From: Anaerolineaceae bacterium
Lineage (GTDB): Bacteria; Chloroflexota; Anaerolineae; Anaerolineales; Anaerolineaceae
Length of the DNA: 64,000 bases
Assembly (NCBI GenBank): GCA_029975475.1
Contig: JARKPB010000003.1
Location: 124,001-188,000 of the forward strand
Direction: 5' to 3'
A program made the position numbers and the translations under genes. Positions 1 through 64,000 of the stretch are shown piece after piece (position 1 is the stretch's first letter; each line of letters starts with the position of its first letter). Below the pieces are notes generated by a model, which was not told where the DNA came from, did no database searches, and saw nothing but the letters and a program-made list of their open reading frames with translations.

Positions 1-3000
1 ATCCAGGTCCGCCGGCAAATTAACCGCGCTCAAATTGAAATCTCGCCTCAGGGACGAGACCTCCAGATTAACCAGCAGGCGCGAGAGAACGGCTTCGGTG
101 AAATCAAAGCGGTACGCCTCCATCGCTTTTAACCCGCGCACCACCGCCGCCCCAAGCGAGGTACTGAGTTCGATCACCAGATCGCCGCCAACCGGGGTGT
201 AGCTGCGCGGGAGTCCAACCACCTCCAGGCGTTCGCCCTCATCAGCCAGTAAACCGCCGGTTCCAAAAGTCGCCGGGACAACATATTTTTGGATCGGAAT
301 CGCGCCCGCTTGAGGACGGGTCCGATCGCTTAACTTACCAGCCTGAGCGCTGAAGATTAAATCCAGCGCCTCGGCCTGATCCACCCGCCCCCACCAGGTT
401 ACCAGGGTCGAGCTGCCCGCTGGAATATTAACGTTTTGGCGGGCGGAACGGGGATCCTCCAGGGTGAAGCCGTTCGCCTCCAGTTTAACCTCGGCTTGAA
501 CGTCCCGGGAGGTATTGTTGTGCACCACCGCGCCCAGGCGGATGCGGTCGCCGGCGACCGCGAACCGCGGTACCACCGGTCGAATTAACAAATCTTTGGT
601 AACCACCAGCTCCAGTTCACCTTCGCCGACCCGGGTGGAGGAATCCAGTCCGCGGGCCAGGACCACCCAGGTGGTGGTATTGTCCGGTAAATTGACCTGA
701 ACCCGGGCGATTCCGGCCGCGTCGGTTTCAATTTGCGCGTTCCAGTAAGCCGTGTCTTCAAATTTCTCGCGCAGCGGGTTTTGCAGCCCCGCATCCCCGG
801 CGCCGCCGCCGCCGCGACCGCCCACCGATTGCAGACGGCGCTGGTACAGGCTGAGCGACTGACTGGTAAAGACCCCCAACGGCTGTTTGCCGTAGAAGAA
901 ATCATAGATCGTCTCAACGTTCCAGTCCTTCAACGCCAGAACAGCTTTATCCACCGCCGCCAGAGAGAATTCGCCCTGAACCGGCTTTCCCTGCGCGTCG
1001 CTGACCCGCAGGTTAAACACCACCTGACCGCCCGGCTCAGCGCGTTGGGGCTGGCTGGCCAGCTCGACCTTCAAAAACTGAGCGGCCGCGTCAACATCCA
1101 GGCTGTAATACCCCAGGCGAAAACCGGGCTGTCCTTTTTCGTCCTTGCCGACCAGCATCACAGACACATACACGTTCGGCGCCCAGGATTCTGAGATCGG
1201 AAGAGGAACTTCAGCGCTGGCGCCGTTAATGCGCAGCACCTGCCGGCTCAAGATCTCGCCGCGTTCCACGGTGATCAGAGCGGACGCGCCGCTGCTGAAC
1301 GGATTCGGGATGAACAGGCGCGCCGTGTCTCCCGGCTGGTACTGTTTAGCGTCGGTTTTTATTTCCAGGCGCTGATTGGGAAGCTCCGGCCAGAGCGCGC
1401 CGCCCTCTCCGCTCACCCAGACCTGAACCTGGCTTAGCGCCGTCCCGCCGCTAACCTCCAATTGGTAAATACCCGCGGAGGGCGGGGTAAACTCAAGGCG
1501 CGCCCGTCCCTCTGCATCGGTGGTGAAATCTACACTTGAGGCCGGGATCAGGTCTTTACGCACTTTGAGGTCATATCCGTTTTCCGAGTATTCATACCGG
1601 TACACAACCCGGTCAAAGCGGGCAGTCAATGCTTTTCCGCCGTCGGGCTCTTTTTCCCAGTCAACAGTTTGAATGCTAAAACCCAGCGGCGCCTGGCTTT
1701 TTCCAGACCAGCTTTCCGGCCGGATGCCAATATAATAATTCGCGGGGTGCTTGAGAACGGTGGTGCGGCTGCTGACCCGGTTCCCCCCCGCATCCGTGAT
1801 GATCGCTTCCACCTCCATCTCCTGCAAATCCTGAAAATCATACGCGCGGTACGCTTCAGGATCCACCTGGATGGTAAATCTTCCCTGACCGTCCGTGACC
1901 CCGCTGCCGCTGGCCACCTGCATCCCGTAATCAACCGGACCGTAGTACCAGTATGGGTAGAGCCAGCGGGAATCAAGCGTTCCGGTCTGATACCCGGGCA
2001 GGTCAAAATATCCCCGCCGGGTCGTCAGGGACCAGTCCACTGATAGGCCGCTGGCCGGGGCGCCGAAGAAATAATCCGCCAGCACCTCTGCCTGTAATTT
2101 GTCTCCCAGGGCTTGATTTTCGGCTGCCGAAAGGCGGAGATCCACTTCAGGTTTGCGGTATTCCTGAACATCAAAGAAAATGGACGCCGGCGTGCCGCCT
2201 TCCAGTTTGAGCTGGTAGGTGCCAACAGGCGCGTCTTTGTCCAGCTGAAATGCGCCGTGGAACGTGCCGTAACTGGATACATCCAGGGTCATGTCGGCGG
2301 TGGGCGGAGGGGTCTGCCCGGGCGTTGTTACAGGGCTGAGGGCGACCACGCGCACCCGATCAACTCCCGCATCGCCGTAACGCATATCCTGCTTACTGCG
2401 CAGAATGCCCCGGAAATATACCGTCTGACCGGGGCGGTAAATCGGCCGGTCTGTATACAGGTAGGTCAATAAGCTTTCCGCGTCATAACTGGTCGGGACC
2501 CCATATTCCCACGGAGCGATCCCGGCGTTCCAGTTGTTTCCGGTCATTCCAAAATCCTGTGATCCTGGCTCTCCGGTCACGGCGATGATTTGCTGATCGC
2601 CAGGCGCGCGCGGCTGCGCGTATACCAATTCACACACCCCGTTCGAATCGGTGGTGCATTCGCCCACCGGACGAAAATAGAAATCATAGAAGGACACCTT
2701 GCGTCCGCCGAGAGCCTTCTCGGAGTCGAGATCCTTGAGCCAGACGACCGCTCTGGTTTCCGAAATCTTCAAAGTCATTGCCACCCGGCTGACCACCAGC
2801 AGCACCGGCTGAGGACGGTCATATTCGCGCATGGGTGTGGTTGTCGACACATCCAGGTAATACAACCCCGGAGTCAGGGGGGTATTATCCGGCGAGAGCG
2901 GAATTTCAACCGTTTGCAGCCTGGTTAAATCGCCCGGGACGGAAAAATCCCAGATGACGCTCTCCGGCAGGGGATACTGGCGCCGGTCAGCGGCGGAATA

Positions 3001-4515
3001 GATCTGGCTGAGGTTAACATACGCTTCAAGATCCAGCCGGCTGCGTTTGATGGTTATCCGCGAAACGCCGGCTGAACGCGCCGGCAGGGTGGTTTCCTGC
3101 GGAGTGAAGAACAGCCCGGCCGGGTTGCTCCAGGGTTGAGCCAGCAGAAAACGAGGGCGCTCCGGCTGGGATGCGGCGCGGAAGCGGTAGGGTTCATTCA
3201 ACGGCGTTCCCCATTGATCGGTCAACCCCGCCAGGATGGTGAACTCGTAAGCAGTGTTTGCCGTGAAATCTCCGCTGATGATCAACTGCGTGTTTCCCGG
3301 ATAAATCGAGGCTTCCAGGTTCTTAACCGGCGGGTTGACCTGCACCAGGCGGGTGAAATCGCCCCCTTTCATGGGTGTCGTGAACTTGACCACCACGGTG
3401 CCGGTATTGTCATAGGTTGAGAAAGTTCCCTGCTGATCCAGGTCTGCGCCCAGATATTGGGGGCGGCTGACCGTAACGTAATCCACCTGAAATGGTTTCG
3501 AGCCGCTCCCGCTCTCGGGAGTAAAAGCGACCCGATAACCGGTCTGATATTCCAGCAGCTGGCGCGGGCGCAGTGTGGCTGTTTTTCCGCCCGCATCCCA
3601 GTTTATTTCAACTGGTACCGCGGCGCCGTTTGTTTTCCGCAGAGAGAGTGCGGCTTCGGCTTTTTCCCGCCCCAGCGCCTGATTAAAGGTTATTGAAAGG
3701 GGCTCATCCCGCCCAAGGCGTTCGGAGACGGAAGGCGACACAGAGACAACCGTGGGTACGGCTGTAAAAAACCGCCAGCTATCCAATAAATCATTCTGCA
3801 ACCGCACCCCCTCAGCGGTCTTAAGGTCAGGGTTCAACCTGACCTGGTAGCTTTGCCCGCCAACCAGAGCTTTATCAGGGAAAAAAGCAAAAGTGCTCGT
3901 ATTAATCCATTCAATCCGGCCCGGGACATCCGGTACCAGGGTAAACGCCAGCGGACCCTGACCTGGCTGCGTGCCAAGCGCCACTACCGGCTGATTAAAG
4001 GTCACAACGACTGCAGAGGAGGGATCTACTTCCGAGGCTCCGGGAGCCGGGATGCGGTCGACCGCGATCAGCGGTTCAGCCGTGCGAAAGGTCAATTCAA
4101 CCGGCCGCGCCAGCGCCATGCCGCTGGCCGATTGCGCCTGGGTGGTGATGCGAACCACAATCTCCTGCCCCGGCGGCAGACTGGTATCGGGCCGAAAACG
4201 AACGGTTGAATCATCCAGCCAGATAAAACGTCCTGAATACGCCGGGGTAAGCTGCAGGGCGCCTTCTACCGCAGCGCGGTTCATCGGTTGATCAAACGAA
4301 AAAGTAAATGAACTGTCCGGTCCCAGTCGGCTGGATTCGGGCGGGTCCGTTTCCAGCAGGATCGGCGCCAGCGGAACGGGTGTATTGATCAGCGGAGGCA
4401 GCGGGGTCGCTTTGGGATTTCCGGTACCGCCACAGGCAGCGGCGAGGATTGCCACCAGCAGTGTTGCACAGCAAATCTGCCAGAAGACACGCTGAGGGTT
4501 GGATTTTTTCACCAT
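1..4515 (-). CDS. Alpha-2-macroglobulin family lipoprotein, thioester site lost (partial, C-terminus off the left edge)
   Basis: An uninterrupted frame of 1505 codons starts at the ATG at 4515 behind GGGAGG and runs off the left edge. A signal peptide leads to a lipobox-like LAAAC near residue 28, so the protein is probably a membrane-anchored lipoprotein. Ig-like repeats (two resembling 'bacterial Ig 5' strands, residues about 50-250) precede MG-type macroglobulin domains and an A2M core. Near residues 1460-1480 the text aligns with the thioester segment of bacterial A2Ms (usual pattern YPYGCxEQ), but here it reads YRFDFTEA: Phe1472 replaces Cys and Ala1475 replaces Gln. It therefore cannot form the thioester and resembles the YfaS-type class. 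Bacterial A2Ms are thought to trap or inhibit proteases at the envelope. The C-terminal complement-like domain lies outside the window. Confidence 0.9.
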   Translation of the reverse strand, partial: MVKKSNPQRVFWQICCATLLVAILAAACGGTGNPKATPLPPLINTPVPLAPILLETDPPESSRLGPDSSFTFSFDQPMNRAAVEGALQLTPAYSGRFIWLDDSTVRFRPDTSLPPGQEIVVRITTQAQSASGMALARPVELTFRTAEPLIAVDRIPAPGASEVDPSSAVVVTFNQPVVALGTQPGQGPLAFTLVPDVPGRIEWINTSTFAFFPDKALVGGQSYQVRLNPDLKTAEGVRLQNDLLDSWRFFTAVPTVVSVSPSVSERLGRDEPLSITFNQALGREKAEAALSLRKTNGAAVPVEINWDAGGKTATLRPRQLLEYQTGYRVAFTPESGSGSKPFQVDYVTVSRPQYLGADLDQQGTFSTYDNTGTVVVKFTTPMKGGDFTRLVQVNPPVKNLEASIYPGNTQLIISGDFTANTAYEFTILAGLTDQWGTPLNEPYRFRAASQPERPRFLLAQPWSNPAGLFFTPQETTLPARSAGVSRITIKRSRLDLEAYVNLSQIYSAADRRQYPLPESVIWDFSVPGDLTRLQTVEIPLSPDNTPLTPGLYYLDVSTTTPMREYDRPQPVLLVVSRVAMTLKISETRAVVWLKDLDSEKALGGRKVSFYDFYFRPVGECTTDSNGVCELVYAQPRAPGDQQIIAVTGEPGSQDFGMTGNNWNAGIAPWEYGVPTSYDAESLLTYLYTDRPIYRPGQTVYFRGILRSKQDMRYGDAGVDRVRVVALSPVTTPGQTPPPTADMTLDVSSYGTFHGAFQLDKDAPVGTYQLKLEGGTPASIFFDVQEYRKPEVDLRLSAAENQALGDKLQAEVLADYFFGAPASGLSVDWSLTTRRGYFDLPGYQTGTLDSRWLYPYWYYGPVDYGMQVASGSGVTDGQGRFTIQVDPEAYRAYDFQDLQEMEVEAIITDAGGNRVSSRTTVLKHPANYYIGIRPESWSGKSQAPLGFSIQTVDWEKEPDGGKALTARFDRVVYRYEYSENGYDLKVRKDLIPASSVDFTTDAEGRARLEFTPPSAGIYQLEVSGGTALSQVQVWVSGEGGALWPELPNQRLEIKTDAKQYQPGDTARLFIPNPFSSGASALITVERGEILSRQVLRINGASAEVPLPISESWAPNVYVSVMLVGKDEKGQPGFRLGYYSLDVDAAAQFLKVELASQPQRAEPGGQVVFNLRVSDAQGKPVQGEFSLAAVDKAVLALKDWNVETIYDFFYGKQPLGVFTSQSLSLYQRRLQSVGGRGGGGAGDAGLQNPLREKFEDTAYWNAQIETDAAGIARVQVNLPDNTTTWVVLARGLDSSTRVGEGELELVVTKDLLIRPVVPRFAVAGDRIRLGAVVHNNTSRDVQAEVKLEANGFTLEDPRSARQNVNIPAGSSTLVTWWGRVDQAEALDLIFSAQAGKLSDRTRPQAGAIPIQKYVVPATFGTGGLLADEGERLEVVGLPRSYTPVGGDLVIELSTSLGAAVVRGLKAMEAYRFDFTEAVLSRLLVNLEVSSLRRDFNLSAVNLPADLD

Positions 4516-4547
4516 AAGAGACCTCCCGCCTGGATTGAGATACTTTC

Positions 4548-4553
4548 ATTATA
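4548..4553 (-). promoter_or_regulatory. Probable -10 box for the macroglobulin gene
   Basis: A perfect TATAAT on the minus strand sits about 33 bases upstream of the start codon. No good -35 is visible at the right distance, so only the -10 is supported. Confidence 0.4.
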
Positions 4554-4578
4554 GCCTTTCGTGCAAGCCAGGCGCGAT

Positions 4579-4609
4579 AAAAAAGCGCGGGGCTGCAATA
4601 GCCCCGCGC
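4579..4609 (-). terminator. Intrinsic terminator after the permuted binding protein gene
   Basis: Perfect 10-bp arms (4585-4594 and 4600-4609, GC-rich) flank a 5-base loop, followed on the minus strand by a run of T (4579-4584). It separates the binding-protein gene from the macroglobulin gene. Confidence 0.85.
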
Positions 4610-4643
4610 GTAAGACGCGCAACCTTTCTCTCTTGTTCCCGGG

Positions 4644-6317
4644 TTACTTAATATTGACAAAATTGCCAAAAAAGCGCTTGAAGATGGCAAATTTTCCGCT
4701 TCGCCCGAGATGGTACGGGTCAGAAGCATTCCACATAGCGGCGAAACTGGCGACGACGTCGTTGGCATCCAGGGTGCGGCCATCGTGAAAGGTCACATCA
4801 TAACGCAGGTAGAATGTCCAGTCGGTCATGGTCGCGTTGCTCTCCCAGGATTCTGCCAGCGAAGGCACAATGCGGGTTGAGCCGTAATCATATCGCACCA
4901 GGGTGTCGTAAAGCAGCTGACCAACCCGCCAGGAATTGAGGTCCTCCTCATCACCGGGCCAGAGAGAGAGCGGCTCGCCCGTTTGCGCGAAAGCCAGGGT
5001 ATCGCTGATGGTGCTGATCTCTGTGAAATTCTCATTCATCGGCCCGGGGAGCACATTTTCAACCACGTTGCGAAACACCATCGCGCTGGCGGCATGGCCT
5101 ATCGGAATGATCGAAACTTTTCGATACAGCAGTTGGTTTGCCTGGTCGTAATAGGACTGCCGGGCGAGGCTGTCAGGATTATTGGACGCATTCCGAACGG
5201 CGGCCTGAAGATCGCCATCCGGATCGCCAAGGAAGCGGACGGGGTCGAGAAAGAGCGGATTGTAAAAAGCGGACGCGTCCGCATACTCGGCGGTTAATTC
5301 ATCCAGATAAAAAGCCGCCTCACCGCTGTTGACCGCCTGTTTGAATTCTTTCAGCGGCATTGGCTGAAGCTCCACTTTCACCCCGACCACGGCTAAATCC
5401 TGCTGAATCTTTCGGGCGACTTCTTCCGGATTGCTCAGGTAGGTCATCGGTTCCGAGGAATAAGTCAGGGTGAGGCTGGTATTCAAATCAAATTTCAACA
5501 CCGTCAACAGGGTTTGAGACTGAACCGGCAGGTAGTCATACCAGAGCACATCGCGGGTATACCCAGGCTGAACCGAGGGCGGAACAACCTGCTCCGCCAC
5601 CTGACTCCCGGGCGGGAAATACTGCAAAACGATGTTCTGGCGGTCAATCGCCAGGGCGAGCGCGCGGCGCACATCCGCGTCATTGAACGGCCGCACGTTG
5701 CTCTTCATGCCGATATAGACCAGATTTAACGGCTGCCTTTCCACCAGGCGCAAATCTTTATCGCTCTCGACGGTCTTGTAATCAGCCGTATCGGGCTGAT
5801 CCGCCAGGTCAACGGAATGACCGGTCAGAGCGCGCACCCGATCCGCTCCGGTTGGCTGCCAGGTCAGTGTGATTGTGTCCAGCCGCGGCGGAATTCCCCA
5901 GTAGGTGGGGTTTTTCTCAAGGCGCACGCTGCGCCCGCGTACGCGTTCGACCAGGCGGTACGGACCCGTTCCGCTGGGTTTCAGGCTGATCAATTCAGAA
6001 CTGCCGATTTTATCGTCAATATACTCCGAGTCGAGGATCGAGAAGACCGGCACAGCGATTTTTTGAAGAAAAGCGGGTTCCGGGGAACACAGGCGAAAAT
6101 GGACGGTGTGCTCATCCAGCGCTTCGATCACCTGAATACTACCGCCGTACGAACAATCCGGGGCGGCCACCCGCAGCGGCGAAAATCGCGCCTGAGTTTG
6201 CGGCGCAGCCACCGCCGCAGAAGGGGCGGAGGGAGCGCAGGCTGCTCCCAGGAGAATGAGAAGAACTGCGGCAAATATCCACGCCGCGCGGTTGAGTCGT
6301 GTCTGTGCCAGATTCAT
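4644..6317 (-). CDS. Family-5 (Dpp/Opp-type) substrate-binding lipoprotein with circularly permuted domain order
   Basis: 557 residues. The ATG at 6317 is preferred over the GTG at 6329 because AGGTGG lies about 8 bases before it. A signal peptide ends in GAAC (Cys27). Residues about 45-435 match the part of SBP_bac_5 that normally follows the first 110 or so residues: a VIEALDEHTV strand, SGTGPYRLVE, NPTYWG, and the RALALAIDR helix. Residues about 438-557 then contain what is normally the N-terminus: TLAFAQTGEPLSLWP, QLLYDTLVRYD, IVPSLAESWE, FHDGRTLDANDVVASF. The native C- and N-termini are thus joined and the new break lies in the loop after FFGNF. Role: capture of a peptide or sugar-type ligand for an ABC importer. 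No permease or ATPase is adjacent. Confidence 0.88.
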   Translation of the reverse strand: MNLAQTRLNRAAWIFAAVLLILLGAACAPSAPSAAVAAPQTQARFSPLRVAAPDCSYGGSIQVIEALDEHTVHFRLCSPEPAFLQKIAVPVFSILDSEYIDDKIGSSELISLKPSGTGPYRLVERVRGRSVRLEKNPTYWGIPPRLDTITLTWQPTGADRVRALTGHSVDLADQPDTADYKTVESDKDLRLVERQPLNLVYIGMKSNVRPFNDADVRRALALAIDRQNIVLQYFPPGSQVAEQVVPPSVQPGYTRDVLWYDYLPVQSQTLLTVLKFDLNTSLTLTYSSEPMTYLSNPEEVARKIQQDLAVVGVKVELQPMPLKEFKQAVNSGEAAFYLDELTAEYADASAFYNPLFLDPVRFLGDPDGDLQAAVRNASNNPDSLARQSYYDQANQLLYRKVSIIPIGHAASAMVFRNVVENVLPGPMNENFTEISTISDTLAFAQTGEPLSLWPGDEEDLNSWRVGQLLYDTLVRYDYGSTRIVPSLAESWESNATMTDWTFYLRYDVTFHDGRTLDANDVVASFAAMWNASDPYHLGRSGKFAIFKRFFGNFVNIK

Positions 6318-6356
6318 CGGATAGGCCACCTGAGATCAACAAAGTACGTTCGATTA

Positions 6357-6362
6357 ATTATA
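6357..6362 (-). promoter_or_regulatory. Probable -10 box for the permuted binding protein gene
   Basis: TATAAT on the minus strand, 40 bases upstream of the chosen ATG at 6317. The -35 region is weak. Confidence 0.35.
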
Positions 6363-6427
6363 AGTCATCTTGTCCTGCGCTCACTTAATAATCCTGTAAG
6401 GCGGGTGCGCGGCAGGAAAGTTCGCTT

Positions 6428-6433
6428 TATAAT
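6428..6433 (+). promoter_or_regulatory. Probable -10 box for the TPR-like gene
   Basis: TATAAT lies 38 bases before the ATG at 6472. Transcription from here would start near 6440, leaving a short leader. No clear -35 is visible. Confidence 0.4.
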
Positions 6434-6471
6434 AATGAAAGCGGATTCATTTGAGAGCAAACGAGGGCAGG

Positions 6472-6921
6472 ATGAGCGAAAAGCAATTACAGGAGGCGAT
6501 TCAGTTATTTAAGGAAGGCCAGAAAGCCGAAGCCAGCGCCGCTTTAACCCGTCTGCTGGAAACTGAACCGGGCAACGAGCTGGCCTGGCTGTGGCTGGCT
6601 GCCTGTACCGATCAAGCCGAAGAACGGCGCTACTGTCTGGAAAAAGCGCTGGAAATTAATCCGCAGAATCAAAAAGCGCGCGCTGCCCTGGAGCGCCTGC
6701 TGCCTTCCGCTCCGGTTGAAACCCCATCCTCAGCCGCGGCTGCAGACGCAGAACCCGAGCCAGCTCCACCGCCAGCCCCGGCGGTGATGATCACCCGCAA
6801 ACGGCCGGCGCGTCAGATGAGCCTGTACCGCAAGATTCTCATCGCGGTCTTCGGCCTGCTGATGCTGGTGGTCCTGGGTTTTATCTTCATCGCCTTCATC
6901 TCCGGCGCTTTCTCGTTCTAA
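6472..6921 (+). CDS. Small TPR-like protein with C-terminal membrane anchor
   Basis: 149 residues from the ATG at 6472, which follows GAGGGCAGG; an in-frame TTG at 6451 is less likely. Residues 1-75 form TPR-like helix pairs (leucine and alanine spacing, 'LEINPQNQKARAALERLL'). Residues 76-105 are an Ala/Pro/Glu-rich linker. A basic stretch (KRPAR) and one transmembrane helix (about 122-145) end the protein. The likely topology is a cytoplasmic TPR domain tethered by a C-terminal helix. Such proteins are common protein-protein adaptors; the partner cannot be told from the neighbours. It stands alone between divergent and downstream lipoprotein genes. Confidence 0.8.
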   Translation: MSEKQLQEAIQLFKEGQKAEASAALTRLLETEPGNELAWLWLAACTDQAEERRYCLEKALEINPQNQKARAALERLLPSAPVETPSSAAAADAEPEPAPPPAPAVMITRKRPARQMSLYRKILIAVFGLLMLVVLGFIFIAFISGAFSF

Positions 6922-7026
6922 TCGCTGCTGCCCGCGTGATCCTTCCCCGGTGGATACAGTCAGCGGGAACTTTTCCCGTCTTCCAATCGTCTAAAACTTG
7001 TTAAGGCACATGCGCCGCAGAATGGC

Positions 7027-7032
7027 TATAAT
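7027..7032 (+). promoter_or_regulatory. Probable -10 box for the NBR1-Ig lipoprotein gene
   Basis: TATAAT 37 bases before the ATG at 7069. A TTGTTA at 6998 is too far away (23 bases) to be a standard -35. Confidence 0.4.
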
Positions 7033-7068
7033 TGGGGCTGCATGTGGACGATTCGTACTGGAGATACT

Positions 7069-8010
7069 ATGAAAAAGATATTCCCTGTAATTTCACTACT
7101 GGTTGCGCTGGCGCTGCTGCTGTCTGCCTGCAACCTGCCAACTCGCCAGCAAAGCACCCCCACTTCCAGTGTGGATGAGTTAAATACCGCCGTGGCGCGC
7201 ACGGTGGAAGCGCTGAACACTCAGATGGCGCCCACCGCCACCCTGCCGCCGCCGCCCACGCAGGAAGTAACCCCAACCAACACCCCTCAGCCGACCATAA
7301 CCCTCGCGCCGACCTCCACGGCGGTGCCGATTCCCTGCAACCGCGCCAAGTTCGTCAGCGAAGAACCGCTGGATGATACCGTCTTCAATCCCAATCAGGC
7401 TTTCACCAAGAAATGGACGCTGCGCAATACCGGCACCTGCAGCTGGAACACCAGCTACAAGCTAGTCTTTGACAGCGGTGACGCGATGGGCGGGCCGGCC
7501 TCGGTGAACCTGCCCAGCAATGTGCCGCCGAACGGAACCATCACCCTGAGCGTCAACCTGACTGCCCCGGCTACCGAAAACAAGACCTACAAAGGCAACT
7601 GGAAGCTGCAAAGCGATACCGGCGAGAAGTTCGGTGTCGAACCGGCGAACGGTCCTTTCTGGGTGCAGATTAAGGTCGGTTCCACCCTGTTCGCCGTGAC
7701 CAGCGCCACCACCAGCGTGGATAACGCCAATGTCACCAAAACCAGCGCGGAATGCTCCTCGGGGGTCACCTTCACCTTTACCACCCCGATCACAACCACC
7801 AGAGCCGGAAAGGTGATTTATTATTACAGGCGTTCAGACGGCGCATCTTCCACGCCAAAAGAAATTGAGTTCGACGCGGCGGGCACCAAATCGGTCAGCT
7901 ACACCTGGACGATTTCCGGTTCGTATGAAGGCTGGGTATCCATATATATTGATAAACCCAACAATCAGGAATTCAACAAAGCCGGGTTCAAGTTGACCTG
8001 CACCCCCTAG
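7069..8010 (+). CDS. Lipoprotein with NBR1-type Ig-like domain
   Basis: 313 residues. The ATG at 7069 is used because GGAG lies 7 bases upstream; the ATG at 7042 lacks one. The signal peptide ends in LLSAC (Cys21). Residues about 25-95 are a Thr/Pro-rich spacer that would lift the rest off the membrane. Residues about 95-205 match the Ig-like domain of 'next to BRCA1' proteins: a KKWTLRNTGTCSW strand, conserved Trp and Cys, and a YKGNWKLQSDTG strand near the end. A second beta-rich region follows to the end. The domain is frequent in surface proteins of Anaerolineae; its ligand is unknown. A hairpin terminator follows directly. Confidence 0.85.
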   Translation: MKKIFPVISLLVALALLLSACNLPTRQQSTPTSSVDELNTAVARTVEALNTQMAPTATLPPPPTQEVTPTNTPQPTITLAPTSTAVPIPCNRAKFVSEEPLDDTVFNPNQAFTKKWTLRNTGTCSWNTSYKLVFDSGDAMGGPASVNLPSNVPPNGTITLSVNLTAPATENKTYKGNWKLQSDTGEKFGVEPANGPFWVQIKVGSTLFAVTSATTSVDNANVTKTSAECSSGVTFTFTTPITTTRAGKVIYYYRRSDGASSTPKEIEFDAAGTKSVSYTWTISGSYEGWVSIYIDKPNNQEFNKAGFKLTCTP

Positions 8011-8030
8011 CCGCCTGACCAGTTTTTCCC

Positions 8031-8059
8031 AAAGCCGGCCGCTTCTGGCCGGCTTTTTT
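8031..8059 (+). terminator. Intrinsic terminator
   Basis: AAAGCCGGCC pairs with GGCCGGCTTT across a short loop, followed by a T run. It lies 20 bases after the stop of the NBR1-Ig gene. Confidence 0.9.
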
Positions 8060-8088
8060 GCACCTTTTTTCAGCCTGCTGCGTATACT
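8058..8088 (+). promoter_or_regulatory. Probable promoter of the GIN-domain gene
   Basis: TTGCAC (8058-8063, overlapping the T run of the terminator) and TATACT (8083-8088), 19 bases apart, 30 bases before the ATG at 8118. Confidence 0.5.
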
Positions 8089-8117
8089 GGATAGATTTTC
8101 GTTTCGCAGAGGAAAAC

Positions 8118-8861
8118 ATGAAAATAAAAATGGTACTCACAGCGATTTTATTTGCCGCGCTGATCAGCGCCTGTAATGTTCAAATTGGAGGGCTGGAAGT
8201 GAAAAGCATCGATCCGAAAGGTGTGCAGGTGCGCGAAGAACGACCGGTGAAAGATTTTAACCGTGTTCAGATGGCCGGCGTTGGCAAGCTGGAAATTAGC
8301 CAGGGCAGTCAGGAAAAACTGGTGGTCGAAGCGGATGAAGCCTATTTACCCTATTTGAATACCCGGGTAGAAAACGGCACCCTCATCCTTGGCGAGACCC
8401 AACCGGGTATTATCTTCACCAATATGGATCAAATTACATACACCTTAACGGTGAAGCAGCTGGAGGGAATCTCCCTCTCCGGCCTGGGTAATGTAGAAAG
8501 CGGACCGCTCACCGCGTCCTCCATGGACATTCAGGTCAGCGGCAGCGGCGACATCGTCATTGAAAATTTACAGGCAGACGCCCTGAATATTCAAATTTCC
8601 GGACTGGGCAGCGCCAGACTGACCGGTAAAGTGTCCCGCCAGCAGGTCAGCATCAGCGGCTCGGGTCATTACAAAGCCAGCGGTCTGGAAAGCGATGACG
8701 TGGTTGCGACCATCAGCGGACTGGGGAGCATGGAAATCTGGGCGAAAAACACGCTCAAAGCCGCCATCAGCGGCAGTGGAAATATCGCCTATTACGGCGA
8801 ACCCGCGCTCACCAGCGATGTATCCGGTCTTGGAAATCTTGAATCGCGCGGAAAGAAATAA
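8118..8861 (+). CDS. Head GIN domain (DUF2807-type) lipoprotein
   Basis: 247 residues from the ATG at 8118, preceded by AGAGG. The signal peptide ends in LISAC (Cys19). From about residue 50 the protein is a repetitive beta-helix-like fold with the hallmark of GIN/DUF2807 domains: repeated 'ISGSG' and 'SGLG' turns (ISLSGLG, VSGSGD, ISGLGS, ISGSGH, ISGLGS, ISGSGN, VSGLGN), preceded by FNRVQMAGVGKLEI. This family is extracytoplasmic; the function is not established and may be adhesion or scaffold. No enzyme motif is seen. It is transcribed alone. Confidence 0.88.
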   Translation: MKIKMVLTAILFAALISACNVQIGGLEVKSIDPKGVQVREERPVKDFNRVQMAGVGKLEISQGSQEKLVVEADEAYLPYLNTRVENGTLILGETQPGIIFTNMDQITYTLTVKQLEGISLSGLGNVESGPLTASSMDIQVSGSGDIVIENLQADALNIQISGLGSARLTGKVSRQQVSISGSGHYKASGLESDDVVATISGLGSMEIWAKNTLKAAISGSGNIAYYGEPALTSDVSGLGNLESRGKK

Positions 8862-8886
8862 GCCCTTCGCTGCTCCAAAAACTTTC

Positions 8887-8916
8887 GGGCTGCGGCTATA
8901 ATCATAACCGCAGCCC
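8887..8916 (+). repeat. Inverted repeat enclosing a -10 box before the patatin gene
   Basis: Perfect 9-bp arms GGGCTGCGG (8887-8895) and CCGCAGCCC (8908-8916) flank a 12-base centre that contains TATAAT (8897-8902). It could be the end hairpin of the GIN transcript (no T run follows) or an operator over the promoter of the patatin operon. Confidence 0.6.
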
Positions 8917-8955
8917 GCGTATGTCCCCAACCTTGGATCGTGCAGGAATGACTTT

Positions 8956-9789
8956 ATGAAGAAGCGTTTCTCCTCAATACGTGCATCTATCTTTGATCTC
9001 TTTCGCGGCAAGTCCGCCGCGGTAGCCCTGGCTTTAAGCGGCGGGGCTGTCCACGGCGCGGCGCACATCGGCGTGTTGCAGGTCCTGGAAGAAGCCGGCA
9101 TCCGTCCGGGCATCATTACCGGAACCAGCGCCGGGGCGCTGGTTGGCGGCGCATATGCTGCCGGTGTAACACCGGCGGAATTAGAAGAAATCTTTCTTTC
9201 CGTCTCCTGGCGCGGTCTGGTGCGCCCCGCCTGGCGGGAGTCAATGGGTTTGTTTAACACCGAACCGATGGAAGCGTATATCAAGAAGATTATTGGCGAC
9301 CGCAACATTGAAGACCTGCCGGTTAAATTTGCCGCTGTCTCCTGCGATATCCTCACCGGTGACCCGGTGATTCTCAACAGCGGCTCTCTGGCGACCGCCA
9401 TGCGCGCCAGCGCTGCCGTGCCAGGCCTCTTTACCCCGGTTCAGATCAACGGAGCGCTGCTGGTTGACGGCGGGCTGGTGGACAACCTGCCATCTGAACT
9501 GGCGCGCGAAATGGGCGCCCGCTATGTCATCGGGGTGGATGTCTCCAACCATGATCTGCGCAATTACCGGCCCTCCAACACCATTGACATCCTGCTGGCC
9601 ACCATGGTTGTCATGCAGAACCGCTCCGCCTTTCCAGAACCGGAGGACCTGGATTGCTACATCCGGCCAGAGATTGATCAATATTCCTCCTGGAAAATGG
9701 ACCACGTGCGCGAATTGATTGACGCCGGAAAAGCCGCGGCCCGTCAGGCTGTGGCGCAATTGAAGGTAGATCTAAACCTACGCGCATGA
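8956..9789 (+). CDS. Patatin-like phospholipase (RssA/YlbK type)
   Basis: 277 residues. A serine lipase of the patatin fold that hydrolyses acyl esters, probably phospholipids, in the cytoplasm or at the inner face of the membrane. Visible: oxyanion loop SGGAVHG (residues 28-34; the family norm is GGGxRG, so His replaces Arg), nucleophile elbow GTSAG with Ser58, and the catalytic-dyad Asp171 in VDGG. No signal peptide. It is the first gene of a tightly packed operon: its stop overlaps the next start (ATGA at 9786). The length is typical for bacterial one-domain patatins. The substrate is unknown. Confidence 0.9.
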   Translation: MKKRFSSIRASIFDLFRGKSAAVALALSGGAVHGAAHIGVLQVLEEAGIRPGIITGTSAGALVGGAYAAGVTPAELEEIFLSVSWRGLVRPAWRESMGLFNTEPMEAYIKKIIGDRNIEDLPVKFAAVSCDILTGDPVILNSGSLATAMRASAAVPGLFTPVQINGALLVDGGLVDNLPSELAREMGARYVIGVDVSNHDLRNYRPSNTIDILLATMVVMQNRSAFPEPEDLDCYIRPEIDQYSSWKMDHVRELIDAGKAAARQAVAQLKVDLNLRA

Positions 9790-10889
9790 AAGCAGATTTC
9801 TCGCGGCCTTCGCGAACGGTTTTCTGGCTGCTTGCCGTGCTGCTGGCAGCCGGGATCGCATTCGGTTTGCGCTACCGGGCAGCCTTAATGCTGCCGATTG
9901 ATTATGATGAAGATGATTACCTGCGGGCCGGCCAGCACTACGCTTCTGCACTGGTCAGCGCTGATACTGCGGAAATCACCCGTTACGCATACAATCTGGA
10001 ACACCCTCCGCTGGTTAAACTGGCCTACGGGGCGGTGTTAAGTTACCTGCCAGCGGTTGATGAAATTCCGCAAATGCCGGTCAGCGCGCCCCCGGCGGCC
10101 TCCCTTCCCCAGCCGCATCTGCGCGCTGCCCGCCTGACCAGCGCCGTGTTTGGGACCCTGCAGGTCTTGCTGCTGGCTCTGCTCAACCCGCTGGCAGGTA
10201 TTTTTCTGTCGGTTCACACATTTACGATCAAGTACACCAGCCAGGTGATGCTTGAAGCGCTTCCAGCCCTCACCAGCCTGCTTGCCATCACGGCGTACGC
10301 TCGCTCCCGCGGCCGCCTGAACGTCTGGCTGCTGCTTTCAGCGCTATTTCTGGGATTGACCGCGGCTGGAAAATATCTATACGCAGTCGTTGGCGTCGCC
10401 ATTATGCTGCACTGGCTGATTGAAATAAGAGAATCCGGTGGCCAGTCTTCAAAGATCCGATCCCTGGGACTGATGGCGGGATGGGGTCTCCTGTCGCTGC
10501 TGTTTTTCTATGCCGCCGACCCCTTCCTGTGGCCTGATCCCGTTGGCAGGCTGCTCGAGTCGCTGACCTATAACTTCAATTATTCAACCGGCCAGCAGGT
10601 GCAGTCGGCCGGCCTGCCCTTCTGGCAGCCGCTGGCTTATCTGACGTCATCCGTGCCCTGGCACCCGGGTGTGTTTCTGGTCGCGATTGACGGCCCGATC
10701 GCCGCGCTGGCGGCGGTCGGATTTGGACGTCTGTGGCGGGAAATGCGCGTCTTTGCCCTCTGGCTGCTGGTGGGATTGTTCTTCCTGCTGCTCTGGCCGA
10801 CCAAATGGCCGCAATACATCCTGGTGGTGACCGCACCGCTCAGCCTGTCCGCCGCATACGGCGCAAGCTGGCCGTCTGGCAGCCGTTGA
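9786..10889 (+). CDS. GT-C fold membrane glycosyltransferase (ArnT/PMT-like)
   Basis: 367 residues, with 8 or more predicted membrane helices. The first loop carries YDEDDYLRAGQHY (residues about 38-50), the acidic patch expected for the catalytic Asp/Glu of lipid-phosphate-sugar-dependent GT-C enzymes. A PTKWPQY segment near the end is typical of this group. It would transfer a sugar from a polyprenyl-phosphate donor outside the membrane. It is shorter than the usual 450-550 residues, lacking a soluble C-terminal domain. It overlaps the patatin gene by 4 bases and abuts the first permease; the acceptor is unknown. Confidence 0.78.
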   Translation: MKADFSRPSRTVFWLLAVLLAAGIAFGLRYRAALMLPIDYDEDDYLRAGQHYASALVSADTAEITRYAYNLEHPPLVKLAYGAVLSYLPAVDEIPQMPVSAPPAASLPQPHLRAARLTSAVFGTLQVLLLALLNPLAGIFLSVHTFTIKYTSQVMLEALPALTSLLAITAYARSRGRLNVWLLLSALFLGLTAAGKYLYAVVGVAIMLHWLIEIRESGGQSSKIRSLGLMAGWGLLSLLFFYAADPFLWPDPVGRLLESLTYNFNYSTGQQVQSAGLPFWQPLAYLTSSVPWHPGVFLVAIDGPIAALAAVGFGRLWREMRVFALWLLVGLFFLLLWPTKWPQYILVVTAPLSLSAAYGASWPSGSR

Positions 10890-11947
10890 AAGCCCTGTTC
10901 GCCTGGCTGCGCAGCCCGCATCCCCGACCCGTACCGCGGAAGCGCACCAATTCCCGCCAAGAGCTGCGCAAAGCCCTGCCCTGGCTGGCCCCCGGCTTGA
11001 TCACCCTGTCGGTGATCACCCTTTTTCCGCTGCTTTTCCAGGCGGCGATGGCTTTGACCAATTTTAGCGCTCCAGCCATTCGCGATGGAATGCGCGGCGG
11101 AGTCTGGCGCGCCATACTTCAGGGTCTGACCGGCCAGGAAAGCGCGGTCTTTTACCCGGCTTTTTCCGGCCCGGCTTCCGGCATGCAGGTGAAATTCGCC
11201 GGGCTTTCTCTGCTTACAACACTGATCTCTTCGATCGGAAGCAGCGTCCTCCTGTTTGAAATCCTGTGGACTGTGCTGGCTGTGGCCACCCAGACCGCTC
11301 TGGGGGTCGGATTGGCGCTCTTGCTCCACCGCCGCGGGGTGGGATTAAAAAATTTCTGGCGCGCGCTGTTCATTTTGCCCTGGGCTGTGCCGGAATTTGT
11401 CAGCGCTTTGACCTGGAGCCAGCTTTTCGATCCCCGCTTCGGCGCGCTGACCCTTGCCGGGCGCACCTGGTCGCAGACCCCCGGGTTCATCCCGCCCGGC
11501 GCGGCTGCCAATCCCAACCCGGATACGATCTTGATATCGCTGTTAATTTCCGCCCTCTGGTATGGTTTTCCCTTGATGCTGCTGGCCGCCAGCGCGGGGC
11601 TGAAAGCCCTTCCGCCCGAAGTGATGGATGCTGCCGCGCTGGACGGCGCGAATGCCTGGCAAACCGGCCGTCAAATCATTCTGCCAATGCTGATGCCGCT
11701 GCTGGCGCCGGCCATCATCCTGCGCGCGATTTTTGCCTTCAACCAGTTTTATCTCTTCACGGTCTTTCAACCGCCCTATCCGATGCTGACGTTGTCAGCC
11801 ATTTCGTATTATTTCTTCAGTTCGTTTCAGGGCGGACAGTACGCCCTCTCGGCGGCGATAAACATCCTCACCGTGGTCTTTTTACTGGTTCTTTTACTGG
11901 GTTTCAACAAAGTCTCGCGCGCAGCCGAAGGAGTAACCTATGCCTAA
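10886..11947 (+). CDS. Sugar-type ABC transporter permease (MalF-like)
   Basis: About 353 residues if the TTG at 10886 is the start. That TTG overlaps the TGA of the glycosyltransferase (TTGA), suggesting coupled translation; the frame is also open upstream to a GTG at 10733 inside the previous gene. Six or more membrane helices. The EAA loop that docks on the ATPase is clear: EVMDAAALDGANAWQ followed by IILPMLMP. The family is the carbohydrate uptake CUT1 class. It pairs with the MalG-like gene that overlaps it by 8 bases. No binding protein or ATPase is adjacent, so they must be encoded elsewhere. Confidence 0.82.
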   Translation: MKALFAWLRSPHPRPVPRKRTNSRQELRKALPWLAPGLITLSVITLFPLLFQAAMALTNFSAPAIRDGMRGGVWRAILQGLTGQESAVFYPAFSGPASGMQVKFAGLSLLTTLISSIGSSVLLFEILWTVLAVATQTALGVGLALLLHRRGVGLKNFWRALFILPWAVPEFVSALTWSQLFDPRFGALTLAGRTWSQTPGFIPPGAAANPNPDTILISLLISALWYGFPLMLLAASAGLKALPPEVMDAAALDGANAWQTGRQIILPMLMPLLAPAIILRAIFAFNQFYLFTVFQPPYPMLTLSAISYYFFSSFQGGQYALSAAINILTVVFLLVLLLGFNKVSRAAEGVTYA

Positions 11948-12788
11948 ACGCCTGCCGCTCTGGCAGCAAATCGCCGCGCAGGCCTTACTGACGGCAGCCG
12001 GCCTGTTTGTGCTGCTCCCTCTGTGGAATCTGCTGCGCATCGCGCTGGATGCCAGCATCACCAGCGTCCCAACCCGCTTCAGCCTGCTGCCAGAACACTT
12101 TTCACTGGTTTATTTCATAAAAGTATGGAAGACACCCGCTCAATCACTTGATTTTATCGGCCTGCTGCGCAACAGTCTGCTAGTTGCGGGCGGGGCAGCC
12201 CTGGCCTCGATTGCCCTAGGCGCAAGCACAGCGTACGCTTTTGCCCGTTTCCGCTTTGCCGGCCGGCGCGCGGGTTTGTTTGCCCTGCTGACCGGCAGTC
12301 TGCTGCCTCCCGTGGCGCTGATGACGCCCCTTTTTATCCTGCTCGGCGCGCTGCGAATTCGCGCCAGTCTGCTGGGATTGATCCTGACGTATACCGCCTT
12401 TTCGCTGCCCTTTTGCATCTGGAATATGCGCGCCGCTTTCCAGGCCGTGCCCGGCGAACTGGAAGAAGCCGCGTTTCTGGACGGCGCGTCGCAATGGCAG
12501 GCTTTTCGCCTGGTGAGCCTGCCGCTGGCCCTGCCCTCCATCGCGGTCGCCGGGCTGGTTGCCTTTCTTGCCGGTTACAGCGAATTTGCGATCGGCTGGC
12601 TGTTCGCTGAAACCAGCGTAACCGTGACTCTGGCGATGGCTCTCTGGGGCCTGCAAAACCTGGGAGCTGCTCCCTGGCCAGAGATTTCTGCCCTCGCCAT
12701 CCTGATGAGTTTGCCGGTTGTGGTGATCTTTGTGCTGCTGCAGCGCACCCTGCTCAACCGCCTGATCATTGGCGGCGTGGGAGACTGA
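11940..12788 (+). CDS. Sugar-type ABC transporter permease (MalG-like)
   Basis: 282 residues, six predicted membrane helices. The EAA loop is ELEEAAFLDGASQWQ then VSLPLALP, as in CUT1 MalG-class permeases. It would form the membrane pore with the preceding MalF-like subunit. The start ATG lies 8 bases inside the previous gene and follows GGAG. Two bases after its stop the GNAT gene begins, so all five genes from 8956 to 13309 are likely one transcript. The substrate cannot be read from the sequence. Confidence 0.88.
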   Translation: MPKRLPLWQQIAAQALLTAAGLFVLLPLWNLLRIALDASITSVPTRFSLLPEHFSLVYFIKVWKTPAQSLDFIGLLRNSLLVAGGAALASIALGASTAYAFARFRFAGRRAGLFALLTGSLLPPVALMTPLFILLGALRIRASLLGLILTYTAFSLPFCIWNMRAAFQAVPGELEEAAFLDGASQWQAFRLVSLPLALPSIAVAGLVAFLAGYSEFAIGWLFAETSVTVTLAMALWGLQNLGAAPWPEISALAILMSLPVVVIFVLLQRTLLNRLIIGGVGD

Positions 12789-12790
12789 AA

Positions 12791-13309
12791 ATGGAAACTT
12801 TACAAATAGTTGAAGCGTCTCCTGCGCTGAAGGATCAATTCCTGGCAATGATCGCCGTGTTTTACTCCGCTGGAGAAGAATACAGCAATTATCAGGAAGC
12901 CAGAAGCGATCCAGACGCTTATCTGCGCCGCCTCGAACTGGATGCCCTTGGAAAAGACCTCCGTTCTGGTTCTGTCGCCTGCACGACCTGGTGGCTGATC
13001 GATGAAGAGCAGAATATACTGGGCGAAAGCCGCCTCAGGCACACCTTAAACCGGGAGCTTTTTATTTTTGGCGGGCATATCGGCTACCGCGTGCGCCCGG
13101 ATATGCGCCGCAGAGGATATGCAACCCGTTTGCTGGGAATGACTCTTGAAAAAGCCAGACAGCGAGGTTTGCAGCGAGTTCTGGTTACCTGTGATGACGA
13201 CAACCTGGCCTCGGCGCGGGTGATTGAAGCCAATGGCGGTATACTGGAAAACCGCCTTCAGCCGCCAGGGATGCTCAAGCTAGTTCGGCGCTACTGGATT
13301 GACCTTTAA
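12791..13309 (+). CDS. GNAT family N-acetyltransferase
   Basis: 172 residues. The acetyl-CoA binding motif A is evident: the IGYRVRPDMRRRGYATRLL strand and loop (Q/RxxGxG/A pattern, here RRRGYA), then a CDDDNLASARVIEANGG helix with the conserved Asn seen in many GNATs. The N-terminal part (TWWLIDEEQNILGESRLRH) fits the family too. The enzyme would acetylate an amine of a small molecule or protein; the acceptor is unknown. Last gene of the patatin-permease operon. Confidence 0.88.
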   Translation: METLQIVEASPALKDQFLAMIAVFYSAGEEYSNYQEARSDPDAYLRRLELDALGKDLRSGSVACTTWWLIDEEQNILGESRLRHTLNRELFIFGGHIGYRVRPDMRRRGYATRLLGMTLEKARQRGLQRVLVTCDDDNLASARVIEANGGILENRLQPPGMLKLVRRYWIDL

Positions 13310-13353
13310 CCAGCCGCTGATTCAAACCGCGCGGCTCTCAATTCCCGATTGAC

Positions 13354-13908
13354 CTAACGCAATTTCAGCGTCCAGTCTTTGAGCGCGCTTAGAAGCGCCC
13401 GAATGTTCTCGCGGTGCAGTTCCGTTACCAGACGGCCCTGCGGATCAAAATGCTGGGCCGCGTAACTGACAAACACTTCAGGGCGATTTAGCAACCTCAA
13501 GTTAAGACTGACCGCGATCTGCCGCAGATGGTACTGCGCCCTGGCTGTGCCCATTAACCCGCCCGCGCCCATGACCGCAGCCGGTTTTCCTGAAAGTGGG
13601 GCATCGCGCGGCGGAGTGGACGCCCAGTCCAGCGCGTTTTTCAGCACACCGGGAAGCGAATAGTTATACTCGGGCGTGGCGATTAAGATCGCGTCCGCGG
13701 CCCGAATTTTGGCTTTGAAAGCCGCCACAGCCGGCGGCTGCGGGTCAACATCCAGATCTCCGTTATAAAGTGGAAGGTCGTGAATGTCCGCGATTTCGAG
13801 CCGCATCCCGTCCGGCAGCAGCTCGCGGGCAGCGTGGAGCAGCAAAGTGTTATAGGATCCCTTCCTCAGACTTCCAGATATTCCCAGCACCAGCAGTTCT
13901 TCATGCAT
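13354..13908 (-). CDS. NADPH-dependent FMN reductase family protein
   Basis: 184 residues from the ATG at 13908, preceded by GAGG; a TTG at 13920 is less likely. Flavodoxin-like fold. The phosphate-binding loop is GISGSLRKGSYN and the family signature TPEYNYSLPGVLKNALDW follows (FMN and dimer contact). Such enzymes (ChrR/YieF/azoreductase-like) reduce FMN, quinones, or metals such as chromate using NAD(P)H. Soluble and cytoplasmic. It is transcribed alone on the minus strand, convergent with the GNAT gene. Confidence 0.9.
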   Translation of the reverse strand: MHEELLVLGISGSLRKGSYNTLLLHAARELLPDGMRLEIADIHDLPLYNGDLDVDPQPPAVAAFKAKIRAADAILIATPEYNYSLPGVLKNALDWASTPPRDAPLSGKPAAVMGAGGLMGTARAQYHLRQIAVSLNLRLLNRPEVFVSYAAQHFDPQGRLVTELHRENIRALLSALKDWTLKLR

Positions 13909-14047
13909 ATCAATCCTCAAGATCGTCTCGATGGTTTAGGTTCAATCTTATGGATCAGGAGCCCATTCGTCAATAGACAAAGCTTATACAGGAAAACCGG
14001 CCTTACAGCGATTGCCCGACAGCCCCTTTTGCGCTAAACTGATACTG

Positions 14048-14785
14048 GTGAACGATCAAACGATCTGTCTGGGAATTGATGTATCCAGCGGGCGCCAGCC
14101 ATTTACCTTTGCCGCGCTGGATGCCCGGCGCAGCCTGCTGGCAAGCGCGCAGGGCACGCTTGAAGATGTGCTGGCATACTGTGCCGGTTTACGCCAGGCG
14201 CTCGCCGCGGTTAACGCGCCCGATCTGGCTGCCGCTCAATCCGCCAGCCCTCCAGAAGCGGAATTAATCCGCCGCGGCTTTCATCTTGCCCGGGTGCTGT
14301 CCGAGAAACATATACCTGCCCGCTTTCACAAAGGCACAGCCCTCTATGAAGGTCTGGCCGGGCTGGGGTACGGTCCCTTTAGGGATGGGGGACAGCAAAA
14401 ATCCTGGATGGAAGTGAACTGCGAGGCTGTCTTCTGGGCCTGGATCGGCAAGCCCACCCTGGACGCGCGCTCCTTTGAGGGCCGCCTGCAGCGCGCTGCG
14501 ATTCTGCACGATCGGGACCTGCCGGTAGATGACCCGATGGATTTTTTTGAGGAAATCACCCGCCACCGCCTCATCCATGGGAATATCCCGCTCGAGCGCA
14601 TTCCCTCGGCGCGCCTGCTGAATGCGCTGGCGGCCGCTGCCGCGGCCTGGAATGCGGTCTTTCAGCCGGCAGATTTTACCTTCCTTGGCGCTCCAGAAGG
14701 CCGCCGCCTGGTTTTCCCTGTCCCGGCGCTGCCGGAACCGTCCCCCGTTCAACCCCAGCCCCTGCCCCTGTTTGACAACCTGTAA
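14048..14785 (+). CDS. DUF429-like protein (RNase H fold, predicted nuclease)
   Basis: About 245 residues from the GTG at 14048; a longer in-frame start at 14012 exists and neither has a good ribosome site. The opening GIDVSSGRQPFTFAALD is the first strand and acidic residue of an RNase H-like fold as in DUF429 proteins, and RGFHLARVLSEKHIPARF resembles the family's second block. Acidic residues EVNCEAVFWAW and RHRLIHG follow. The function of DUF429 is unproven; a nuclease role is predicted in databases. The C-terminus is Pro-rich. Confidence 0.6.
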   Translation: MNDQTICLGIDVSSGRQPFTFAALDARRSLLASAQGTLEDVLAYCAGLRQALAAVNAPDLAAAQSASPPEAELIRRGFHLARVLSEKHIPARFHKGTALYEGLAGLGYGPFRDGGQQKSWMEVNCEAVFWAWIGKPTLDARSFEGRLQRAAILHDRDLPVDDPMDFFEEITRHRLIHGNIPLERIPSARLLNALAAAAAAWNAVFQPADFTFLGAPEGRRLVFPVPALPEPSPVQPQPLPLFDNL

Positions 14786-14870
14786 CCGCAACCCGCCCAG
14801 GGCTTGCCGCGATTAATCGGATAATTGTGGTAAAATTCACGCACAATCTGGGATCCTGAAGGATGGCTTT

Positions 14871-15878
14871 ATGAATTTCGCAATGTGGAAAAAAGCGCTG
14901 TTGATTATCCCGCGCATCACCAAAGAAGAATGGCTTTCACTGGATGTCATTTCGCGCTGGCTGATTTCCACCCGGGCGGCGGTGCTGATCATGACCTTTA
15001 TTTCTGCCGCCATCGCCGGTCTGCTGGCTGGCCTGGCAGGCAAGTTTGATCTCCTTAAATGGGTTCTGGTGGCGGTCGGCCTGGTCTTCGCGCATGCGAC
15101 CAACAACCTGCTCAACGACCGTTCTGATTTTATGCGCGGAGTGGATAAAGACAACTACTTCCGCACCCAGTACGGTCCCCAGCCGCTGGAACAGGGTTTG
15201 ATGACCCCGCGCGAACACTTAACCTACGCTGCCGTGACCGGTTTAATCGCCCTGGCCGCCGGGCTGGCGTTAACGTTTATGACCGGCTGGCTGACCCTGG
15301 CGCTGATGGCGGCCGGAGCCGTGTTTGTCCTCTTCTATACCTGGCCGTTGAAATATATCGGTCTGGGGGAAATCGCTGTCCTGATCGTCTGGGGTCCATT
15401 GATGATTGGCGGCGGTTACTATGTTATCACCGGCGGCTGGGACTGGAATGTGGTGATCGCCTCGCTGCCGTACGCCCTGGGCGTTACCACCGTGATCTAC
15501 GGCAAGCATATTGATAAACTAAAAGAGGATCAAGCCAAGCAGATCCGCACCCTACCAGTGGTTATCGGCGAAAAAGCCGCCCGCTATTCCGTGCTGGTGA
15601 TGATCGCCCTTGAATACCTGGCGGTGATCTTTCTGGTGGCCATCGGCTTTTTCTCGCCGTTGATGCTGATCGTGCTGCTGGCGCTGCCCTCTCTGCGGCG
15701 GGTTATTCCGATGCTGCTGAAACCGAAACCCGATCAACCCCCCGCCGACCTGCCGGAAGGCACCTGGCCGCTCTACTTCGTCGCCGGGGCTTTTTACCAG
15801 AACCGCTCTTACGGCATGATGTTCATGCTCGGCTTGATCCTTGAACTGCTCAATAAGCTGGTCTTCAAACTCTTCTAA
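14871..15878 (+). CDS. UbiA-family prenyltransferase (MenA-like)
   Basis: 335 residues with about nine membrane helices. The two Asp-rich motifs that bind Mg-prenyl diphosphate are visible: NDRSDFMRGVDKD (about residue 83) and KHIDKLKEDQAK (about residue 210). This family attaches a polyprenyl chain to an aromatic ring; the DHNA-type (MenA, menaquinone) enzymes are the closest in feel, but heme-O or other aromatic acceptors cannot be excluded. The ATG follows AAGGA. A -10-like TAAAAT lies at 14831. A strong hairpin terminates the unit. Confidence 0.87.
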   Translation: MNFAMWKKALLIIPRITKEEWLSLDVISRWLISTRAAVLIMTFISAAIAGLLAGLAGKFDLLKWVLVAVGLVFAHATNNLLNDRSDFMRGVDKDNYFRTQYGPQPLEQGLMTPREHLTYAAVTGLIALAAGLALTFMTGWLTLALMAAGAVFVLFYTWPLKYIGLGEIAVLIVWGPLMIGGGYYVITGGWDWNVVIASLPYALGVTTVIYGKHIDKLKEDQAKQIRTLPVVIGEKAARYSVLVMIALEYLAVIFLVAIGFFSPLMLIVLLALPSLRRVIPMLLKPKPDQPPADLPEGTWPLYFVAGAFYQNRSYGMMFMLGLILELLNKLVFKLF

Positions 15879-15889
15879 CCTGCGATATC

Positions 15890-15924
15890 ATCAAACAGGC
15901 TGGCCTACGGCCAGCCTGTTTGAT
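15890..15924 (+). terminator. Long perfect hairpin after the prenyltransferase gene
   Basis: 16-bp perfect arms (15890-15905 and 15909-15924) with a 3-base loop. The outer A/T-rich ends would give T-rich flanks in both directions, so it may act bidirectionally. Confidence 0.75.
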
Positions 15925-16270
15925 ATGAACTTCGCTCGATCAAGCCTGTACCCGGCTTCCGAGATCATCCTGCCCCAACCGGCGGCAAAGGTCTTCCCTG
16001 GTTTGAATCAAACAAAAGCCGTGTAGTAAACACCCGGCGGGAAGCGCGGTGATCCGCGGACGCGTCACAGCCTGCAGAAACCGGGCCAGCGCCTGGCCAG
16101 CCGCGCCGCGCCGCCAAAACGCCCGCGCGATCCAGCAGCTTAAGTTCAATTTCTTGCCTGACGGCCGGGCGAACCGTTACCGCGTCATTTTCCTTTTCAA
16201 ACATTGAGGCGAAACCGCCCTCTCGCCGGGCGCAGGCAAACGGTGCCCGTTTTCGGGGCGGCACGCTCGT
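15925..16270. other. Gap without a convincing gene
   Basis: 346 bases between the prenyltransferase hairpin and the ecfT stop. A minus-strand frame (16264-15965) is open without a recognisable family, and another minus frame (16149-15940) overlaps it. They read like two halves of a frame-broken short gene following ecfT, but neither matches anything I know. I see no RNA gene. Confidence 0.4.
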
Positions 16271-17137
16271 TCACATCACTGGGAAGGAATGCGCCGGCAC
16301 CCAGAAGACACCCAGGCCAAGCAGCGAGAGCGCGGCGCTGATCATGATCATGGCGATGCCGGCGGCGATTAAGATCCGATCGCGCCTGCGGTAGGTTAAC
16401 TGCTGCAGCCAGGTGCGCTTTCCCACTCCGAAAGCGCGCAAATCCATCGCGTCGATGATGTCTTCGCTGCCGGCGATGGCGTGAATGGTGACCGGCACAA
16501 TCAACGGCGCCAGCTTGCGAACCTGGGCAAACAACCCGCCTTTGAGCTTTTCAATCTCATATCCCCGGGCGCGCTGGGCATCCATGGTCAGGGTGAAATC
16601 CCGTCCAAAAGTCGGGATGAAGCGCATGGTCAGGTCCATGCCGTAGGCAATCTTGTCCGGCAGCCCCAGCCCTTTAAAGGTGATGCCGTACAGCGCTGGA
16701 TTCAGAGAATAAGGGATCAAAATTGTCATGCTGGCGATGCTGAAGACGCGCACCAGCATTGAAAGGGCATAAAATGTGCGTTCGATGGTTATGTTTAAGG
16801 TCGGCTGCCAGCCGAAAATCTTGAAACCTGCCTGCAGGCGGGCAATTAAGTGCTCCTGGGTATACAGTTCCATCCCTCCCCGGCCGGTGAGGAAGGTGAG
16901 AAATGAAAAGAAAAGGATAAAGCCGCCGATAAACAACCAGGCGCGTTTCATCTCATGCCAGCCAATCCTGGAAGCGAAGACCGTCAGCAGCGCCAGGAGA
17001 AAGAAAAACAGCAGGTAACGCACATCCCAGAAGAGCAATGTGCTTGCCAAAAAGCAGGTAAAAAAGATGATCCAGGCCCGCGGGTCAAAGGACTGAATCA
17101 GGCTGTTTCGATCGCGGTAACGCCAGGCAACCAGCAT
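16271..17137 (-). CDS. ecfT: ECF transporter transmembrane T component
   Basis: 288 residues of the CbiQ/EcfT family with several membrane helices. The cytoplasmic coupling helices carry the Ala-Arg-Gly type signatures: QRARGYE (about residue 186) and DAMDLRAFG (about residue 232), which contact the two ATPase subunits. It links energy from the A subunits to the S component. It follows the S gene by 59 bases in the same operon. The usual length is about 265 residues, so this is a full-length member. Confidence 0.92.
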   Translation of the reverse strand: MLVAWRYRDRNSLIQSFDPRAWIIFFTCFLASTLLFWDVRYLLFFFLLALLTVFASRIGWHEMKRAWLFIGGFILFFSFLTFLTGRGGMELYTQEHLIARLQAGFKIFGWQPTLNITIERTFYALSMLVRVFSIASMTILIPYSLNPALYGITFKGLGLPDKIAYGMDLTMRFIPTFGRDFTLTMDAQRARGYEIEKLKGGLFAQVRKLAPLIVPVTIHAIAGSEDIIDAMDLRAFGVGKRTWLQQLTYRRRDRILIAAGIAMIMISAALSLLGLGVFWVPAHSFPVM

Positions 17138-17196
17138 ACTCCCTCGCTATTTTCAGGGGGCGGCCGGGACACCGCCCCCTGAGTGAAGAAAAAACT

Positions 17197-18126
17197 TTAC
17201 CGACCCGTCTGGCGCTGCACAGCCTTGTAAGCCGCGACCAGAATCGGCACCAGAATAGCCGCGAAGATCAGATTGGGCCCGGCAGCCGGCAGGAACTCGC
17301 CCACCAGCGCCACCACCGGCGAATAGCCGTTGATCCAGATATCGGATACAGCCGCAAAGCCGATGCCGAGAATATTGCCGAGCATGCTCCAGGTAACAGC
17401 GGTGGCCACGTCAATATCCTTGCCAAAGACGAAACGCACGATCAGCACCAGCACAAAGCCGATGATCAGCGAAATGCCGGCGAACAGTGTGATCGGCGCG
17501 TCGCCAAAGATATTATTTTCCACATCAAAGAAGGTGGCGTTAGCGGTGGTCGGGTTGAGGAAGTAAAGCACCACCCCGGCAGCTGCAAGAATAAAGGAAA
17601 CAATCAACACCGTGTTCAGGCTCTTTTTCTTATCGGCGAACAGCCAGGAAAGACCGGCCACAAAGCCGACCAGACCGTTGCCGATGCTCCACTGCGGCGA
17701 GAGGCCAAAACCGGTCAGCGCGTCGCCGAACATGTTGCCCACCGCGCCGGTGAAGAAACCCACCACCGGGCCAAAGGCAAATCCGAAGAACATCGGGATC
17801 GAGATCGCCGGGCGGATTGCGACCTGACTGACCGAAGGCACCACGAAGACCGTGCCGTTGAAAATATATGAGAAGATGGCAAACAGCGCAGCGCCAATAG
17901 CCATAAAGACCACTTCGCGCGTGCCGACCTGCCACATCTTGTGAGACTTGGTCAGGAAGTACACAATCAGCACGATCAAGAGGCCGATGCCCACAAAGAC
18001 AAAGCGCAGCACAGGGGCATCGGTGATGTCCAGGCTTTCATTGAAGGTGCGGCCGACCAGCCACACACCGACAAAGAAAGCCAGAACGGCCAGCAATGAA
18101 AGAACAACCGAGACAAGACGTTTCAC
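17197..18126 (-). CDS. ECF transporter substrate-binding S component
   Basis: 309 residues, clearly longer than the usual 170-220. Two extra membrane helices come first (residues about 5-28 and 40-60). The S-type core begins near 'TREVVFMAIGAAL' with the QVAIRPAISIPMFFGFAFGP block and GAVGNMFGDAL, which resemble the membrane core of vitamin-uptake S components. It would bind the substrate and topple in the membrane. The substrate is not readable. Being in one operon with the SAM hydroxide adenosyltransferase hints at an adenosine, methionine or related ligand, which is inference. Confidence 0.85.
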   Translation of the reverse strand: MKRLVSVVLSLLAVLAFFVGVWLVGRTFNESLDITDAPVLRFVFVGIGLLIVLIVYFLTKSHKMWQVGTREVVFMAIGAALFAIFSYIFNGTVFVVPSVSQVAIRPAISIPMFFGFAFGPVVGFFTGAVGNMFGDALTGFGLSPQWSIGNGLVGFVAGLSWLFADKKKSLNTVLIVSFILAAAGVVLYFLNPTTANATFFDVENNIFGDAPITLFAGISLIIGFVLVLIVRFVFGKDIDVATAVTWSMLGNILGIGFAAVSDIWINGYSPVVALVGEFLPAAGPNLIFAAILVPILVAAYKAVQRQTGR

Positions 18127-18151
18127 AGCATCCTCCTTTTGGTTAATCGGG

Positions 18152-19768
18152 TCAAATATAGTGCGCCAGGCGCTCAGCGCGCTGAAAGCGGCCCGTCTTC
18201 GACAACCACTTCAAATTTAACTGCAGCAAACTGGTTGGCACCAGGCGGTTTTGTTCCAGCCGGGGTAGGTCAGCCAGGGTTTCTTCCGGCGTGCCGTCGC
18301 AAATCACCCGCCCGCCGTTCACAATCAACACGCGGTTCGCATACATCACCGCCAGATCAATATCATGAGTAATGAACAAAATCGCTTCAAAGCTGGGCAG
18401 CTGTAATATCGAATCCATAAAATTGCGGTAATTTTGATAGTCCTGCCCGGCGGTCGGCTCGTCCATCACCAGGATGCGCGAGCGCATGGCCAGGATCGAG
18501 GCAATGCTGACCCGCTTTTGCTGCCCAAAGGACAATGCCAGCGGCGGATCTTTTTCGCGCCCGACCAGGTTGACAATCTCGATCGCTTCGCGGACTTCGA
18601 GCGCAATTTCATCCGCCGGGTGGCCCAGATTGGTCGGGCCAAATGCCAGTTCTTCTTCCACCGTTGGAGCAAACAGCATGTGCGATGGACTTTGAAACAC
18701 GTATCCAAGCGTGCTGGCGACCTGCGCCACGCTGATATAATGCGTGTCGCGCCCTTCCACCAGCACCCGCCCGCCTTTGGGCTTTAACAGCCCGATGGCG
18801 TGTTTTACCAGGGTGGTTTTCCCGGCCCCGTTTGGGCCCAGGATGGCGACAACATCTCCGCGGTTCAGGGTCAGATTAATCCCGTGCAGCACTTCGCGGT
18901 CGCGGTCGTATCCAAATTCAACATCCTCAAACACAACCAGCGCCTCTCTGCCGCCCTGTTTACTGGCCGGCAGGACATCCAGTTCCGCCGGAGGGGGATC
19001 TTTGCGGGCCATGCGCACAATCACTTCGGCGGGCAGTTTGACCTCGTGATAATCGACGACTTGTTCCAGACCACTGATTGCGCCCAGATAACGCGCCTTC
19101 CCGTTCTCCATATACATCACCCGGCCTGGACGGATGGCGAGCACATCCTCCACACGATGTTCCACCATCAAAACCGCCATGCCGCCGTCCGCCAGACGCC
19201 GAACCAACGCCAGGGCATCCTGGGCAGAAGCCGGATCCAGGCTTGCCAGCGGTTCATCCAGCACCAGCACAGACGGGTGCATCGCCAGCACTCCCGCCAG
19301 GGCGACTTTTTGCTTCTCACCGCCGGATAGATTAAATGTTTCCCGTTCAGCCAGGTCGCTGATCCCGAGAAAATCCATAGCCTGATAGGCGCGGGAGAGG
19401 ATCTCTTCGCGCTCCAGGCCCAAATTTTCCAGCCCAAAGGCGACTTCAGCCAGCACGCGCGTGCCGAGGATTTGCCGCTCCGGGTCCTGCAGCACCGTGC
19501 CAACCATCTGCGAGATTTTTACCAGCGGCAGCGGGGCGATGTCTTCGCCGTTGATCAACACCCGACCGCTCAGTTCGCCCTTATAAGAGCGCGGAATTAA
19601 CCCGTTGATACACCGCATCAGGGTGGTCTTGCCGCAACCGGACGCCCCTGCCACCAGCAGGATTTCTCCCGCCTGCACGGTCAGGTTGATATTTTCGATG
19701 GATGGTTCCGTGCGCGAGCGGTAGCGGAAAGTTAAATTTTCCACCACCAGCGGAGGGGGATTGGTCAT
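18152..19768 (-). CDS. Fused ECF transporter ATPase (EcfA-EcfA' in one chain)
   Basis: 538 residues with two complete ABC cassettes. First: Walker A GASGCGKTT (41-49), signature LSGGEKQK, Walker B VLVLDEPLASLD. Second: Walker A GPNGAGKTT, signature LSFGQQKR, Walker B ILVMDEPTAGQD. This is the energising subunit of an ECF importer, with both halves fused. The ATG at 19768 is chosen; GTG at 19774 is possible. The gene starts 8 bases after the upstream stop and ends 26 bases before the S component gene. Confidence 0.94.
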   Translation of the reverse strand: MTNPPPLVVENLTFRYRSRTEPSIENINLTVQAGEILLVAGASGCGKTTLMRCINGLIPRSYKGELSGRVLINGEDIAPLPLVKISQMVGTVLQDPERQILGTRVLAEVAFGLENLGLEREEILSRAYQAMDFLGISDLAERETFNLSGGEKQKVALAGVLAMHPSVLVLDEPLASLDPASAQDALALVRRLADGGMAVLMVEHRVEDVLAIRPGRVMYMENGKARYLGAISGLEQVVDYHEVKLPAEVIVRMARKDPPPAELDVLPASKQGGREALVVFEDVEFGYDRDREVLHGINLTLNRGDVVAILGPNGAGKTTLVKHAIGLLKPKGGRVLVEGRDTHYISVAQVASTLGYVFQSPSHMLFAPTVEEELAFGPTNLGHPADEIALEVREAIEIVNLVGREKDPPLALSFGQQKRVSIASILAMRSRILVMDEPTAGQDYQNYRNFMDSILQLPSFEAILFITHDIDLAVMYANRVLIVNGGRVICDGTPEETLADLPRLEQNRLVPTSLLQLNLKWLSKTGRFQRAERLAHYI

Positions 19769-19775
19769 GAACACC

Positions 19776-20564
19776 TCAACTGTACGTGATTTCCACCGGC
19801 GTGCCCAGTGTGGCTTTCAAGCGCTGCGCCGCGCTGCCGTTCACAACCGCGATTGAAAGCAATCCGGCGCTGTCTTCCAGCGCAACCAGCTCGCCGCTTT
19901 GACGCTCGCCGTAGGCGCGCACAATTCCCTGGATGACCGCCCCGCCGATGCGCACTTTCATATTTTTGGACATACCGATCATCTCCGCGGTAATATTGGT
20001 CGCCAGGTTGCCAAATGAATCGACATGCAGCACCTCTCCCGCCCATCCCTGCGCTGTTTGCCGCGGTTCGGGAATGCGCAGGCGGATTGGGTCTTCCATC
20101 GCGCTTCCGAGCTGCTCAAACGGCACACCGGCCGCCAGATGCGCCGCGCACGGTGCGAAGATGTCGCGCCCGTGAAAGACATTGCTGACCTCTTTTAACC
20201 AGTAAGCCGGGTTATCCAGGTGAATAAAATCATAGCGCGCGCCCTGTTCATCCGCCTGTTTTAACACCACAGAAAAAATTCCGTTATCCGGTCCAATAAA
20301 ATACTGTTCGCCAATGCGCGCGGCGATTGGCCGCCGAATGGTGCCCACCCCGGGATCAACCACGGCGACATGCACCGTGCCCGGCGGAAAGAAACGGGCT
20401 GTCCGCCCCAGCGTCAGGGCTGCTTCGAGGACATTTTGGGGAGCGATAAAATGGGAAATATCAATCACCCGCACCGGCGGACAAATGCCCAGAATTACCC
20501 CTTTGACCACACCCACATACCCGTCTTTGAGGCCAAAGTCTGTGGTTAGGGTGATAATCGTCAT
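19776..20564 (-). CDS. SAM hydroxide adenosyltransferase (DUF62 family)
   Basis: 262 residues from the ATG at 20564, 6 bases after GGAGG. The family splits S-adenosylmethionine with water to adenosine and methionine (the same fold as fluorinase and chlorinase). Seen: TTDFGLKDGYVG at the start, VVDPGVGTIRRP giving Asp70 and Arg77, and FHGRDIFAP giving His131. These match the Asp-Arg-His triad described for hydroxide adenosyltransferases rather than halogenases, and FGNLATNI is also conserved. First gene of the ECF operon. Confidence 0.9.
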   Translation of the reverse strand: MTIITLTTDFGLKDGYVGVVKGVILGICPPVRVIDISHFIAPQNVLEAALTLGRTARFFPPGTVHVAVVDPGVGTIRRPIAARIGEQYFIGPDNGIFSVVLKQADEQGARYDFIHLDNPAYWLKEVSNVFHGRDIFAPCAAHLAAGVPFEQLGSAMEDPIRLRIPEPRQTAQGWAGEVLHVDSFGNLATNITAEMIGMSKNMKVRIGGAVIQGIVRAYGERQSGELVALEDSAGLLSIAVVNGSAAQRLKATLGTPVEITYS

Positions 20565-20597
20565 GCGCATCCTCCAGTGAAGAGTGGGATTGCGCTT

Positions 20598-20626
20598 ACT
20601 ATAGCATGTCCATACAAGCCCGTCAA
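20598..20626 (-). promoter_or_regulatory. Promoter of the DUF62-ECF operon
   Basis: On the minus strand, TTGACG (20626-20621), 17 bases, then TATAGT (20603-20598) with an extended TGC before it. It faces away from the serS promoter. Confidence 0.75.
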
Positions 20627-20642
20627 GCAAAGCTGCTTGACG
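20621..20642. repeat. Perfect palindrome holding both -35 boxes of divergent promoters
   Basis: Arms CGTCAAGCA (20621-20629) and TGCTTGACG (20634-20642) are perfect inverse complements around a 4-base centre. Each arm contains the TTGACG -35 box of one of the two divergent promoters (ECF operon and serS). It may be a shared operator. Confidence 0.7.
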
Positions 20643-20664
20643 CTTTGTCTGAAGGCGGTATAAT
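20637..20664 (+). promoter_or_regulatory. Promoter of the serS T-box transcript
   Basis: TTGACG (20637-20642), 16 bases, TATAAT (20659-20664). The predicted transcript start near 20671 opens the T-box leader. Confidence 0.85.
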
Positions 20665-20670
20665 GATAGC

Positions 20671-20935
20671 AATCAGGCCAGCCCGGGGTTTTCCGCCCGA
20701 ATGTCCTTCAGAGAGCCGGCGGCAGGTGCGAGCCGGCGGGCAGCGGCAGGTTATCCACCCTGGCGCCCCGTGCGGGGCAGGCTTCTCCTGCAGGGCTTTC
20801 CTGTGAAAGCGTAAAGGGGACGGCGGCGCGCCCGTTACAGCGCGGTTCAAGGCCGGGCAACCGGCGAATGCAGGTGGCACCACGAGCGTCCCCTCGTCCT
20901 GCAAGCGGGGGGACGCTATTCTTTATCCAGTGGAG
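20671..20935 (+). promoter_or_regulatory. Serine-specific T-box riboswitch leader
   Basis: A 265-base leader. Stem I shows the AGAGAG plus GGTGCGA core (20710-20731). GCCAG near 20678 can pair with CTGGC at 20760-20764; the loop just before the latter strand presents UCC (20754-20756), a serine codon, followed by A. The T-box proper is AGGTGGCACCACG (20872-20884); its TGGC matches the GCCA end expected of tRNA-Ser (discriminator G). A terminator stem follows: GCGTCCCC (20886-20893) with GGGGACGC (20909-20916) then a T-rich tract. Uncharged tRNA-Ser should favour antitermination and serS expression. Confidence 0.9.
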
Positions 20936-20941
20936 ATGACC

Positions 20942-22222
20942 ATGCTTGATATTAACCTGATCCGCGAAAACCCAGACCTTGTCCGCCAGGCGCTGCTCAA
21001 ACGCAACATGGACCCCGCGCCGGTGGATGACGTCCAGGCGCTTGACCTTGAGCGCCGGACGCTGCTCAACAAAGTCGAAGCTTTGAAAGCCGAACGCAAC
21101 CGCGTATCCAAAGAAATCAGCCAGATTAAAGATCCTGCGGCCCGTCAGGAAAAGATCGAGGCCATGCGTCTGGTCGGCGACCAGATCGCCGCTCTGGATG
21201 AGCAGGTTCGCGGGGTGGATGAGCGTCTGCGCGAACTGGTAGCCGGACTTCCGAATTTACCGGACGAATCCGTTCCGGAAGGCAAGGATGACCATGACAA
21301 CGTGGTCCTGAAAACGTACGGCGCCCTGCCAGAATTTGACTTTACACCCCTGCCGCACTGGGACCTGGGCCCTGCCCTGGGAATTCTTGATTTTGAACAG
21401 GGTGTGAAAATCACCGGTTCGCGATTTTACGTTCTAAACGGCCCGGGCGCCCGGCTGCAGCGCGCTCTGATCGCCTGGATGCTGGATTTGCATATCCGTC
21501 AGGGCTACACCGAGAAATACACCCCATTTATGGTCAAATCGGATGTCCTTTTCGCCGCCGGGCAGCTGCCAAAATTCGGCGACAACCTTTATCACGACGC
21601 CGAAGAGGATTACTGGATGGTTCCGACCGCTGAAGTGCCGCTGACCGGTATCCATATGGGCGATGTGCTCGATGAAGCCGCGCTGCCGCTGCGTTACACC
21701 GCCTACACACCCTGTTTTCGGCGCGAAAAGGTTAGCGCCGGGCGCGATGTGCGCGGGATCAAACGCGGCCACCAGTTTGATAAAGTGGAGATTTATATCT
21801 ACTGCAAACCAGAAGACGCCGCGAGAGAACACGCGAAAATGGTCGAAGACGCGCGCCAAACCTGCGAGCTCTTGGGGCTGACCCACCGCGTCATCCAGCA
21901 ATGCAGCGGCGATCTCAGTTTCGCCTCGCACATAACCTATGATCTGGAAGTCTGGGCCCCCGGCTGCGGCGAATGGCTGGAAGTGTCTTCGGTGAGCAAC
22001 GTGGGACAGTTTCAGGCGCGGCGCGCCAACATCAAGTACCGCCCGTCAGACGGAAGCAAACCTCAGTTCATCAATACTTTGAACGGTTCAGGGCTGGGCC
22101 TCCCGCGCACGCTGATCGCGGTCCTGGAAACCTACCAGCAGCCGGACGGCTCGGTGCGCGTCCCGGAGGTTCTGCGTCCCTGGATGGGCGGTTTGGACGT
22201 GATTCAGGCAGAGAAAAAATGA
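20942..22222 (+). CDS. serS: Seryl-tRNA synthetase
   Basis: 426 residues from the ATG at 20942, preceded by GGAG; earlier in-frame starts at 20930 and 20936 are less likely. Charges tRNA-Ser with serine. The N-terminal MLDINLIRENPDLVRQAL and the following Lys/Glu-rich antiparallel coiled coil (about 25-105) form the tRNA-binding arm. Class II motif 2 reads FRREKVSAGRDVRG and motif 3 GSGLGLPRTLIAVLETYQ. Regulated by the T-box ahead of it. The DUF456 gene starts within its stop codon. Confidence 0.97.
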   Translation: MLDINLIRENPDLVRQALLKRNMDPAPVDDVQALDLERRTLLNKVEALKAERNRVSKEISQIKDPAARQEKIEAMRLVGDQIAALDEQVRGVDERLRELVAGLPNLPDESVPEGKDDHDNVVLKTYGALPEFDFTPLPHWDLGPALGILDFEQGVKITGSRFYVLNGPGARLQRALIAWMLDLHIRQGYTEKYTPFMVKSDVLFAAGQLPKFGDNLYHDAEEDYWMVPTAEVPLTGIHMGDVLDEAALPLRYTAYTPCFRREKVSAGRDVRGIKRGHQFDKVEIYIYCKPEDAAREHAKMVEDARQTCELLGLTHRVIQQCSGDLSFASHITYDLEVWAPGCGEWLEVSSVSNVGQFQARRANIKYRPSDGSKPQFINTLNGSGLGLPRTLIAVLETYQQPDGSVRVPEVLRPWMGGLDVIQAEKK

Positions 22223-22716
22223 GCGAAGGCACCCTGCTGGCGTTTCAAATCGTTACCTCGGTATTCATGGTGCTGGGGATGCTCAGCATGGTCACGGTCA
22301 TCTTTCCCGGCCTGACTGTCCAGTTGATCACGGCGCTGGTGTATCTTCTTATCACCGGTTTCACGCCCGCCAGCACGATCTACTTCGCCGTCATCGCCCT
22401 GCTGGCGGTTGGCGGCATGCTCGTGGATAACTTTATCATGGGCGCCAGCGCCAGTAAAACCGGCGCCACCTGGTGGAGCATCGCCTTATCCCTGGCAGCG
22501 GGCGTGGTGTTCAGCTTTCTCTTTCCGCCTTTCGGCGGGCTGGCCGCCGCCATGCTGGTCATGTTCGCGGTGGAAATTCTGCGCCTGCGCGATCTTAAAC
22601 GCGCTTCCAAATCTACCGCCAGTATTCTGGTCGGCTGCGGAATTTCCGCTCTGGTGCGCATCGGAATCGCCGTGGTGATCACCGCCCTGTGGTTCGCCTG
22701 GATACTCACCGCCTGA
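22219..22716 (+). CDS. DUF456 family membrane protein
   Basis: 165 residues. The ATG at 22219 overlaps the serS stop (ATGA), so the two are translated together. Four to five membrane helices with glycine-rich turns; the 'FPGLTVQLI' opening and DNFIMGASASKTGATWWS, then FGGLAAAMLV, fit the DUF456 pattern (tandem Gly-rich repeats). The function is unknown. A hairpin downstream ends the transcript. Confidence 0.8.
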   Translation: MSEGTLLAFQIVTSVFMVLGMLSMVTVIFPGLTVQLITALVYLLITGFTPASTIYFAVIALLAVGGMLVDNFIMGASASKTGATWWSIALSLAAGVVFSFLFPPFGGLAAAMLVMFAVEILRLRDLKRASKSTASILVGCGISALVRIGIAVVITALWFAWILTA

Positions 22717-22726
22717 ACTCGCATCA

Positions 22727-22765
22727 AAAACAGGCGCACTTTTTTCAAGTGCGCCTGTTTTGTTT
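22727..22765. terminator. Bidirectional terminator between DUF456 and rlmB genes
   Basis: Perfect 14-bp arms (22727-22740 and 22748-22761) with a 7-base loop. A/T ends give T runs on both strands, serving the convergent transcripts. Confidence 0.9.
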
Positions 22766-22775
22766 TATATCAAAC

Positions 22776-23525
22776 TTAATACGATTTTCTATCTCTGGCC
22801 GTCCGCGCCAGATAAAGCGCGATCGAACCAGCCACGGCCGCGTTGAGCGAATCCACCTTGCCGCGCATGGGCAGCGCCATCAACACATCGCATTTCTTAC
22901 GCACCAGCTCGCGCATCCCCTCGCCCTCGTTGCCGACCACCAGCACCAGCGGCCCACCCAGCGGGCAGCGCTCGGGCGGCTGGGCTTGCGGGCTGGCGCC
23001 TTCCAGACCCACCGCCCACACCCCGGCTTCTTTCAATTCGTCGAGCGCTTGAGCCAGATTGGCCTGCGCCACCAGAAGATGTTCGCTTGCCCCTGCGGAC
23101 GCGCTGACCACCGCTGGCGTTACTTCGGCCGAGCGCCGCAGCGGCAATATCACCCCGTGTATCCCGACCGCTTCTGCGGTGCGCAGCAGTGTCCCCAGAT
23201 TTTGCGGGTTTTGGATCATATCCAGCGCTAGCACAAACGGCGCTTCACCCCGCCGCCCGGCGGAATCAAGGATATCCCTTAAACTGGCATAGGGGTAGGC
23301 GGATACTTCCAGCCCAATCCCCTGGTGATTTTCGCCCAGCAGCCGATCCAGCTGTCCGCGCGGAACCCGCTCAGGTTTTAGCTTCCGCGCCTCGGCAAGT
23401 TTGAGCGCTTCGGGGAGATTCCCGCGTTCTTCCACTCCTTCTGCCAGCAGCAGGCGAAACACCTGGCGGCGTCTGGAACGCAGGGTCTCAAATACCGGGT
23501 TGCGCCCGTAAATCCACTCCCGCAT
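22776..23525 (-). CDS. rlmB: 23S rRNA 2'-O-ribose methyltransferase, RlmB/SpoU family
   Basis: 249 residues. The substrate-binding N-terminal domain opens with WIYGRNPVFETLRS. SPOUT motifs: NPQNLGTLLRTAEAVG (motif 1), LVVGNEGEGMRELV (motif 2), PMRGKVDSLNAAVAGSI (motif 3), which build the SAM knot. RlmB methylates G2251 of 23S rRNA; related TrmH-type targets are possible but the N-terminal match favours RlmB. It follows cysS by 54 bases, as in the Bacillus cysS region. Confidence 0.9.
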   Translation of the reverse strand: MREWIYGRNPVFETLRSRRRQVFRLLLAEGVEERGNLPEALKLAEARKLKPERVPRGQLDRLLGENHQGIGLEVSAYPYASLRDILDSAGRRGEAPFVLALDMIQNPQNLGTLLRTAEAVGIHGVILPLRRSAEVTPAVVSASAGASEHLLVAQANLAQALDELKEAGVWAVGLEGASPQAQPPERCPLGGPLVLVVGNEGEGMRELVRKKCDVLMALPMRGKVDSLNAAVAGSIALYLARTARDRKSY

Positions 23526-23579
23526 GCATCCTCCGCAGGGAAAAGGCGTTGAGCCCCTGCCCGACGCCCGTTTTTATGC

Positions 23580-24980
23580 TCAAGACCAGCGCCAGGTGCT
23601 GCCCTCTTTGCTGTCTTCGATGGTTACACCCAGCGCTGCCAGCCGGTCGCGAATTTGATCTGCCAGCGCCCAGAGTTTTTGCCGGCGCATTTCGCCGCGC
23701 AATTCAACCAGCAGGTCAACAAAGGGGGCTGCCTCACCGCCGCCAGCGGCCTTCTCTTCCAGTTTCAATCCCAGCACGCCGGTCAGTTCGCGCAACACCG
23801 ACTGCGCCTTTTCCAGCTGCTCGCCGCTGGCCCCATCCGCCCGGGCCTGGTTGATCGTGCGGACCAGCTCGAACAGGGCTGCCAGGGCTCCGGAAGTGTT
23901 GAAATCGTCATCCATCGCCTCTTCAAACCCTTTGCGAGCCGCCGCGCCCGCCTCAACCAGCGCACGCGCAGCCGATTCATCCAGCCCTTTGGCTCCCGGC
24001 AGGGCTGGTTTTAATCCCGAGCGCAGCCGTTCGAGCGCTTTGCTGGATTGTTCCAGCACCTCTTCATTAAAGGTTAAAGGATTGCGGTAACCAGAATTCA
24101 GGACCGTATAGCGGAGTACATCGGCTGGATATTTTTCAAGGAATTCATCAATGGTCACCACATTCCCCAGCGATTTGGACATTTTCTCCCCGCTGAAGAC
24201 CAGCATGCCGTTGTGAACCCAGTAGCGCGCGAATTCCTTGCCGGTATAACTTTCGCTTTGAGCGATCTCGTTTTCGTGATGCGGGAAAACCAGGTCATTG
24301 CCGCCGCCGTGAATATCAATTTGCTCGCCCAGGTGGGTCAGATTCATCGCTGAACACTCGATATGCCAGCCTGGCCGTCCCGGGCCCCACGGGCTTTCCC
24401 AGGCGGGTTCGCCCGGTTTGGCTCCTTTCCAGAGGGCAAAATCAAGCGGGTCCTCTTTTACTTCTTCAATTTCCACCCGCGTACCGGATTTCATATCCTC
24501 AAACCGGCGGCCCGAAAGGCGGCCGTAATCCGGGTCTTTCTGAACGCGGAAGTACACGTCTCCGCCCGCCGGGTAGGCATACCCTTTCTTAATCAGGTCT
24601 GAGATCATCTGGATAATCGTATCCATTTCCTGCGTGGCGCGCGGATACTCACTGGCCGGCAGGATGTTCAGATCGGCAAAATTGCGCTTGAGTTCTTGAA
24701 TGTAGCCCTCAGCCAGCTCGAACGGATCAACGCCCAGTTCTCTGGCGCGGTTGATGATCTTGTCATCCACATCGGTAAAATTGGTCACGTGTTTGACCTG
24801 ATACCCGCGGTACTCCAAATAGCGCCGGATTATATCGAAAACCAGGGCGGACATGGCGTGCCCGACATGCGCCTTGTTATACACGGTTACCCCGCAGACA
24901 TACATGCGCACCTTGCCCGGTTCAATGGTTACAAAATCTTCTTTTTTGCGCGTCAGCGTATTGTAAATTTTGATGCCCAT
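23580..24980 (-). CDS. cysS: Cysteinyl-tRNA synthetase
   Basis: 466 residues from the ATG at 24980, 6 bases after GGAGG; a TTG at 24992 is rejected. Class I synthetase. Seen: [19 protein letters not shown] (zinc Cys and HIGH-type motif HVGH), WHIECSAMN (zinc ligand), [19 protein letters not shown] (zinc His and Glu), EKMSKSLGN (KMSKS loop), and a helical C-terminal domain. Charges tRNA-Cys. It lies 14 bases after the PIN/TRAM gene in the same operon. Confidence 0.97.
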
Positions 24981-24994
24981 GTCTGCCTCCAAAA

Positions 24995-26080
24995 TTAACG
25001 ATCTTCCGGCCGGGCAAAGATCATCCGCCCAGCCGCTGTTTGCAAAACTTTGGTAACCACCACCAGAATTTCCTGATCGATGTAATCCCGACCGTTTTCC
25101 ACCACCACCATGGTGCCGTCTTCCATGTAGCCAACCCCCTGGTTGCTTTCTTTTCCCTCCTGCAGAACCCTGACGCTCATCGTTTCGCCGGGCAGCAGCA
25201 CGGACTTGACCGCGTTGGCCAGTTCGTTGACATTTAACACGCTAACGCCCTGCAGTTCCGCGATGCGGTTGAGGTTGTAATCATTGGTCAGCACCGGGCA
25301 GCGCAATTGCCGCGCCAGGATCACCAGCTTGTCATCCACCTCGCGCACGCCTTCCACGTCAATGTCGCTGATGCGCACCGGAATGGCCGGCTCTTTCTGC
25401 AGCGCGGACAGCACTTCCATACCGCGCCGACCGCGCTGTCGGCGCAGGGAGTCGGATGAATCGGCGATATATTGCAGTTCGTTTAACACAAACCGGGGAA
25501 TCAGCAAAGAACCGGGCAGAAATCCCGTGCGGGCGATATCCGCGATGCGCCCGTCAATGATCACGCTGGTATCCAGCAGAATCGTGCGCCCTTCGCCGTA
25601 TTCCGCTCCTGTGGAAAGGCTGCTAACAGCCGGATTGCCGGAACGAAAACTGCCAAACAGGTTAAAAATATCGGTCTGGCGCATGACAAAAACTGCCACC
25701 CCCAGATAACCAAAGAACAACACGCCCAGAAACGGCATGACCGCCCCGAATGGATCTGGAAGCAGCGAAAGGGGGAATGACAGCAGGGCGGCGATAATTA
25801 ACCCGGAAATCAGCCCGACCAGGCCAGCCGAGAGAGTCTGGGCAGAAAGGCGGCCCAGCAATGCCCGGATCCCGCGTACCGGGCGGGTGGTAAAAAACGG
25901 AGTCAGGATCAGTCCAAACAACGCCCCGACCAGGCCAATCGTAAATGCGTATTGCTCCACAGTGAAGGAAGAAGCCGTGGGATCAGCCTCGGCCAGCCCG
26001 CCCAGCGAGGAGCCTAAATAGACCCCCAGGACGGCGAAAACAATCATGCCAATCAAACGCGCAATGAAATCAGCGCTCAT
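24995..26080 (-). CDS. PIN/TRAM domain membrane protein (YacL-like)
   Basis: 361 residues from the ATG at 26080 behind AAGGAG. Four membrane helices (residues about 5-135) are followed by a PIN nuclease domain starting at [16 protein letters not shown] (acidic residues at D-x-x-x-x-D) and [29 protein letters not shown] with the later acidic residues. A TRAM RNA-binding domain (about 300-361: [16 protein letters not shown] to ILVVVTKV) ends the protein. Predicted membrane-bound RNase. The order yacL-cysS-rlmB mirrors a shortened Bacillus cluster. Confidence 0.9.
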
Positions 26081-26300
26081 AAGAACTCCTTGAATAATGA
26101 TGTTAATGTACAGGATGAAATAAGATAATTGCACCTGTTTATGGATGATAGCATGAGAGCGCGCGCAAGTCAAACCCGGCCAAACCGGGCAAGAAGGTGT
26201 CGGAGAGCTTCAGGCTGGCAGTTATAGATCGGTCACGCAAACAGCCGCGGACGGTTCGAAAATCCCGGATTACGCGGCCGCTACAGGGGAGAAATCGCCG

Positions 26301-26329
26301 TTGACGCCCGCCAAAGGGCATGATAAAAT
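26301..26329 (+). promoter_or_regulatory. Promoter of tRNA-Glu
   Basis: TTGACG (26301-26306), 17 bases, TAAAAT (26324-26329), 13 bases before the tRNA. Confidence 0.8.
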
Positions 26330-26342
26330 CACGGCGTTCTTT

Positions 26343-26415
26343 GCCCCCATCGTCTAGCGGCCCAGGACGTGGCCCTCTCAAGGCCAAAACGGGGATTCGA
26401 ATTCCCCTGGGGGCA
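26343..26415 (+). tRNA. tRNA-Glu (CTC anticodon)
   Basis: 73 bases. Acceptor GCCCCCA pairs with TGGGGGC; discriminator A; no CCA encoded. The anticodon arm is TGGCC-CTCTCAA-GGCCA, giving anticodon CTC, which reads GAG. The T arm is CGGGG-ATTCGAA-TTCCCCTG with the usual TTCGA core. The D arm contains CTAGCGGCCCAGG. Confidence 0.95.
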
Positions 26416-26425
26416 CCTTTCCCGG

Positions 26426-26452
26426 ACGCCTTGCTTTCGAGCAGGGCGTTTT
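26426..26452 (+). terminator. Terminator after tRNA-Glu
   Basis: Nine-pair stem (26426-26434 with 26441-26449, one G-T pair) and TTTT at the 3' side. Confidence 0.75.
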
Positions 26453-26539
26453 CCGTTGGCCCTCTCATCCCCGCAAGGGGGAGTTCCAGGCACAACGGCG
26501 GTAACTTCCCCGCCGCCATATTGGTGAAACAGCCGCATC

Positions 26540-26568
26540 TTGACAACCCCCTGCATAGGGTCTACAAT
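26540..26568 (+). promoter_or_regulatory. Promoter of the MFS-ChrB pair
   Basis: TTGACA (26540-26545), 17 bases, TACAAT (26563-26568): near consensus. Confidence 0.8.
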
Positions 26569-26631
26569 GACCGCCTGTCAATCCTTGCCTGAGCGCTGTC
26601 ATTGCCCCTCCAGGCTTTCCGGAGGTATGGT

Positions 26632-27867
26632 ATGCCCCAATCAGCCGCTGGCTCGTCTACGTCCCGCCTGCCGCGAAAATTACTAGACTTTCTTGGCCTG
26701 CGCCGCAGCATCGCCGCCATGCTTGCCATGGTCATTCTGGTCGGCATGGGTGAAAACCTGGCGGAACGTTATTTACCCATCTATCTGGTCGCCCTCGGCG
26801 GCGGCGCGCTGACGGTCAGTTTCCTGAACGGGATGGACAACCTGCTCAGCGCGCTGTATTCCTTTCCAGGCGGTTATTTAAGCGACAAACTCGGTTACAA
26901 ACACGCGCTGGCGGTCTTCAATCTGGTCGCCATGGCCGGTTACCTGATTGTGATCCTCATCCCGGCCTGGTGGGCTGTGATCATTGGCGCGGTTTTCTTC
27001 CTCTCGTGGTCAGCGATTTCTCTGCCCGCCACGATGAGCCTGGTGGCGGCTGTGCTGCCGCAAAACAAACGCACCATGGGCGTTTCGCTCCATTCCCTCG
27101 TCCGGCGCGTGCCGATGGCTCTTGGACCGGTAATTGGCGGTTTATTGATCGCCTGGAAAGGGGAACTGGTTGGCGTCCGCCTGGCTTTTATTATCGCGCT
27201 GGTGCTGGCGATCATCGCGCTGGTGCTGCAGCAGCTGTATGTCGAAGATCGCCCGCCGGCTGCAACAGCGGAGAAAAATCCGCTCCATCTTTTCAGCCGC
27301 ATGTCCCCCGCTTTCCGTAAACTGCTGACGGCGGATATCCTTGTGCGCTTCAGCGAACAGATCCCCTACGCATTCATGGCAATCTGGGTCATCAAGAACA
27401 ACAACCAGTCGCCGGTATTTTTCGGGCTGCTGACCACCATCGAGATGATCACCGCCATGCTGGTGTATATCCCGGTAGCCTATCTGGCTGACCAGGGTTC
27501 CAAGAAGCCTTTTGTCGCCATCACCTTTGGCTTTTTCACCCTATTCCCGCTCGTCTTGATGCTTTCGCGCAGCCCGTGGATGTTTGTGCTCGCCTTTATT
27601 ATCCGCGGCCTGAAAGAATTTGGCGAACCAACCCGCAAGGCGCTGATCATGGACCTTGCGCCGGAAGGACAGAAAGCCGCCATGTTCGGGCTTTACTATC
27701 TGCTGCGGGATGTGATTGTTTCTCTGGCCGCCTTCAGCGCTGGCTGGTTGTGGAACCTCTCTCCCCAGGCGAATTTCCTGACCGCCTTCGGTTTCGGGGT
27801 GATCGGCACGCTCTTCTTTATCATCTTTGGCCAGGATGTATCCAATTCGAAGGAGAAACCTGTATGA
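26632..27867 (+). CDS. MFS transporter, possibly paired with chromate resistance
   Basis: 411 residues from the ATG at 26632, six bases after GGAGG; a TTG at 26602 is less likely. Twelve membrane helices. The loop 2-3 motif A is GGYLSDKLGYKHAL, a standard MFS feature, and the segment LADQGSKKP is its second-half copy. It would export or import a small solute by proton antiport. Its stop overlaps the start of a ChrB-domain gene (ATGA at 27864), so a role in oxyanion or metal resistance is plausible but not proven. Confidence 0.85.
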   Translation: MPQSAAGSSTSRLPRKLLDFLGLRRSIAAMLAMVILVGMGENLAERYLPIYLVALGGGALTVSFLNGMDNLLSALYSFPGGYLSDKLGYKHALAVFNLVAMAGYLIVILIPAWWAVIIGAVFFLSWSAISLPATMSLVAAVLPQNKRTMGVSLHSLVRRVPMALGPVIGGLLIAWKGELVGVRLAFIIALVLAIIALVLQQLYVEDRPPAATAEKNPLHLFSRMSPAFRKLLTADILVRFSEQIPYAFMAIWVIKNNNQSPVFFGLLTTIEMITAMLVYIPVAYLADQGSKKPFVAITFGFFTLFPLVLMLSRSPWMFVLAFIIRGLKEFGEPTRKALIMDLAPEGQKAAMFGLYYLLRDVIVSLAAFSAGWLWNLSPQANFLTAFGFGVIGTLFFIIFGQDVSNSKEKPV

Positions 27868-28301
27868 AATGGATTACCCGCGCTCATGTTCACGTGGACC
27901 GCGTTGCCTGCCCGTGGCTGATCACCCGTTTCATTGACAGCCAGGCGGAGTTCCTGTTCAGCGCGGCGAGCGAGGTGAAGACCCTTGCCGCCCAGACCGG
28001 CGCCATCCCCTTTGATGTACCTGATGTGGAACTTGGGCACGTTGACGGCCGCTGTTCCTTCGAATCCATCATTCACAAGTACGGCCTGAAAGACCCCGCT
28101 TTGCTGCGCATGGCGCGCATTATTCACGCCGCCGACGTGGATAAGGATATTGACCAGGACCCGATCGCCCGCGGTCTGGAAGCCATCGCGACCGGTTACG
28201 GCCTGCGCTTCCCGGATGATAACGAGAACGTTGAACGGCAATTTGAAGTCTACGACGCGCTCTACGCCTGGTGCAGGCTGCAAACATCCCGGGCAGGCTG
28301 A
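27864..28301 (+). CDS. ChrB C-terminal domain protein (chromate resistance family)
   Basis: 145 residues. The ATG at 27864 is coupled to the MFS stop; the frame is open upstream but that part overlaps the MFS gene. The opening WITRAHVHVDRVACPWLITRF and DVPDVELGHVDGRCSFE are the hallmarks of the Chrome_Resist (ChrB C-terminal) domain, followed by a HAADVDKD segment. The domain occurs with ChrA chromate exporters; no ChrA is here, so the MFS protein may take the transport role. The N-terminal regulatory domain of full ChrB is absent. Confidence 0.85.
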   Translation: MKWITRAHVHVDRVACPWLITRFIDSQAEFLFSAASEVKTLAAQTGAIPFDVPDVELGHVDGRCSFESIIHKYGLKDPALLRMARIIHAADVDKDIDQDPIARGLEAIATGYGLRFPDDNENVERQFEVYDALYAWCRLQTSRAG

Positions 28302-28434
28302 ATCATCTGCGGATCGACATCCCCGGTGCAACCGGGGCGCGCGGCTGGCCGTGCCGTTCGGATTTGCCTCCCGACCCTGTCTCCCAAATAACTGTCCGTT
28401 TTCGCGCGCCGGGCGAACCGGGCAGCCGCGTCTT

Positions 28435-29631
28435 TTATCCCGGCCCTTCCTTCGGTTCCATCCGGATGGAAAGCCAGTACAACCCGCTGGCCAGGGCAAA
28501 CAGCCCGGCCAGGTATAACGGGATCGTTTCCAGGCTGATATTCTGCGCCAGAACCCCTGCCAGCGCAGGGATCACCGCCCCGCCCATGCCGGCTGAGCCA
28601 ACCTGCATACCGATCGTATTGACCGCGTGGCGCTGTCCGACCCGCGCCGCGGTCCCGCTGATCATCGCCGGATAAATCGGCGCGATGGCGAACCCGCAAA
28701 GCGCCACACCCAGCAGGCTGACCCAGGGGAAGGGATTCCAGGCGAGCAGCAGCGCGCCGCCCATCGCCAGGAACAGGCAAACCCGCACCAGCGTATGCGT
28801 CTTGACCAGGCGCGTGTACACACCCGCCAGAATCCGTCCCACGGTAAACATGAACCAGAAAGAGCCGGCCCACAACCCGGCCAGAGTCGCATCCACCCCG
28901 CGGCTTTCGGTCAGCAGGGTGTACGCCCAGCTGCCGAGGGTGATTTCCGCACCGGTATGCAGGAAAAACAGGCTGATCGAGAGCCAGACGCGCGGCGTGC
29001 GCAAAGTCTCACCAAAGGGGGTTTTCTCCCGAACCGTGTTTCCGCGGTCCTCTGAACCATTTTTCCAGCGCGGGAGGGTGACAAAAAAGGTAAAAGCCAT
29101 CGCCAGAGCGACGACCGCCACCAGCCGATAGCCCAGCCGCCAGGAATGGTACAGTGAAATGGCACCGGTCATCAACAACGGACCCAGGGTGACCCCGATG
29201 CCGTAACTGGCATGCAGCCACTGCATGAAATTGGCCCGGTAATGCGCGGCGATGTAGGTGTTCATCGCTGAGTCAATCGCCCCCACCCCCGAGCCAACCA
29301 GAAAGCCCAGCAGGATGATCACCCACCAGGCCGGCGCGAGCGTGTAGCCGGCCAGACCGACCGCCATCGCCAGGCAGGCAAGCAGCACCAGCCGCCCTGT
29401 TCCCAGCCAGGCCAGGATGCGGCCGGAAAAAAAGCTGGAGAGAAAATAACCGCTCATCACGGTGAAGAGGAGCCCGCCCAGCGCGTCCAGCGGCAGCAGA
29501 AAATCCTGCCGAATGGATGGATAAGCCACCCCCAACAATCCATCTGACAGACCGATGGTAATGAAGGCCAGATAAGCCAAAATGAGAAGAGCGACGGCAT
29601 TGGGTGATTTTTTGACGGTGGCTGAAGACAT
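28435..29631 (-). CDS. MFS transporter
   Basis: 398 residues with twelve membrane helices. The N-terminal half has 'SDGLLGVAYPSIRQDF' and a GVGAIDSAMNTYIAAHY segment, which recall the FucP-like and related MFS proteins (an acidic residue and polar pair in helix 1 and helix 5). The second half repeats the fold. The substrate cannot be assigned. It faces the MFS-ChrB pair head to tail across 130 bases and shares little sequence with the other MFS, so it is not a recent duplicate. Confidence 0.85.
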   Translation of the reverse strand: MSSATVKKSPNAVALLILAYLAFITIGLSDGLLGVAYPSIRQDFLLPLDALGGLLFTVMSGYFLSSFFSGRILAWLGTGRLVLLACLAMAVGLAGYTLAPAWWVIILLGFLVGSGVGAIDSAMNTYIAAHYRANFMQWLHASYGIGVTLGPLLMTGAISLYHSWRLGYRLVAVVALAMAFTFFVTLPRWKNGSEDRGNTVREKTPFGETLRTPRVWLSISLFFLHTGAEITLGSWAYTLLTESRGVDATLAGLWAGSFWFMFTVGRILAGVYTRLVKTHTLVRVCLFLAMGGALLLAWNPFPWVSLLGVALCGFAIAPIYPAMISGTAARVGQRHAVNTIGMQVGSAGMGGAVIPALAGVLAQNISLETIPLYLAGLFALASGLYWLSIRMEPKEGPG

Positions 29632-29728
29632 GGACTTTTCCGGAGCTTAAGCGTGAAGGTTTATTGTACTGCAATCGCGGCCTGAAGAGAAAAGATGGCC
29701 GATGTCTGTCCGCCCCCTTTACAGCCTT

Positions 29729-29736
29729 GCTATAAT
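29729..29736 (+). promoter_or_regulatory. Extended -10 promoter of the PPK2 gene
   Basis: TTGCTATAAT: an extended TGC before TATAAT (29731-29736). No -35 is needed for this class. Confidence 0.6.
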
Positions 29737-29791
29737 GAAATTATCCACATCACAGGCTGCAACGCCAGACTGCCGCGCTATGGAGGTGAAT

Positions 29792-30652
29792 ATGGCCCGA
29801 AAAAGCCATTCGCACGCCGATGAGAAGCACAAATCCAACGGCAAAAAACCAGCGCCGCCCGTGGTAGAAAAACGCCCCCCGCTGGATAAGAAAACCTATG
29901 AAAAAGAGCTGGCCCGCCTGCAAATTGAACTGGTCAAAATGCAGGAATGGGTTAAGGTAAAGGGTTTGAAAGTGGTTGTGATCTTCGAAGGGCGCGACGC
30001 AGCCGGAAAAGGCGGGGTGATCAAACGCATCACCGAGCCGATGAATCCGCGCCACGCCCGCGTGGTTGCGCTGGGTGTGCCAACGGAGAAAGAAAAGACT
30101 CAGTGGTACTTTCAACGGTATGTTCCCCATTTGCCGGCTGCCGGTGAGATCGTGTTGTTTGACCGTTCATGGTATAACCGCGCCGGGGTGGAACGCGTGA
30201 TGGGCTTTTGCACCGATGAAGAATATGCCGAGTTTATGCGTTCCTGTCCCGAGTTTGAGCGCATGCTGGTGCGCTCCGGCATTATCCTGATCAAGTACTG
30301 GTTTTCGGTCAGCGATGAAGAACAGGAGCGCCGCTTCCAGGCGCGGATTGAAGACCCAACCAAGCGCTGGAAGCTGAGCCCGATGGATCTGGAATCCCGC
30401 GCCCGCTGGGTGGAATACTCCCGCGCCAAAGACGAAATGTTCGCCCACACTGATATCAAACAGGCGCCCTGGTATGTGGTCAACGCGGATGACAAGAAAC
30501 GCGCGCGCCTCAACTGCATTCACCACCTGTTAAGCAAGATTCCGTATGAAGACCTGACCCCCGAGCCGATCAAACTGCCCCCGCGCCAGAAGGATAACGG
30601 CTACGTCCGCCCGCCGATCAGCGACCAGACCTTTGTCCCGGAAATTTATTAA
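29792..30652 (+). CDS. Polyphosphate kinase 2 family protein
   Basis: 286 residues from the ATG at 29792, five bases after GGAGGTG. A basic, Lys/His-rich N-terminal tail precedes the kinase core. P-loop FEGRDAAGKGG (66-75), Walker B LFDRSWYNRAGVERVMGF, and the lid Arg/Lys segments (RRFQARIEDPTKRWKLSPMD) are all PPK2 signatures. It phosphorylates nucleoside di- or monophosphates with polyphosphate, or the reverse. The subclass is not settled from sequence alone. Single gene with its own terminator. Confidence 0.93.
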   Translation: MARKSHSHADEKHKSNGKKPAPPVVEKRPPLDKKTYEKELARLQIELVKMQEWVKVKGLKVVVIFEGRDAAGKGGVIKRITEPMNPRHARVVALGVPTEKEKTQWYFQRYVPHLPAAGEIVLFDRSWYNRAGVERVMGFCTDEEYAEFMRSCPEFERMLVRSGIILIKYWFSVSDEEQERRFQARIEDPTKRWKLSPMDLESRARWVEYSRAKDEMFAHTDIKQAPWYVVNADDKKRARLNCIHHLLSKIPYEDLTPEPIKLPPRQKDNGYVRPPISDQTFVPEIY

Positions 30653-30679
30653 CCCGGTCCCCAAATCACATCATTTCTG

Positions 30680-30702
30680 AAGCCGGCCAAAGCCGGCTTT
30701 TT
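30680..30702 (+). terminator. Terminator after PPK2
   Basis: AAGCCGGC (30680-30687) pairs with GCCGGCTT (30692-30699) around CAAA, then TTTTT. Confidence 0.9.
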
Positions 30703-30763
30703 CACCATCCTGAGCACAGAAACGGTCGCAAATCAGAGGCCTACCCGCTGAAATTCTGCAGTT

Positions 30764-30870
30764 TTAACGATACAGAAAGCTGCGGGCAAACTTCTCATGC
30801 TGGTCCGCGGACAGCAGCAGGCCAACCCAGCCCGGGTTTTCGCCAGAGCCAGATCTGCTCAAGGCTGCCC
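30764..30870 (-). pseudogene. Possible gene fragment
   Basis: A short minus-strand frame ends at a TAA (30766-30764) with a protein-like tail (PGWVGLLLSADQHEKFARS). The frame closes with a stop only about 35 codons upstream. It may be the remnant of a lost gene beyond the SNase-like gene; I do not recognise the family. Confidence 0.25.
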
Positions 30871-30918
30871 CTGGCGTCTAAACCCTCCGGCTGCCCGAAC
30901 GGACAGCTTTTTCTCTGC

Positions 30919-31899
30919 CTATTCAGGATTGCGCGGCCGCGGCTGACGGTGCCAGCCCGCTTCAATGAACAGCGGGACGTACTCGGCCGGGATAAACAGC
31001 CGGTCTTCAGGATGCTTGATGCGGTAGTAGCCCTGCGGACGGATCAAGAAATTGCTGTCATCTGAAAGGTCAATGACCCAGCGGTCGGGCGGCATGCGCC
31101 TGGAGAGAAAGCGCAGCTCGAACGGCATAAAACGCAGCGGGTAGTCCGCGCGGTAGATTCCAACTTTATTTTCACGCGCCTGCCGAACCCATTCGCGCGC
31201 CCGGCGCAGGGAGGGATCCTGATCCGCCACTTCCCGGGCTTTACCCGGTGGAAAGACGGCCGCGGGGATGCTTGGCTGCTTGCGAAACGGATTCAAATTC
31301 GGCCAGATAAAATACGGGGCAGCAAGGCCAACCTGCAGCATGCGCTCATTGTAGGACAGCGGGCGCGGCTCCGGGCGGTGCTCATCTTCTTGTTCGCGGT
31401 TGATGTAGCATAAGAAGCGCCCGTAACGGTCCATCACCTCACCAGCGAAGACCAGAAAAAAGCGAAAGCTCAATTCATCCTGCCCCAGGGCACGCATATC
31501 CGCCAGCACCATATCTTCCAACGCTTCTTCCGCCGCTGCGGCATGCTCATAATGATTGCGGCCTGCCCCGGGGCCGCTGCGCGAGCGGAGACTGCGCAGC
31601 AGACCCGGCTCAAAGGGCTGTTTGAGCGCCCCCCAGCGCGGGGACAGGGGATCTTTAAGGAATTCATCCCATTCCGGCGCCGCCAGACCGGTGAAGCGGG
31701 TCTGGCCTGGCAGCTGAAAACTGATTTCAGGTGTGTCGGTAGCCAGAAAACGCACGCCAAAATTTCCCAGTGCCTGAACATTCACGGTGTCGCCGTCGTG
31801 CACTTCCTGGCGCACCGAACCGGTCACGCCGCCGCGCATTCCCAGGCGGGCATGGCCCACGGTCAACCCTTTGATTTGCTCAACCGCTCTGGCAGACAT
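30919..31899 (-). CDS. Staphylococcal-nuclease-like (SNase) protein, cytoplasmic, with extension
   Basis: 326 residues from the ATG at 31899, 5 bases after GGAGGTG. The OB-fold nuclease core shows DGDTVNVQALGNFGVRFLA with Asp35/Asp37 and Arg50, TDTPE with Glu58, and a later DRYGRFLCYIN that supplies the second catalytic Arg. It is thus likely an active Ca-dependent nuclease. No signal peptide is visible, unusual for this family. An inserted region between the two halves and about 150 extra C-terminal residues have no known domain. Confidence 0.75.
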   Translation of the reverse strand: MSARAVEQIKGLTVGHARLGMRGGVTGSVRQEVHDGDTVNVQALGNFGVRFLATDTPEISFQLPGQTRFTGLAAPEWDEFLKDPLSPRWGALKQPFEPGLLRSLRSRSGPGAGRNHYEHAAAAEEALEDMVLADMRALGQDELSFRFFLVFAGEVMDRYGRFLCYINREQEDEHRPEPRPLSYNERMLQVGLAAPYFIWPNLNPFRKQPSIPAAVFPPGKAREVADQDPSLRRAREWVRQARENKVGIYRADYPLRFMPFELRFLSRRMPPDRWVIDLSDDSNFLIRPQGYYRIKHPEDRLFIPAEYVPLFIEAGWHRQPRPRNPE

Positions 31900-32018
31900 C
31901 TTACACCTCCAGACATCTTGGCATAATTTCAGTATAGCTGCCGGGCGCTGATTTACAACCGACAAATTTAAGACCCCGCTGTGCGGGGCCTAATTTCGCG
32001 GAACCGGTGTAAATCCGC

Positions 32019-34109
32019 CTACATTTCGGTGCTGACCACCCGGTCGCGGCCCTGTTCCTTGGCGCGGTAAAGCGCCGCGTCCGCCGCTTTCAGCAAATCA
32101 TCCAGAGTCTTGCCGTCCCGCGGATAGGCGGCTGTGCCGACAGACACGGTAATGTTTTTTAACACCTGTCCGTGATGTTCAATGTGCAATTCGCGGATCA
32201 ACCTGCTCAATTGATTGGCGCGGTTGGTGGCCGCATTAAGGCTTGCCCCCGGCATGACCAGCACAAATTCCTCTCCCCCGTAACGGCAGGCCGCATCTCC
32301 CTGACGCATATTCGACAACATCAGGGATCCCAGCTGTTTCAGCAGCAGATCGCCGGCGGTGTGTCCGTAGGTGTCATTGTACTGTTTGAAATGATCGATA
32401 TCCATCATCACAATGCCGATGCTTCCACCATCCCGCGCGGCGCGGGCGATAGACGCTTCAATATACTCCACCAGGTAACGGCGGTTGTGCAGACCGGTGA
32501 GCGGGTCGCGGACGGAGAGCTCGCGCAGCGCCGCGTTCATCCGTTCCATGTCCATCTCGGCCTGTTTTTGTTCGGTAATATCGCGCCCGACCGATTGAAA
32601 CTCGATCAACTCGCCCTGGTCGTTCAATATTGCCCGGTCGGTCCATTGCTGCCAGCGCACCTCCCCTTCCGCGTTATAAACCCGGTATTCATAGGTAACC
32701 ACCGGATTTTCCGCGGTGATGCTGGCGATTTTCTTCGTCACCAGGTCGATATCATCCGGGTAAATCTGGGGGAAGAATTTTGTGTTCACCAGCTGCTCCC
32801 TGGTACACCCAAAGTATTTGCAATAAGCCTGGTTGGTAAAGGTCAACGTTCCATCCGCCAGAAAGCGGCAAACTAGTTCGGTTTGATCTTCAACAATCGC
32901 CTGATAGCGCGCATGGCTGATTTTTAATTCCTCTTCCCAGCGCAATCGTTCGGTTATATCATATCCCGCCGCGAGCACCCGGGTCAGGTTGCCCTCGTCA
33001 TCCGGCAGCGGTGAAAGATAACACTGAACTTTATATTCCTGATTCTGATGAATTATTCGGAGGATCAGCTGGCGCATGCGCCCATCGACGAGCGTCGCCC
33101 GAATACTGTCAGAAAATTCCTCGAGATTCACCACCTGCCGTATGGAACCAAGGGGCTTACCAAGAATCCCGGATTCGTCTTTTAGGTTAAATTGATCGAG
33201 AGCGACCTGATTAATGTACTCGTATTTCAAATCGGGATCAAAAATCGCCATCAGGAAGGGCGCCCGCTGAAACGCCGCCCGGAAGCGCTGATCCATGATC
33301 CGCGTTTTTTGATCCGCCTTTTTTCGCTCGGTGATGTCTCTGGCCACCCCCAGCAAACCGATCGGGCAGCGGGTCTCATCCAGCAAATACACCACCCGCT
33401 CCTCAACCCAGCGGGGAGAACCATCTTTGTGCAATAACTGTACTTCAAATGTCCACGACAGCCCGCCGCTGGCCGCCTTTTCTAGATTTTCCGGCCGGTT
33501 GGCTTCCGCGTAGACCTGGTCATACACTTTTTGAGAGGGTTCGGGCGTCGTGGCGGCATAACCCAGCCGGCAGATTTCTTCCGGCGTGTAACCCAGCATT
33601 TGCTCGACGGACGGCGTGATATCGATGAGATTGGCCTGTAAATCCGATCGCCAGACGACATCGCGTATGTTTTCCGCCAGCAGCTGATATCGTTCCTGAC
33701 CTTCGCGCAATTCGCGCACCAGTTTCTTACGCTGGATGGCGTAACGGATTGACCGGTAGATTAACCGTCCGTCCGCCTGGCCCTTGACCAGGTAATCTTC
33801 TACCCCGCGGCGTATCGCGCGGCTGGCCAGGATCTCATCTTCGAAACCGGTCATGATAATCACCGGCGTATTTGGGGCAGCCGCCAGGGTTCGCTGGATG
33901 GTGTCCTCGCCTTCGCTGTCAGGCAGGGTCAGGTCCACCAAAACCGCCGCATACCCTTCTTCGTTTCGTAATTTATTCAGTCCTTCTTCCAGGCGGGTTA
34001 CCCAGTCCACCTGGAAAAGGTGCGCGCCAGCCTCATTGATCATGATTTGCATCAGGCGGGCGTCGCCTGGGTTATCTTCAATCAGCAGCAATTTTGTTCT
34101 GGATTCCAT
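32019..34109 (-). CDS. Response regulator with PAS domains and GGDEF output (diguanylate cyclase)
   Basis: 696 residues from the ATG at 34109 (the ATG at 34115 lies flush against the GAGG and is rejected). REC domain 1-130 with phospho-acceptor Asp59 (AAVLVDLTLP). Three PAS regions (about 140-260, 275-395, 400-525), each ending in a DITERK or DITEQK linker. GGDEF domain 530-696 with GGEEF active site and an inhibitory RxxD (RQGD) five residues before it, so an I-site for c-di-GMP feedback. Last gene of the sensory operon. Confidence 0.93.
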   Translation of the reverse strand: MESRTKLLLIEDNPGDARLMQIMINEAGAHLFQVDWVTRLEEGLNKLRNEEGYAAVLVDLTLPDSEGEDTIQRTLAAAPNTPVIIMTGFEDEILASRAIRRGVEDYLVKGQADGRLIYRSIRYAIQRKKLVRELREGQERYQLLAENIRDVVWRSDLQANLIDITPSVEQMLGYTPEEICRLGYAATTPEPSQKVYDQVYAEANRPENLEKAASGGLSWTFEVQLLHKDGSPRWVEERVVYLLDETRCPIGLLGVARDITERKKADQKTRIMDQRFRAAFQRAPFLMAIFDPDLKYEYINQVALDQFNLKDESGILGKPLGSIRQVVNLEEFSDSIRATLVDGRMRQLILRIIHQNQEYKVQCYLSPLPDDEGNLTRVLAAGYDITERLRWEEELKISHARYQAIVEDQTELVCRFLADGTLTFTNQAYCKYFGCTREQLVNTKFFPQIYPDDIDLVTKKIASITAENPVVTYEYRVYNAEGEVRWQQWTDRAILNDQGELIEFQSVGRDITEQKQAEMDMERMNAALRELSVRDPLTGLHNRRYLVEYIEASIARAARDGGSIGIVMMDIDHFKQYNDTYGHTAGDLLLKQLGSLMLSNMRQGDAACRYGGEEFVLVMPGASLNAATNRANQLSRLIRELHIEHHGQVLKNITVSVGTAAYPRDGKTLDDLLKAADAALYRAKEQGRDRVVSTEM

Positions 34110-34118
34110 AATCATCCT

Positions 34119-34553
34119 CTACGGCACAGGCGGCAGGCGGACAATTTTAAACCAGAAGGTCTCAATCATCTGCACGGCGCGGATAAATTGCCCGCCGTCC
34201 GCCGGTTTTCGAATGATGCAGTTCGCCTGCAAATCATAGGACGCCAGTTTATCTTCATCTCTCTCTGAACCGGAAAGCACAATTACCGGCAGGCGGGTTA
34301 GATCCGGGTCTTTTCGGATTTCTTTTAATACCGCAAAACCATCCATTTCGGGTAAATTCAAATCCAGTAATACCAGGTTGACCCTCGGCGCATCGCGGTA
34401 CGGGCCGGCGCGCCTTAAAAAATTCAACGCATCTTCACCGCTGTTTACCGTGTGAATTTGATCGCGAATTTTCTGGTCGCGGATGGCGGAATAAATCAGG
34501 TCCGCATCGCTGAAATCATCTTCCACAATTAAAATCCCCGGCTGATTGCTCAT
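34119..34553 (-). CDS. Single-domain response regulator (Rcp1-like)
   Basis: 144 residues, REC domain only. Acidic pocket Glu-Asp-Asp at 11-13, phospho-acceptor Asp64 in VLLDLNLPEMDG, then SGSERDED and a KPADGGQF loop with Lys. The Pro-rich C-terminus (FWFKIVRLPP) is typical of the phytochrome-type Rcp1 class. Its start overlaps the stop of the preceding receiver by 4 bases. With no output domain it must relay phosphate or bind a partner. Confidence 0.9.
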   Translation of the reverse strand: MSNQPGILIVEDDFSDADLIYSAIRDQKIRDQIHTVNSGEDALNFLRRAGPYRDAPRVNLVLLDLNLPEMDGFAVLKEIRKDPDLTRLPVIVLSGSERDEDKLASYDLQANCIIRKPADGGQFIRAVQMIETFWFKIVRLPPVP

Positions 34554-35008
34554 CCAGCACCTCGCGAAGTCGGCAGGCTGACAATGGTGAACCAGAAATC
34601 TTCAATCGCTTTAATCACCACCATGAATTGCTCCAGGTCTACCGGCTTGGAAATAAAACAGTTGGCGTGCAATTCATACGTGCGCAGCACATCCTGCTCA
34701 GCCTGTGATGTGGTCAGCACGATAACCGGAATACGCTTAAGGCCATCCTCGTTTTTAAGCGCGGTCAGCAGTTCTCTTCCATCCATGCGCGGCAAGTTTA
34801 AGTCCATTAAGATGATATCCGGCCGGCTGGCTTTGGCGTAGCGCCCCTGTCTGCGCAGGTAAGCCAGCGCCTCCACACCATCGCGCACGACATCTAGCTG
34901 ACTTACCAGCCGGCTCTCCGCCAGAACCTCCTGAGCCAGGCGAATATCGCCTTCGTTATCCTCGACCAGCAGGATCTTAACCGCTTTTTTGGGGTTTGCC
35001 TCGATCAT
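34550..35008 (-). CDS. Single-domain response regulator (Rcp1-like)
   Basis: 152 residues, REC domain only. Asp pocket at VEDNEGD, phospho-acceptor Asp69 in IILMDLNLPRMDG, LTTSQAEQD switch Thr, and the conserved Lys in SKPVDLEQ. The start overlaps the kinase stop (ATGA), so it is the immediate partner of the kinase. It is about 40% like the next receiver by eye, so the two probably arose by duplication and work in series or compete. Confidence 0.9.
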   Translation of the reverse strand: MIEANPKKAVKILLVEDNEGDIRLAQEVLAESRLVSQLDVVRDGVEALAYLRRQGRYAKASRPDIILMDLNLPRMDGRELLTALKNEDGLKRIPVIVLTTSQAEQDVLRTYELHANCFISKPVDLEQFMVVIKAIEDFWFTIVSLPTSRGAG

Positions 35009-38000
35009 GCGTTTTCTCCTGAGCGGGGAATCGTGAAGAATAATGAAGACCCTTCACCCGGGACCGACTCAACCCAGATCCGGCCGCCATGGCGCTCAAC
35101 AATCCGCTGGCTGATCGCCAGGCCAATACCGCTGCCTGGGTACTCCTGCTGGGTGTGTAAGCGCTGAAAGAGTACAAATATCTTTTTTAAATAAGCAGGC
35201 TCAATACCAATGCCGTTATCTTTCACCGTGAAGAGATATTCTTGATCCTTTTCCTCGCAGGCGATCACAATCTGCGGGGCCACCCCCGGCCGGCGGAACT
35301 TAATTGCATTGGCGATTAAATTTTGGAACAGCTGCTCCATTTGCCGGTCATCAGCCATCACCACCGGCAGCGGCGCGCTCTCGATCTGAGCCCCCGCCTC
35401 TTCCACAGCCATCTGCAGGTTCTGCAGAACATCCGCGAGCGTCTGATTCAGGTCCACCGGCGCGAATGCTTTTCCGCGCGTGCCAACCCGCGAATAGGCG
35501 AGCAGGTCGTTGATCAGGCCCTTCATGCGCGCCGCGCCGTCCACCGCGAAGCGGATAAACTCTTTTCCATCTTGATCCAGCACCTGGGTATAACGGCGCT
35601 CAATAAGCTGCAGATAGCTCGAGACCATGCGCAGCGGTTCCTGAAGGTCATGAGAAGCCACGTAGGCGAAACGCTCCAATTCTTCGTTAGAGCGCACAAG
35701 ATCCTGGGTACGGCGCGCCAGCGCTTCTTCGGCCTGTTTTTGTTGGGTAATGTCCACGCAAAAGACGATCGTCACCGGTCCATCCGCCAGGTCCATCCGC
35801 CCAACCGCCAGATGGAGCGGGAAAGTGCTGCCGTCCAGACGCTGCCCGGTGGTATCCAGCTCCAGCACCTCGAGTTCGCCGCGAACCAGGCGGTCGTATT
35901 GTTCATAGACTTGATCCTGCTTTACTTTCGGCAGCAGATCATCCACCAGAATCTCATCAACGGGTTGATCCGCCGTTTGGCCGAACATGCGAGTAAACGC
36001 CCGATTGGCCAGGGTGATTTTTCGGTGGCGGATAATCGCGACGCCAACCGGGGCTGTCTCGAAAAGGGTGCGAAAACGGATTTCACTTTCCCGCAGGGCT
36101 GTCTCGGCGCGTTTCCGGACGGTTTTATCCACCGCCATCACCACCGCTTTGACCGCCCGCTGATTTTCAAGGATTGGATAAAAGCCGACATCATAAATAT
36201 GTCCGGCGTGCTCCATCTCCGCCAGCTCAGTCTTACCGGTTCGGAATATGTTCAGTAGATAGGCGCGGCTCTGCTGTTCCAATTCCGCGGGCATAAATTC
36301 CCTTAGATTGCGCCCGATCATGGTATCCACATCACAACCCGCCAGTTGGCCAAATGCCTGATTGGCTGCCAGAATATTCCCGGCGCGGTCAAACAACACC
36401 GCGATATCTGGAATAGAATCCAGCATGACGCGCAGGGTATGCCAGCTCTGCTGCAGTTCCTGCGTGCGCTCCTCGACTCGTTTCTCCAGGGTATCCTTGG
36501 CTTCCCGCAGCGCCAGTTCAGCCTGCTTGCGTTCGGTGATATCAATCCCGGAAGAGATGATGTAGCCCGGGTTGATTTCGCTCCCCGGGAGGTAGGTATT
36601 GGTCCAGGCGATCAAACGCTTTTGGCCATCTTTGGCTTGAATCTCATTTTCATAATTGATCGGTCTGCCAGAACTCTGCAATTCCTGATAGATGCGCTGG
36701 AGAACCGGGCGCTCGGCCGGATCGAGCACGCTGTTCCAGATATATTTGCCCACAAGCGCCGCTTCTGTAAAACCGGTGGTGTCGCAATAAGCCTGGTTGG
36801 CGCGGACAACCTTACCGCGCGCATCGGTCACCACCACCAGCGCCCCGGAGGTTTGCAAGACCGCTTCAACAAAGTTGTGCTCCTCCTGCAGGGCTTGCGC
36901 GCGTTCAACCAGCTGATCAAACAGCTCAACATTATCCACCGCGATGGCGGTTTGATTGGCAAATGCCTTAATCGCCGGAGCGTCCTGCTGGCTTAATCGA
37001 CCACCTGTGATCAATAACAACCCGCTGACCACCTGGTCTTTGACAATACAGCTGGCGATTCCGCTCTGCATGTCTAACATGCGGATGATTTCATCTGCCT
37101 GGTCTTCCAGGCCGTGCGGGATTATTTCGCGCAGGAATTCAGTCGTTTCCGTGATGTATTCTGCGTCGCGGCTGTAAATGATGCGGTCCACAACACCGCC
37201 CGGGCGAATCGGCAGGCGAATTTCGTTGAGCGACAACCCGGTCAACTGCTCCAGTCCGCGCCTTAGTTCATCCTCAATTCCCAGATAGGATATACGCAGC
37301 AGACCGATGTCATGTTCGATGCTTAAAATCACCACCTGGAAGCCCAGAAGGCTCACCTGTTCATCCAGCGCCCGGTAAATTTCTGGCAGGGAACGGGCTT
37401 GCTGAAGCGCGGCCGCCGCCTGGCTTAACGCCACCAGCAGCTGTTGATGGTAGCGGGTTTCGATTTCCGATTGCTGCAAAGAATCTACCATCTGATTAAT
37501 TGCCGCTGCCAGGGCGCCGATTTCATCCCGCCCTATTTTGCGGATGCGGTAGGCTAAATTTCCGCTTCTGATTTGTTCAACCGCCAGACTGAGCTCTTTA
37601 ATGGGCCGTGTAATGGTGTTTCCCAACCAGGCGCTCACCGCCAGACCGATAAGGAAGGCGCTGGTGATTACCATCAACAGGCTGCGCACAAGATTGGTCA
37701 GTTCGCCAAACGCTTCGGCCGAATCCATCTTCTCGACCAAGCAGATCTGATATTCATCAATCCACCGATACACAATTTCAGCCGGTACATCGCGGTAGTC
37801 TCTGGCGGAGATACTGCCGCTTTTACCTTCAAGACAGCGGTTGACCGCATCCGAATAAATGCCGCGGAACACCGTGTTTGACTGAGCAAAGCGCGGCCGG
37901 GTAATCAGGACATGCGCCCGGTCAACCAGGTAGGCTTCATCGGTGGTGCGTAAGCCGGTGCGCCGGTTGATGATCTGTTCAGCGACATCCATATTGAGAT

Positions 38001-38571
38001 GGGCTGCCATCACGCCGAGCAGCCTGCCGTCACGGGCCACAATTGGCGTGGAAATGGTGAAGATTGGCTTTACTTCGCCAACCGGCAGGTAGGGCGGCGG
38101 GGCAGCGGCGCCGCGGCGGCCCTCGAGAAAATAGAGCCGGGTCTCGCGGAATTTACCGCGATCTTCGGGACGGGTCGAAAATAAGATTTCACCGCTTTCC
38201 GGGTGAAGAATCTCGATTCCGCTCAGATTGGGGTTGGACCGTAAAAAGTTGTTTAAGTCAACTTCCACCAGATCCCTCAGATTGGGATCTGAAAAATACA
38301 CCGCCTGATTCTGGTCAAAATAGCCTGATAGGATCTCCGAATAATGATGAATGGCAACAAAGGCATTGAGATCGTTCTGGGTGTCAACAATCCAGGAGAT
38401 AAGCGCGGCTTCTTTTTCAATGGCTGAAGCGGTTAATTCTCGGTAGATCGACTCTCGCTGCGTTTTTTCTCCCAGCAGGTACAGGGTCACACCCACGCCG
38501 AACAACAACAGCAGGGTGTAGAACACCATCGCCAGGGTAACTTTCCGCGAAATGCTTAACCGCATCATCAT
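35005..38571 (-). CDS. Large sensor histidine kinase (Cache, HAMP, GAF, PAS, HisKA, HATPase)
   Basis: 1188 residues. A membrane helix (10-30) and an extracytoplasmic double-Cache-like sensor (about 40-290, LNAFVAIHHYSEIL onward) are followed by a second helix (about 298-322) and a HAMP domain (TRPIKELSLAVEQIRSGNL). A GAF domain (380-560) and three PAS regions (575-690, 710-820, 830-950) follow. The phospho-acceptor is His974 in YVASHDLQEPL; the ATP-binding N-box has Asn1084 and the G boxes are DNGIGI and GSGIGLAI. It senses a ligand outside and signals to the receivers encoded next. Confidence 0.94.
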   Translation of the reverse strand: MMMRLSISRKVTLAMVFYTLLLLFGVGVTLYLLGEKTQRESIYRELTASAIEKEAALISWIVDTQNDLNAFVAIHHYSEILSGYFDQNQAVYFSDPNLRDLVEVDLNNFLRSNPNLSGIEILHPESGEILFSTRPEDRGKFRETRLYFLEGRRGAAAPPPYLPVGEVKPIFTISTPIVARDGRLLGVMAAHLNMDVAEQIINRRTGLRTTDEAYLVDRAHVLITRPRFAQSNTVFRGIYSDAVNRCLEGKSGSISARDYRDVPAEIVYRWIDEYQICLVEKMDSAEAFGELTNLVRSLLMVITSAFLIGLAVSAWLGNTITRPIKELSLAVEQIRSGNLAYRIRKIGRDEIGALAAAINQMVDSLQQSEIETRYHQQLLVALSQAAAALQQARSLPEIYRALDEQVSLLGFQVVILSIEHDIGLLRISYLGIEDELRRGLEQLTGLSLNEIRLPIRPGGVVDRIIYSRDAEYITETTEFLREIIPHGLEDQADEIIRMLDMQSGIASCIVKDQVVSGLLLITGGRLSQQDAPAIKAFANQTAIAVDNVELFDQLVERAQALQEEHNFVEAVLQTSGALVVVTDARGKVVRANQAYCDTTGFTEAALVGKYIWNSVLDPAERPVLQRIYQELQSSGRPINYENEIQAKDGQKRLIAWTNTYLPGSEINPGYIISSGIDITERKQAELALREAKDTLEKRVEERTQELQQSWHTLRVMLDSIPDIAVLFDRAGNILAANQAFGQLAGCDVDTMIGRNLREFMPAELEQQSRAYLLNIFRTGKTELAEMEHAGHIYDVGFYPILENQRAVKAVVMAVDKTVRKRAETALRESEIRFRTLFETAPVGVAIIRHRKITLANRAFTRMFGQTADQPVDEILVDDLLPKVKQDQVYEQYDRLVRGELEVLELDTTGQRLDGSTFPLHLAVGRMDLADGPVTIVFCVDITQQKQAEEALARRTQDLVRSNEELERFAYVASHDLQEPLRMVSSYLQLIERRYTQVLDQDGKEFIRFAVDGAARMKGLINDLLAYSRVGTRGKAFAPVDLNQTLADVLQNLQMAVEEAGAQIESAPLPVVMADDRQMEQLFQNLIANAIKFRRPGVAPQIVIACEEKDQEYLFTVKDNGIGIEPAYLKKIFVLFQRLHTQQEYPGSGIGLAISQRIVERHGGRIWVESVPGEGSSLFFTIPRSGENA

Positions 38572-38588
38572 CCATCCCGTTCCGCAGG

Positions 38589-39596
38589 CTATTCGCCCGG
38601 CATAACTTTCAGGCGATAATAATTTTCAACCGCCTGCGGATCGCACATCTGCTGCCATTTTAATCCCGCTGGCAGCTGGCCGTAGCGAACCAGGTCCGCC
38701 AGCATCGCTTCCCAGACCTGCGCATCAAAATCGCCCACGCGAACTCCACCCGGGTTGATCAGCGGCAGGCTGGTCAGCAAAAATTGAAGCTCATGCTGGG
38801 CGTCAAATTCAGGACGGTATTTTCCCACCAGCGCGGCCGCCTCTTCAGGATGCTCAAACACTTGATACCAGCCGTCCAGAGTGGCGAAGACAAAGCGCTG
38901 CACCAGGTCGGGATCATGATCATTGATCTCCCGGGTGGTAAAGATCACATCGCCGGGAGTATGCACCCCGTAATCGTCCGGCAATATCAGGCGCACCTCG
39001 TACCCCGCTTTGCGCACCTGATTGGGTAAATTGTTGACAAACACCCCCCAGACTTCTACACTGCCGTCGTAGAAATGCTGCAGGTCATTTTCATTCGGCA
39101 GAATTGTGTACTGATCGGGTCCGATCCCCAGTTTTGCCATCATCGTCCGCAGGGTCTGTTGAATGGGCAGCGGGGCGCGGATTTTTTTGCCCACAAAATC
39201 GCGCGGCGAGCGAATAGGGGAATCTTCCAGCACCATGAAACCCAGCGGACTGCGCTGGAAAATGACCGCCACAGCCACCAGCGGTTTTCCCTCTCCAACC
39301 GCCTGGATAAAGGTATCCGCGTTGGTCACGCCAAATTGCGCCTTCCCGGAAAGAACTTGCTGGATGACATCCACCTCTGGCCCCCCCGGGAGAAAAGAAA
39401 CCGCGAGCCCCTGATCAGCGTAAAACCCCTGTTCCGCAGCGGTGTAATGGCCTGCGGCAGAAGCCTGATGGTACCAGCGCAGCTGCACGGTAACTTCCCG
39501 CAAGTCCCCTTGCCCTGGCTGACTGCCGCAGGCGGCCAGGAAGAGGAAGACGGCTATCATAACCGGGAGTATAGCCCTCAAGTTGCGCAGGTGCAT
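38589..39596 (-). CDS. NMT1/SsuA-type substrate-binding lipoprotein, orphan (sensor partner)
   Basis: 335 residues from the ATG at 39596 behind AGGAGG; the upstream frame is not used. The signal peptide ends in FLAAC (Cys22). The core is an NMT1/THI5-like periplasmic-binding fold: VQLRWYHQASAAGHYTAAE, the GKAQFGVTNAD block, SPRDFVGKKI. This class binds pyrimidines, sulfonates or related compounds. There is no permease or ATPase nearby. The gene starts a transcript with the Cache kinase 17 bases on, so it likely presents a ligand to the kinase. Confidence 0.9.
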   Translation of the reverse strand: MHLRNLRAILPVMIAVFLFLAACGSQPGQGDLREVTVQLRWYHQASAAGHYTAAEQGFYADQGLAVSFLPGGPEVDVIQQVLSGKAQFGVTNADTFIQAVGEGKPLVAVAVIFQRSPLGFMVLEDSPIRSPRDFVGKKIRAPLPIQQTLRTMMAKLGIGPDQYTILPNENDLQHFYDGSVEVWGVFVNNLPNQVRKAGYEVRLILPDDYGVHTPGDVIFTTREINDHDPDLVQRFVFATLDGWYQVFEHPEEAAALVGKYRPEFDAQHELQFLLTSLPLINPGGVRVGDFDAQVWEAMLADLVRYGQLPAGLKWQQMCDPQAVENYYRLKVMPGE

Positions 39597-39636
39597 GCTT
39601 TCCTCCTGTGAGAAGCACGCTAAAACCGTTACCACC

Positions 39637-39642
39637 ATTATA
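39637..39642 (-). promoter_or_regulatory. Probable -10 box of the sensory operon
   Basis: TATAAT on the minus strand, about 40 bases before the binding-protein ATG; a weak TTCCGG lies about 17 bases farther upstream. Confidence 0.5.
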
Positions 39643-39678
39643 TAAACATTCTGCGCTTCCCGGAATGACATAACAAAA

Positions 39679-39708
39679 CTGACAGGTCAGGGCCGGCGGG
39701 GGTATAAT
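39679..39708 (+). promoter_or_regulatory. Promoter of the membrane protein gene
   Basis: CTGACA (39679-39684), 18 bases, TATAAT (39703-39708), just before the ATG at 39736. Confidence 0.7.
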
Positions 39709-39735
39709 CGCTGCATCCCTCCACAGGATTAGCGT

Positions 39736-40308
39736 ATGCTGCATCCATCCATCGCCTATTTACGCGAGGTTTACGAATACGACCCGCAACAGCATCTATT
39801 CACCATTAAAGTCAGTTCTGACCACTATGAAGATCTGTTTAACCGCCTGGATCCTACCCCCTTTCGGCGGCGCGACATTTCGCCTGATTTTAAGGCATTT
39901 CTCGAAGATTGCTCGGATGAGATTCCAACCCGCTACCCGGTCCGGTTGAAACTGGTTTTAACCGCAGAAAGGCAGGATCCGCTGCTGGAGCGCGAGATCT
40001 GCGACGGGCTGCATAATTATTTCGCCTATATCCTGAACGTTAACGGCAGCAAAATCCGCCAGAAGCGGCTGCGGGCGCTTAAGTATCTGCTTTTTTCCCT
40101 CAGCAGTATTGTCAGCGCGATCATCCTGCGCGGGGTGCTGCCGGCCAGCCTGCCTGCGGGCGTCCTGCTCGAAGGACTGACAATCGCCGGATGGGTCTTC
40201 CTATGGGAGACCATTTCGGTTAATTTCATTCAAATGGATGACCTGCAGCACGATCAGCGTAAATACCGCCGTCTGATTCGGGCTGAGATCTCGTTCGCGT
40301 ACTCGTAG
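39736..40308 (+). CDS. Small membrane protein of unknown function
   Basis: 190 residues. Residues 1-110 are soluble and acidic, with no domain I recognise; a Lys/Arg-rich patch (IRQKRLRALKYLL) leads to two membrane helices (about 115-135 and 140-165) and a basic tail (DDLQHDQRKYRRLIRAEISFAYS). The topology is probably two-pass with both ends in the cytoplasm. It reads away from the sensory operon with its own promoter, 6 bases ahead of the convergent lhgO-like stop. Confidence 0.65.
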   Translation: MLHPSIAYLREVYEYDPQQHLFTIKVSSDHYEDLFNRLDPTPFRRRDISPDFKAFLEDCSDEIPTRYPVRLKLVLTAERQDPLLEREICDGLHNYFAYILNVNGSKIRQKRLRALKYLLFSLSSIVSAIILRGVLPASLPAGVLLEGLTIAGWVFLWETISVNFIQMDDLQHDQRKYRRLIRAEISFAYS

Positions 40309-40313
40309 CAGGC

Positions 40314-41522
40314 TCAGGAAGTGAAATTCCGCAGCGCAAGGGCGGCGATGCTGCGGCCGATGCTGATCGAGGCGGTCGCCGCCGGCGAAGGCGCGTTCAA
40401 GACATGCACCATGCGCTCGGCTTCCACAATGCGAAAATCATCTACCAGCGTGCCGCTGGGTTCCAGAGCTTGAGCGCGGACCCCGGCGCCAGCGGGCTGC
40501 AAGTCAGTAGCACTCAAACCCGGCAGCAGACGCTGCAAGGCACGGGTAAAAGCCGCTTTGGACAGCGAACGGTACACTTCGCCCAGTCCGGTGCGCCAGA
40601 ACTTCCAGCCCATTTTCCAGAAACCCGCGTAGGTGAACATCTCGGCCATATCGCGCAGCGAAATCATCCCCCAGGAATAGCCCTCGCGTTTGAGCGCCAG
40701 CACGGCGTTGGGTCCGGCCTCCACGCCGCCGCGCATCATGCGGGTAAAGTGAACCCCCAGAAAGGGAAAGCGCGGATCGGGCACCGGGTAAATCAGGTTG
40801 CGCACCATACCGCGGCTGGAGGGAGACAGCTGGTAGTATTCCCCGCGAAAAGGGATGATTTTTAAACGCGGGTCCACCCCGCACAGACGCGCCACCCGGT
40901 CGGATTGCAGCCCGGCGCAGTTGACCAGGTTGCGGCAGGTGAACTCGCCGGCCAGGGTGTGAAGGACAAACTGGTCCGGCAGTTTTTCAAAACCCACCAG
41001 ACGCGCCCCGGTCAGGATGGTTCCGCCCTGCAATTCAACCTCGCGGGCAAACTGCTGCGCGACCAGCCGATAATCAACAATCCCGGTTTGCGGGACGAAA
41101 AGCCCGGCCACCCCGGCCGCGTGCGGCTCTAACTCGCAAATTTGATCCCCGCTCAGGCGGCGCATCCCGGCCAGACCGTTTGCCCGTCCGCGTTCTTCCA
41201 GCCGGTCCAGGGCGGGGATTTCTTCGGGCCGGGTAGCCAGCACCACCTTTCCGCAGCGTTCGTGCGGGATGGCGTGATCTTCACAGAAGCGGTACATTAA
41301 TTCCCGCCCTTCGACACAGTTGCGCGCCTTGAGCGAGCCGGGTTTGTAATACAGCCCGGAATGGATCACCCCGCTGTTGTTGCCGGTCTGATGGGCGGCC
41401 AGGCGGTCCTCAGCCTCGATGACGGCCAGTTTTTCGCCGCGCCGGGCAGTCAACGCCATGGCGGTTGCCAATCCAACAATACCGCCGCCAATCACCACAG
41501 TTTCAAAGCTCCGGTCTGCCAT
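40314..41522 (-). CDS. lhgO: L-2-hydroxyglutarate oxidase (LhgO-like)
   Basis: 402 residues, FAD-dependent. The Rossmann start VVIGGGIVGLATAMALTAR binds FAD, followed by HQTGNNSGVIHSGLYYKPGSLKA, the classic LhgO/glycerol-3-phosphate oxidase motif with His next to Asn. GSLKARNCVEG and FLGVHFTRMMRGGVEAGPNA support the LhgO subfamily, which oxidises L-2-hydroxyglutarate to 2-oxoglutarate. Length matches the family. The gene follows arsC by 114 bases after a terminator, so it is probably a separate unit. Confidence 0.92.
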   Translation of the reverse strand: MADRSFETVVIGGGIVGLATAMALTARRGEKLAVIEAEDRLAAHQTGNNSGVIHSGLYYKPGSLKARNCVEGRELMYRFCEDHAIPHERCGKVVLATRPEEIPALDRLEERGRANGLAGMRRLSGDQICELEPHAAGVAGLFVPQTGIVDYRLVAQQFAREVELQGGTILTGARLVGFEKLPDQFVLHTLAGEFTCRNLVNCAGLQSDRVARLCGVDPRLKIIPFRGEYYQLSPSSRGMVRNLIYPVPDPRFPFLGVHFTRMMRGGVEAGPNAVLALKREGYSWGMISLRDMAEMFTYAGFWKMGWKFWRTGLGEVYRSLSKAAFTRALQRLLPGLSATDLQPAGAGVRAQALEPSGTLVDDFRIVEAERMVHVLNAPSPAATASISIGRSIAALALRNFTS

Positions 41523-41583
41523 TTTTGGACCTCACGACTGGACAAGGTTAGTCTAATTATACGGCAGACCGGTGATAGATAAA

Positions 41584-41609
41584 CCGCCGGGACTTCTGCT
41601 GCCCGGCGG
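41584..41609 (-). terminator. Terminator after arsC
   Basis: CCGCCGGG and CCCGGCGG form perfect 8-bp arms with a 10-base loop; the minus strand continues into TTTATC. Confidence 0.7.
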
Positions 41610-41635
41610 CTGAAGAAAAAAAGATCAGGAACAGG

Positions 41636-42070
41636 TTACTGGTCTTTTTCGAGACTGCCCAGCCAGATCCGAATGCGGTCAGCGATTTCGTCTCGCACGC
41701 GGCGGAAGACCGCCAGGCGCTCTTCCTCGCTGCCTTCGGCAGCCGCCGGGTCATCAAACGGCCAGTGAAGGCGGGTGCCCATGCCGGGAAAGACCGGGCA
41801 TTTTTCTTCCGCGCTGCTGCAGACCGTGATCAAATAAGCAAAATGGATTTTTCCCAGATAGGTATTCAACGCTTTTGAAGTCTGACCGCTGGTATCCAAG
41901 CCGATTTCTTCCAGAACGCGGATGGTTAACGGATGGATGCCTTTGGGTTCAAGCCCGGCTGAGAACACTTCAAACTGATCCCCGCCCAGATGGCGCAGGA
42001 TCGCCTCAGCCATCTGGCTGCGAGCCGAGTTACCCGTGCATAAAAACAGGACCTTGGGTTTATTTTGCAT
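41636..42070 (-). CDS. arsC: Arsenate reductase, thioredoxin-coupled (low-MW PTPase fold)
   Basis: 144 residues. Reduces arsenate to arsenite with thioredoxin. The P-loop CTGNSARS (Cys11, Arg17) is the catalytic loop of the low-molecular-weight phosphatase fold; the redox Cys84 and Cys91 lie in VCSSAEEKCP as in Bacillus-type ArsC. A distal WPFDDPA loop with the general-acid Asp matches too. No arsenic exporter or ArsR repressor is seen nearby, so it may be housekeeping detoxification. The start follows AGGAGA. Confidence 0.93.
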   Translation of the reverse strand: MQNKPKVLFLCTGNSARSQMAEAILRHLGGDQFEVFSAGLEPKGIHPLTIRVLEEIGLDTSGQTSKALNTYLGKIHFAYLITVCSSAEEKCPVFPGMGTRLHWPFDDPAAAEGSEEERLAVFRRVRDEIADRIRIWLGSLEKDQ

Positions 42071-42151
42071 GCGAGATGTCTCCTGGATAGAATTGTAAAT
42101 CGGGATGTTAAAGCCCGCAGCAACAAAATGTTATGAAATGGTTAACATATC

Positions 42152-42179
42152 TTGACAGTTTCACGTAATACTGTATAAT
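42152..42179 (+). promoter_or_regulatory. Strong promoter of the MerR-VWA operon, with dyad in the spacer
   Basis: TTGACA (42152-42157), 16 bases, TATAAT (42174-42179): consensus on both boxes. ACAGT (42155-42159) and ACTGT (42170-42174) form an inverted repeat in the spacer, where MerR regulators usually bind. Confidence 0.8.
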
Positions 42180-42205
42180 TAAATTTGTCACAAGGAAGCG
42201 TAAAG

Positions 42206-43024
42206 ATGACCGAAGAAGGGTTGATGATTAGAGAACTGGCCCAGGCCGCCGGCGTATCGGTGCGGACCATCCGCTACTATATTGCCGAAGGGCTGCTGCC
42301 CGCTCCCACCAGCGGCGGCCGTTATGCGCGCTACACTGAAGACACGCTCCTGCGGCTGCGGCTGATCCAAAAGCTAAAGGAGGCTTTTCTGCCTCTTTCA
42401 GAAATCCGCCGGCGGGTAAGCGGCTTATCCGTAAATGAAATCGCCGCCGCGCTGTTAAAAATAGAAAAGACTCAACCCGCTCCTTTTTCGTTCGAAATCG
42501 CCCCGGGGATGGAGGAGAACCCTGACGAGGGAAGGTTTGATCTGCTGGATGCTCGCAGTCCTTCGATATCCGCGCCTCCAATCACGGACAACAAGGAAAT
42601 CCTCAATTACGAAGCGCCGCCGCGATCCGCGGACCTGTATAACCCCGAACAAGATCGGTTAATCCCACCGGAAGCGTTGACCAAGCGTTCCACGCCAGAT
42701 GACCCGCAAAGCAGGCTGATGCCCCAAAACGCGGATCAGCAGCGGCGATCAGAGGAATTAAATTCAGCCAGGGAATACATCCGCCGTTTGCGCGAATCCA
42801 GTCCCGGCGACTACGAGGAGAGGCGGTTCAGCCAGAAACCAATCTTTAACCGCCTCCCCTCCAACCTCAACCGTCCGCTGATGAAACCTTCATTTGAGAG
42901 CTGGCGGCGCATCCGCATCAGTGACGAGGTCGAGGTTCACCTGCGCGAGCCGCTGGCGCCATCTGTAGAAAAAAGACTGGAAGCCCTGCTGGCGCAAATT
43001 GCCCAGCTACTCAAATCTTCTTAA
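42206..43024 (+). CDS. MerR-family transcriptional regulator
   Basis: 272 residues from the ATG at 42206 behind AAGGAAG. The DNA-binding winged helix is clear: LMIRELAQAAGVSVRTIRYY, IAEGLLPAPTSGGRYARYTED, then a helix FLPLSEIRRRVSGLS that starts the dimer coil. Residues 95-200 are a disordered, Pro/Asp-rich stretch; the C-terminal 50 residues (EVEVHLREPLAPSVEKRLEALLAQI) are a separate beta-helix module of unknown function. There are no Cys pairs for metal, so the signal may be protein. It is coupled to the VWA gene 19 bases on. Confidence 0.88.
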   Translation: MTEEGLMIRELAQAAGVSVRTIRYYIAEGLLPAPTSGGRYARYTEDTLLRLRLIQKLKEAFLPLSEIRRRVSGLSVNEIAAALLKIEKTQPAPFSFEIAPGMEENPDEGRFDLLDARSPSISAPPITDNKEILNYEAPPRSADLYNPEQDRLIPPEALTKRSTPDDPQSRLMPQNADQQRRSEELNSAREYIRRLRESSPGDYEERRFSQKPIFNRLPSNLNRPLMKPSFESWRRIRISDEVEVHLREPLAPSVEKRLEALLAQIAQLLKSS

Positions 43025-43043
43025 CCAAACAGGGAGGAATACC

Positions 43044-44282
43044 ATGCCATCAACTGAATTTAACTGCAGTTTTCAGGCTGAAAAGGACCTGATTCCAGAC
43101 GGTCAGGCCTTTGAAAACGGTCTGGAACTGACAATTACCGCCCCAGGCGCCGCGCACCAGCAGCGCTTCAATATGAACCTGGCGCTGGTCATTGACTGCT
43201 CAGGCTCGATGACCGGGGCAAAAATCGAATACGCCCGTCAGGCGGCCAGCTATGTGATAACGCTGCTGGACGAGCGCGACCGGGTTCACATTATCGCCTT
43301 TGACGACCAGGTCAGCCCCATCGGCGCGGCCGAGGCAATCAGCGAAAATGAACGCCGACGCCTCACCCATCTGATTGGGATGCTCCAACCCGGAGGATTA
43401 ACCAATCTCTCCGGCGGCTGGCTGGAGGGATGCGACCGCATTGCCAGCGCCGAGGGATACGGCATCAACCGCGCCCTGCTGCTCACAGATGGACAGGCAA
43501 ATGTTGGGATTACCGATATTGAAGCGCTTGGTATGCACGCCAGACAGCTGCATCAGCACGGCGTCTCCACATCCACCTTCGGCATCGGCGAAGACTATCA
43601 GGAGCATTTGCTTGAACAAATGGCCAACCTGGGTGGCGGAAATTTTTACTATATCGATTCACCCCGAACCATCTCGGATGCTTTTGCTCAAGAGATGAAA
43701 GATATCCTCACGGTAACAGCCCGGGCGATTGAAGTCATCCTGCCGATTCCGCCGGGGGTAACCCTGAAAGTCATCGGCGGCTGGAAACATGAGGTCAAAA
43801 ACAACGAGTTAATCCTATCCCTCGGCGACCTCTCCAGCGATAAAAACCGCATCGTCCACATCCAGGCAATCCTGCCGCCGGGTAAAGAGGGGACCCAAAT
43901 TGTTTTCCCGGCCACCGTCCGCGCCCTGGACCAAGCCAATCAGCTGCTTGAGCGCCAGGTCAGCCTGACCCTGGGCTATGCCAGCGCGGCGGCAGCCGAA
44001 AAAGCTCCGCGAAATCGGGAAGTAGCCGAGCGCTATGCGAGCGCCCTGGTCAGCGAAGCCGCCAATGAAGCCCTGAAACTGGAACGGGAAGGCTTGCGGC
44101 GAGAAGCGGCAGAAAGTTTGCAGCAGGTCATGGAATCAAGGGTTTCCCACCTCAGCCGGGAATTTATCAATGAAAAGGAAATGCTTTCCAGACGCTTGCA
44201 GCACGGTCTGAGCGAACGCGAGCGTAAAGAAGAACATCTGCGCGCCTACCTGGAGAAGCAATCGCGCCGCCAGAAACCATAA
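43044..44282 (+). CDS. VWA domain protein (cytoplasmic, batA/YegL-like type)
   Basis: 412 residues from the ATG at 43044, preceded by GGGAGGA. No signal peptide. A von Willebrand A domain spans about 40-220 with a full MIDAS: DCSGSM (Asp-x-Ser-x-Ser), a Thr in GGLTNLSGG, and LLTDGQAN. Beta-rich region 225-320, then a long Lys/Glu-rich helix (330-412), perhaps a coiled coil. VWA domains bind a partner through Mg. The MerR neighbour and no secretion signal suggest an intracellular stress or assembly role; this is inference. Confidence 0.85.
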   Translation: MPSTEFNCSFQAEKDLIPDGQAFENGLELTITAPGAAHQQRFNMNLALVIDCSGSMTGAKIEYARQAASYVITLLDERDRVHIIAFDDQVSPIGAAEAISENERRRLTHLIGMLQPGGLTNLSGGWLEGCDRIASAEGYGINRALLLTDGQANVGITDIEALGMHARQLHQHGVSTSTFGIGEDYQEHLLEQMANLGGGNFYYIDSPRTISDAFAQEMKDILTVTARAIEVILPIPPGVTLKVIGGWKHEVKNNELILSLGDLSSDKNRIVHIQAILPPGKEGTQIVFPATVRALDQANQLLERQVSLTLGYASAAAAEKAPRNREVAERYASALVSEAANEALKLEREGLRREAAESLQQVMESRVSHLSREFINEKEMLSRRLQHGLSERERKEEHLRAYLEKQSRRQKP

Positions 44283-44315
44283 CCAACTCTCGCGGAACCA
44301 GGGGGACCGCAGACG

Positions 44316-44349
44316 CCAGGGTAGCAGGCACAGGCTACCCTGGTACTTT
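44316..44349 (+). terminator. Terminator after the VWA gene
   Basis: Perfect 10-bp arms CCAGGGTAGC (44316-44325) and GCTACCCTGG (44334-44343), followed by a T run. Confidence 0.9.
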
Positions 44350-44359
44350 TTCACCATAG

Positions 44360-44365
44360 TATAAT
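44360..44365 (+). promoter_or_regulatory. -10 box of the acyl-transfer (plus strand) operon
   Basis: TATAAT at 44360-44365. It overlaps the in-frame TTG at 44365, which therefore cannot be the start codon of the next gene; transcription should begin near 44372. Confidence 0.6.
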
Positions 44366-44397
44366 TGGCCAGATCAATTACCCTCCAGGAAAGCCGT

Positions 44398-45381
44398 TTG
44401 AACCGCTCTCACCTCTTCATCCTGTTGATGCTGCTATTTTTGTTAACCGCCTGCGCTGCCCCGGGCGAAACGCGGCCCGCGGCAACCGGGATTGCCCTTC
44501 AATCCAGCCCGACCCCCTCGCCAGCCAGCCCAACCTCAACCGGGGTTCCCGCGGTTCCCGCGGTCCCTGCGGACCCGCAGGCTGCCCCGCCCGAGCCGAC
44601 CCCAACCCTGAGCCCGGACGCCTGGAAAGACCTGCCGGTGATTCCAGAAACGATCAGCCAACGCACCATTGAAATTTACCGGCGCGGTCTGGAACTGGGC
44701 AACAACCCGCACGCCTTTTCAAAAGTCGGCGACAGCAACAGCACGCTGCCGGAATTTCTCGGCGATTTTGACCGTCCGCGCGCCTACCGCCTGGGCGATT
44801 ACGCGTACCTTCAACCGGCGGTAGACCATTTTTCCGGCTATTGGAGCCGCGGGAGCATGGCGGTCAAGATCGGGATGAGCACCAACGGCGTGCTTTCGCC
44901 GTTATGGGCAGACTGGCGGGAATGCAAAGCCAATGAAAGCCCGCTGGAATGCGAACTGCGGATCAACAAACCGGCCTTCGTCCTGGTTGGTCTGGGCACC
45001 AACGACGCCTACGACGTGCGCACGGAACCGATCGAAGAGCGCATGCGCAAAGTAATCGAGATCATCATCGCGCACGGCAGCATTCCGATTATGACCACCA
45101 AGGTGGACAACCTGGAAGGCGACCACACCATCAACCGGATGATTGCCCGGCTGGCTTACGAATATGACATTCCGCTTTACAATCTCTGGGCGGCCATGCA
45201 ACCTTTACCCAAACAGGGGCTGGAAACAGCTTTCCATTACACCTCTGGAGAAATCGGCCGGTGTGAATTTGACGATCCCCAGAATCTACAATACGGGTGG
45301 ACCATCCGCAACCTGACCGCCCTGCAAACCCTGGACGCAGTCTGGCGCGGCGTTACCGGCCAGCCGCCCGCCAGACCCTGA
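44398..45381 (+). CDS. SGNH/GDSL-type hydrolase lipoprotein of the acyl-transfer cluster
   Basis: 327 residues from the TTG at 44398, which follows AGGA; the TTG at 44365 is inside the promoter. The signal peptide ends in LTAC (Cys19), then a Ser/Pro/Thr linker (25-75). The hydrolase block I reads KVGDSNST (Gly-Asp-Ser), block III VGLGTNDAYD, and block II GMSTNG. The normal DxxH of block V is not clear, so its activity is uncertain. It starts the operon with the carrier protein 16 bases on. It may act outside the cell to move or remove the acyl group. Confidence 0.8.
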   Translation: MNRSHLFILLMLLFLLTACAAPGETRPAATGIALQSSPTPSPASPTSTGVPAVPAVPADPQAAPPEPTPTLSPDAWKDLPVIPETISQRTIEIYRRGLELGNNPHAFSKVGDSNSTLPEFLGDFDRPRAYRLGDYAYLQPAVDHFSGYWSRGSMAVKIGMSTNGVLSPLWADWRECKANESPLECELRINKPAFVLVGLGTNDAYDVRTEPIEERMRKVIEIIIAHGSIPIMTTKVDNLEGDHTINRMIARLAYEYDIPLYNLWAAMQPLPKQGLETAFHYTSGEIGRCEFDDPQNLQYGWTIRNLTALQTLDAVWRGVTGQPPARP

Positions 45382-45396
45382 TCCAAAGAGGACCGC

Positions 45397-45645
45397 ATGA
45401 AAGACACCCTCACCACGCTCTCCGATTACATTTGTAATGTCCTGATCAAGCAGCCCGGCCGCAGCCTGAGCGCCGCGGATGTTTTGCTTACTTCCGGGCT
45501 GATCGATTCGTTTCATCTGGTGGACCTGGCGACTTTCGTTGAAGACACCTTTGGAATCTTAATTGCCGATTACGAATTGACCCCCGCCACATTTGACACC
45601 CTCGGCCAGCTGGTCGAGTTAATCGAAACCCGCCAGGCTCGATGA
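45397..45645 (+). CDS. Acyl carrier protein (DltC-like part)
   Basis: 82 residues of the acyl carrier fold: four short helices with the phosphopantetheine site in SGLIDSFHLVDL, Ser38. The pI is low, as in carriers. It lies between a hydrolase lipoprotein and an adenylating ligase, and its stop overlaps the ligase start (ATGA at 45642). The carrier would take the acyl group from the ligase and pass it to the membrane-bound O-acyltransferase encoded on the opposite strand. Confidence 0.9.
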   Translation: MKDTLTTLSDYICNVLIKQPGRSLSAADVLLTSGLIDSFHLVDLATFVEDTFGILIADYELTPATFDTLGQLVELIETRQAR

Positions 45646-47327
45646 AACCGCGCACCCTGCCCCAGCTGTTTCTGCAAGATGCGCCTGCGCAGACAAAAAC
45701 CGCGGCCCTGACTCTGCTGCGGGCCGGCCAACCCGATCTGGCCCTGAACCGCGCCGACCTGATCAGCGGCGCCAGCGATTTTACCCGCGCTTACCACCGC
45801 GCCGGACTTCATCCCGGCGATGTGATCATCTTGATCTTTCAACACAGCCTTGATCTGACCCTGGCTTACTGGGGGGCGATCCTTTACGGGCTGGTGCCGT
45901 CCATCATGCCGTATTTGACCGAAAAGCTGCTGCCGGACCGCTACCGCGCGGACCTGGCGGCGCTGGTCGCGGTTACCCGGCCTCAGGCAGTGATCACCTA
46001 CCCCGAATTTGAAAGCGAGGTGCTCGCCGCCCTGCCTGAGGGCGGTTCTGTCCGGGTTGTGCTGCACAGCGGTCAGGTTGAACGCGGCGGGGGTCCCGCA
46101 TCCGACCTGTTTTTCGGACTGCAGCGCCAGCCCGAGGATATCGTCCTGCTGCAGCACTCTTCCGGTACCACCGGTCTGCAGAAGGGGGTAGCCCTCTCGC
46201 ATCAGGCCGTCCTCAACCAGCTGGAAGCGTACACCCGCGCCTTACGGCTGAACAAGGAGGATGTGATCGTATCCTGGCTGCCGTTATATCATGATATGGG
46301 TCTGATCGCCGGCTATCTGATGCCGCTCTTGACCGCCACACCGCTGGTGCTGCTGTCGCCTTTTGAATGGGTACGCGCGCCGTACCGTTTGATGCAGGCC
46401 GTCAGCAAATTCCGCGGCACGTTAACCTGGCTGCCCAATTTCGCTTACCGCTTCTGCGCCTCCAAGATTCGCGACCGCGACCTGGAGGGTGTGGATCTGT
46501 CCTCGTGGCGCGCGGTGATCAACTGCTCCGAGCCGGTGCGCGCTGACAGCCACGCAATCTTTGCCGAACGTTTTGCCCCTTACGGTTTTAATCCGCGCGC
46601 GCTGTGCGCCAGTTATGCCATGGCTGAGAATGTGTTTGCCGTGACCCAGGGCGGTCTGGACGCCCCGCTGACGCTGGATGAGATTGACCGCGATGCCTTT
46701 CAGGTGGAACGGGTCGCCCGGCCCGCTGTTCCCGGCCGCCCCACCCTGATAATGGTCTCGAACGGCCGGCCCATCGAGGGTACCGAGGTCAAGGTGGTGG
46801 ATAATGAAGGCCGCACGCTGGCCGAGCGTCAGGTTGGCGAGATCGCTCTGCGCAGCAATTGCATGCTCAGCGAATACTATCACCGCCCGGATGAGACCGC
46901 CAAAGCCTTTCGCGACGGCTGGTATCTCACCGGTGATCTGGGCTACCTGGCAAACGGTGAACTGTTTGTCTCAGGACGCAAGAAAGACATCATTATTGTG
47001 GGCGGGAAGAATATCCACCCCCAGGACCTGGAGTTGCTGGCGATGGAAGCCGAAGGAGTCCACCCGGGGCGGGTCAGCGCGTTCGGCATTTATAACGAGG
47101 ATCTGGGCACTGAAGAGGTGGTCATTGCTGCTGAAGTTGACGTGCCAGAAGGCCCGCGGCGCGAAGAGATCGCCCGCCAGGTGGCCGCCCACATCGCCCG
47201 CGGCTCAGCCGTCAGCGTGCGCGAAGTTTATCTGGTCTCCCCGCCCTGGCTGATCAAGACCTCCAGCGGCAAGACCGCCCGTCTGGCGAACCGCGAAAAA
47301 TACCTGAAAGAAAAGGGGTTGTTATAA
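45642..47327 (+). CDS. FAAL-like acyl-AMP ligase
   Basis: 561 residues, ANL superfamily. ATP loop LLQHSSGTTGLQKGVALSH, the substrate-helix block SWLPLYHDMGLIAGYL (the FAAL class hallmark), LTWLPNFAYRFC, and the hinge YLTGDLGYLANGELFVSGRKKD followed by GGKNIHPQDLE; near the end KTSSGKTARL carries the catalytic Lys. It adenylates a carboxylic acid, probably a fatty acid, and loads the carrier encoded just upstream. DltA-type D-alanine specificity is not supported by the YHDMGL block, though not excluded. Confidence 0.88.
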   Translation: MKPRTLPQLFLQDAPAQTKTAALTLLRAGQPDLALNRADLISGASDFTRAYHRAGLHPGDVIILIFQHSLDLTLAYWGAILYGLVPSIMPYLTEKLLPDRYRADLAALVAVTRPQAVITYPEFESEVLAALPEGGSVRVVLHSGQVERGGGPASDLFFGLQRQPEDIVLLQHSSGTTGLQKGVALSHQAVLNQLEAYTRALRLNKEDVIVSWLPLYHDMGLIAGYLMPLLTATPLVLLSPFEWVRAPYRLMQAVSKFRGTLTWLPNFAYRFCASKIRDRDLEGVDLSSWRAVINCSEPVRADSHAIFAERFAPYGFNPRALCASYAMAENVFAVTQGGLDAPLTLDEIDRDAFQVERVARPAVPGRPTLIMVSNGRPIEGTEVKVVDNEGRTLAERQVGEIALRSNCMLSEYYHRPDETAKAFRDGWYLTGDLGYLANGELFVSGRKKDIIIVGGKNIHPQDLELLAMEAEGVHPGRVSAFGIYNEDLGTEEVVIAAEVDVPEGPRREEIARQVAAHIARGSAVSVREVYLVSPPWLIKTSSGKTARLANREKYLKEKGLL

Positions 47328-47761
47328 GCGCCGTCTGAGGGCCGCCGCCAGCGCGGACAGCAGCTCCGCGTCCCGCTGCGGGTCAAAGCTGCGCTCGCGC
47401 AGGTCTGGCGGGTACGCCCAGGGATGGTTTTGACGGTAGATGTCCGGCTCACTGGCAAAGCGCGGCACGATGCGTGCAGGTACGGGACAGTGTTACCCAT
47501 CACCGCATAATTCATGCGGAACGCCCCGGTCACTTCCATAATCGCATCCCCCACCAGGATCATATCCAGTAAAAAACGCGCCCTGGCTTCGGCAGTCAGG
47601 TCGTTCAGGCCGGCCACCAGCGGGTTGGCCAGCAGGATGGAATAACCGCTCAGGTTATTCATATCGCACAGCACCGCCCAGCCGGAGGGCAGCCGCCCAA
47701 ACAGGCCAGGGTGTGCCCCGCCGCGCGCCAGCGCCAGGCATTTACAACTGTGTGGCTCATG
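47322..47761 (-). pseudogene. Frameshifted HIT-domain hydrolase
   Basis: A HIT-type hydrolase reads LPSGWAVLCDMNNLSGYSIL, then MGNTVPYLHA, where the frame breaks. Four bases are missing just where the HxHxx motif (LHAHIVPR) should be; the second half continues one frame over as IVPRFASEPDIYRQNHPWAY to a TAA at 47324-47322. The ATG with a ribosome site (47761) is also out of frame with the body. Two breaks suggest a decayed gene, unless there is an assembly error. It ends 6 bases inside the convergent ligase gene. Confidence 0.8.
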
Positions 47762-47775
47762 ATTCCTCGAAATCG

Positions 47776-48891
47776 TCAGGGTTTCTGGCAACTGCCCGCC
47801 AGGGCATTTTCGTAGATGAATTCCGCGAAGAGGCGCTCCCCGACCGCGTCCAGATGAATCGCCGTATTGGTAAAATGCTCCTGCGGCACGCGGTCCCAGG
47901 CATCCAGGCAGGTCCAACCGTTGGCCTGGCAGGTCTGCGCCAGCGCCGCCCGGTACTGATCATAGGCCCAGCGGGGGTAATAAAAGTTGTAGCGCACATT
48001 ACTGTTTTGACCCTGGCTGACCAGGATTGGCTCATTGATCAAAATCAGCGGGGTTCCGCCAGCCGCAGCCCTTCCAGCTGACAGCAGCTCAAACGCCATC
48101 TGGTCCAGCGGCAGAGCGGGCGGCTGCCAGTCATGAAACGAAAGATCATCTTCCAGATCGCGGGCCGCAGGCTGAAAAGTTTGCGAATCGTCCTGGTCAA
48201 TCCCGGTGGCTGCCCAGGCAAAACCGTACAGCTGCAGGCGCAGCCAGTCCGCCGCCGGTCGGCGCCGGGCGATCAGCGTGCGCTGCCAGAAGGACGGTGG
48301 GGTAAGAGAATCTAACGTCAGGGGCAGGTTGTAATCGCGCGCCAGCGCGCCCAGCCGGGCAGTGTTGTTGGCGGCCAGCGGCGATTCCAGCTGCCGGCCG
48401 CGCGGAAAGGATTCCAGGGTCAGGGGCCAGAGGATCAAATCCGGCTGATAACGCATTCCCTCGCGCAAAATCATCAGGTCCTTGGCCAGCGACAGGGTGG
48501 GATAACCCAGGTTGTAAAAGCGCGCCGGCTTCCCGCTGCATAACAAATGAAGAGCGTTTAACTGCCCGCTCAGCGTTTCTTCCGGGCGCAAAAGCGAGCC
48601 CCAGATCGAAGAATCACCCAGGATAAGTACGCGAAACTCGCTGCCCGGCACGCCCGCCCCGTCCAGTTCGTGGGAGGCGAACATGGCGCCCAGGTCATAC
48701 AGGCTCAGATTGTACGCCGCGGCCGGATTTTCACCGTAAGGGAAGCGCGCCCTACCCGGGACCAGCCAGTTATAAATCCCGAAAGGAGCTTCGAAGGGAC
48801 CGATCGCTGCCAGGAGGAGGTTCAGAGCCGCAAAAAGCAAGATGCCCTTGGCCAGCGCGCGCGCCCAGTTCAGGGAATTGCGTTTTTCCAT
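47776..48891 (-). CDS. SGNH-fold, membrane-anchored acyl transfer protein (DltD/AlgX-like)
   Basis: 371 residues from the ATG at 48891, behind GGGAGGTTGAG; the frame upstream overlaps the MBOAT gene. An N-terminal signal-anchor helix (13-30) puts the body outside. GDS block LILGDSSIWG with Ser94, NLGYPTLSLAKD (block II Gly), and a late AIHLDAVG (His346) match SGNH esterases that work with MBOAT proteins. It would take the acyl group from the MBOAT/peptide relay and pass it to an outer polymer. It is 2 bases after the MBOAT stop. Confidence 0.82.
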   Translation of the reverse strand: MEKRNSLNWARALAKGILLFAALNLLLAAIGPFEAPFGIYNWLVPGRARFPYGENPAAAYNLSLYDLGAMFASHELDGAGVPGSEFRVLILGDSSIWGSLLRPEETLSGQLNALHLLCSGKPARFYNLGYPTLSLAKDLMILREGMRYQPDLILWPLTLESFPRGRQLESPLAANNTARLGALARDYNLPLTLDSLTPPSFWQRTLIARRRPAADWLRLQLYGFAWAATGIDQDDSQTFQPAARDLEDDLSFHDWQPPALPLDQMAFELLSAGRAAAGGTPLILINEPILVSQGQNSNVRYNFYYPRWAYDQYRAALAQTCQANGWTCLDAWDRVPQEHFTNTAIHLDAVGERLFAEFIYENALAGSCQKP

Positions 48892-48892
48892 C

Positions 48893-50317
48893 TCAACCTC
48901 CCCAGCCAAACAGCCCGAGCAGCACCCGCCCGGCCTGACCCGCATCCGGAAGCAGGAACCACAACCACCCCAGACTGACGTAGATAAAGGTCAGCAGGGT
49001 GCTGAAAACGGTAACCGCCCGGTTCAATCCTGCCCGCGCGGAAAGATCCGGCAGCCTGGGTTTAACCTGCTCGTTCCAGCGGTTATTGATGAAAAGCCCG
49101 AACGCATGCCACAAGCCCCAGAGGACAAAATTGAGGGCGATGCCGTGCCACAGGCCGATCAAAATCATCGTGGCGGTCTGCAGGCTAAAGACGACCAGCG
49201 CCTGCGGCAGCCGCGGCAGACGGCGCTTTAACCAGCGCGTCAGCGGGTTGAAAAAATACGCCCGAAACCACTGGGTCAGGGTTATATGCCAGTTGTTCCA
49301 GAACTGAATTAGATTGGGTTTGCTGTACGGCCGATTGAAGTTTTCCGGCAGGCGAATGCCGGCCAGCAGCCCTAAACCAATCGCCAGATCGGTGTAACCG
49401 CTAAAATCCAGGTAAATTTGAAAGCTATACGCAACCAATCCCAGCCACAACCAGCCAGGCGCCTGGATCTGCGCGGCCAGGGTTGGGCTGAGAGCAACCA
49501 GCGCCAGCGCATCAGCGAGCACGAACTTACGGGCCAGCCCGGAAAGCAGGCGCGGCAGGGCTTTTTCGAGATCGCCCTTCAAGCTTCCCAGCGGCGCGCG
49601 CAGGTCGCTGACAAAGCGCTCCAGGCGGTCAATTGGTCCAGCCGTGTAAGCCGGGAAAAAGAAGAGATAGACCAGATATTCCTGCAGACTGAAAGTGTGC
49701 AGCCGCCCGGCCTGCCGGTCGCGAATGGTGTGGATCAACCGAAATGCCAGATAAGAAAAACCCAGCCAGCGCAGGTCAAGCGCGGAAGCCAGGTGAACCG
49801 GTTGCTCGGTCAGCAGCCGCAAACCGCCTGAAACCCAGGCGGTCAAAGGCGGATACTTCAGCAAAACAAATAAAACCAGCAGCAGCGTCAGAGCCCCGGC
49901 ACGGGCAACCCGGCCCGGCAGCCGCGCCGCCAGCAGCACAACCAGCGCCAGCAAGCCGATCCCGGCCGCGATTTGCCCGAGCGGCGGCGGGCGGTGAGCG
50001 CCTAACCAGTCTGGCAGGGGTACAAAGCGCAGCAACCCCAGCCCCAGCGTCAGGCCGAGAACCAGCGCCAGCGCGGGCAATTGATCGCGCCAGCACCGCC
50101 CGGCAGGATCGACGGTCGCCACCCAGGAAAGGACCGCCAGGCCAAGCGCAGCCAGCGGCAGCCAGGTATCCATCCCGCGCAGGGCAGTGGCAGGCTGCAA
50201 CCAGAAGATCGCCAGCACGCTCAGGCCAAGCAGAAACCAGCCGCGGGCTCGCCCACCGGCCGCCGTGCGCCACAACAGCGCCAGCCCTAAGAAGACGGCG
50301 ACTTCAACCAGCGACAC
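48893..50317 (-). CDS. MBOAT family O-acyltransferase (DltB/AlgI-like)
   Basis: 474 residues, about 11 membrane helices, from a GTG at 50317. The MBOAT core reads YLDFSGYTDLAIGLG, PENFNRPYSKPNLIQFWN, WHITLTQWFRAYFF, and GLWHGIALNFVLWG with the catalytic His391. The central helices form a pore that passes an acyl group from a cytoplasmic carrier to an acceptor outside. Its neighbours are a one-helix peptide with a Tyr tail and a GDS-type protein, as in the dlt system. Confidence 0.93.
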   Translation of the reverse strand: MSLVEVAVFLGLALLWRTAAGGRARGWFLLGLSVLAIFWLQPATALRGMDTWLPLAALGLAVLSWVATVDPAGRCWRDQLPALALVLGLTLGLGLLRFVPLPDWLGAHRPPPLGQIAAGIGLLALVVLLAARLPGRVARAGALTLLLVLFVLLKYPPLTAWVSGGLRLLTEQPVHLASALDLRWLGFSYLAFRLIHTIRDRQAGRLHTFSLQEYLVYLFFFPAYTAGPIDRLERFVSDLRAPLGSLKGDLEKALPRLLSGLARKFVLADALALVALSPTLAAQIQAPGWLWLGLVAYSFQIYLDFSGYTDLAIGLGLLAGIRLPENFNRPYSKPNLIQFWNNWHITLTQWFRAYFFNPLTRWLKRRLPRLPQALVVFSLQTATMILIGLWHGIALNFVLWGLWHAFGLFINNRWNEQVKPRLPDLSARAGLNRAVTVFSTLLTFIYVSLGWLWFLLPDAGQAGRVLLGLFGWGG

Positions 50318-50318
50318 C

Positions 50319-50444
50319 CTAAAAACCCTGGTAGATCCACAGCGGAGCCGTCTCCGCGCTCATCACGGTCAGCAGCACGAGCAGCAGGCAGATGATGACT
50401 GCCAGCAGGTTCTCGCGGGATAAGACGCGCCGAAGAAGGTTCAT
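50319..50444 (-). CDS. DltX-like one-helix peptide with C-terminal Ile-Tyr-x-x-Phe
   Basis: 41 residues, too small for most gene finders. The ATG at 50444 overlaps the stop of the upstream lipoprotein gene (ATGA); the TAG lies at 50321-50319, and the next gene's GTG starts just inside. One membrane helix (12-29) is followed by ETAPLWIYQGF: the last residues fit the FxYxxF-type tail of DltX, whose Tyr (here Tyr38) is the reported acyl carrier. The codons and the tight coupling on both sides support it being real. Confidence 0.85.
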   Translation of the reverse strand: MNLLRRVLSRENLLAVIICLLLVLLTVMSAETAPLWIYQGF

Positions 50445-50827
50445 CGGTACCCGCACATGCGCCAGTCGCCGCCTTCTTTCACCAGCTGGAGGGTGCGGGC
50501 GCTTAAATCAAACTCGGCTTCTTCATTCCCGTAAGTGGCAAAAATCTTTCCCTGACAGCTTACCAGAGCGGTCTCCCCGTCTGTGCCGCTCTGGGCGCAG
50601 GTCAGGTTTTCCAGACGCGGGGTGACCGCCTGGAAGGAAGCCACTTCCATCTGCGCCGATTCGACCCACTCCGCGCAGGAAAGGGCGGCGATTTGCTCTT
50701 TATCCTGCGCAACCAGGGCTTTGAGATACGCTTCCGCCGCTTTTCCGGCCGGGTCCTGGGGGCCGCAGCCCGCCAGCAGCCCGGCGAGCAATCCGAGCGT
50801 TATCAACTTCCATACATTTCGAAGCAT
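50441..50827 (-). CDS. Small lipoprotein of unknown function, first gene of the MBOAT operon
   Basis: 128 residues. The ATG at 50827 follows GGAGG. The signal peptide ends in LLAGC (Cys21). The mature part (helix AAEAYLKALVAQDKEQIAAL, then beta strands with CAQSG, CQGK, and C near the end) resembles NTF2-like lipoproteins in secondary pattern only. Three later Cys could form disulfides. It is coupled to the DltX-like gene, so it probably belongs to the same envelope process; its role is unknown. Confidence 0.75.
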   Translation of the reverse strand: MLRNVWKLITLGLLAGLLAGCGPQDPAGKAAEAYLKALVAQDKEQIAALSCAEWVESAQMEVASFQAVTPRLENLTCAQSGTDGETALVSCQGKIFATYGNEEAEFDLSARTLQLVKEGGDWRMCGYR

Positions 50828-50938
50828 CGACTGCCTCCTGTTTGTAGACTCCGCGAATGACTTATTTTAACAGCAAGCGGTAAAAATCAGCCATTTTATG
50901 ATATGATTCAAGTGCCCCCGCTGAATGAGAGAAAATCT

Positions 50939-51421
50939 ATGTCCACCGATTCGCGCCCGTTGTATCACCAGATTAAAAAACCCAACTGGGCTTTCTGGCT
51001 GGCTTTGCTGCTGCTGATCATCAGTTTGCCGATCTCCTGGTACACCGCATCCAGCAGTATGCTGCAGGTTCGGGCTGACGATTGTTCGCAGCGCCAGCAA
51101 TGGGGCCGAAACCCCAACTCCGGTTTTCCTGAATTTACCGCGGAACAGATCAGCGAATGCAACGCCCTGCGCGCGCGGGCTTCCACGTATTTTTTCCTGG
51201 CTGCCCTGGCAATCGCATTTGATATGGTCGCCCTGGAAGGCTTGATCATGCGCCGCAACAGCGCGATCATAGCCTACGGACTGGGCATGCTGTTTGTGCT
51301 TTTGGTTTCGCTGGTGATGCTGGCCGGAATCCCCTGGCCTATCTTTTACTTTAACCTGCCGGTGCTGCTTTTTCTGTTTTACCTCAAGCGCATCGGCCAG
51401 ATTGGCATCCCCGGACAGTAA
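50939..51421 (+). CDS. Four-helix membrane protein of unknown function
   Basis: 160 residues from the ATG at 50939, preceded by GAGAG. Predicted helices at about 17-38, 85-105, 112-132 and 134-150, with an outer loop 40-84 that holds two Cys (RADDCSQRQ and ISECNALR), perhaps a disulfide. No family is recognised. A -10-like TATGAT is at 50902. It converges with the peptidase T gene, 11 bases apart. Confidence 0.7.
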   Translation: MSTDSRPLYHQIKKPNWAFWLALLLLIISLPISWYTASSSMLQVRADDCSQRQQWGRNPNSGFPEFTAEQISECNALRARASTYFFLAALAIAFDMVALEGLIMRRNSAIIAYGLGMLFVLLVSLVMLAGIPWPIFYFNLPVLLFLFYLKRIGQIGIPGQ

Positions 51422-51431
51422 AACCCGCAGG

Positions 51432-52658
51432 CTAGGCTTCCGCGTACTTTTGCAGGATGCGCACAATCACCTGAACTGCCTTTTCCATCGACTCGAGCGG
51501 GATGCACTCAAATTTTCCGTGCGCGTTTAGCCCGCCGGTGAAAAGGTTAGGAGTCGGCAGCCCCTTATAGGAAAGCATCGCCCCATCGGTGCCGCCGCGG
51601 ATTGGGATATCGATCGGGGTGATACCGAGTTCGCGCATGGCTTCCTTGGCGGTATCCACAATGTGCATCACTGGCAGGATGATTTCTTTCATGTTGCGGT
51701 ACTGGTCGCGCAGGGTTAATTCCCCGGTTCCCTCGCCGTATTTTTGATGAATAAACGCCAGCGCGTTTTGCATGAGCGCTTTGCGCGCCTCAAACCGGGC
51801 CGCGTCGTGGTCGCGGATAATGTAGGTCAGACTGGTCTTTTCCACTGTGCCGCTGAATTCCATGAGATGAAAGAAGCCTTCATACCCTTCGGTATGCATG
51901 GGCCGTTCGGCCGCCGGGAGCAGGGCGTTGAACTCCGCCGCGATAAGGATCGAATTGATCATTTTATTCTTGGCGGTGCCGGGATGCACATTACGCCCGT
52001 AAAACGTCACCCTGGCGCCAGCGGCGTTAAAATTCTCATATTCCACTTCTCCAACCTCGCCGCCGTCGAGGGTGTAGGCAAAGTCCGCGCCGAATTTCTC
52101 CAGATTGAAAGTATCCGTCCCGCGCCCGATTTCTTCATCCGGGGTGAATGCCACCTTGACCGGCCCGTGAGGGATCTCGGGATGCTCGCGCAGGAATTCC
52201 AGCGCCGCCATGATCTCGGCGATGCCGGCTTTGTCGTCCGCGCCCAGCAGGGTGGTGCCGTCGGTGGTGATGAGCGTCTCGCCGCGATGGTGTTTTAACT
52301 CCGGGAAGTCGCGCGGCGAAAGCACGATTTTCAGTTCTTCGTTCAACACCAGGTCTCCACCGTCGTAATTTTCCCAGATGCGCGGGTTAACATTCGATCC
52401 GCTCATATCCGGGCTGGTATCCATGTGCGCGATCAGCCCGATCGCCGGGACCGGCCTGGCGGTGTTTGCCGGCAGGGAAGCCATCACATTGCAGTGCTCA
52501 TCTACGCTGGCATCCGCCAGCCCGAGCGCTTTCAATTCCTCGACCAGCACCTTCGCCAGGTCAAACTGCTTGGGGGTGGAAGGATGGCTGCTGCTGTCCG
52601 GGTCAGAACCGGTATCCACACGCACATAGCGTAAAAAACGATCCAAAACGGTGGTCAT
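51432..52658 (-). CDS. pepT: Peptidase T (tripeptide aminopeptidase)
   Basis: 408 residues, M20 family, zinc enzyme of the cytoplasm that removes the N-terminal residue of tripeptides. Seen: IGLIAHMDTSPDMSG (His and catalytic Asp), TTLLGADDKAGIAEI (bridging Asp), AFTPDEEIGRGTD (catalytic Glu and ligand Glu), RGGTDGAMLSYKGLPTPNL in the C-terminal zinc region. Full length. A TATAAT on the minus strand at 52696-52691 serves as its -10. Confidence 0.96.
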   Translation of the reverse strand: MTTVLDRFLRYVRVDTGSDPDSSSHPSTPKQFDLAKVLVEELKALGLADASVDEHCNVMASLPANTARPVPAIGLIAHMDTSPDMSGSNVNPRIWENYDGGDLVLNEELKIVLSPRDFPELKHHRGETLITTDGTTLLGADDKAGIAEIMAALEFLREHPEIPHGPVKVAFTPDEEIGRGTDTFNLEKFGADFAYTLDGGEVGEVEYENFNAAGARVTFYGRNVHPGTAKNKMINSILIAAEFNALLPAAERPMHTEGYEGFFHLMEFSGTVEKTSLTYIIRDHDAARFEARKALMQNALAFIHQKYGEGTGELTLRDQYRNMKEIILPVMHIVDTAKEAMRELGITPIDIPIRGGTDGAMLSYKGLPTPNLFTGGLNAHGKFECIPLESMEKAVQVIVRILQKYAEA

Positions 52659-52690
52659 GCTGCCTCCGCGGTTGAAAAATAATTAAAGCA

Positions 52691-52696
52691 ATTATA
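52691..52696 (-). promoter_or_regulatory. Probable -10 box of pepT
   Basis: TATAAT on the minus strand, 33 bases before the pepT ATG, directly after the preceding terminator. Confidence 0.5.
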
Positions 52697-52710
52697 CCCC
52701 CCGCAAACCA

Positions 52711-52737
52711 TAAAAGCCGGGGACAGCCCGCCCCGGC
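52711..52737 (-). terminator. Terminator after the rhodanese gene
   Basis: GCCGGGG and CCCCGGC arms (7 bp) with an 8-base loop; TTTTA follows on the minus strand. Confidence 0.75.
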
Positions 52738-52756
52738 CAGAATCAAACAAATGCGC

Positions 52757-53224
52757 TTACGGGCCGGTTATCACATCATAACCGGCCGCGGCCCAGGCGT
52801 TCATCCCGCCGCCCATCGAAGTAACCCGCTCATAACCGGCTCGTAAGAGGATGTCACGACCGCGCGCGCTGCGGTTGCCGGAACGGCAGACCACAACCAC
52901 ATCCTGATCTTTGGGCACTTCTGAAAGCCTGGCTGGCAGATCGGCCAGCGGAATCAGAGTCGCGCCAGGGATATGCCCGGCGTTCCATTCATCGACCTCG
53001 CGGACATCGAGGATAAAAGCCCCCTCGGCGCGGTATTCCGCCGCGGTCTTGACGTCTACCTCAAGCGGCAGCGCCTCTTTGGGCTGCGAGGCAGCGGCCG
53101 CGGATTGAGCCGGAACAGCCTGATCCAGCACAGACATCAGGTAAATCGAACCAAATGCCAGCAGCGCGACCGCCAGGATCACCACCATCCAGGGAATTGA
53201 AGAACCACTCTTGCGTTTTGCCAT
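52757..53224 (-). CDS. Membrane-anchored rhodanese-like protein
   Basis: 155 residues from the ATG at 53224 behind AGGAG. A signal-anchor helix (10-31) is followed by an Ala-rich linker and a rhodanese domain (about 55-150). The key segments are ILDVREVDEWNAGHIPGA and the active loop VVCRSGNRS with the catalytic Cys that carries persulfide. The active loop is of the six-residue type, as in single-domain rhodaneses. It faces outside the membrane. The partner and substrate are unknown. Alone in its transcript. Confidence 0.9.
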   Translation of the reverse strand: MAKRKSGSSIPWMVVILAVALLAFGSIYLMSVLDQAVPAQSAAAASQPKEALPLEVDVKTAAEYRAEGAFILDVREVDEWNAGHIPGATLIPLADLPARLSEVPKDQDVVVVCRSGNRSARGRDILLRAGYERVTSMGGGMNAWAAAGYDVITGP

Positions 53225-53351
53225 CCGTCGCTCCTGCAATAATGATCTTTCCATTATGATGCCGTTTGGCCAAAAAGGTTACGGATTGGACGGGGGAAAC
53301 TGTGGCATAATTTATTTGCATTTTCTGCGATCAGGAAATGGAGGAAAGAAA

Positions 53352-54440
53352 ATGATCACCTACCCGATCCCCATGGTTCCCGGCCCGGTAAGCGTGCCCA
53401 AACAAATCCTGGCCGCCTATCAAACCAATTTCGGCTCGGCGGATATGGAGCCGGAGTACCTCGACCTCTACCGCCAGACCGTCTCCCAACTGCAAACCCT
53501 GATGGCCACCCAAAACGACGTGGTCATCCAGACCGGCGAGGGGATGCTGGTGCTGTGGGGCGCGCTGAAAAGCTGCCTGAATCGCGGCGACCGCGTGCTT
53601 TCGATCGCCAGCGGAGTCTTCGGCTTCGGCATCGCCGATATCGCCCGCTCAATTGGCGCGGATGTGATCACGATTGACATCCCCTACAACCAGACCGTCT
53701 CCAATATGCAGGAAATTGAGCAGGCGATTGTCAACCACCGCCCCAAAATGATTACCGTGGTGCACTGCGAGACCCCCTCCGGCACGCTTAACCCGCTGGA
53801 CGGCATCGCCCAGTTAAAGCGCGAGTACCAGGTGCCGCTGCTTTATGTGGACGCGGTCGCCAGCATCGGCGGCGCGCCGGTGATGACAGACGAATGGGGG
53901 ATTGATCTGTGCCTGGGCGGCTCGCAAAAAGTACTTTCCTGCCCGCCCGATATGTCCTTCCTCTCGATCAGCCCGGCGGCCTGGGAAATCATTGACCAGG
54001 TCAACTACGCCGGTTACGACGCGCTCAAACCCTTCAAGACCGCCCCGCAGACCGGCTATTTCCCCTACACCCCGAACTGGCACGGGCTGGCCGCGCTGCA
54101 CACCGCCGCCCGGCTGCTTTTGGACGAAGGGCTGGGAAAAGTCTTCGCCCGCCATCAGGAAGCCGCCCTTCACACCCGCCGCCGCCTGACGGAGATGAAA
54201 GCCCAGCTTTACCCGGCCGCCAGCGCTGTGCCTTCCCCCACGGTAACCGCCGTCAAAGTCCCAGAATCGATTGGCTGGGCAGAACTCGACCGCCGTTTTC
54301 GTCAGAAGGGTCTGGCGGTCGGGGGCAGCTACGGGCCGCTGACCGGTAAGGTCTACCGTCTGGGCCACATGGGCAGCCAGGCTGACCTTGACCTGGTCAA
54401 CCGCGCCCTGGATGTGATTGAATCGGTTTACCGCGCTTAG
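53352..54440 (+). CDS. Class V aminotransferase (serine/alanine-glyoxylate type)
   Basis: 362 residues from the ATG at 53352, 6 bases after GGAGG. PLP enzyme: the internal Schiff-base Lys193 lies in GGSQKVLSCP; IPMVPGPVSVP at the start and VHCETPSGTLNPLDGI with the Asp of VDAVASIGG are typical of the AGXT/SgaA group. It probably moves an amino group from alanine or serine to glyoxylate. Its end overlaps the lipoprotein gene end by 4 bases on the opposite strand. Confidence 0.92.
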   Translation: MITYPIPMVPGPVSVPKQILAAYQTNFGSADMEPEYLDLYRQTVSQLQTLMATQNDVVIQTGEGMLVLWGALKSCLNRGDRVLSIASGVFGFGIADIARSIGADVITIDIPYNQTVSNMQEIEQAIVNHRPKMITVVHCETPSGTLNPLDGIAQLKREYQVPLLYVDAVASIGGAPVMTDEWGIDLCLGGSQKVLSCPPDMSFLSISPAAWEIIDQVNYAGYDALKPFKTAPQTGYFPYTPNWHGLAALHTAARLLLDEGLGKVFARHQEAALHTRRRLTEMKAQLYPAASAVPSPTVTAVKVPESIGWAELDRRFRQKGLAVGGSYGPLTGKVYRLGHMGSQADLDLVNRALDVIESVYRA

Positions 54441-55519
54441 GGCTCTAAAACAATCGGGATACTGGATAATGCGATCGTACCCGGCAGCCTTCCGTCGCTT
54501 TCCTGACGGATGGTCAGGCGCACCGGCGTATTTGCGCTGACAGCATAAGGGATGTTGACTTCAAACGGAGTATGGCTGAGATCGCCGCTGGGCAGCGCCA
54601 CGGTTAGACTGGCAGAACCGACCACGCGTCCCTGTTCATCGATCAACTCGAAAATAAGCGGGGTGGTGTTGACCGGTTGAGCCAGCCCCTTCACCTGCAC
54701 CACTCCTCCGCGCAGCAGTTCGTTCACCCGCGGTTCGCGAATGATATACACCTGTCTCACCGGACCGCCAGGCGTGATTTCGTCATCACCCGCTTTTATC
54801 AAGACCAGATCCACCGAAGCCAGAGCTTTCTTCCGGCCGTACAGGTCGTTGGTAAACACCACCAGCCGGCCGGTTTCGGCGGCTGCCGAGATGGTGAAAC
54901 TGACCGAATCAGCCATCGTAATCCCGCGGCTTAAATATTGACGGAAATTCAGGCTCTTATCAGCCAGCAGACGCCCGTCTTCGCCGATCAACTGCACGTG
55001 AATAATGCCGTCATCTCCCGGGGCTAAATCGGCGCGCAGGATCAGCGGCGATTTGACGCGCGAAAGCATCCCGGGTTTGGCGATGCGGATATCCGCGCGC
55101 GGGGGAGTGGGGGTCAGCGTGATGGTCGGGGTGGTGGTAATTGTCGGGGTTCTGGTGGGACGGCGCGTTTCCGTCGGCCGACGCGTGCGGGTCGCAGTGC
55201 GCGTGGGGGTCGGCGTGCGCGTGCGGGTCGGGCTGGGCCCAAAGGTGGGTGTCTGGGTGATGGTGGGTGTGTCGCTCGGGGTAGGTAAAGGCGTCTCGGT
55301 TGTGGTCGGGACCGCGGTGGGGGTACCGGTCGGTTCCGGAGTGTCAGTCGGCGGGAGCGGGGTCAGCGTGGCGGTAAAGGACGCCGTGACCGTCGGAGTT
55401 CGGGAGGGTCCCGCCAGCGGGGTCAGGATGTAAGAGCCGGGCACACCGCGCAAATTGCAGCCTGACACCAGCCAGGCCCCCAGCAGCGTGAAAACCAGGA
55501 CCGGCAGCAGCCGCCTCAT
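54437..55519 (-). CDS. Lipoprotein with long Thr/Pro spacer and Ig-like domains
   Basis: 360 residues. The signal peptide ends in VSGC (Cys21). Residues about 40-140 are an extended Thr/Pro/Arg-rich spacer with repeats of TPT and TRT units. The C-terminal 220 residues form two beta-sandwich regions (IRIAKPGMLSRVKSPL and REPRVNELLRGGVVQVKG), both resembling Gmad2-type Ig domains of spore and cell-surface proteins. An outer-surface protein, perhaps wall or polymer binding. The next gene starts within its frame (ATGA at 55519). Confidence 0.8.
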   Translation of the reverse strand: MRRLLPVLVFTLLGAWLVSGCNLRGVPGSYILTPLAGPSRTPTVTASFTATLTPLPPTDTPEPTGTPTAVPTTTETPLPTPSDTPTITQTPTFGPSPTRTRTPTPTRTATRTRRPTETRRPTRTPTITTTPTITLTPTPPRADIRIAKPGMLSRVKSPLILRADLAPGDDGIIHVQLIGEDGRLLADKSLNFRQYLSRGITMADSVSFTISAAAETGRLVVFTNDLYGRKKALASVDLVLIKAGDDEITPGGPVRQVYIIREPRVNELLRGGVVQVKGLAQPVNTTPLIFELIDEQGRVVGSASLTVALPSGDLSHTPFEVNIPYAVSANTPVRLTIRQESDGRLPGTIALSSIPIVLEP

Positions 55520-56403
55520 ATTCGGCTCTCCGGGTTCGCCAGAGCAGGCATAACCTCTGCCGCGAAGTGCTGCAACACGTTGTCTCGCTCGCGCTGGCTT
55601 TCTGCCTGCGGCGTCAGCAGCACCTGGCTGACCCCCAACCCTTGCAGCGTGCGCAAGCGCTGGATCATTTCATCCGCGCCGCCAGTTAAATAAGCGCTTC
55701 GCGGGTCGTGCGGCGCGCCCCATTCCAACCGCTGGCGCATGGCAATCGTGAACAGGCGCAGGCGCAGCGCGGCCTGATGGGGGGCAAGCAGCCCGGCGAG
55801 CGCCTCTGGCAGCATGGCATTGGGGTGCCAGCCGTCCGCGAGCCGCAGCCCGCGCTGCAGCGCAGCCGCCGAATCGCCCGCTGCCCACAGCGGCGGACCT
55901 CCCGGCTGCAGGGGACGCGGGTCAATGACCATATTTTCAAAAGAATAGTACCTGCCGGAAAAACTAACCACGCGCTGCCCGCGCCACAGCGTGCGTAAAA
56001 TTTTCAGCGCTTCTTCCATCCGGCGGGCGCGGTTTTTAAAGTCGTATCCCAGGTTGGCATACTCGCCCCGAGACCAGCCAATCCCGGCCGCCAGTATCAG
56101 CCGCCCGCCGGAGAGCACATCTAAAGTGGCGAGCTGTTTACCGGCTTCTACCGGATTGCGCTGCGGGAGGACCAGCGCGGAAACGCCCAGTTTTACGCGC
56201 GGCACACTGGCGGCCAGGTAGCCCAGGGTGGTCAGCGCCTCGAAGATCGTGCCAAAGCGTTGAGAATCGACTTCTGGAAGTGCCAGATGGTCGGTCACCC
56301 AGACCGAATCGTAACCCAGAGATTCTGCCAGCAGGGCTGTATCCACAACCGCCAGCCGGGATGCTTTTTCGCCGTATGTGGGCAGCACCACGCCAAATTT
56401 CAT
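55516..56403 (-). CDS. LLM-class (F420-dependent type) oxidoreductase
   Basis: 295 residues, luciferase-like TIM barrel. MKFGVVLPTYGEKASRL, YDSVWVTDHLALP, LGVSALVLPQRNPVEAGKQL, GGRLILAAGIGWSRGEYANLG and PPLWAAGDSAAALQRG match the F420/FMN-dependent group found with TIGR036xx families. It uses a reduced deazaflavin or flavin to act on an unknown substrate. It is coupled to the lipoprotein gene by a 4-base overlap. Confidence 0.9.
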   Translation of the reverse strand: MKFGVVLPTYGEKASRLAVVDTALLAESLGYDSVWVTDHLALPEVDSQRFGTIFEALTTLGYLAASVPRVKLGVSALVLPQRNPVEAGKQLATLDVLSGGRLILAAGIGWSRGEYANLGYDFKNRARRMEEALKILRTLWRGQRVVSFSGRYYSFENMVIDPRPLQPGGPPLWAAGDSAAALQRGLRLADGWHPNAMLPEALAGLLAPHQAALRLRLFTIAMRQRLEWGAPHDPRSAYLTGGADEMIQRLRTLQGLGVSQVLLTPQAESQRERDNVLQHFAAEVMPALANPESRI

Positions 56404-56447
56404 AGGATGATTTTACCCGCTTTTACCCGCCGCGCCCCGCTGTGGGT

Positions 56448-56924
56448 TTACAAATTGAGCCGCATTTCGTTATTGGGAACAAAACCCAGCGACTCATACA
56501 ATGGGCGGCCTTCCTGCGAGGCATGCAGTTTGATCAGGGGATATCCGGCATCGCGGCAATACTGGATGATGGTTTCCATGATGCGCCGGGCGAACCCGCG
56601 CCGCCGGTAGCCCGGTTCGGTATAGACATTGTGGATATACGGAACCCGTCCCAGGGGATCACGAGGGCTGGGCAGCCAGCGCACGATGAGCAATTCGCCG
56701 CTGGCTGCCGGCTTCCCGTCAATTTCAATGATCCAGGCGGTCAACCGGCCGTTTTCAAAATGTTCGCGCAGGAACGCTGCGAAAGCCTCCCCCATGGCTG
56801 CCAGCGATTCCGGGCTGTGGCTTTCACCTTTAAGAGCTGCCATATCCCGAAACATTGCCTGACGGTGGCGTACCAGAGTAGGGATATCCTCCGAACCGGC
56901 CTGACGAAGCGTGTAAGCGTCCAT
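56448..56924 (-). CDS. GNAT family N-acetyltransferase
   Basis: 158 residues from the ATG at 56924, after GGAG; a longer frame start is rejected. The acetyl-CoA motif is VYTEPGYRRRGFARRIME, followed by IIQYCRDAGYPLIKLHASQEGRPLYESLGFVP, where the last Tyr is the usual general acid. The N-terminal part LRQAGSEDIPTLVRHRQAMFRDM fits the same group. Acceptor unknown. Transcribed between the LLM gene and the M32 carboxypeptidase gene, but a hairpin upstream probably separates it from the latter. Confidence 0.88.
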   Translation of the reverse strand: MDAYTLRQAGSEDIPTLVRHRQAMFRDMAALKGESHSPESLAAMGEAFAAFLREHFENGRLTAWIIEIDGKPAASGELLIVRWLPSPRDPLGRVPYIHNVYTEPGYRRRGFARRIMETIIQYCRDAGYPLIKLHASQEGRPLYESLGFVPNNEMRLNL

Positions 56925-56949
56925 TTGATCACATCTCCATTTCAAACAG

Positions 56950-56981
56950 TCAAAAACATCCGGCGGGGAGCCGGATGTTTT
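56950..56981 (-). terminator. Terminator after the M32 carboxypeptidase gene
   Basis: Perfect 11-bp arms (56954-56964 and 56970-56980) with a 5-base loop; the minus strand then reads TTTTTG. Confidence 0.85.
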
Positions 56982-57001
56982 CATTGCAATTGGCGAACGG
57001 C

Positions 57002-58504
57002 TTACAGCCCGTAAATATCACCATACTTTGTTTTCAGGTAGCGCACGTACGGCATCGGATCAATCTTTGAACCGGTGACGCGCTGAACCAGTTCCTGAGG
57101 GCCAAACTTTGCCCCGTGGCTGTGGACATTCTGGCGCAGCCAGCCAAGCAGCCCGTCAAACCGGCCTGCGGCGATTTGGCTTTCCAGATCCGGGATATCC
57201 TGGTTAATTTTTTCCCAGAGCTGCACGGAAATCAGATTGCCCAGGGCATAGGTCGGAAAATAGCCGATCATTCCGCCCGACCAGTGAACATCTTGCAAGA
57301 CGCCCAGTGAGTCATTGGGAGGAGTCAGGCCAAGATAATCGCGCATCCGCGCGTTCCAGGCTTCCGGCAGGTCTTTAACCGCCAGCCTGCCTTCCATCAA
57401 TTCAATTTCCAGTTCCAGCCGCAGCATCACATGAAGGTTGTACGTGGCTTCATCGGCTTCCACGCGGATGAAGGAAGGCTCGACCTTATTAATGCCCTTG
57501 TAGAAGGCTTCCATGCTGACATTACCGACCTGACTGGCAAAGACTTTCTGGAATTTCGGGTAGAAAAAGGTCCAGAAAGCGCGCGAACGTCCGACCAGGT
57601 TTTCCCACATCCGCGACTGGGATTCGTGGACCGCCAGGGAGGTCCCGCCGGCAAGCGGGGAACGGGCCAGACGCGGCGCAACCCCCTGCTCATACATGGC
57701 GTGCCCGGCCTCGTGCATGGTGCTGAACAGCATGGACGCCGGCCGTTCCGGATCGAAGCGAGTGGTAATGCGCACGTCTCCCAGGTGCACCGTCTGCGTG
57801 AAAGGATGGACAGAATGATCCTGGCGTCCGCGTTTCCAATCATAGCCAAAATGGGTCACCACATCCACGCCAAAATCCCACTGATCCTTTTCAGGATACG
57901 CCAGATGCAGGAAACGGTCATCCACCTGCGGCCGTTCGCTGATGGCCTGAAGCAGTTCGACCTGCAGCGGACGCAGCTGCTCGAAAATGGCTTTTACATC
58001 CGCGGTTTTCATGCCGCGCTCAAAGTCATCCAGCAGAGGATCATAGACGTGATCGTAGGGCTTGAAGTAATCCGCGTATTCCCGCCGTAGAGCCACAATT
58101 TTTTCCAGATGCGGTTGGAAGATAGAAAAATCCGACTTCTCGCGCGCTTCTTCCCATGCGCCCTGAGCCACCGTGGTCACGAAGGCGAATTCCGCCACTT
58201 TTTCCGCCGGAACCTTGGTTTCTTTATCAAAAGCGTGCCGGGTCACCCGGATCAGGCAGGCTTCATCCGAATCCGCGTCCAGGCTGGCAGCGTAAGGTTC
58301 CAGATCCCCTAACAGGCTGCCGATTTCATCGGCGGTGAAATGCTCGTGAGCCAGGCGCGCCAGGGTGCCAAGCGCGTGGCCGCGGTCCTCGGCTCCTCCG
58401 GGCGGCATATAGGTTTGCTGATCCCAGCCCAGCAGGGCAGCGGCAGCCTGTAAGTCGGCCACAACCGCCAGTTTTTCCTTTAACTGCTTCAGTTTTTCTT
58501 CCAT
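57002..58504 (-). CDS. M32 metallocarboxypeptidase
   Basis: 500 residues from the ATG at 58504, 5 bases after AAGGAG. Zinc enzyme that trims C-terminal residues from peptides in the cytoplasm. The zinc motif HEAGH is in STMHEAGHAMYEQG, with Glu further on in VHESQSRMWENLVGR, and DVRITTRFDPERP plus a downstream 'GTSLAVHESQ' are M32 signatures. Length is normal for Thermus/Pyrococcus-type members. Cotranscribed with the dehydrogenase gene, 29 bases apart. Confidence 0.94.
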   Translation of the reverse strand: MEEKLKQLKEKLAVVADLQAAAALLGWDQQTYMPPGGAEDRGHALGTLARLAHEHFTADEIGSLLGDLEPYAASLDADSDEACLIRVTRHAFDKETKVPAEKVAEFAFVTTVAQGAWEEAREKSDFSIFQPHLEKIVALRREYADYFKPYDHVYDPLLDDFERGMKTADVKAIFEQLRPLQVELLQAISERPQVDDRFLHLAYPEKDQWDFGVDVVTHFGYDWKRGRQDHSVHPFTQTVHLGDVRITTRFDPERPASMLFSTMHEAGHAMYEQGVAPRLARSPLAGGTSLAVHESQSRMWENLVGRSRAFWTFFYPKFQKVFASQVGNVSMEAFYKGINKVEPSFIRVEADEATYNLHVMLRLELEIELMEGRLAVKDLPEAWNARMRDYLGLTPPNDSLGVLQDVHWSGGMIGYFPTYALGNLISVQLWEKINQDIPDLESQIAAGRFDGLLGWLRQNVHSHGAKFGPQELVQRVTGSKIDPMPYVRYLKTKYGDIYGL

Positions 58505-58533
58505 TCCATCTCCTTGTGTGCGGCGAAATTGGA

Positions 58534-59478
58534 TCAAGCGACCTTCCAGCGCAGCGGTTTACCTTCCAGCGCGGCCACTACCTCGGAAGCGATATCCGCA
58601 GCCGCCCGCACCTGGCCCTCAACCGTCTGGGCGCCGATATGAGGGGCGCAGACCACTTTGGGGTGGCGCACCAGCGGCATGAGCGCATCGGTAACCGGTT
58701 CAGCAGTGAACACATCCAGCGCCGCGCCAGCCACGTGCCCGGAATCCAGGGCAGCCAGCAGGGCAGCCTCATCCACCACACCGCCGCGGGCAGCATCGAC
58801 CAGATAGACGCCTTTTTTCATCTTGCTGAAAGCGGATGCGTCCAGCAAATTCTTGGATTCAGGGGTTAAGGGCAGGTGCAGGGTGATGATATCCGCGCGT
58901 GCCAGCAGGTCATCCAGGCTGACCGGCTCGCCGCCGCGGGCTTTAATTTCCGCGGTCGGCAGGAGCGGATCATAAGCAATGATCTTCATATCAAAAGCAG
59001 CCGCGCGTTTGGCCGTGGCCACCCCAATGCGACCGAAGCCAATCACGCCGAGGGTTTTACCGTACAGTTCATTGCCCTCAAATTCTTTCTTGAGCCACTT
59101 GCCTTCCTTCATGCTCGCGTCCGCGCGCGGCAGTTCGCGTACCAGCGCGAGCATCATCGCCATGGCCAGTTCGGCGACGGATACCGTCGTGGCCAGCGGA
59201 GAGTTGACCACGGTAACACCGTGAGCTTCAGCCGCTTTCAGGTCAATATTGTCCACGCCCACACCGGCCCGGCCGACGACCTTTAATTTTTTACCGGCTG
59301 CGAACACCGCCTCGGTTACCTTGGTGCGCCCGCGAACAATCAGGGCATCGTAATCGCCCACAATTTTGAGAAGCTCCTCCGGGCTGATGCCCTTGGCGTC
59401 ATTCACCTCACCCGCTGCGCGTAAAATGGCCTTGCCGTTCTCTTCCAGGCCATCGGTCAGTAAGATCTTCCAGGTCAT
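58534..59478 (-). CDS. D-3-phosphoglycerate dehydrogenase-like (SerA family)
   Basis: 314 residues from the ATG at 59478, 8 bases after AAGGAG; the ATG at 59487 overlaps that site. NAD-dependent D-2-hydroxyacid dehydrogenase. Rossmann VIGFGRIGVATAKRAAAF, the AARGGVVDEAALLAAL block with catalytic Arg, and CAPHIGAQTVEGQ with the active His are all present. It lacks the ACT domain of longer SerA enzymes. It may make 3-phosphohydroxypyruvate for serine; other hydroxy acids are possible. Confidence 0.9.
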   Translation of the reverse strand: MTWKILLTDGLEENGKAILRAAGEVNDAKGISPEELLKIVGDYDALIVRGRTKVTEAVFAAGKKLKVVGRAGVGVDNIDLKAAEAHGVTVVNSPLATTVSVAELAMAMMLALVRELPRADASMKEGKWLKKEFEGNELYGKTLGVIGFGRIGVATAKRAAAFDMKIIAYDPLLPTAEIKARGGEPVSLDDLLARADIITLHLPLTPESKNLLDASAFSKMKKGVYLVDAARGGVVDEAALLAALDSGHVAGAALDVFTAEPVTDALMPLVRHPKVVCAPHIGAQTVEGQVRAAADIASEVVAALEGKPLRWKVA

Positions 59479-59697
59479 CGTGTGCATCTCCTTAATTGAT
59501 GGATATCAGTCTCAGGGGATTGGCCCCCTCATGATTGTACTGAATTTTAACGCGGCCCGCATCCGTGCTTGCTCACCTCGCGCGCGTGAGATTTATCCCG
59601 ATGCGGACCAGGATGCCTGTGTGCCAGTTTATTGTACTCCAGACCCAAAAAATCGCATCCGCCAAATGGCCGGTTCGCATCTCCGGTCTGCTCAGGG

Positions 59698-59703
59698 TAT
59701 AAT
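59698..59703 (+). promoter_or_regulatory. Probable -10 box of the cinA-like operon
   Basis: TATAAT 15 bases before the ATG at 59719. Confidence 0.5.
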
Positions 59704-59718
59704 TGCCTGCAACCCGTC

Positions 59719-60246
59719 ATGGAGCAGACCTTGGAAACACCCCTGGAAATACAAGTCGGGCAGGAATTACGGTCCCGCGGCCTGAAATTAATGGTCGCGG
59801 AATCGTGTACCGGTGGTTTGATCGGCCACTGGATCACCAACATCCCCGGCTCTTCGGATTACTATCTTGGCAGCATCACTGCCTATGCATACGAAGCCAA
59901 GCAGCAGTTATTGGGCGTGCGCAAAGAAACCCTGCTCGCCTACGGCGCGGTCAGCCGCCAGACTGTTCTGGAGATGGCCTGCGGTGTGCGCAGCGCATTA
60001 TCCGGTTACTTCCCGATTGAACAGACGGTTGGTATCTCGGTCAGCGGAATCGCCGGCCCGGGCGGCGGCCTGCCGGACAAGCCGGTTGGCACAGTCTGGA
60101 TCGGCCTGTGCGCCGCGCAAGCCAGCCTGGCCTGGCGCTATTTATGGCAGGGCGACCGCCTGCAGAACAAGGAAGAATCAGCCCGTCAGGCGCTGCGTCT
60201 GCTGCTGGCTTACCTGCGGGGATGCCCCCCGCCTGAGACTCCTTAA
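59719..60246 (+). CDS. Stand-alone CinA C-terminal domain protein (nicotinamide-nucleotide amidase)
   Basis: 175 residues from the ATG at 59719; the TTG at 59731 has a better-placed GGAG and is an alternative. The PncC-type deamidase turns nicotinamide mononucleotide to nicotinate mononucleotide. LMVAESCTGGLIGHWITN with the catalytic Ser, YYLGSITAYAYEAKQQLLGV, and SGIAGPGGGLPDKPVGTVWIG are family signatures. The N-terminal domain of full CinA is absent. First gene of a three-gene transcript. Confidence 0.9.
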   Translation: MEQTLETPLEIQVGQELRSRGLKLMVAESCTGGLIGHWITNIPGSSDYYLGSITAYAYEAKQQLLGVRKETLLAYGAVSRQTVLEMACGVRSALSGYFPIEQTVGISVSGIAGPGGGLPDKPVGTVWIGLCAAQASLAWRYLWQGDRLQNKEESARQALRLLLAYLRGCPPPETP

Positions 60247-60274
60247 TATATCGTTCCCAGTACGGAGAGACGGC

Positions 60275-61483
60275 ATGGAAAAGGCAAAAAAAATCCTCAT
60301 CCTGACAGCGGACGCCGGTTTTGGCCACCGCAGCGCCGCTCTGGCTGTCAAAGCCGCCCTGGAGCAGCTTTACGGTCCGCGCGTTCAGGTTGCGGTTGAA
60401 AATCCGCTGGAAGATAAACGCGCGCCCGCTTTTCTGCGCGATTCTCAGCAAGATTACGACCGCATCGTTCGCATCGCCCCGGAATTATACAAGCTCGGTT
60501 ACGAAGTCAGTGATGAAGCCGTGCCGAGCGCCATCATGGAGAGCGCGCTAGGCTTGCTGCTGCTGGAAGCCGTGCGCAGCATCATTAAACGCCACCGTCC
60601 GGATGCCATCCTGTGCACTTACCCGCTGTACCATGCTTCTCTGGCAGCTTACACCGCCAACCCGCGGCACAATATTCCCTTCTACACGGTGATCACTGAC
60701 CTGGTCTCGGTCCACCGCATGTGGTTCAATCCGCGAGCGGCTGGCTGCCTGGTACCCACCACAATCGTGCGCGATCTGGCTGTAGAAAACGGAATTTCGG
60801 AAGAAAAAATTCATCTGACCGGCATCCCTGTCCGCCCTGAACTGGCCCAACCGCCGGCGGATAAGGCCGCGCTGCGCTCTGAACTCGGCCTGCAGCCGGA
60901 TTTACCGACTTTTCTGGCTGTCGGCAGCCGCCGGGTTCAGAGTCTAATCACCGCCGCACGGGTGTTGAACCATTTTGGCCAGCCGCTGCAGTTGATCGCT
61001 GTGGCAGGTAAAGACCCGGATCTGTACGCCAGCCTGCGCGAGATGGAATGGCATATCCCGGTCAAACTGTTTGAGTTTACCGAGAATATGCCGGCGCTGA
61101 TGCATGCCGCGGACGCCATCATCTGTAAGGCGGGGGGGCTGATTGTGACCGAATCCCTGGCCTGCGGGCTACCGATGCTTCTGGTGGATGTCATCCCCGG
61201 CCAGGAAACCGGCAACGCCGAATATGTGCTCGAGAACCGCGCGGGATTTGTGGCCGATGAACCGCTGGAAGTACTGGAGACGATCGCCGACTGGATGAGA
61301 GATAACGGACGGCTGCTGCGCGAAACCGCAGAAAACGCCCGCCGCCTGGGCCGCCCGGACGCCGCTGAAAAAACCGCGCGGATTATCTTTGAAGGTGCGG
61401 AGGCCGCTGTCACCCGCCGGCGCGAGCGCAACACCCGTCCGCGCCGTCCAATCACTGCCATCCTCAACGAACACAGGGATTAA
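60275..61483 (+). CDS. MGDG-synthase/UgtP-like glycosyltransferase
   Basis: 402 residues from the ATG at 60275 behind GGAGA. GT-B fold, the group that sugar-coats diacylglycerol. Visible: LILTADAGFGHRSAALAVKA at the N-terminus (acceptor-lipid loop with His), PDAILCTYPLYHASLAAY, VITDLVSVHRMWFNP, and the nucleotide-sugar C-terminal block IICKAGGLIVTESLACGLPM with 'PGQETGNAEYV'. It likely makes glycolipids for the cell membrane. It follows cinA by 28 bases and precedes the phosphorylase gene by one base. Confidence 0.88.
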   Translation: MEKAKKILILTADAGFGHRSAALAVKAALEQLYGPRVQVAVENPLEDKRAPAFLRDSQQDYDRIVRIAPELYKLGYEVSDEAVPSAIMESALGLLLLEAVRSIIKRHRPDAILCTYPLYHASLAAYTANPRHNIPFYTVITDLVSVHRMWFNPRAAGCLVPTTIVRDLAVENGISEEKIHLTGIPVRPELAQPPADKAALRSELGLQPDLPTFLAVGSRRVQSLITAARVLNHFGQPLQLIAVAGKDPDLYASLREMEWHIPVKLFEFTENMPALMHAADAIICKAGGLIVTESLACGLPMLLVDVIPGQETGNAEYVLENRAGFVADEPLEVLETIADWMRDNGRLLRETAENARRLGRPDAAEKTARIIFEGAEAAVTRRRERNTRPRRPITAILNEHRD

Positions 61484-61484
61484 A

Positions 61485-62171
61485 ATGGCCCGCTCCGCCT
61501 GCATCGTTGTATCAGCCAGTTCAGAATGGCGCGCGGTAAAGACATTTTATCAGCCCGCAGAGCTGGAATCCACGCCCTTTAAGGAGACCTTTTCGCTGAC
61601 CCTCTCGGGCTGGGACTGCCATTTCCTGCATCAAGGCGTCGGCAAAATCGCGGCTGCCGCGGGAACGCAATACGCGATTGACCGCTGGCATCCGCGCCTG
61701 ATCCTTAACCCCGGCACCTGCGGCGGGATCCAGGGGCGGATTCAGGCCGGGCAGGTGGTCATGGCATCTGAAACCCTGGTCTACGACCTCTACGAGCGAA
61801 TGGGCGACCCGCTGGAGCCAATCGCGTTTTATTCCACCCAAAGCGATTTCTCTTTCCTGCGCCAGCCGTATCCGCTGGAAGTTGTTCAAACCCGTCTGCT
61901 GTCAGCCGATCAAGACCTTGATCCCCGGCAAATTCCCTTTCTGGTAGACACTTATCAGGCGGTCGCCGTGGACTGGGAGAGCGGCGCGATCGCCTGGACC
62001 GCCGCTCGAAACAACGTCCCGGCATTAATCCTGCGCGGCGTCACGGATCTGGTCAGTCCTCAGGGAGGGGAATCCTATGATTTGCTGGAGCTTTTCCACC
62101 AGCGCACCGATCAGGTGATGCCCCCTATCCTGGCGTCTCTGCCAGCCTGGCTGGAGGCAGCCCGCCTGTGA
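61485..62171 (+). CDS. Nucleoside phosphorylase family protein (MTA/SAH nucleosidase-like)
   Basis: 228 residues from the ATG at 61485, one base after the glycosyltransferase stop. The PNP/UDP fold shows ILNPGTCGGIQGRIQAGQVV (phosphate or sugar site) and VDWESGAIAWTAARNNVPAL with the Glu that contacts ribose, then RGVTDLV with the catalytic Asp. It would split adenine from methylthioadenosine, SAH or a related nucleoside. The substrate is uncertain. Last gene of the cinA operon, ending at a hairpin shared with metG. Confidence 0.82.
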   Translation: MARSACIVVSASSEWRAVKTFYQPAELESTPFKETFSLTLSGWDCHFLHQGVGKIAAAAGTQYAIDRWHPRLILNPGTCGGIQGRIQAGQVVMASETLVYDLYERMGDPLEPIAFYSTQSDFSFLRQPYPLEVVQTRLLSADQDLDPRQIPFLVDTYQAVAVDWESGAIAWTAARNNVPALILRGVTDLVSPQGGESYDLLELFHQRTDQVMPPILASLPAWLEAARL

Positions 62172-62180
62172 TATTGAAGA

Positions 62181-62204
62181 CGGCTGCCTGATTTCAGACA
62201 GCCG
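62181..62204. terminator. Hairpin between convergent genes
   Basis: CGGCTGCCTGA and TCAGACAGCCG form an 11-bp stem (one G-T pair) with a 2-base centre; no T run, so a weak or protein-assisted terminator. Confidence 0.5.
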
Positions 62205-62213
62205 CCCTGAAGA

Positions 62214-64000
62214 TCATCCCTGGTTTCCGAGCCGACCGCGTTCAAACTCCACAATCGAAGGATCCAGTTTCTTGAACAGCGGCGCGGGCGGCTCCAACCG
62301 CTGACCGGGTTCGAGGCGGCTTGGTTCCCATTTTCCGCTGGCCTGGCTGCCGTCATACATCAGAACGGCGTGTTCGCCAAGCGCATCGCTGCGGTTTTCC
62401 ACCACCTGACGGCCAAACAGGGGTTGTTTTCCACCCAGGAAGGTGTGCAGCCGCTCGCTGGTAAACGGCAGGAAGGGGGAGAGCAGGATTTTGAGCGAAT
62501 CAATCGCCTTCAGAGCGGTGAAGATCGCTCTGGCAGCGGCCTGCCGGTCGGTCTTGATCGCGCTCCAGGGCGCGGTGACATCCAGATAGCGGTTGACTTC
62601 ACCGGCCAGGCGCATCGCCTCAGCCAGCGCAGCGCGCAAATGAACGGCTTCCATCTCCCTGGCGACGCTTTCAAAGCCGTTTTCCACCGCGGTCAGCAGG
62701 GCCTGATCGGCGGCTGTCAATTCACCCGGGTCCGGCACAATCCCTTCCCAGTGTTTGTAAGCGAAGGAAAGCACGCGGTTGGCGAGGTTGCCCCAGGTCG
62801 CCACCAGTTCGTCATTGTTGCGCCGTAAGAAATCACTCCAGTCCCAGTCGGTGTCCTTGCTTTCCGGCATGTTGACCGTCAGGTAGTAACGCAGCGGGTC
62901 AGGATCGTAGCGCGAGAGAAAATCGAGCCCCCAGACGCCCCAGTTGCGGCTGCCAGAAATTTTCTTCCCTTCCATATTCATGAATTCATTGGCGGGCACA
63001 TCATACGGCAGAGCCAGCTTTCCTTTGGTCTGGCTGCCCAGCAGTTCATCCAGCGTTTCGCCAACGCCAATCAGTTCGCCCGGCCAGATGATGGCGTGGA
63101 AAGGAATGTTATCTTTCCCAATGAAATAATAAGAGCGCGAGCCATTGCGGTGCCACCAGTTATGCCAGCCCTCGGGGTCGCCGTGAATGGCATTGTACTC
63201 CACCGCGGCGGAAAGATAACCGATGACTGCTTCAAACCAGACGTACATGCGTTTGTTATCCCATCCATCCACCGGGATAGGAACGCCCCAGTCCAGGTCG
63301 CGGGTAATGGGGCGTCCGCGCAGCGCATCCGCCTCCATCTGTCCAAGCGACTGGCGCAGCACGTTCGGCCGCCAGTAATCCTGACGCTGTTTGAGAAAGT
63401 CAACAATCTGCCTCTGCAGTTTGCTGAGATCAAGAAAATAATGCTCGGTGGTTCGCAGCTCAGGGGTTGACCCGTCAATTTTGGATTTTACGTTCAACAA
63501 CAGCTGGGATTCCAGCACACTGCCGCAGGCGTCGCACTGGTCGCCGCGCGCGCCGTCTGCGCCGCAGATATAACAGGTACCTTCAACATAGCGGTCCGGC
63601 AAAAAGCGGTTCTGGCTGGTTGAATACCACTGCTGCTGGCTCTCAGTGTATAAAAAACCGTTCTTCAAGAGGGCTGAGAAGATAGCCTGAGAAACGCGGA
63701 AATGATTTTCGGTATGGGTGCTGGTAAACAGGTCGTAGCTCAGGCCCAGTTTCTGAAATAACTCCAAAAAACCAGCGTGATAGCGTTTGTACAGTTCCAG
63801 CGGAGTGGTACCGGCCTTATCCGCTGCCACAGTGATCGGCGTGCCGTGGGAATCAGTCCCGGATACCATCAACACCTTGCGGCCGCGCAGGCGGTTATAG
63901 CGGGCAAAGATATCCGCCGGAAGGTAAGAACCGGTCAGATTGCCCACATGAATTTCAGCGTTCGCGTATGGCCAGGCAGCGGCCACCAGGATATATTCCG
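62214..64000 (-). CDS. metG: Methionyl-tRNA synthetase (partial, N-terminus off the right edge)
   Basis: At least 595 codons; the frame continues past the right edge (EYILVAAAWPYANAEIHVG), so the start is outside. Class I synthetase: the HIGH-type motif is HVGN in AEIHVGNLTG, zinc Cys pairs CYICG and CDACG, and the KMSKS-type loop is KISGSRNWGVW. A helical anticodon domain (from about ATWGNLANRVLSF) is present; the C-terminal tRNA-binding dimer domain of some MetRS is missing. Charges tRNA-Met. Confidence 0.95.
   Translation of the reverse strand, partial: EYILVAAAWPYANAEIHVGNLTGSYLPADIFARYNRLRGRKVLMVSGTDSHGTPITVAADKAGTTPLELYKRYHAGFLELFQKLGLSYDLFTSTHTENHFRVSQAIFSALLKNGFLYTESQQQWYSTSQNRFLPDRYVEGTCYICGADGARGDQCDACGSVLESQLLLNVKSKIDGSTPELRTTEHYFLDLSKLQRQIVDFLKQRQDYWRPNVLRQSLGQMEADALRGRPITRDLDWGVPIPVDGWDNKRMYVWFEAVIGYLSAAVEYNAIHGDPEGWHNWWHRNGSRSYYFIGKDNIPFHAIIWPGELIGVGETLDELLGSQTKGKLALPYDVPANEFMNMEGKKISGSRNWGVWGLDFLSRYDPDPLRYYLTVNMPESKDTDWDWSDFLRRNNDELVATWGNLANRVLSFAYKHWEGIVPDPGELTAADQALLTAVENGFESVAREMEAVHLRAALAEAMRLAGEVNRYLDVTAPWSAIKTDRQAAARAIFTALKAIDSLKILLSPFLPFTSERLHTFLGGKQPLFGRQVVENRSDALGEHAVLMYDGSQASGKWEPSRLEPGQRLEPPAPLFKKLDPSIVEFERGRLGNQG

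Follow-up and report, generated by a model that had tools for sequence, protein, structure and literature searches.

The window, a 64-kb stretch (64,000 nucleotides) of an Anaerolineaceae genome, carries a seven-gene cassette, conserved among certain environmental bacteria, whose parts recall Dlt, the Gram-positive machine that attaches D-alanine to the cell wall. Its features are the following.

44398..45381, plus strand: SGNH/GDSL-fold lipoprotein, a second SGNH partner (TTG start, lipobox LTAC)
45397..45645, plus strand: acyl carrier protein, DltC role (D37-S38)
45642..47327, plus strand: FAAL-type acyl-AMP ligase, DltA role
47322..47779 (upper bound provisional), minus strand: small, putatively HIT-like gene between both modules, frame broken
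47776..48891, minus strand: membrane-anchored SGNH protein, DltD role (ATG start; G94-D95-S96, H348)
48893..50317, minus strand: DltB-like MBOAT lacking a C-terminal shuttle motif (GTG start; H344, H391)
50319..50444, minus strand: one-helix acyl-shuttle microprotein, DltX role, 41 aa, ending in APLWIYQGF
50441..50827, minus strand: SnoaL-like lipoprotein (lipobox LAGC)

The five parts that a sequence-only reading had placed here (carrier, FAAL-type ligase, MBOAT, anchored SGNH protein and the WIYQGF peptide) are all present and intact at the positions claimed, and the named genes are open frames with no internal stops. Four-base overlaps join the carrier to the ligase gene and the SnoaL-like to the microprotein gene. 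A single base separates the microprotein gene from the MBOAT gene and the latter from that of the anchored SGNH protein, whose ATG lies one base past the MBOAT stop; the gap between the SGNH lipoprotein and carrier genes is 15 bases. The two additional genes described as lipoproteins are indeed lipoproteins and closely linked to the rest, but the first (44398) has the SGNH fold, as the second such protein of the cassette, and the other (50441) is SnoaL-like. The same reading had two convergent operons meeting at 47322-47327. The stops do overlap there, but the minus-strand frame at this position belongs to the separate gene listed above. Its two halves are in different frames, and a Pfam search with each half (47322-47779) gave no match. 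With the first half, blastp finds a single relative, in locus L144 (39% over 83 aa, 2e-10), which tblastn did not recover and whose own Pfam HIT match is below the cut-off (E 0.031). The name HIT-like is a guess, and the gene probably lies outside the acylation machine.

We analysed the co-occurrence of the parts in a sample of 61 genomes, with thresholds of E ≤ 1e-80 for the MBOAT and E ≤ 1e-100 for the FAAL. Close relatives of the MBOAT are found in 34 of the 61, and exactly these 34 also have the anchored SGNH protein. The ligase is present in 29 of these 34 genomes versus one of the 27 lacking the MBOAT. Counting genomes as independent, i.e. ignoring kinship, the Fisher test gives 6e-18 for the MBOAT and the anchored SGNH protein and 4e-11 for the MBOAT and the FAAL. 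Co-occurrence had been set beforehand as the test that could refute the association, and the parts travel together, mostly as one collinear run. The usual order is SnoaL-DltX-MBOAT-SGNH-SGNHlipo-ACP-FAAL, with the SnoaL-like lipoprotein gene first. Since the ligase lies downstream of the MBOAT, on the same strand and within 7 kb, in 16 of the 29 genomes, the convergent layout of the window results from a local rearrangement; such a split arrangement is peculiar to the window and a few genomes. One could suppose that two unrelated operons converge here by accident, as they occupy opposite strands in the window with another gene between them. This has a negligible probability: it is ruled out by the co-occurrence across the 61 genomes and by the collinearity in 16 of 29.

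The FAAL is far off or on another contig in 11 genomes, and an ACP of this kind is found within ~3 kb of it in all ten loci examined among them (L193-L202). In genome G011, the anchored SGNH protein and the FAAL are on another contig. Five of the 34 genomes with the MBOAT (G008, G013, G017, G036 and G049) have no FAAL at E ≤ 1e-100; three of them (G013, G017 and G049) keep an ACP in the stretch examined, and G049 has two short pieces of the FAAL only. All the matches in the phylum sample are within the window's own class.

DltB provides the sole matches of the MBOAT among PDB sequences at E ≤ 0.01 (E 3e-42). Its residues H344 and H391 are kept in 32 of 32 relatives and align with H289 and H336 of DltB, the residues named in the available part of PMC11035591. 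Its score against the curated DltB model TIGR04091 is 203 bits and does not reach the cut-off of 375. We collected 123 MBOATs and picked 68 for a first tree and 55 for a second, for spread; a long-branch sequence (L189) was left out of the latter. The 55-row tree places the MBOAT of the window on the DltB side of a branch with support 99/95, apart from the MBOATs with a fused C-terminal shuttle motif. The branches to DltB and to the Anaerolineae group are long in the 68-row tree. Another MBOAT with a separate peptide, L088, is placed on the fused-motif side, and the split motif can therefore arise more than once; a single origin for all split MBOATs including L088 is neither established nor rejected (p-AU 0.168). 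Two fused, FAAL-linked MBOATs (L118 and L191) are placed tentatively next to DltB and the Anaerolineae group, with support 80/86 in the careful tree.

The C-terminus of the microprotein, WIYQGF, fits the acyl-shuttle hexapeptide of DltX and PatA except at place 1, where it has Trp versus the Phe of FXYXXF. Of the 34 loci of the relatives, 31 encode a WIYxGF peptide and the remaining three are cut by contig ends. In the last six codons, differences amount to 0.008, 0.008 and 0.42 at codon positions 1, 2 and 3, respectively (903 pairs, 43 loci with a match). This codon-level constraint indicates that the peptide is more than a chance open frame. The upstream regions of L075 and L078 are ungapped and have no recognisable shuttle peptide.

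The loading enzyme differs from that of Dlt. Among NCBIfam models, one for fatty acyl-AMP ligases scores best with the ligase (357 bits), followed by PRK07768, named CoA ligase (333 bits). As the former score is below the curated FAAL cut-off of 600 bits, we label the protein FAAL-type rather than naming it a FAAL. The best match among solved structures, by sequence, is the fatty acyl-adenylate ligase 3pbk. Ranks 1-18 include FadD32, FadD23 and FadD28, along with entries labelled polyketide synthase, acyl-CoA synthase, McyG or amino acid adenylation domain, and a 4-coumarate CoA ligase follows at rank 19. Judged from these matches, the ligase is nearer to the FAALs than to the CoA ligases. The best 25 of its 105 NCBIfam matches end at 101 bits; hence, no DltA model reaches its cut-off (476 and 560 bits). 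The carrier has D37-S38 in 22 of 22 aligned sequences and scores 15.6 bits against TIGR01688 (DltC), below the cut-off of 52.35, and two genes of the ACP-synthase family are present in the same genome. A fatty or other non-amino acid is a more likely substrate of the ligase than D-alanine. The acid might also be a small one, such as acetate, propionate or lactate, activated by a retuned FAAL-type ligase for a function similar to O-acetylation, given that acetyl and D-alanyl are the groups moved by MBOAT-SGNH systems in the accessible text of PMC12148441. We regard this as rather unlikely, because the best solved match is a fatty acyl-AMP ligase and because acetyl-CoA would suffice for acetylation, without ligase and carrier.

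The two SGNH proteins are less easily assigned. The model of the anchored one has an N-terminal helix (residues 3-32), and G94-D95-S96 and H348 are present in 25 of 25 sequences. The canonical DxxH place has no Asp in any of them: it is S or T in 25 of 25, with N or D one residue earlier. The model aligns with DltD over 279 residues (Z 14.2, rmsd 5.5), and small SGNH esterases match it equally well. Searches of the whole genome for PF04914 (DltD) at E ≤ 0.001 returned no match, while the B. subtilis and L. lactis controls were positive. The SGNH lipoprotein at 44398 matches Lipase_GDSL_2 in Pfam at E 2e-5, below the cut-off, and the 50 structural matches listed for its model are all SGNH-fold (Z 13.6-15.7). 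AlgJ and AlgX are absent among the 50 listed for each SGNH protein. The nucleophile place of this lipoprotein is Cys in 24 of 25 sequences (GDS in the window, GDC in the 24 aligned relatives), and the block V His is replaced by Tyr in 8 of 25, which makes its catalytic role doubtful. The idea that all SGNH lipoproteins of this kind are active esterases is weakened by the Cys in 24 of 25. One locus (L054) encodes a SnoaL-like part and the SGNH lipoprotein in one frame; a Pfam scan of this fusion did not name the SnoaL part.

The assignment of the A, B, C, D and X roles of dlt operons to these genes is supported by the match between MBOAT and DltB, both His residues, the shuttle motif and the overlap of the carrier and ligase genes. 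It fits less well in having two SGNH proteins, a FAAL-type ligase and scores under the curated Dlt cut-offs. Dlt of Bacillota (DltA, B, C, D and X) shares with the cassette a ligase, a carrier, an MBOAT, an anchored SGNH protein and a Tyr hexapeptide on a separate one-helix microprotein. In contrast, the ligase of the cassette is FAAL-type and not DltA, the motif is WxYxGF instead of FxYxxF, a second SGNH protein and a SnoaL-like lipoprotein are added, and no protein scores above a curated Dlt cut-off. Could the cassette still be an ordinary but diverged Dlt that D-alanylates teichoic acid? The MBOAT has its closest match in DltB, with which it also groups, and both a carrier and a DltX-like peptide are present. 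However, the best models for the ligase are fatty acyl-AMP ligases, the DltB and DltC cut-offs are missed like those of DltA, and the genome lacks matches both to the DltD family and to the glycerophosphotransferase family PF04464 (none in the whole genome, with a positive B. subtilis control). A DltA-like adenylation enzyme is also encoded in the same genome, in a second cluster. We therefore consider an ordinary Dlt very unlikely.

PatA/PatB, AlgI/J/X and similar acetylation systems also combine an MBOAT, an SGNH protein and a Tyr motif, according to the part of PMC12148441 that is available, and the two SGNH proteins plus a further accessory protein recall AlgJ/AlgX/AlgF as presented in the accessible portion of PMC4148444. 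But in those systems the motif is fused to the MBOAT and the donor is acyl-CoA, whereas the cassette has a separate peptide, a ligase and a carrier. In the accessible sections of PMC12148441 (2025), MBOAT/SGNH pathways besides Dlt have neither a carrier protein nor a DltX-like microprotein. There are also clusters in Acidobacteriota (L118 and L189) and in the Anaerolineae genome G004 (L191) where an MBOAT adjoins an ACP and a FAAL, the latter with 49%, 34% and 39% identity in L118, L189 and L191, respectively. There, the motif is on the MBOAT itself (FLYFQF in L118, FIYQGF in L189, FIYVQF/FVYVQF in L191), and a scripted search of L118 found no separate microprotein. In polyketide, lipopeptide and mycobacterial lipid pathways, FAAL-ACP pairs likewise have a similar ligase and a stand-alone carrier, but the acyl-carrier of the cassette adjoins a membrane acyltransferase, without a recurrent synthase family. 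A literature search, with subscription papers mostly outside its reach, gave no published description of this cassette among the papers listed.

Taken together, the cassette is probably a carrier-dependent MBOAT-SGNH acylation machine, Dlt-like in build, with a FAAL-type loading enzyme. As expected from its family, the ligase would adenylate a carboxylic acid and load it onto the phosphopantetheine of the carrier. The acyl-carrier would then dock at the cytoplasmic side of the MBOAT, which, by analogy with DltB, DltX and PatA, would hand its acyl group on to the microprotein at the Tyr of the WIYQGF tail, which is presumably extracytoplasmic. From this Tyr ester, the group may pass to the Ser of the anchored SGNH protein. 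The latter, perhaps with the SGNH and SnoaL-like lipoproteins, would esterify a hydroxyl group on a glycan of the wall or the surface. The proposal that this bacterium acylates an outer polymer or glycan with an acid chosen by the ligase is thus supported by the parts, their co-occurrence and the fit of the roles, while the acid, the acceptor and the enzymatic steps are presumed.

The acceptor might instead be a small glycolipid or peptide, either lipid-linked or secreted. Clustering of the neighbouring genes, with families named by eye, gave as recurrent extras an ABC ATPase in 10 loci, response regulators in 6 and a few smaller sets; no recurrent gene around the cassette pointed to a polymer, and no synthase family recurred. 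In addition, FAALs supply lipid, polyketide and lipopeptide pathways, as stated in the accessible part of PMC8460268. Yet the Tyr-motif MBOAT-SGNH systems listed in the available text of PMC12148441 act on envelope polymers, and some SGNH proteins carry additional domains: one in a cassette locus, on the opposite strand, has LysM and SH3 (L060:5835-7295), and one near a FAAL has SH3 (L200). Among eight proteins scanned, chosen by length or layout, LysM occurs in one and SH3 in two, and PD40 domains are found in a few. These domains hint weakly at the acceptor, with LysM and SH3 on the side of the wall. We find a small acceptor improbable.

The cassette combines a carrier and a microprotein outside Bacillota, and its ligase is of another kind. 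At least two Acidobacteriota, as well as this same genome, have fused-motif MBOATs beside a carrier and a ligase. Because the cassette has both parts and the fused forms also have carrier and ligase, the type of donor and the layout of the motif seem to vary independently of each other. The range of groups exported on a Tyr ester may then exceed acetyl and D-alanyl. Tentatively, one may speculate that in Anaerolineae and, in the fused form, in some Acidobacteriota, a carrier-borne fatty acyl group crosses the membrane as a Tyr ester and lipidates a wall or surface glycan from outside. Carrier and shuttle peptide would then not be peculiar to D-alanylation, and Dlt would be a specialised branch of an older, carrier-fed MBOAT family. 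The cassette is also an entry point to the study of the Anaerolineae envelope, including that of the cultured Leptolinea tardivitalis YMTK-2, which encodes the SnoaL-peptide-MBOAT run (L074).

All seven genes that the sequence-only reading had placed in the window are there, each with an open and intact frame. They form two modules, within which neighbouring genes have overlapping start and stop codons or are separated by 1 to 15 bases, and an eighth, broken gene lies between the modules:

44398-45381, + strand: SGNH/GDSL-fold lipoprotein, intact
45397-45645, + strand: carrier protein, intact, Pfam/NCBIfam scores below cut-offs
45642-47327, + strand: ligase of the fatty acyl-AMP ligase (FAAL) type, intact, AMP-binding domain at E 7e-43
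47322-47779, - strand: small HIT-like gene of unsure family, its two halves in different frames
47776-48891, - strand: anchored SGNH protein, intact
48893-50317, - strand: MBOAT, intact, Pfam/NCBIfam E 5e-20
50319-50444, - strand: one-helix peptide of 41 residues with C-terminal WIYQGF, intact
50441-50827, - strand: SnoaL-like lipoprotein, intact, SnoaL-like domain barely above cut-off

The top model of the ligase is a fatty acyl-AMP ligase (357 bits against an NCBIfam cut-off of 600), the GDSL-like domains of the SGNH proteins score under the Pfam/NCBIfam cut-offs, and the one-helix peptide, or microprotein, matched no model in Pfam or NCBIfam. Neither half of the HIT-like gene matched in Pfam; the first has one blastp relative, in locus L144. 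The broken frame of this gene may reflect a pseudogene or an assembly error.

Co-occurrence had been set beforehand as the test of the proposed Dlt-like O-acylation machine, and it held in the window's genome and 60 relatives. The MBOAT query matched in 42 of the 61 genomes at E ≤ 1e-20 and in 34 at E ≤ 1e-80; we took these 34 as MBOAT-positive because no best match lies between 2e-91 and 2e-46. The anchored SGNH protein (E ≤ 1e-30) occurs in exactly the same 34 genomes. The ligase (E ≤ 1e-100) is found in 29 of them, versus one of the 27 others (G026). Fisher tests of the MBOAT with the anchored SGNH protein and with the ligase gave 6e-18 and 4e-11, values uncorrected for kinship between genomes. 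Five genomes with the MBOAT and no ligase at this threshold (G008, G013, G017, G036 and G049) count against strict linkage. In G049 (L042 18241-18847), G013 (L059) and G017 (L064) the MBOAT and carrier are kept, and the FAAL was not found or, in G049, is present only as short pieces.

We then compared 34 MBOAT neighbourhoods from 33 other genomes (L031-L064) by tblastn and ORF matching. The usual order, on one strand, is SnoaL-like lipoprotein, microprotein, MBOAT, anchored SGNH protein, one or two SGNH lipoproteins, carrier and ligase. MBOAT and ligase share a contig in 20 of the 29 genomes, the window's own included, and in 16 of these 20 the ligase lies downstream on the same strand within 7 kb. 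The two are on opposite strands in three genomes (the window's, G025 and G044), and in G007 they are 12 kb apart on the same contig. In 11 genomes the ligase is distant, either over 10 kb from the MBOAT or on a separate contig, and we fetched ten of these (L193-L202; all but G059). A carrier of the cassette kind lies about 3 kb or less from the distant ligase in all ten, and an SGNH lipoprotein match is also near it in seven. Hence, the split into two convergent operons claimed for this machine is present in the window, but it is not the usual arrangement, as relatives mostly have one collinear run (16 of 29 genomes). Given this order, a local rearrangement of the common cassette accounts for the window's convergent layout.

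Among the 34 relatives' loci, 31 encode the microprotein, and the remaining three (L061-L063) end at a contig edge inside the MBOAT gene. Adding the window, a plasmid of Leptolinea and 14 loci from named Chloroflexota brought the set to 50 loci; it is partly redundant, as L044/L074, L048/L077 and L063/L082 each appear to be one contig from two collections. The microprotein is present in 43 of the 50. Of the other seven loci, four are truncated at a contig end, L072 is interrupted mid-gene by a run of N, and in L075 and L078 the peptide was looked for and not found. Of the 43 peptides, 42 end in WIYQGF and one in WIYSGF. Pairwise comparison of all 43 gave difference rates in the motif's six codons of 0.008 for codon position 1, 0.008 for position 2 and 0.42 for position 3. 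PMC12148441 gives the acyl-shuttle hexapeptide of DltX and PatA as FXYXXF, which the cassette peptide fits save for Trp at the first place. The DltX of Latilactobacillus, fetched for comparison, ends in FIYNEF.

The MBOAT itself points towards DltB. A search of PDB sequences at E ≤ 0.01 matched it to two distinct DltBs (E 3e-42) and to nothing else. H344 and H391, present in 32 of 32 aligned proteins, correspond to DltB H289 and H336. A C-terminal shuttle motif was found in none of 46 Anaerolineae-type MBOATs, in none of five DltBs, and in 62 of 65 further MBOATs of the genome scan. A tree was built from 55 of the 123 rows collected. In it, the Anaerolineae-type MBOATs fall on the same side of a branch (support 99/95) as DltB; a quicker 68-row tree gave this branch an SH-aLRT of 96. 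The branches are long, so attraction between the two groups is possible. Another split shuttle occurs outside Bacillota and Chloroflexota: in L088 (2372-3657, Candidatus Chisholmbacteria) an MBOAT without fused motif is followed by a small separate membrane peptide ending EFIYVDF. This MBOAT falls across the branch from the Anaerolineae-type and DltB proteins, and holding it with them gave a p-AU of 0.168.

From these sequence searches, the cassette appears to span one class. MBOAT matches at E ≤ 1e-60 occur in 34 of 400 genomes of the phylum sample, all of the window's own class, which named records suggest is Anaerolineae. In a pattern-limited, non-exhaustive scan of named genomes, the first 14 of the best 80 of 588 loci are from Chloroflexota and near full length except for one cut by a contig end; the remaining 66 match over part of their length, at 31-39% identity. 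In the 212-kb plasmid of Leptolinea sp. HRD-7 (AP024711.1; L203 8984-10963), three genes in the SnoaL-like, shuttle peptide and MBOAT places are annotated as hypothetical proteins; we confirmed the peptide end and the MBOAT, and assigned the SnoaL-like gene by position alone. A cultured type strain, Leptolinea tardivitalis YMTK-2, has the genes as well.

The model of the anchored SGNH protein (pLDDT 84) shows an SGNH fold with a helix at the N-terminus. Structurally it is matched best by CgnD (Z 16.6). The alignment with DltD covers 279 residues (Z 14.2, rmsd 5.5, 9% identity), and its Z does not exceed that of small SGNH esterases. G94, D95, S96 and H348 are kept in 25 of 25 proteins, all of which have Ser or Thr, in place of the usual Asp, three residues ahead of the His. 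In the SGNH lipoprotein (predicted structure, pLDDT 86), the nucleophile place holds Cys in 24 of 25 sequences of alignment A3 and Ser only in the window (residue 113, 44734-44736). Two additional Cys are present in all 25, and the block V His is Tyr in eight. These substitutions suggest a possible role for the lipoprotein as a modified or structural partner, and the proteins with Cys at the nucleophile place may form a Cys-SGNH subfamily. The SGNH lipoprotein of L054 shares a single open frame with a stretch that resembles the SnoaL-like lipoprotein (37% identity, E 2e-20) but goes unnamed by Pfam; this fusion ties the SnoaL-like lipoprotein to the role of the SGNH lipoprotein. Long C-terminal extensions occur in some of the SGNH lipoproteins (L197 11607-13868; L194 3864-5894; L038 12715-14814; L059 4767-6863), with a PD40 beta-propeller match at cut-off in L197 only.

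By analogy with Dlt and PatAB, the ligase, which among solved structures matches a fatty acyl-AMP ligase best, would activate a carboxylic acid and load it onto the carrier; the genome has two genes of the ACP-synthase family. The MBOAT would accept the acyl group from the carrier at the cytoplasmic side and transfer it to the shuttle peptide's Tyr on the outer side, from which the anchored SGNH protein would hand it to the acceptor. A glycan of the wall or surface is the probable acceptor: one cassette locus holds an SGNH protein with LysM and SH3 domains, another with SH3 lies near one ligase, PF04464 has no match in the window's genome, and the related systems listed in PMC12148441 act upon envelope polymers. 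The cassette would thus work like Dlt, but we do not class it as Dlt because neither its proteins nor the genome passed any of the DltA, DltB, DltC and DltD model tests (the MBOAT scores 203 bits against an NCBIfam DltB cut-off of 375). According to PMC12148441, MBOAT/SGNH pathways besides Dlt have neither a carrier nor a DltX-like peptide. The cassette, in contrast, has both, and unlike Dlt it pairs them with another kind of ligase. Our literature search, with most subscription papers outside its reach, found no description of it among the papers listed.

MBOATs with a fused motif also adjoin a carrier and a FAAL, in two Acidobacteriota loci (L118, about 6715-11875; L189, 6222-9616) and in one Anaerolineae genome (L191, 7514-16249); L118 and L191 have SGNH-like proteins as well. 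In the phylum of L118, nine of 119 genomes match the FAAL at E ≤ 1e-90, and two of these nine (L118 and L189) have a clear MBOAT near it; a weak MBOAT-like match in L186 was left uncounted, and L185 is a short contig. The window's own genome encodes a second carrier-fed MBOAT cluster outside the window (L070 7776-13023; contig C13, about 382-387 kb). Its adenylation enzyme is DltA-like, with 331 bits for an amino-acid adenylation model and 298 for DltA, whose cut-off is 476. The cluster further holds a GNAT, a carrier, an MBOAT with FIYMGF fused at its end and, in the SGNH place, a 365-aa protein that has no Pfam assignment. With these fused-motif loci and this second cluster, donor type and motif layout seem to vary independently.
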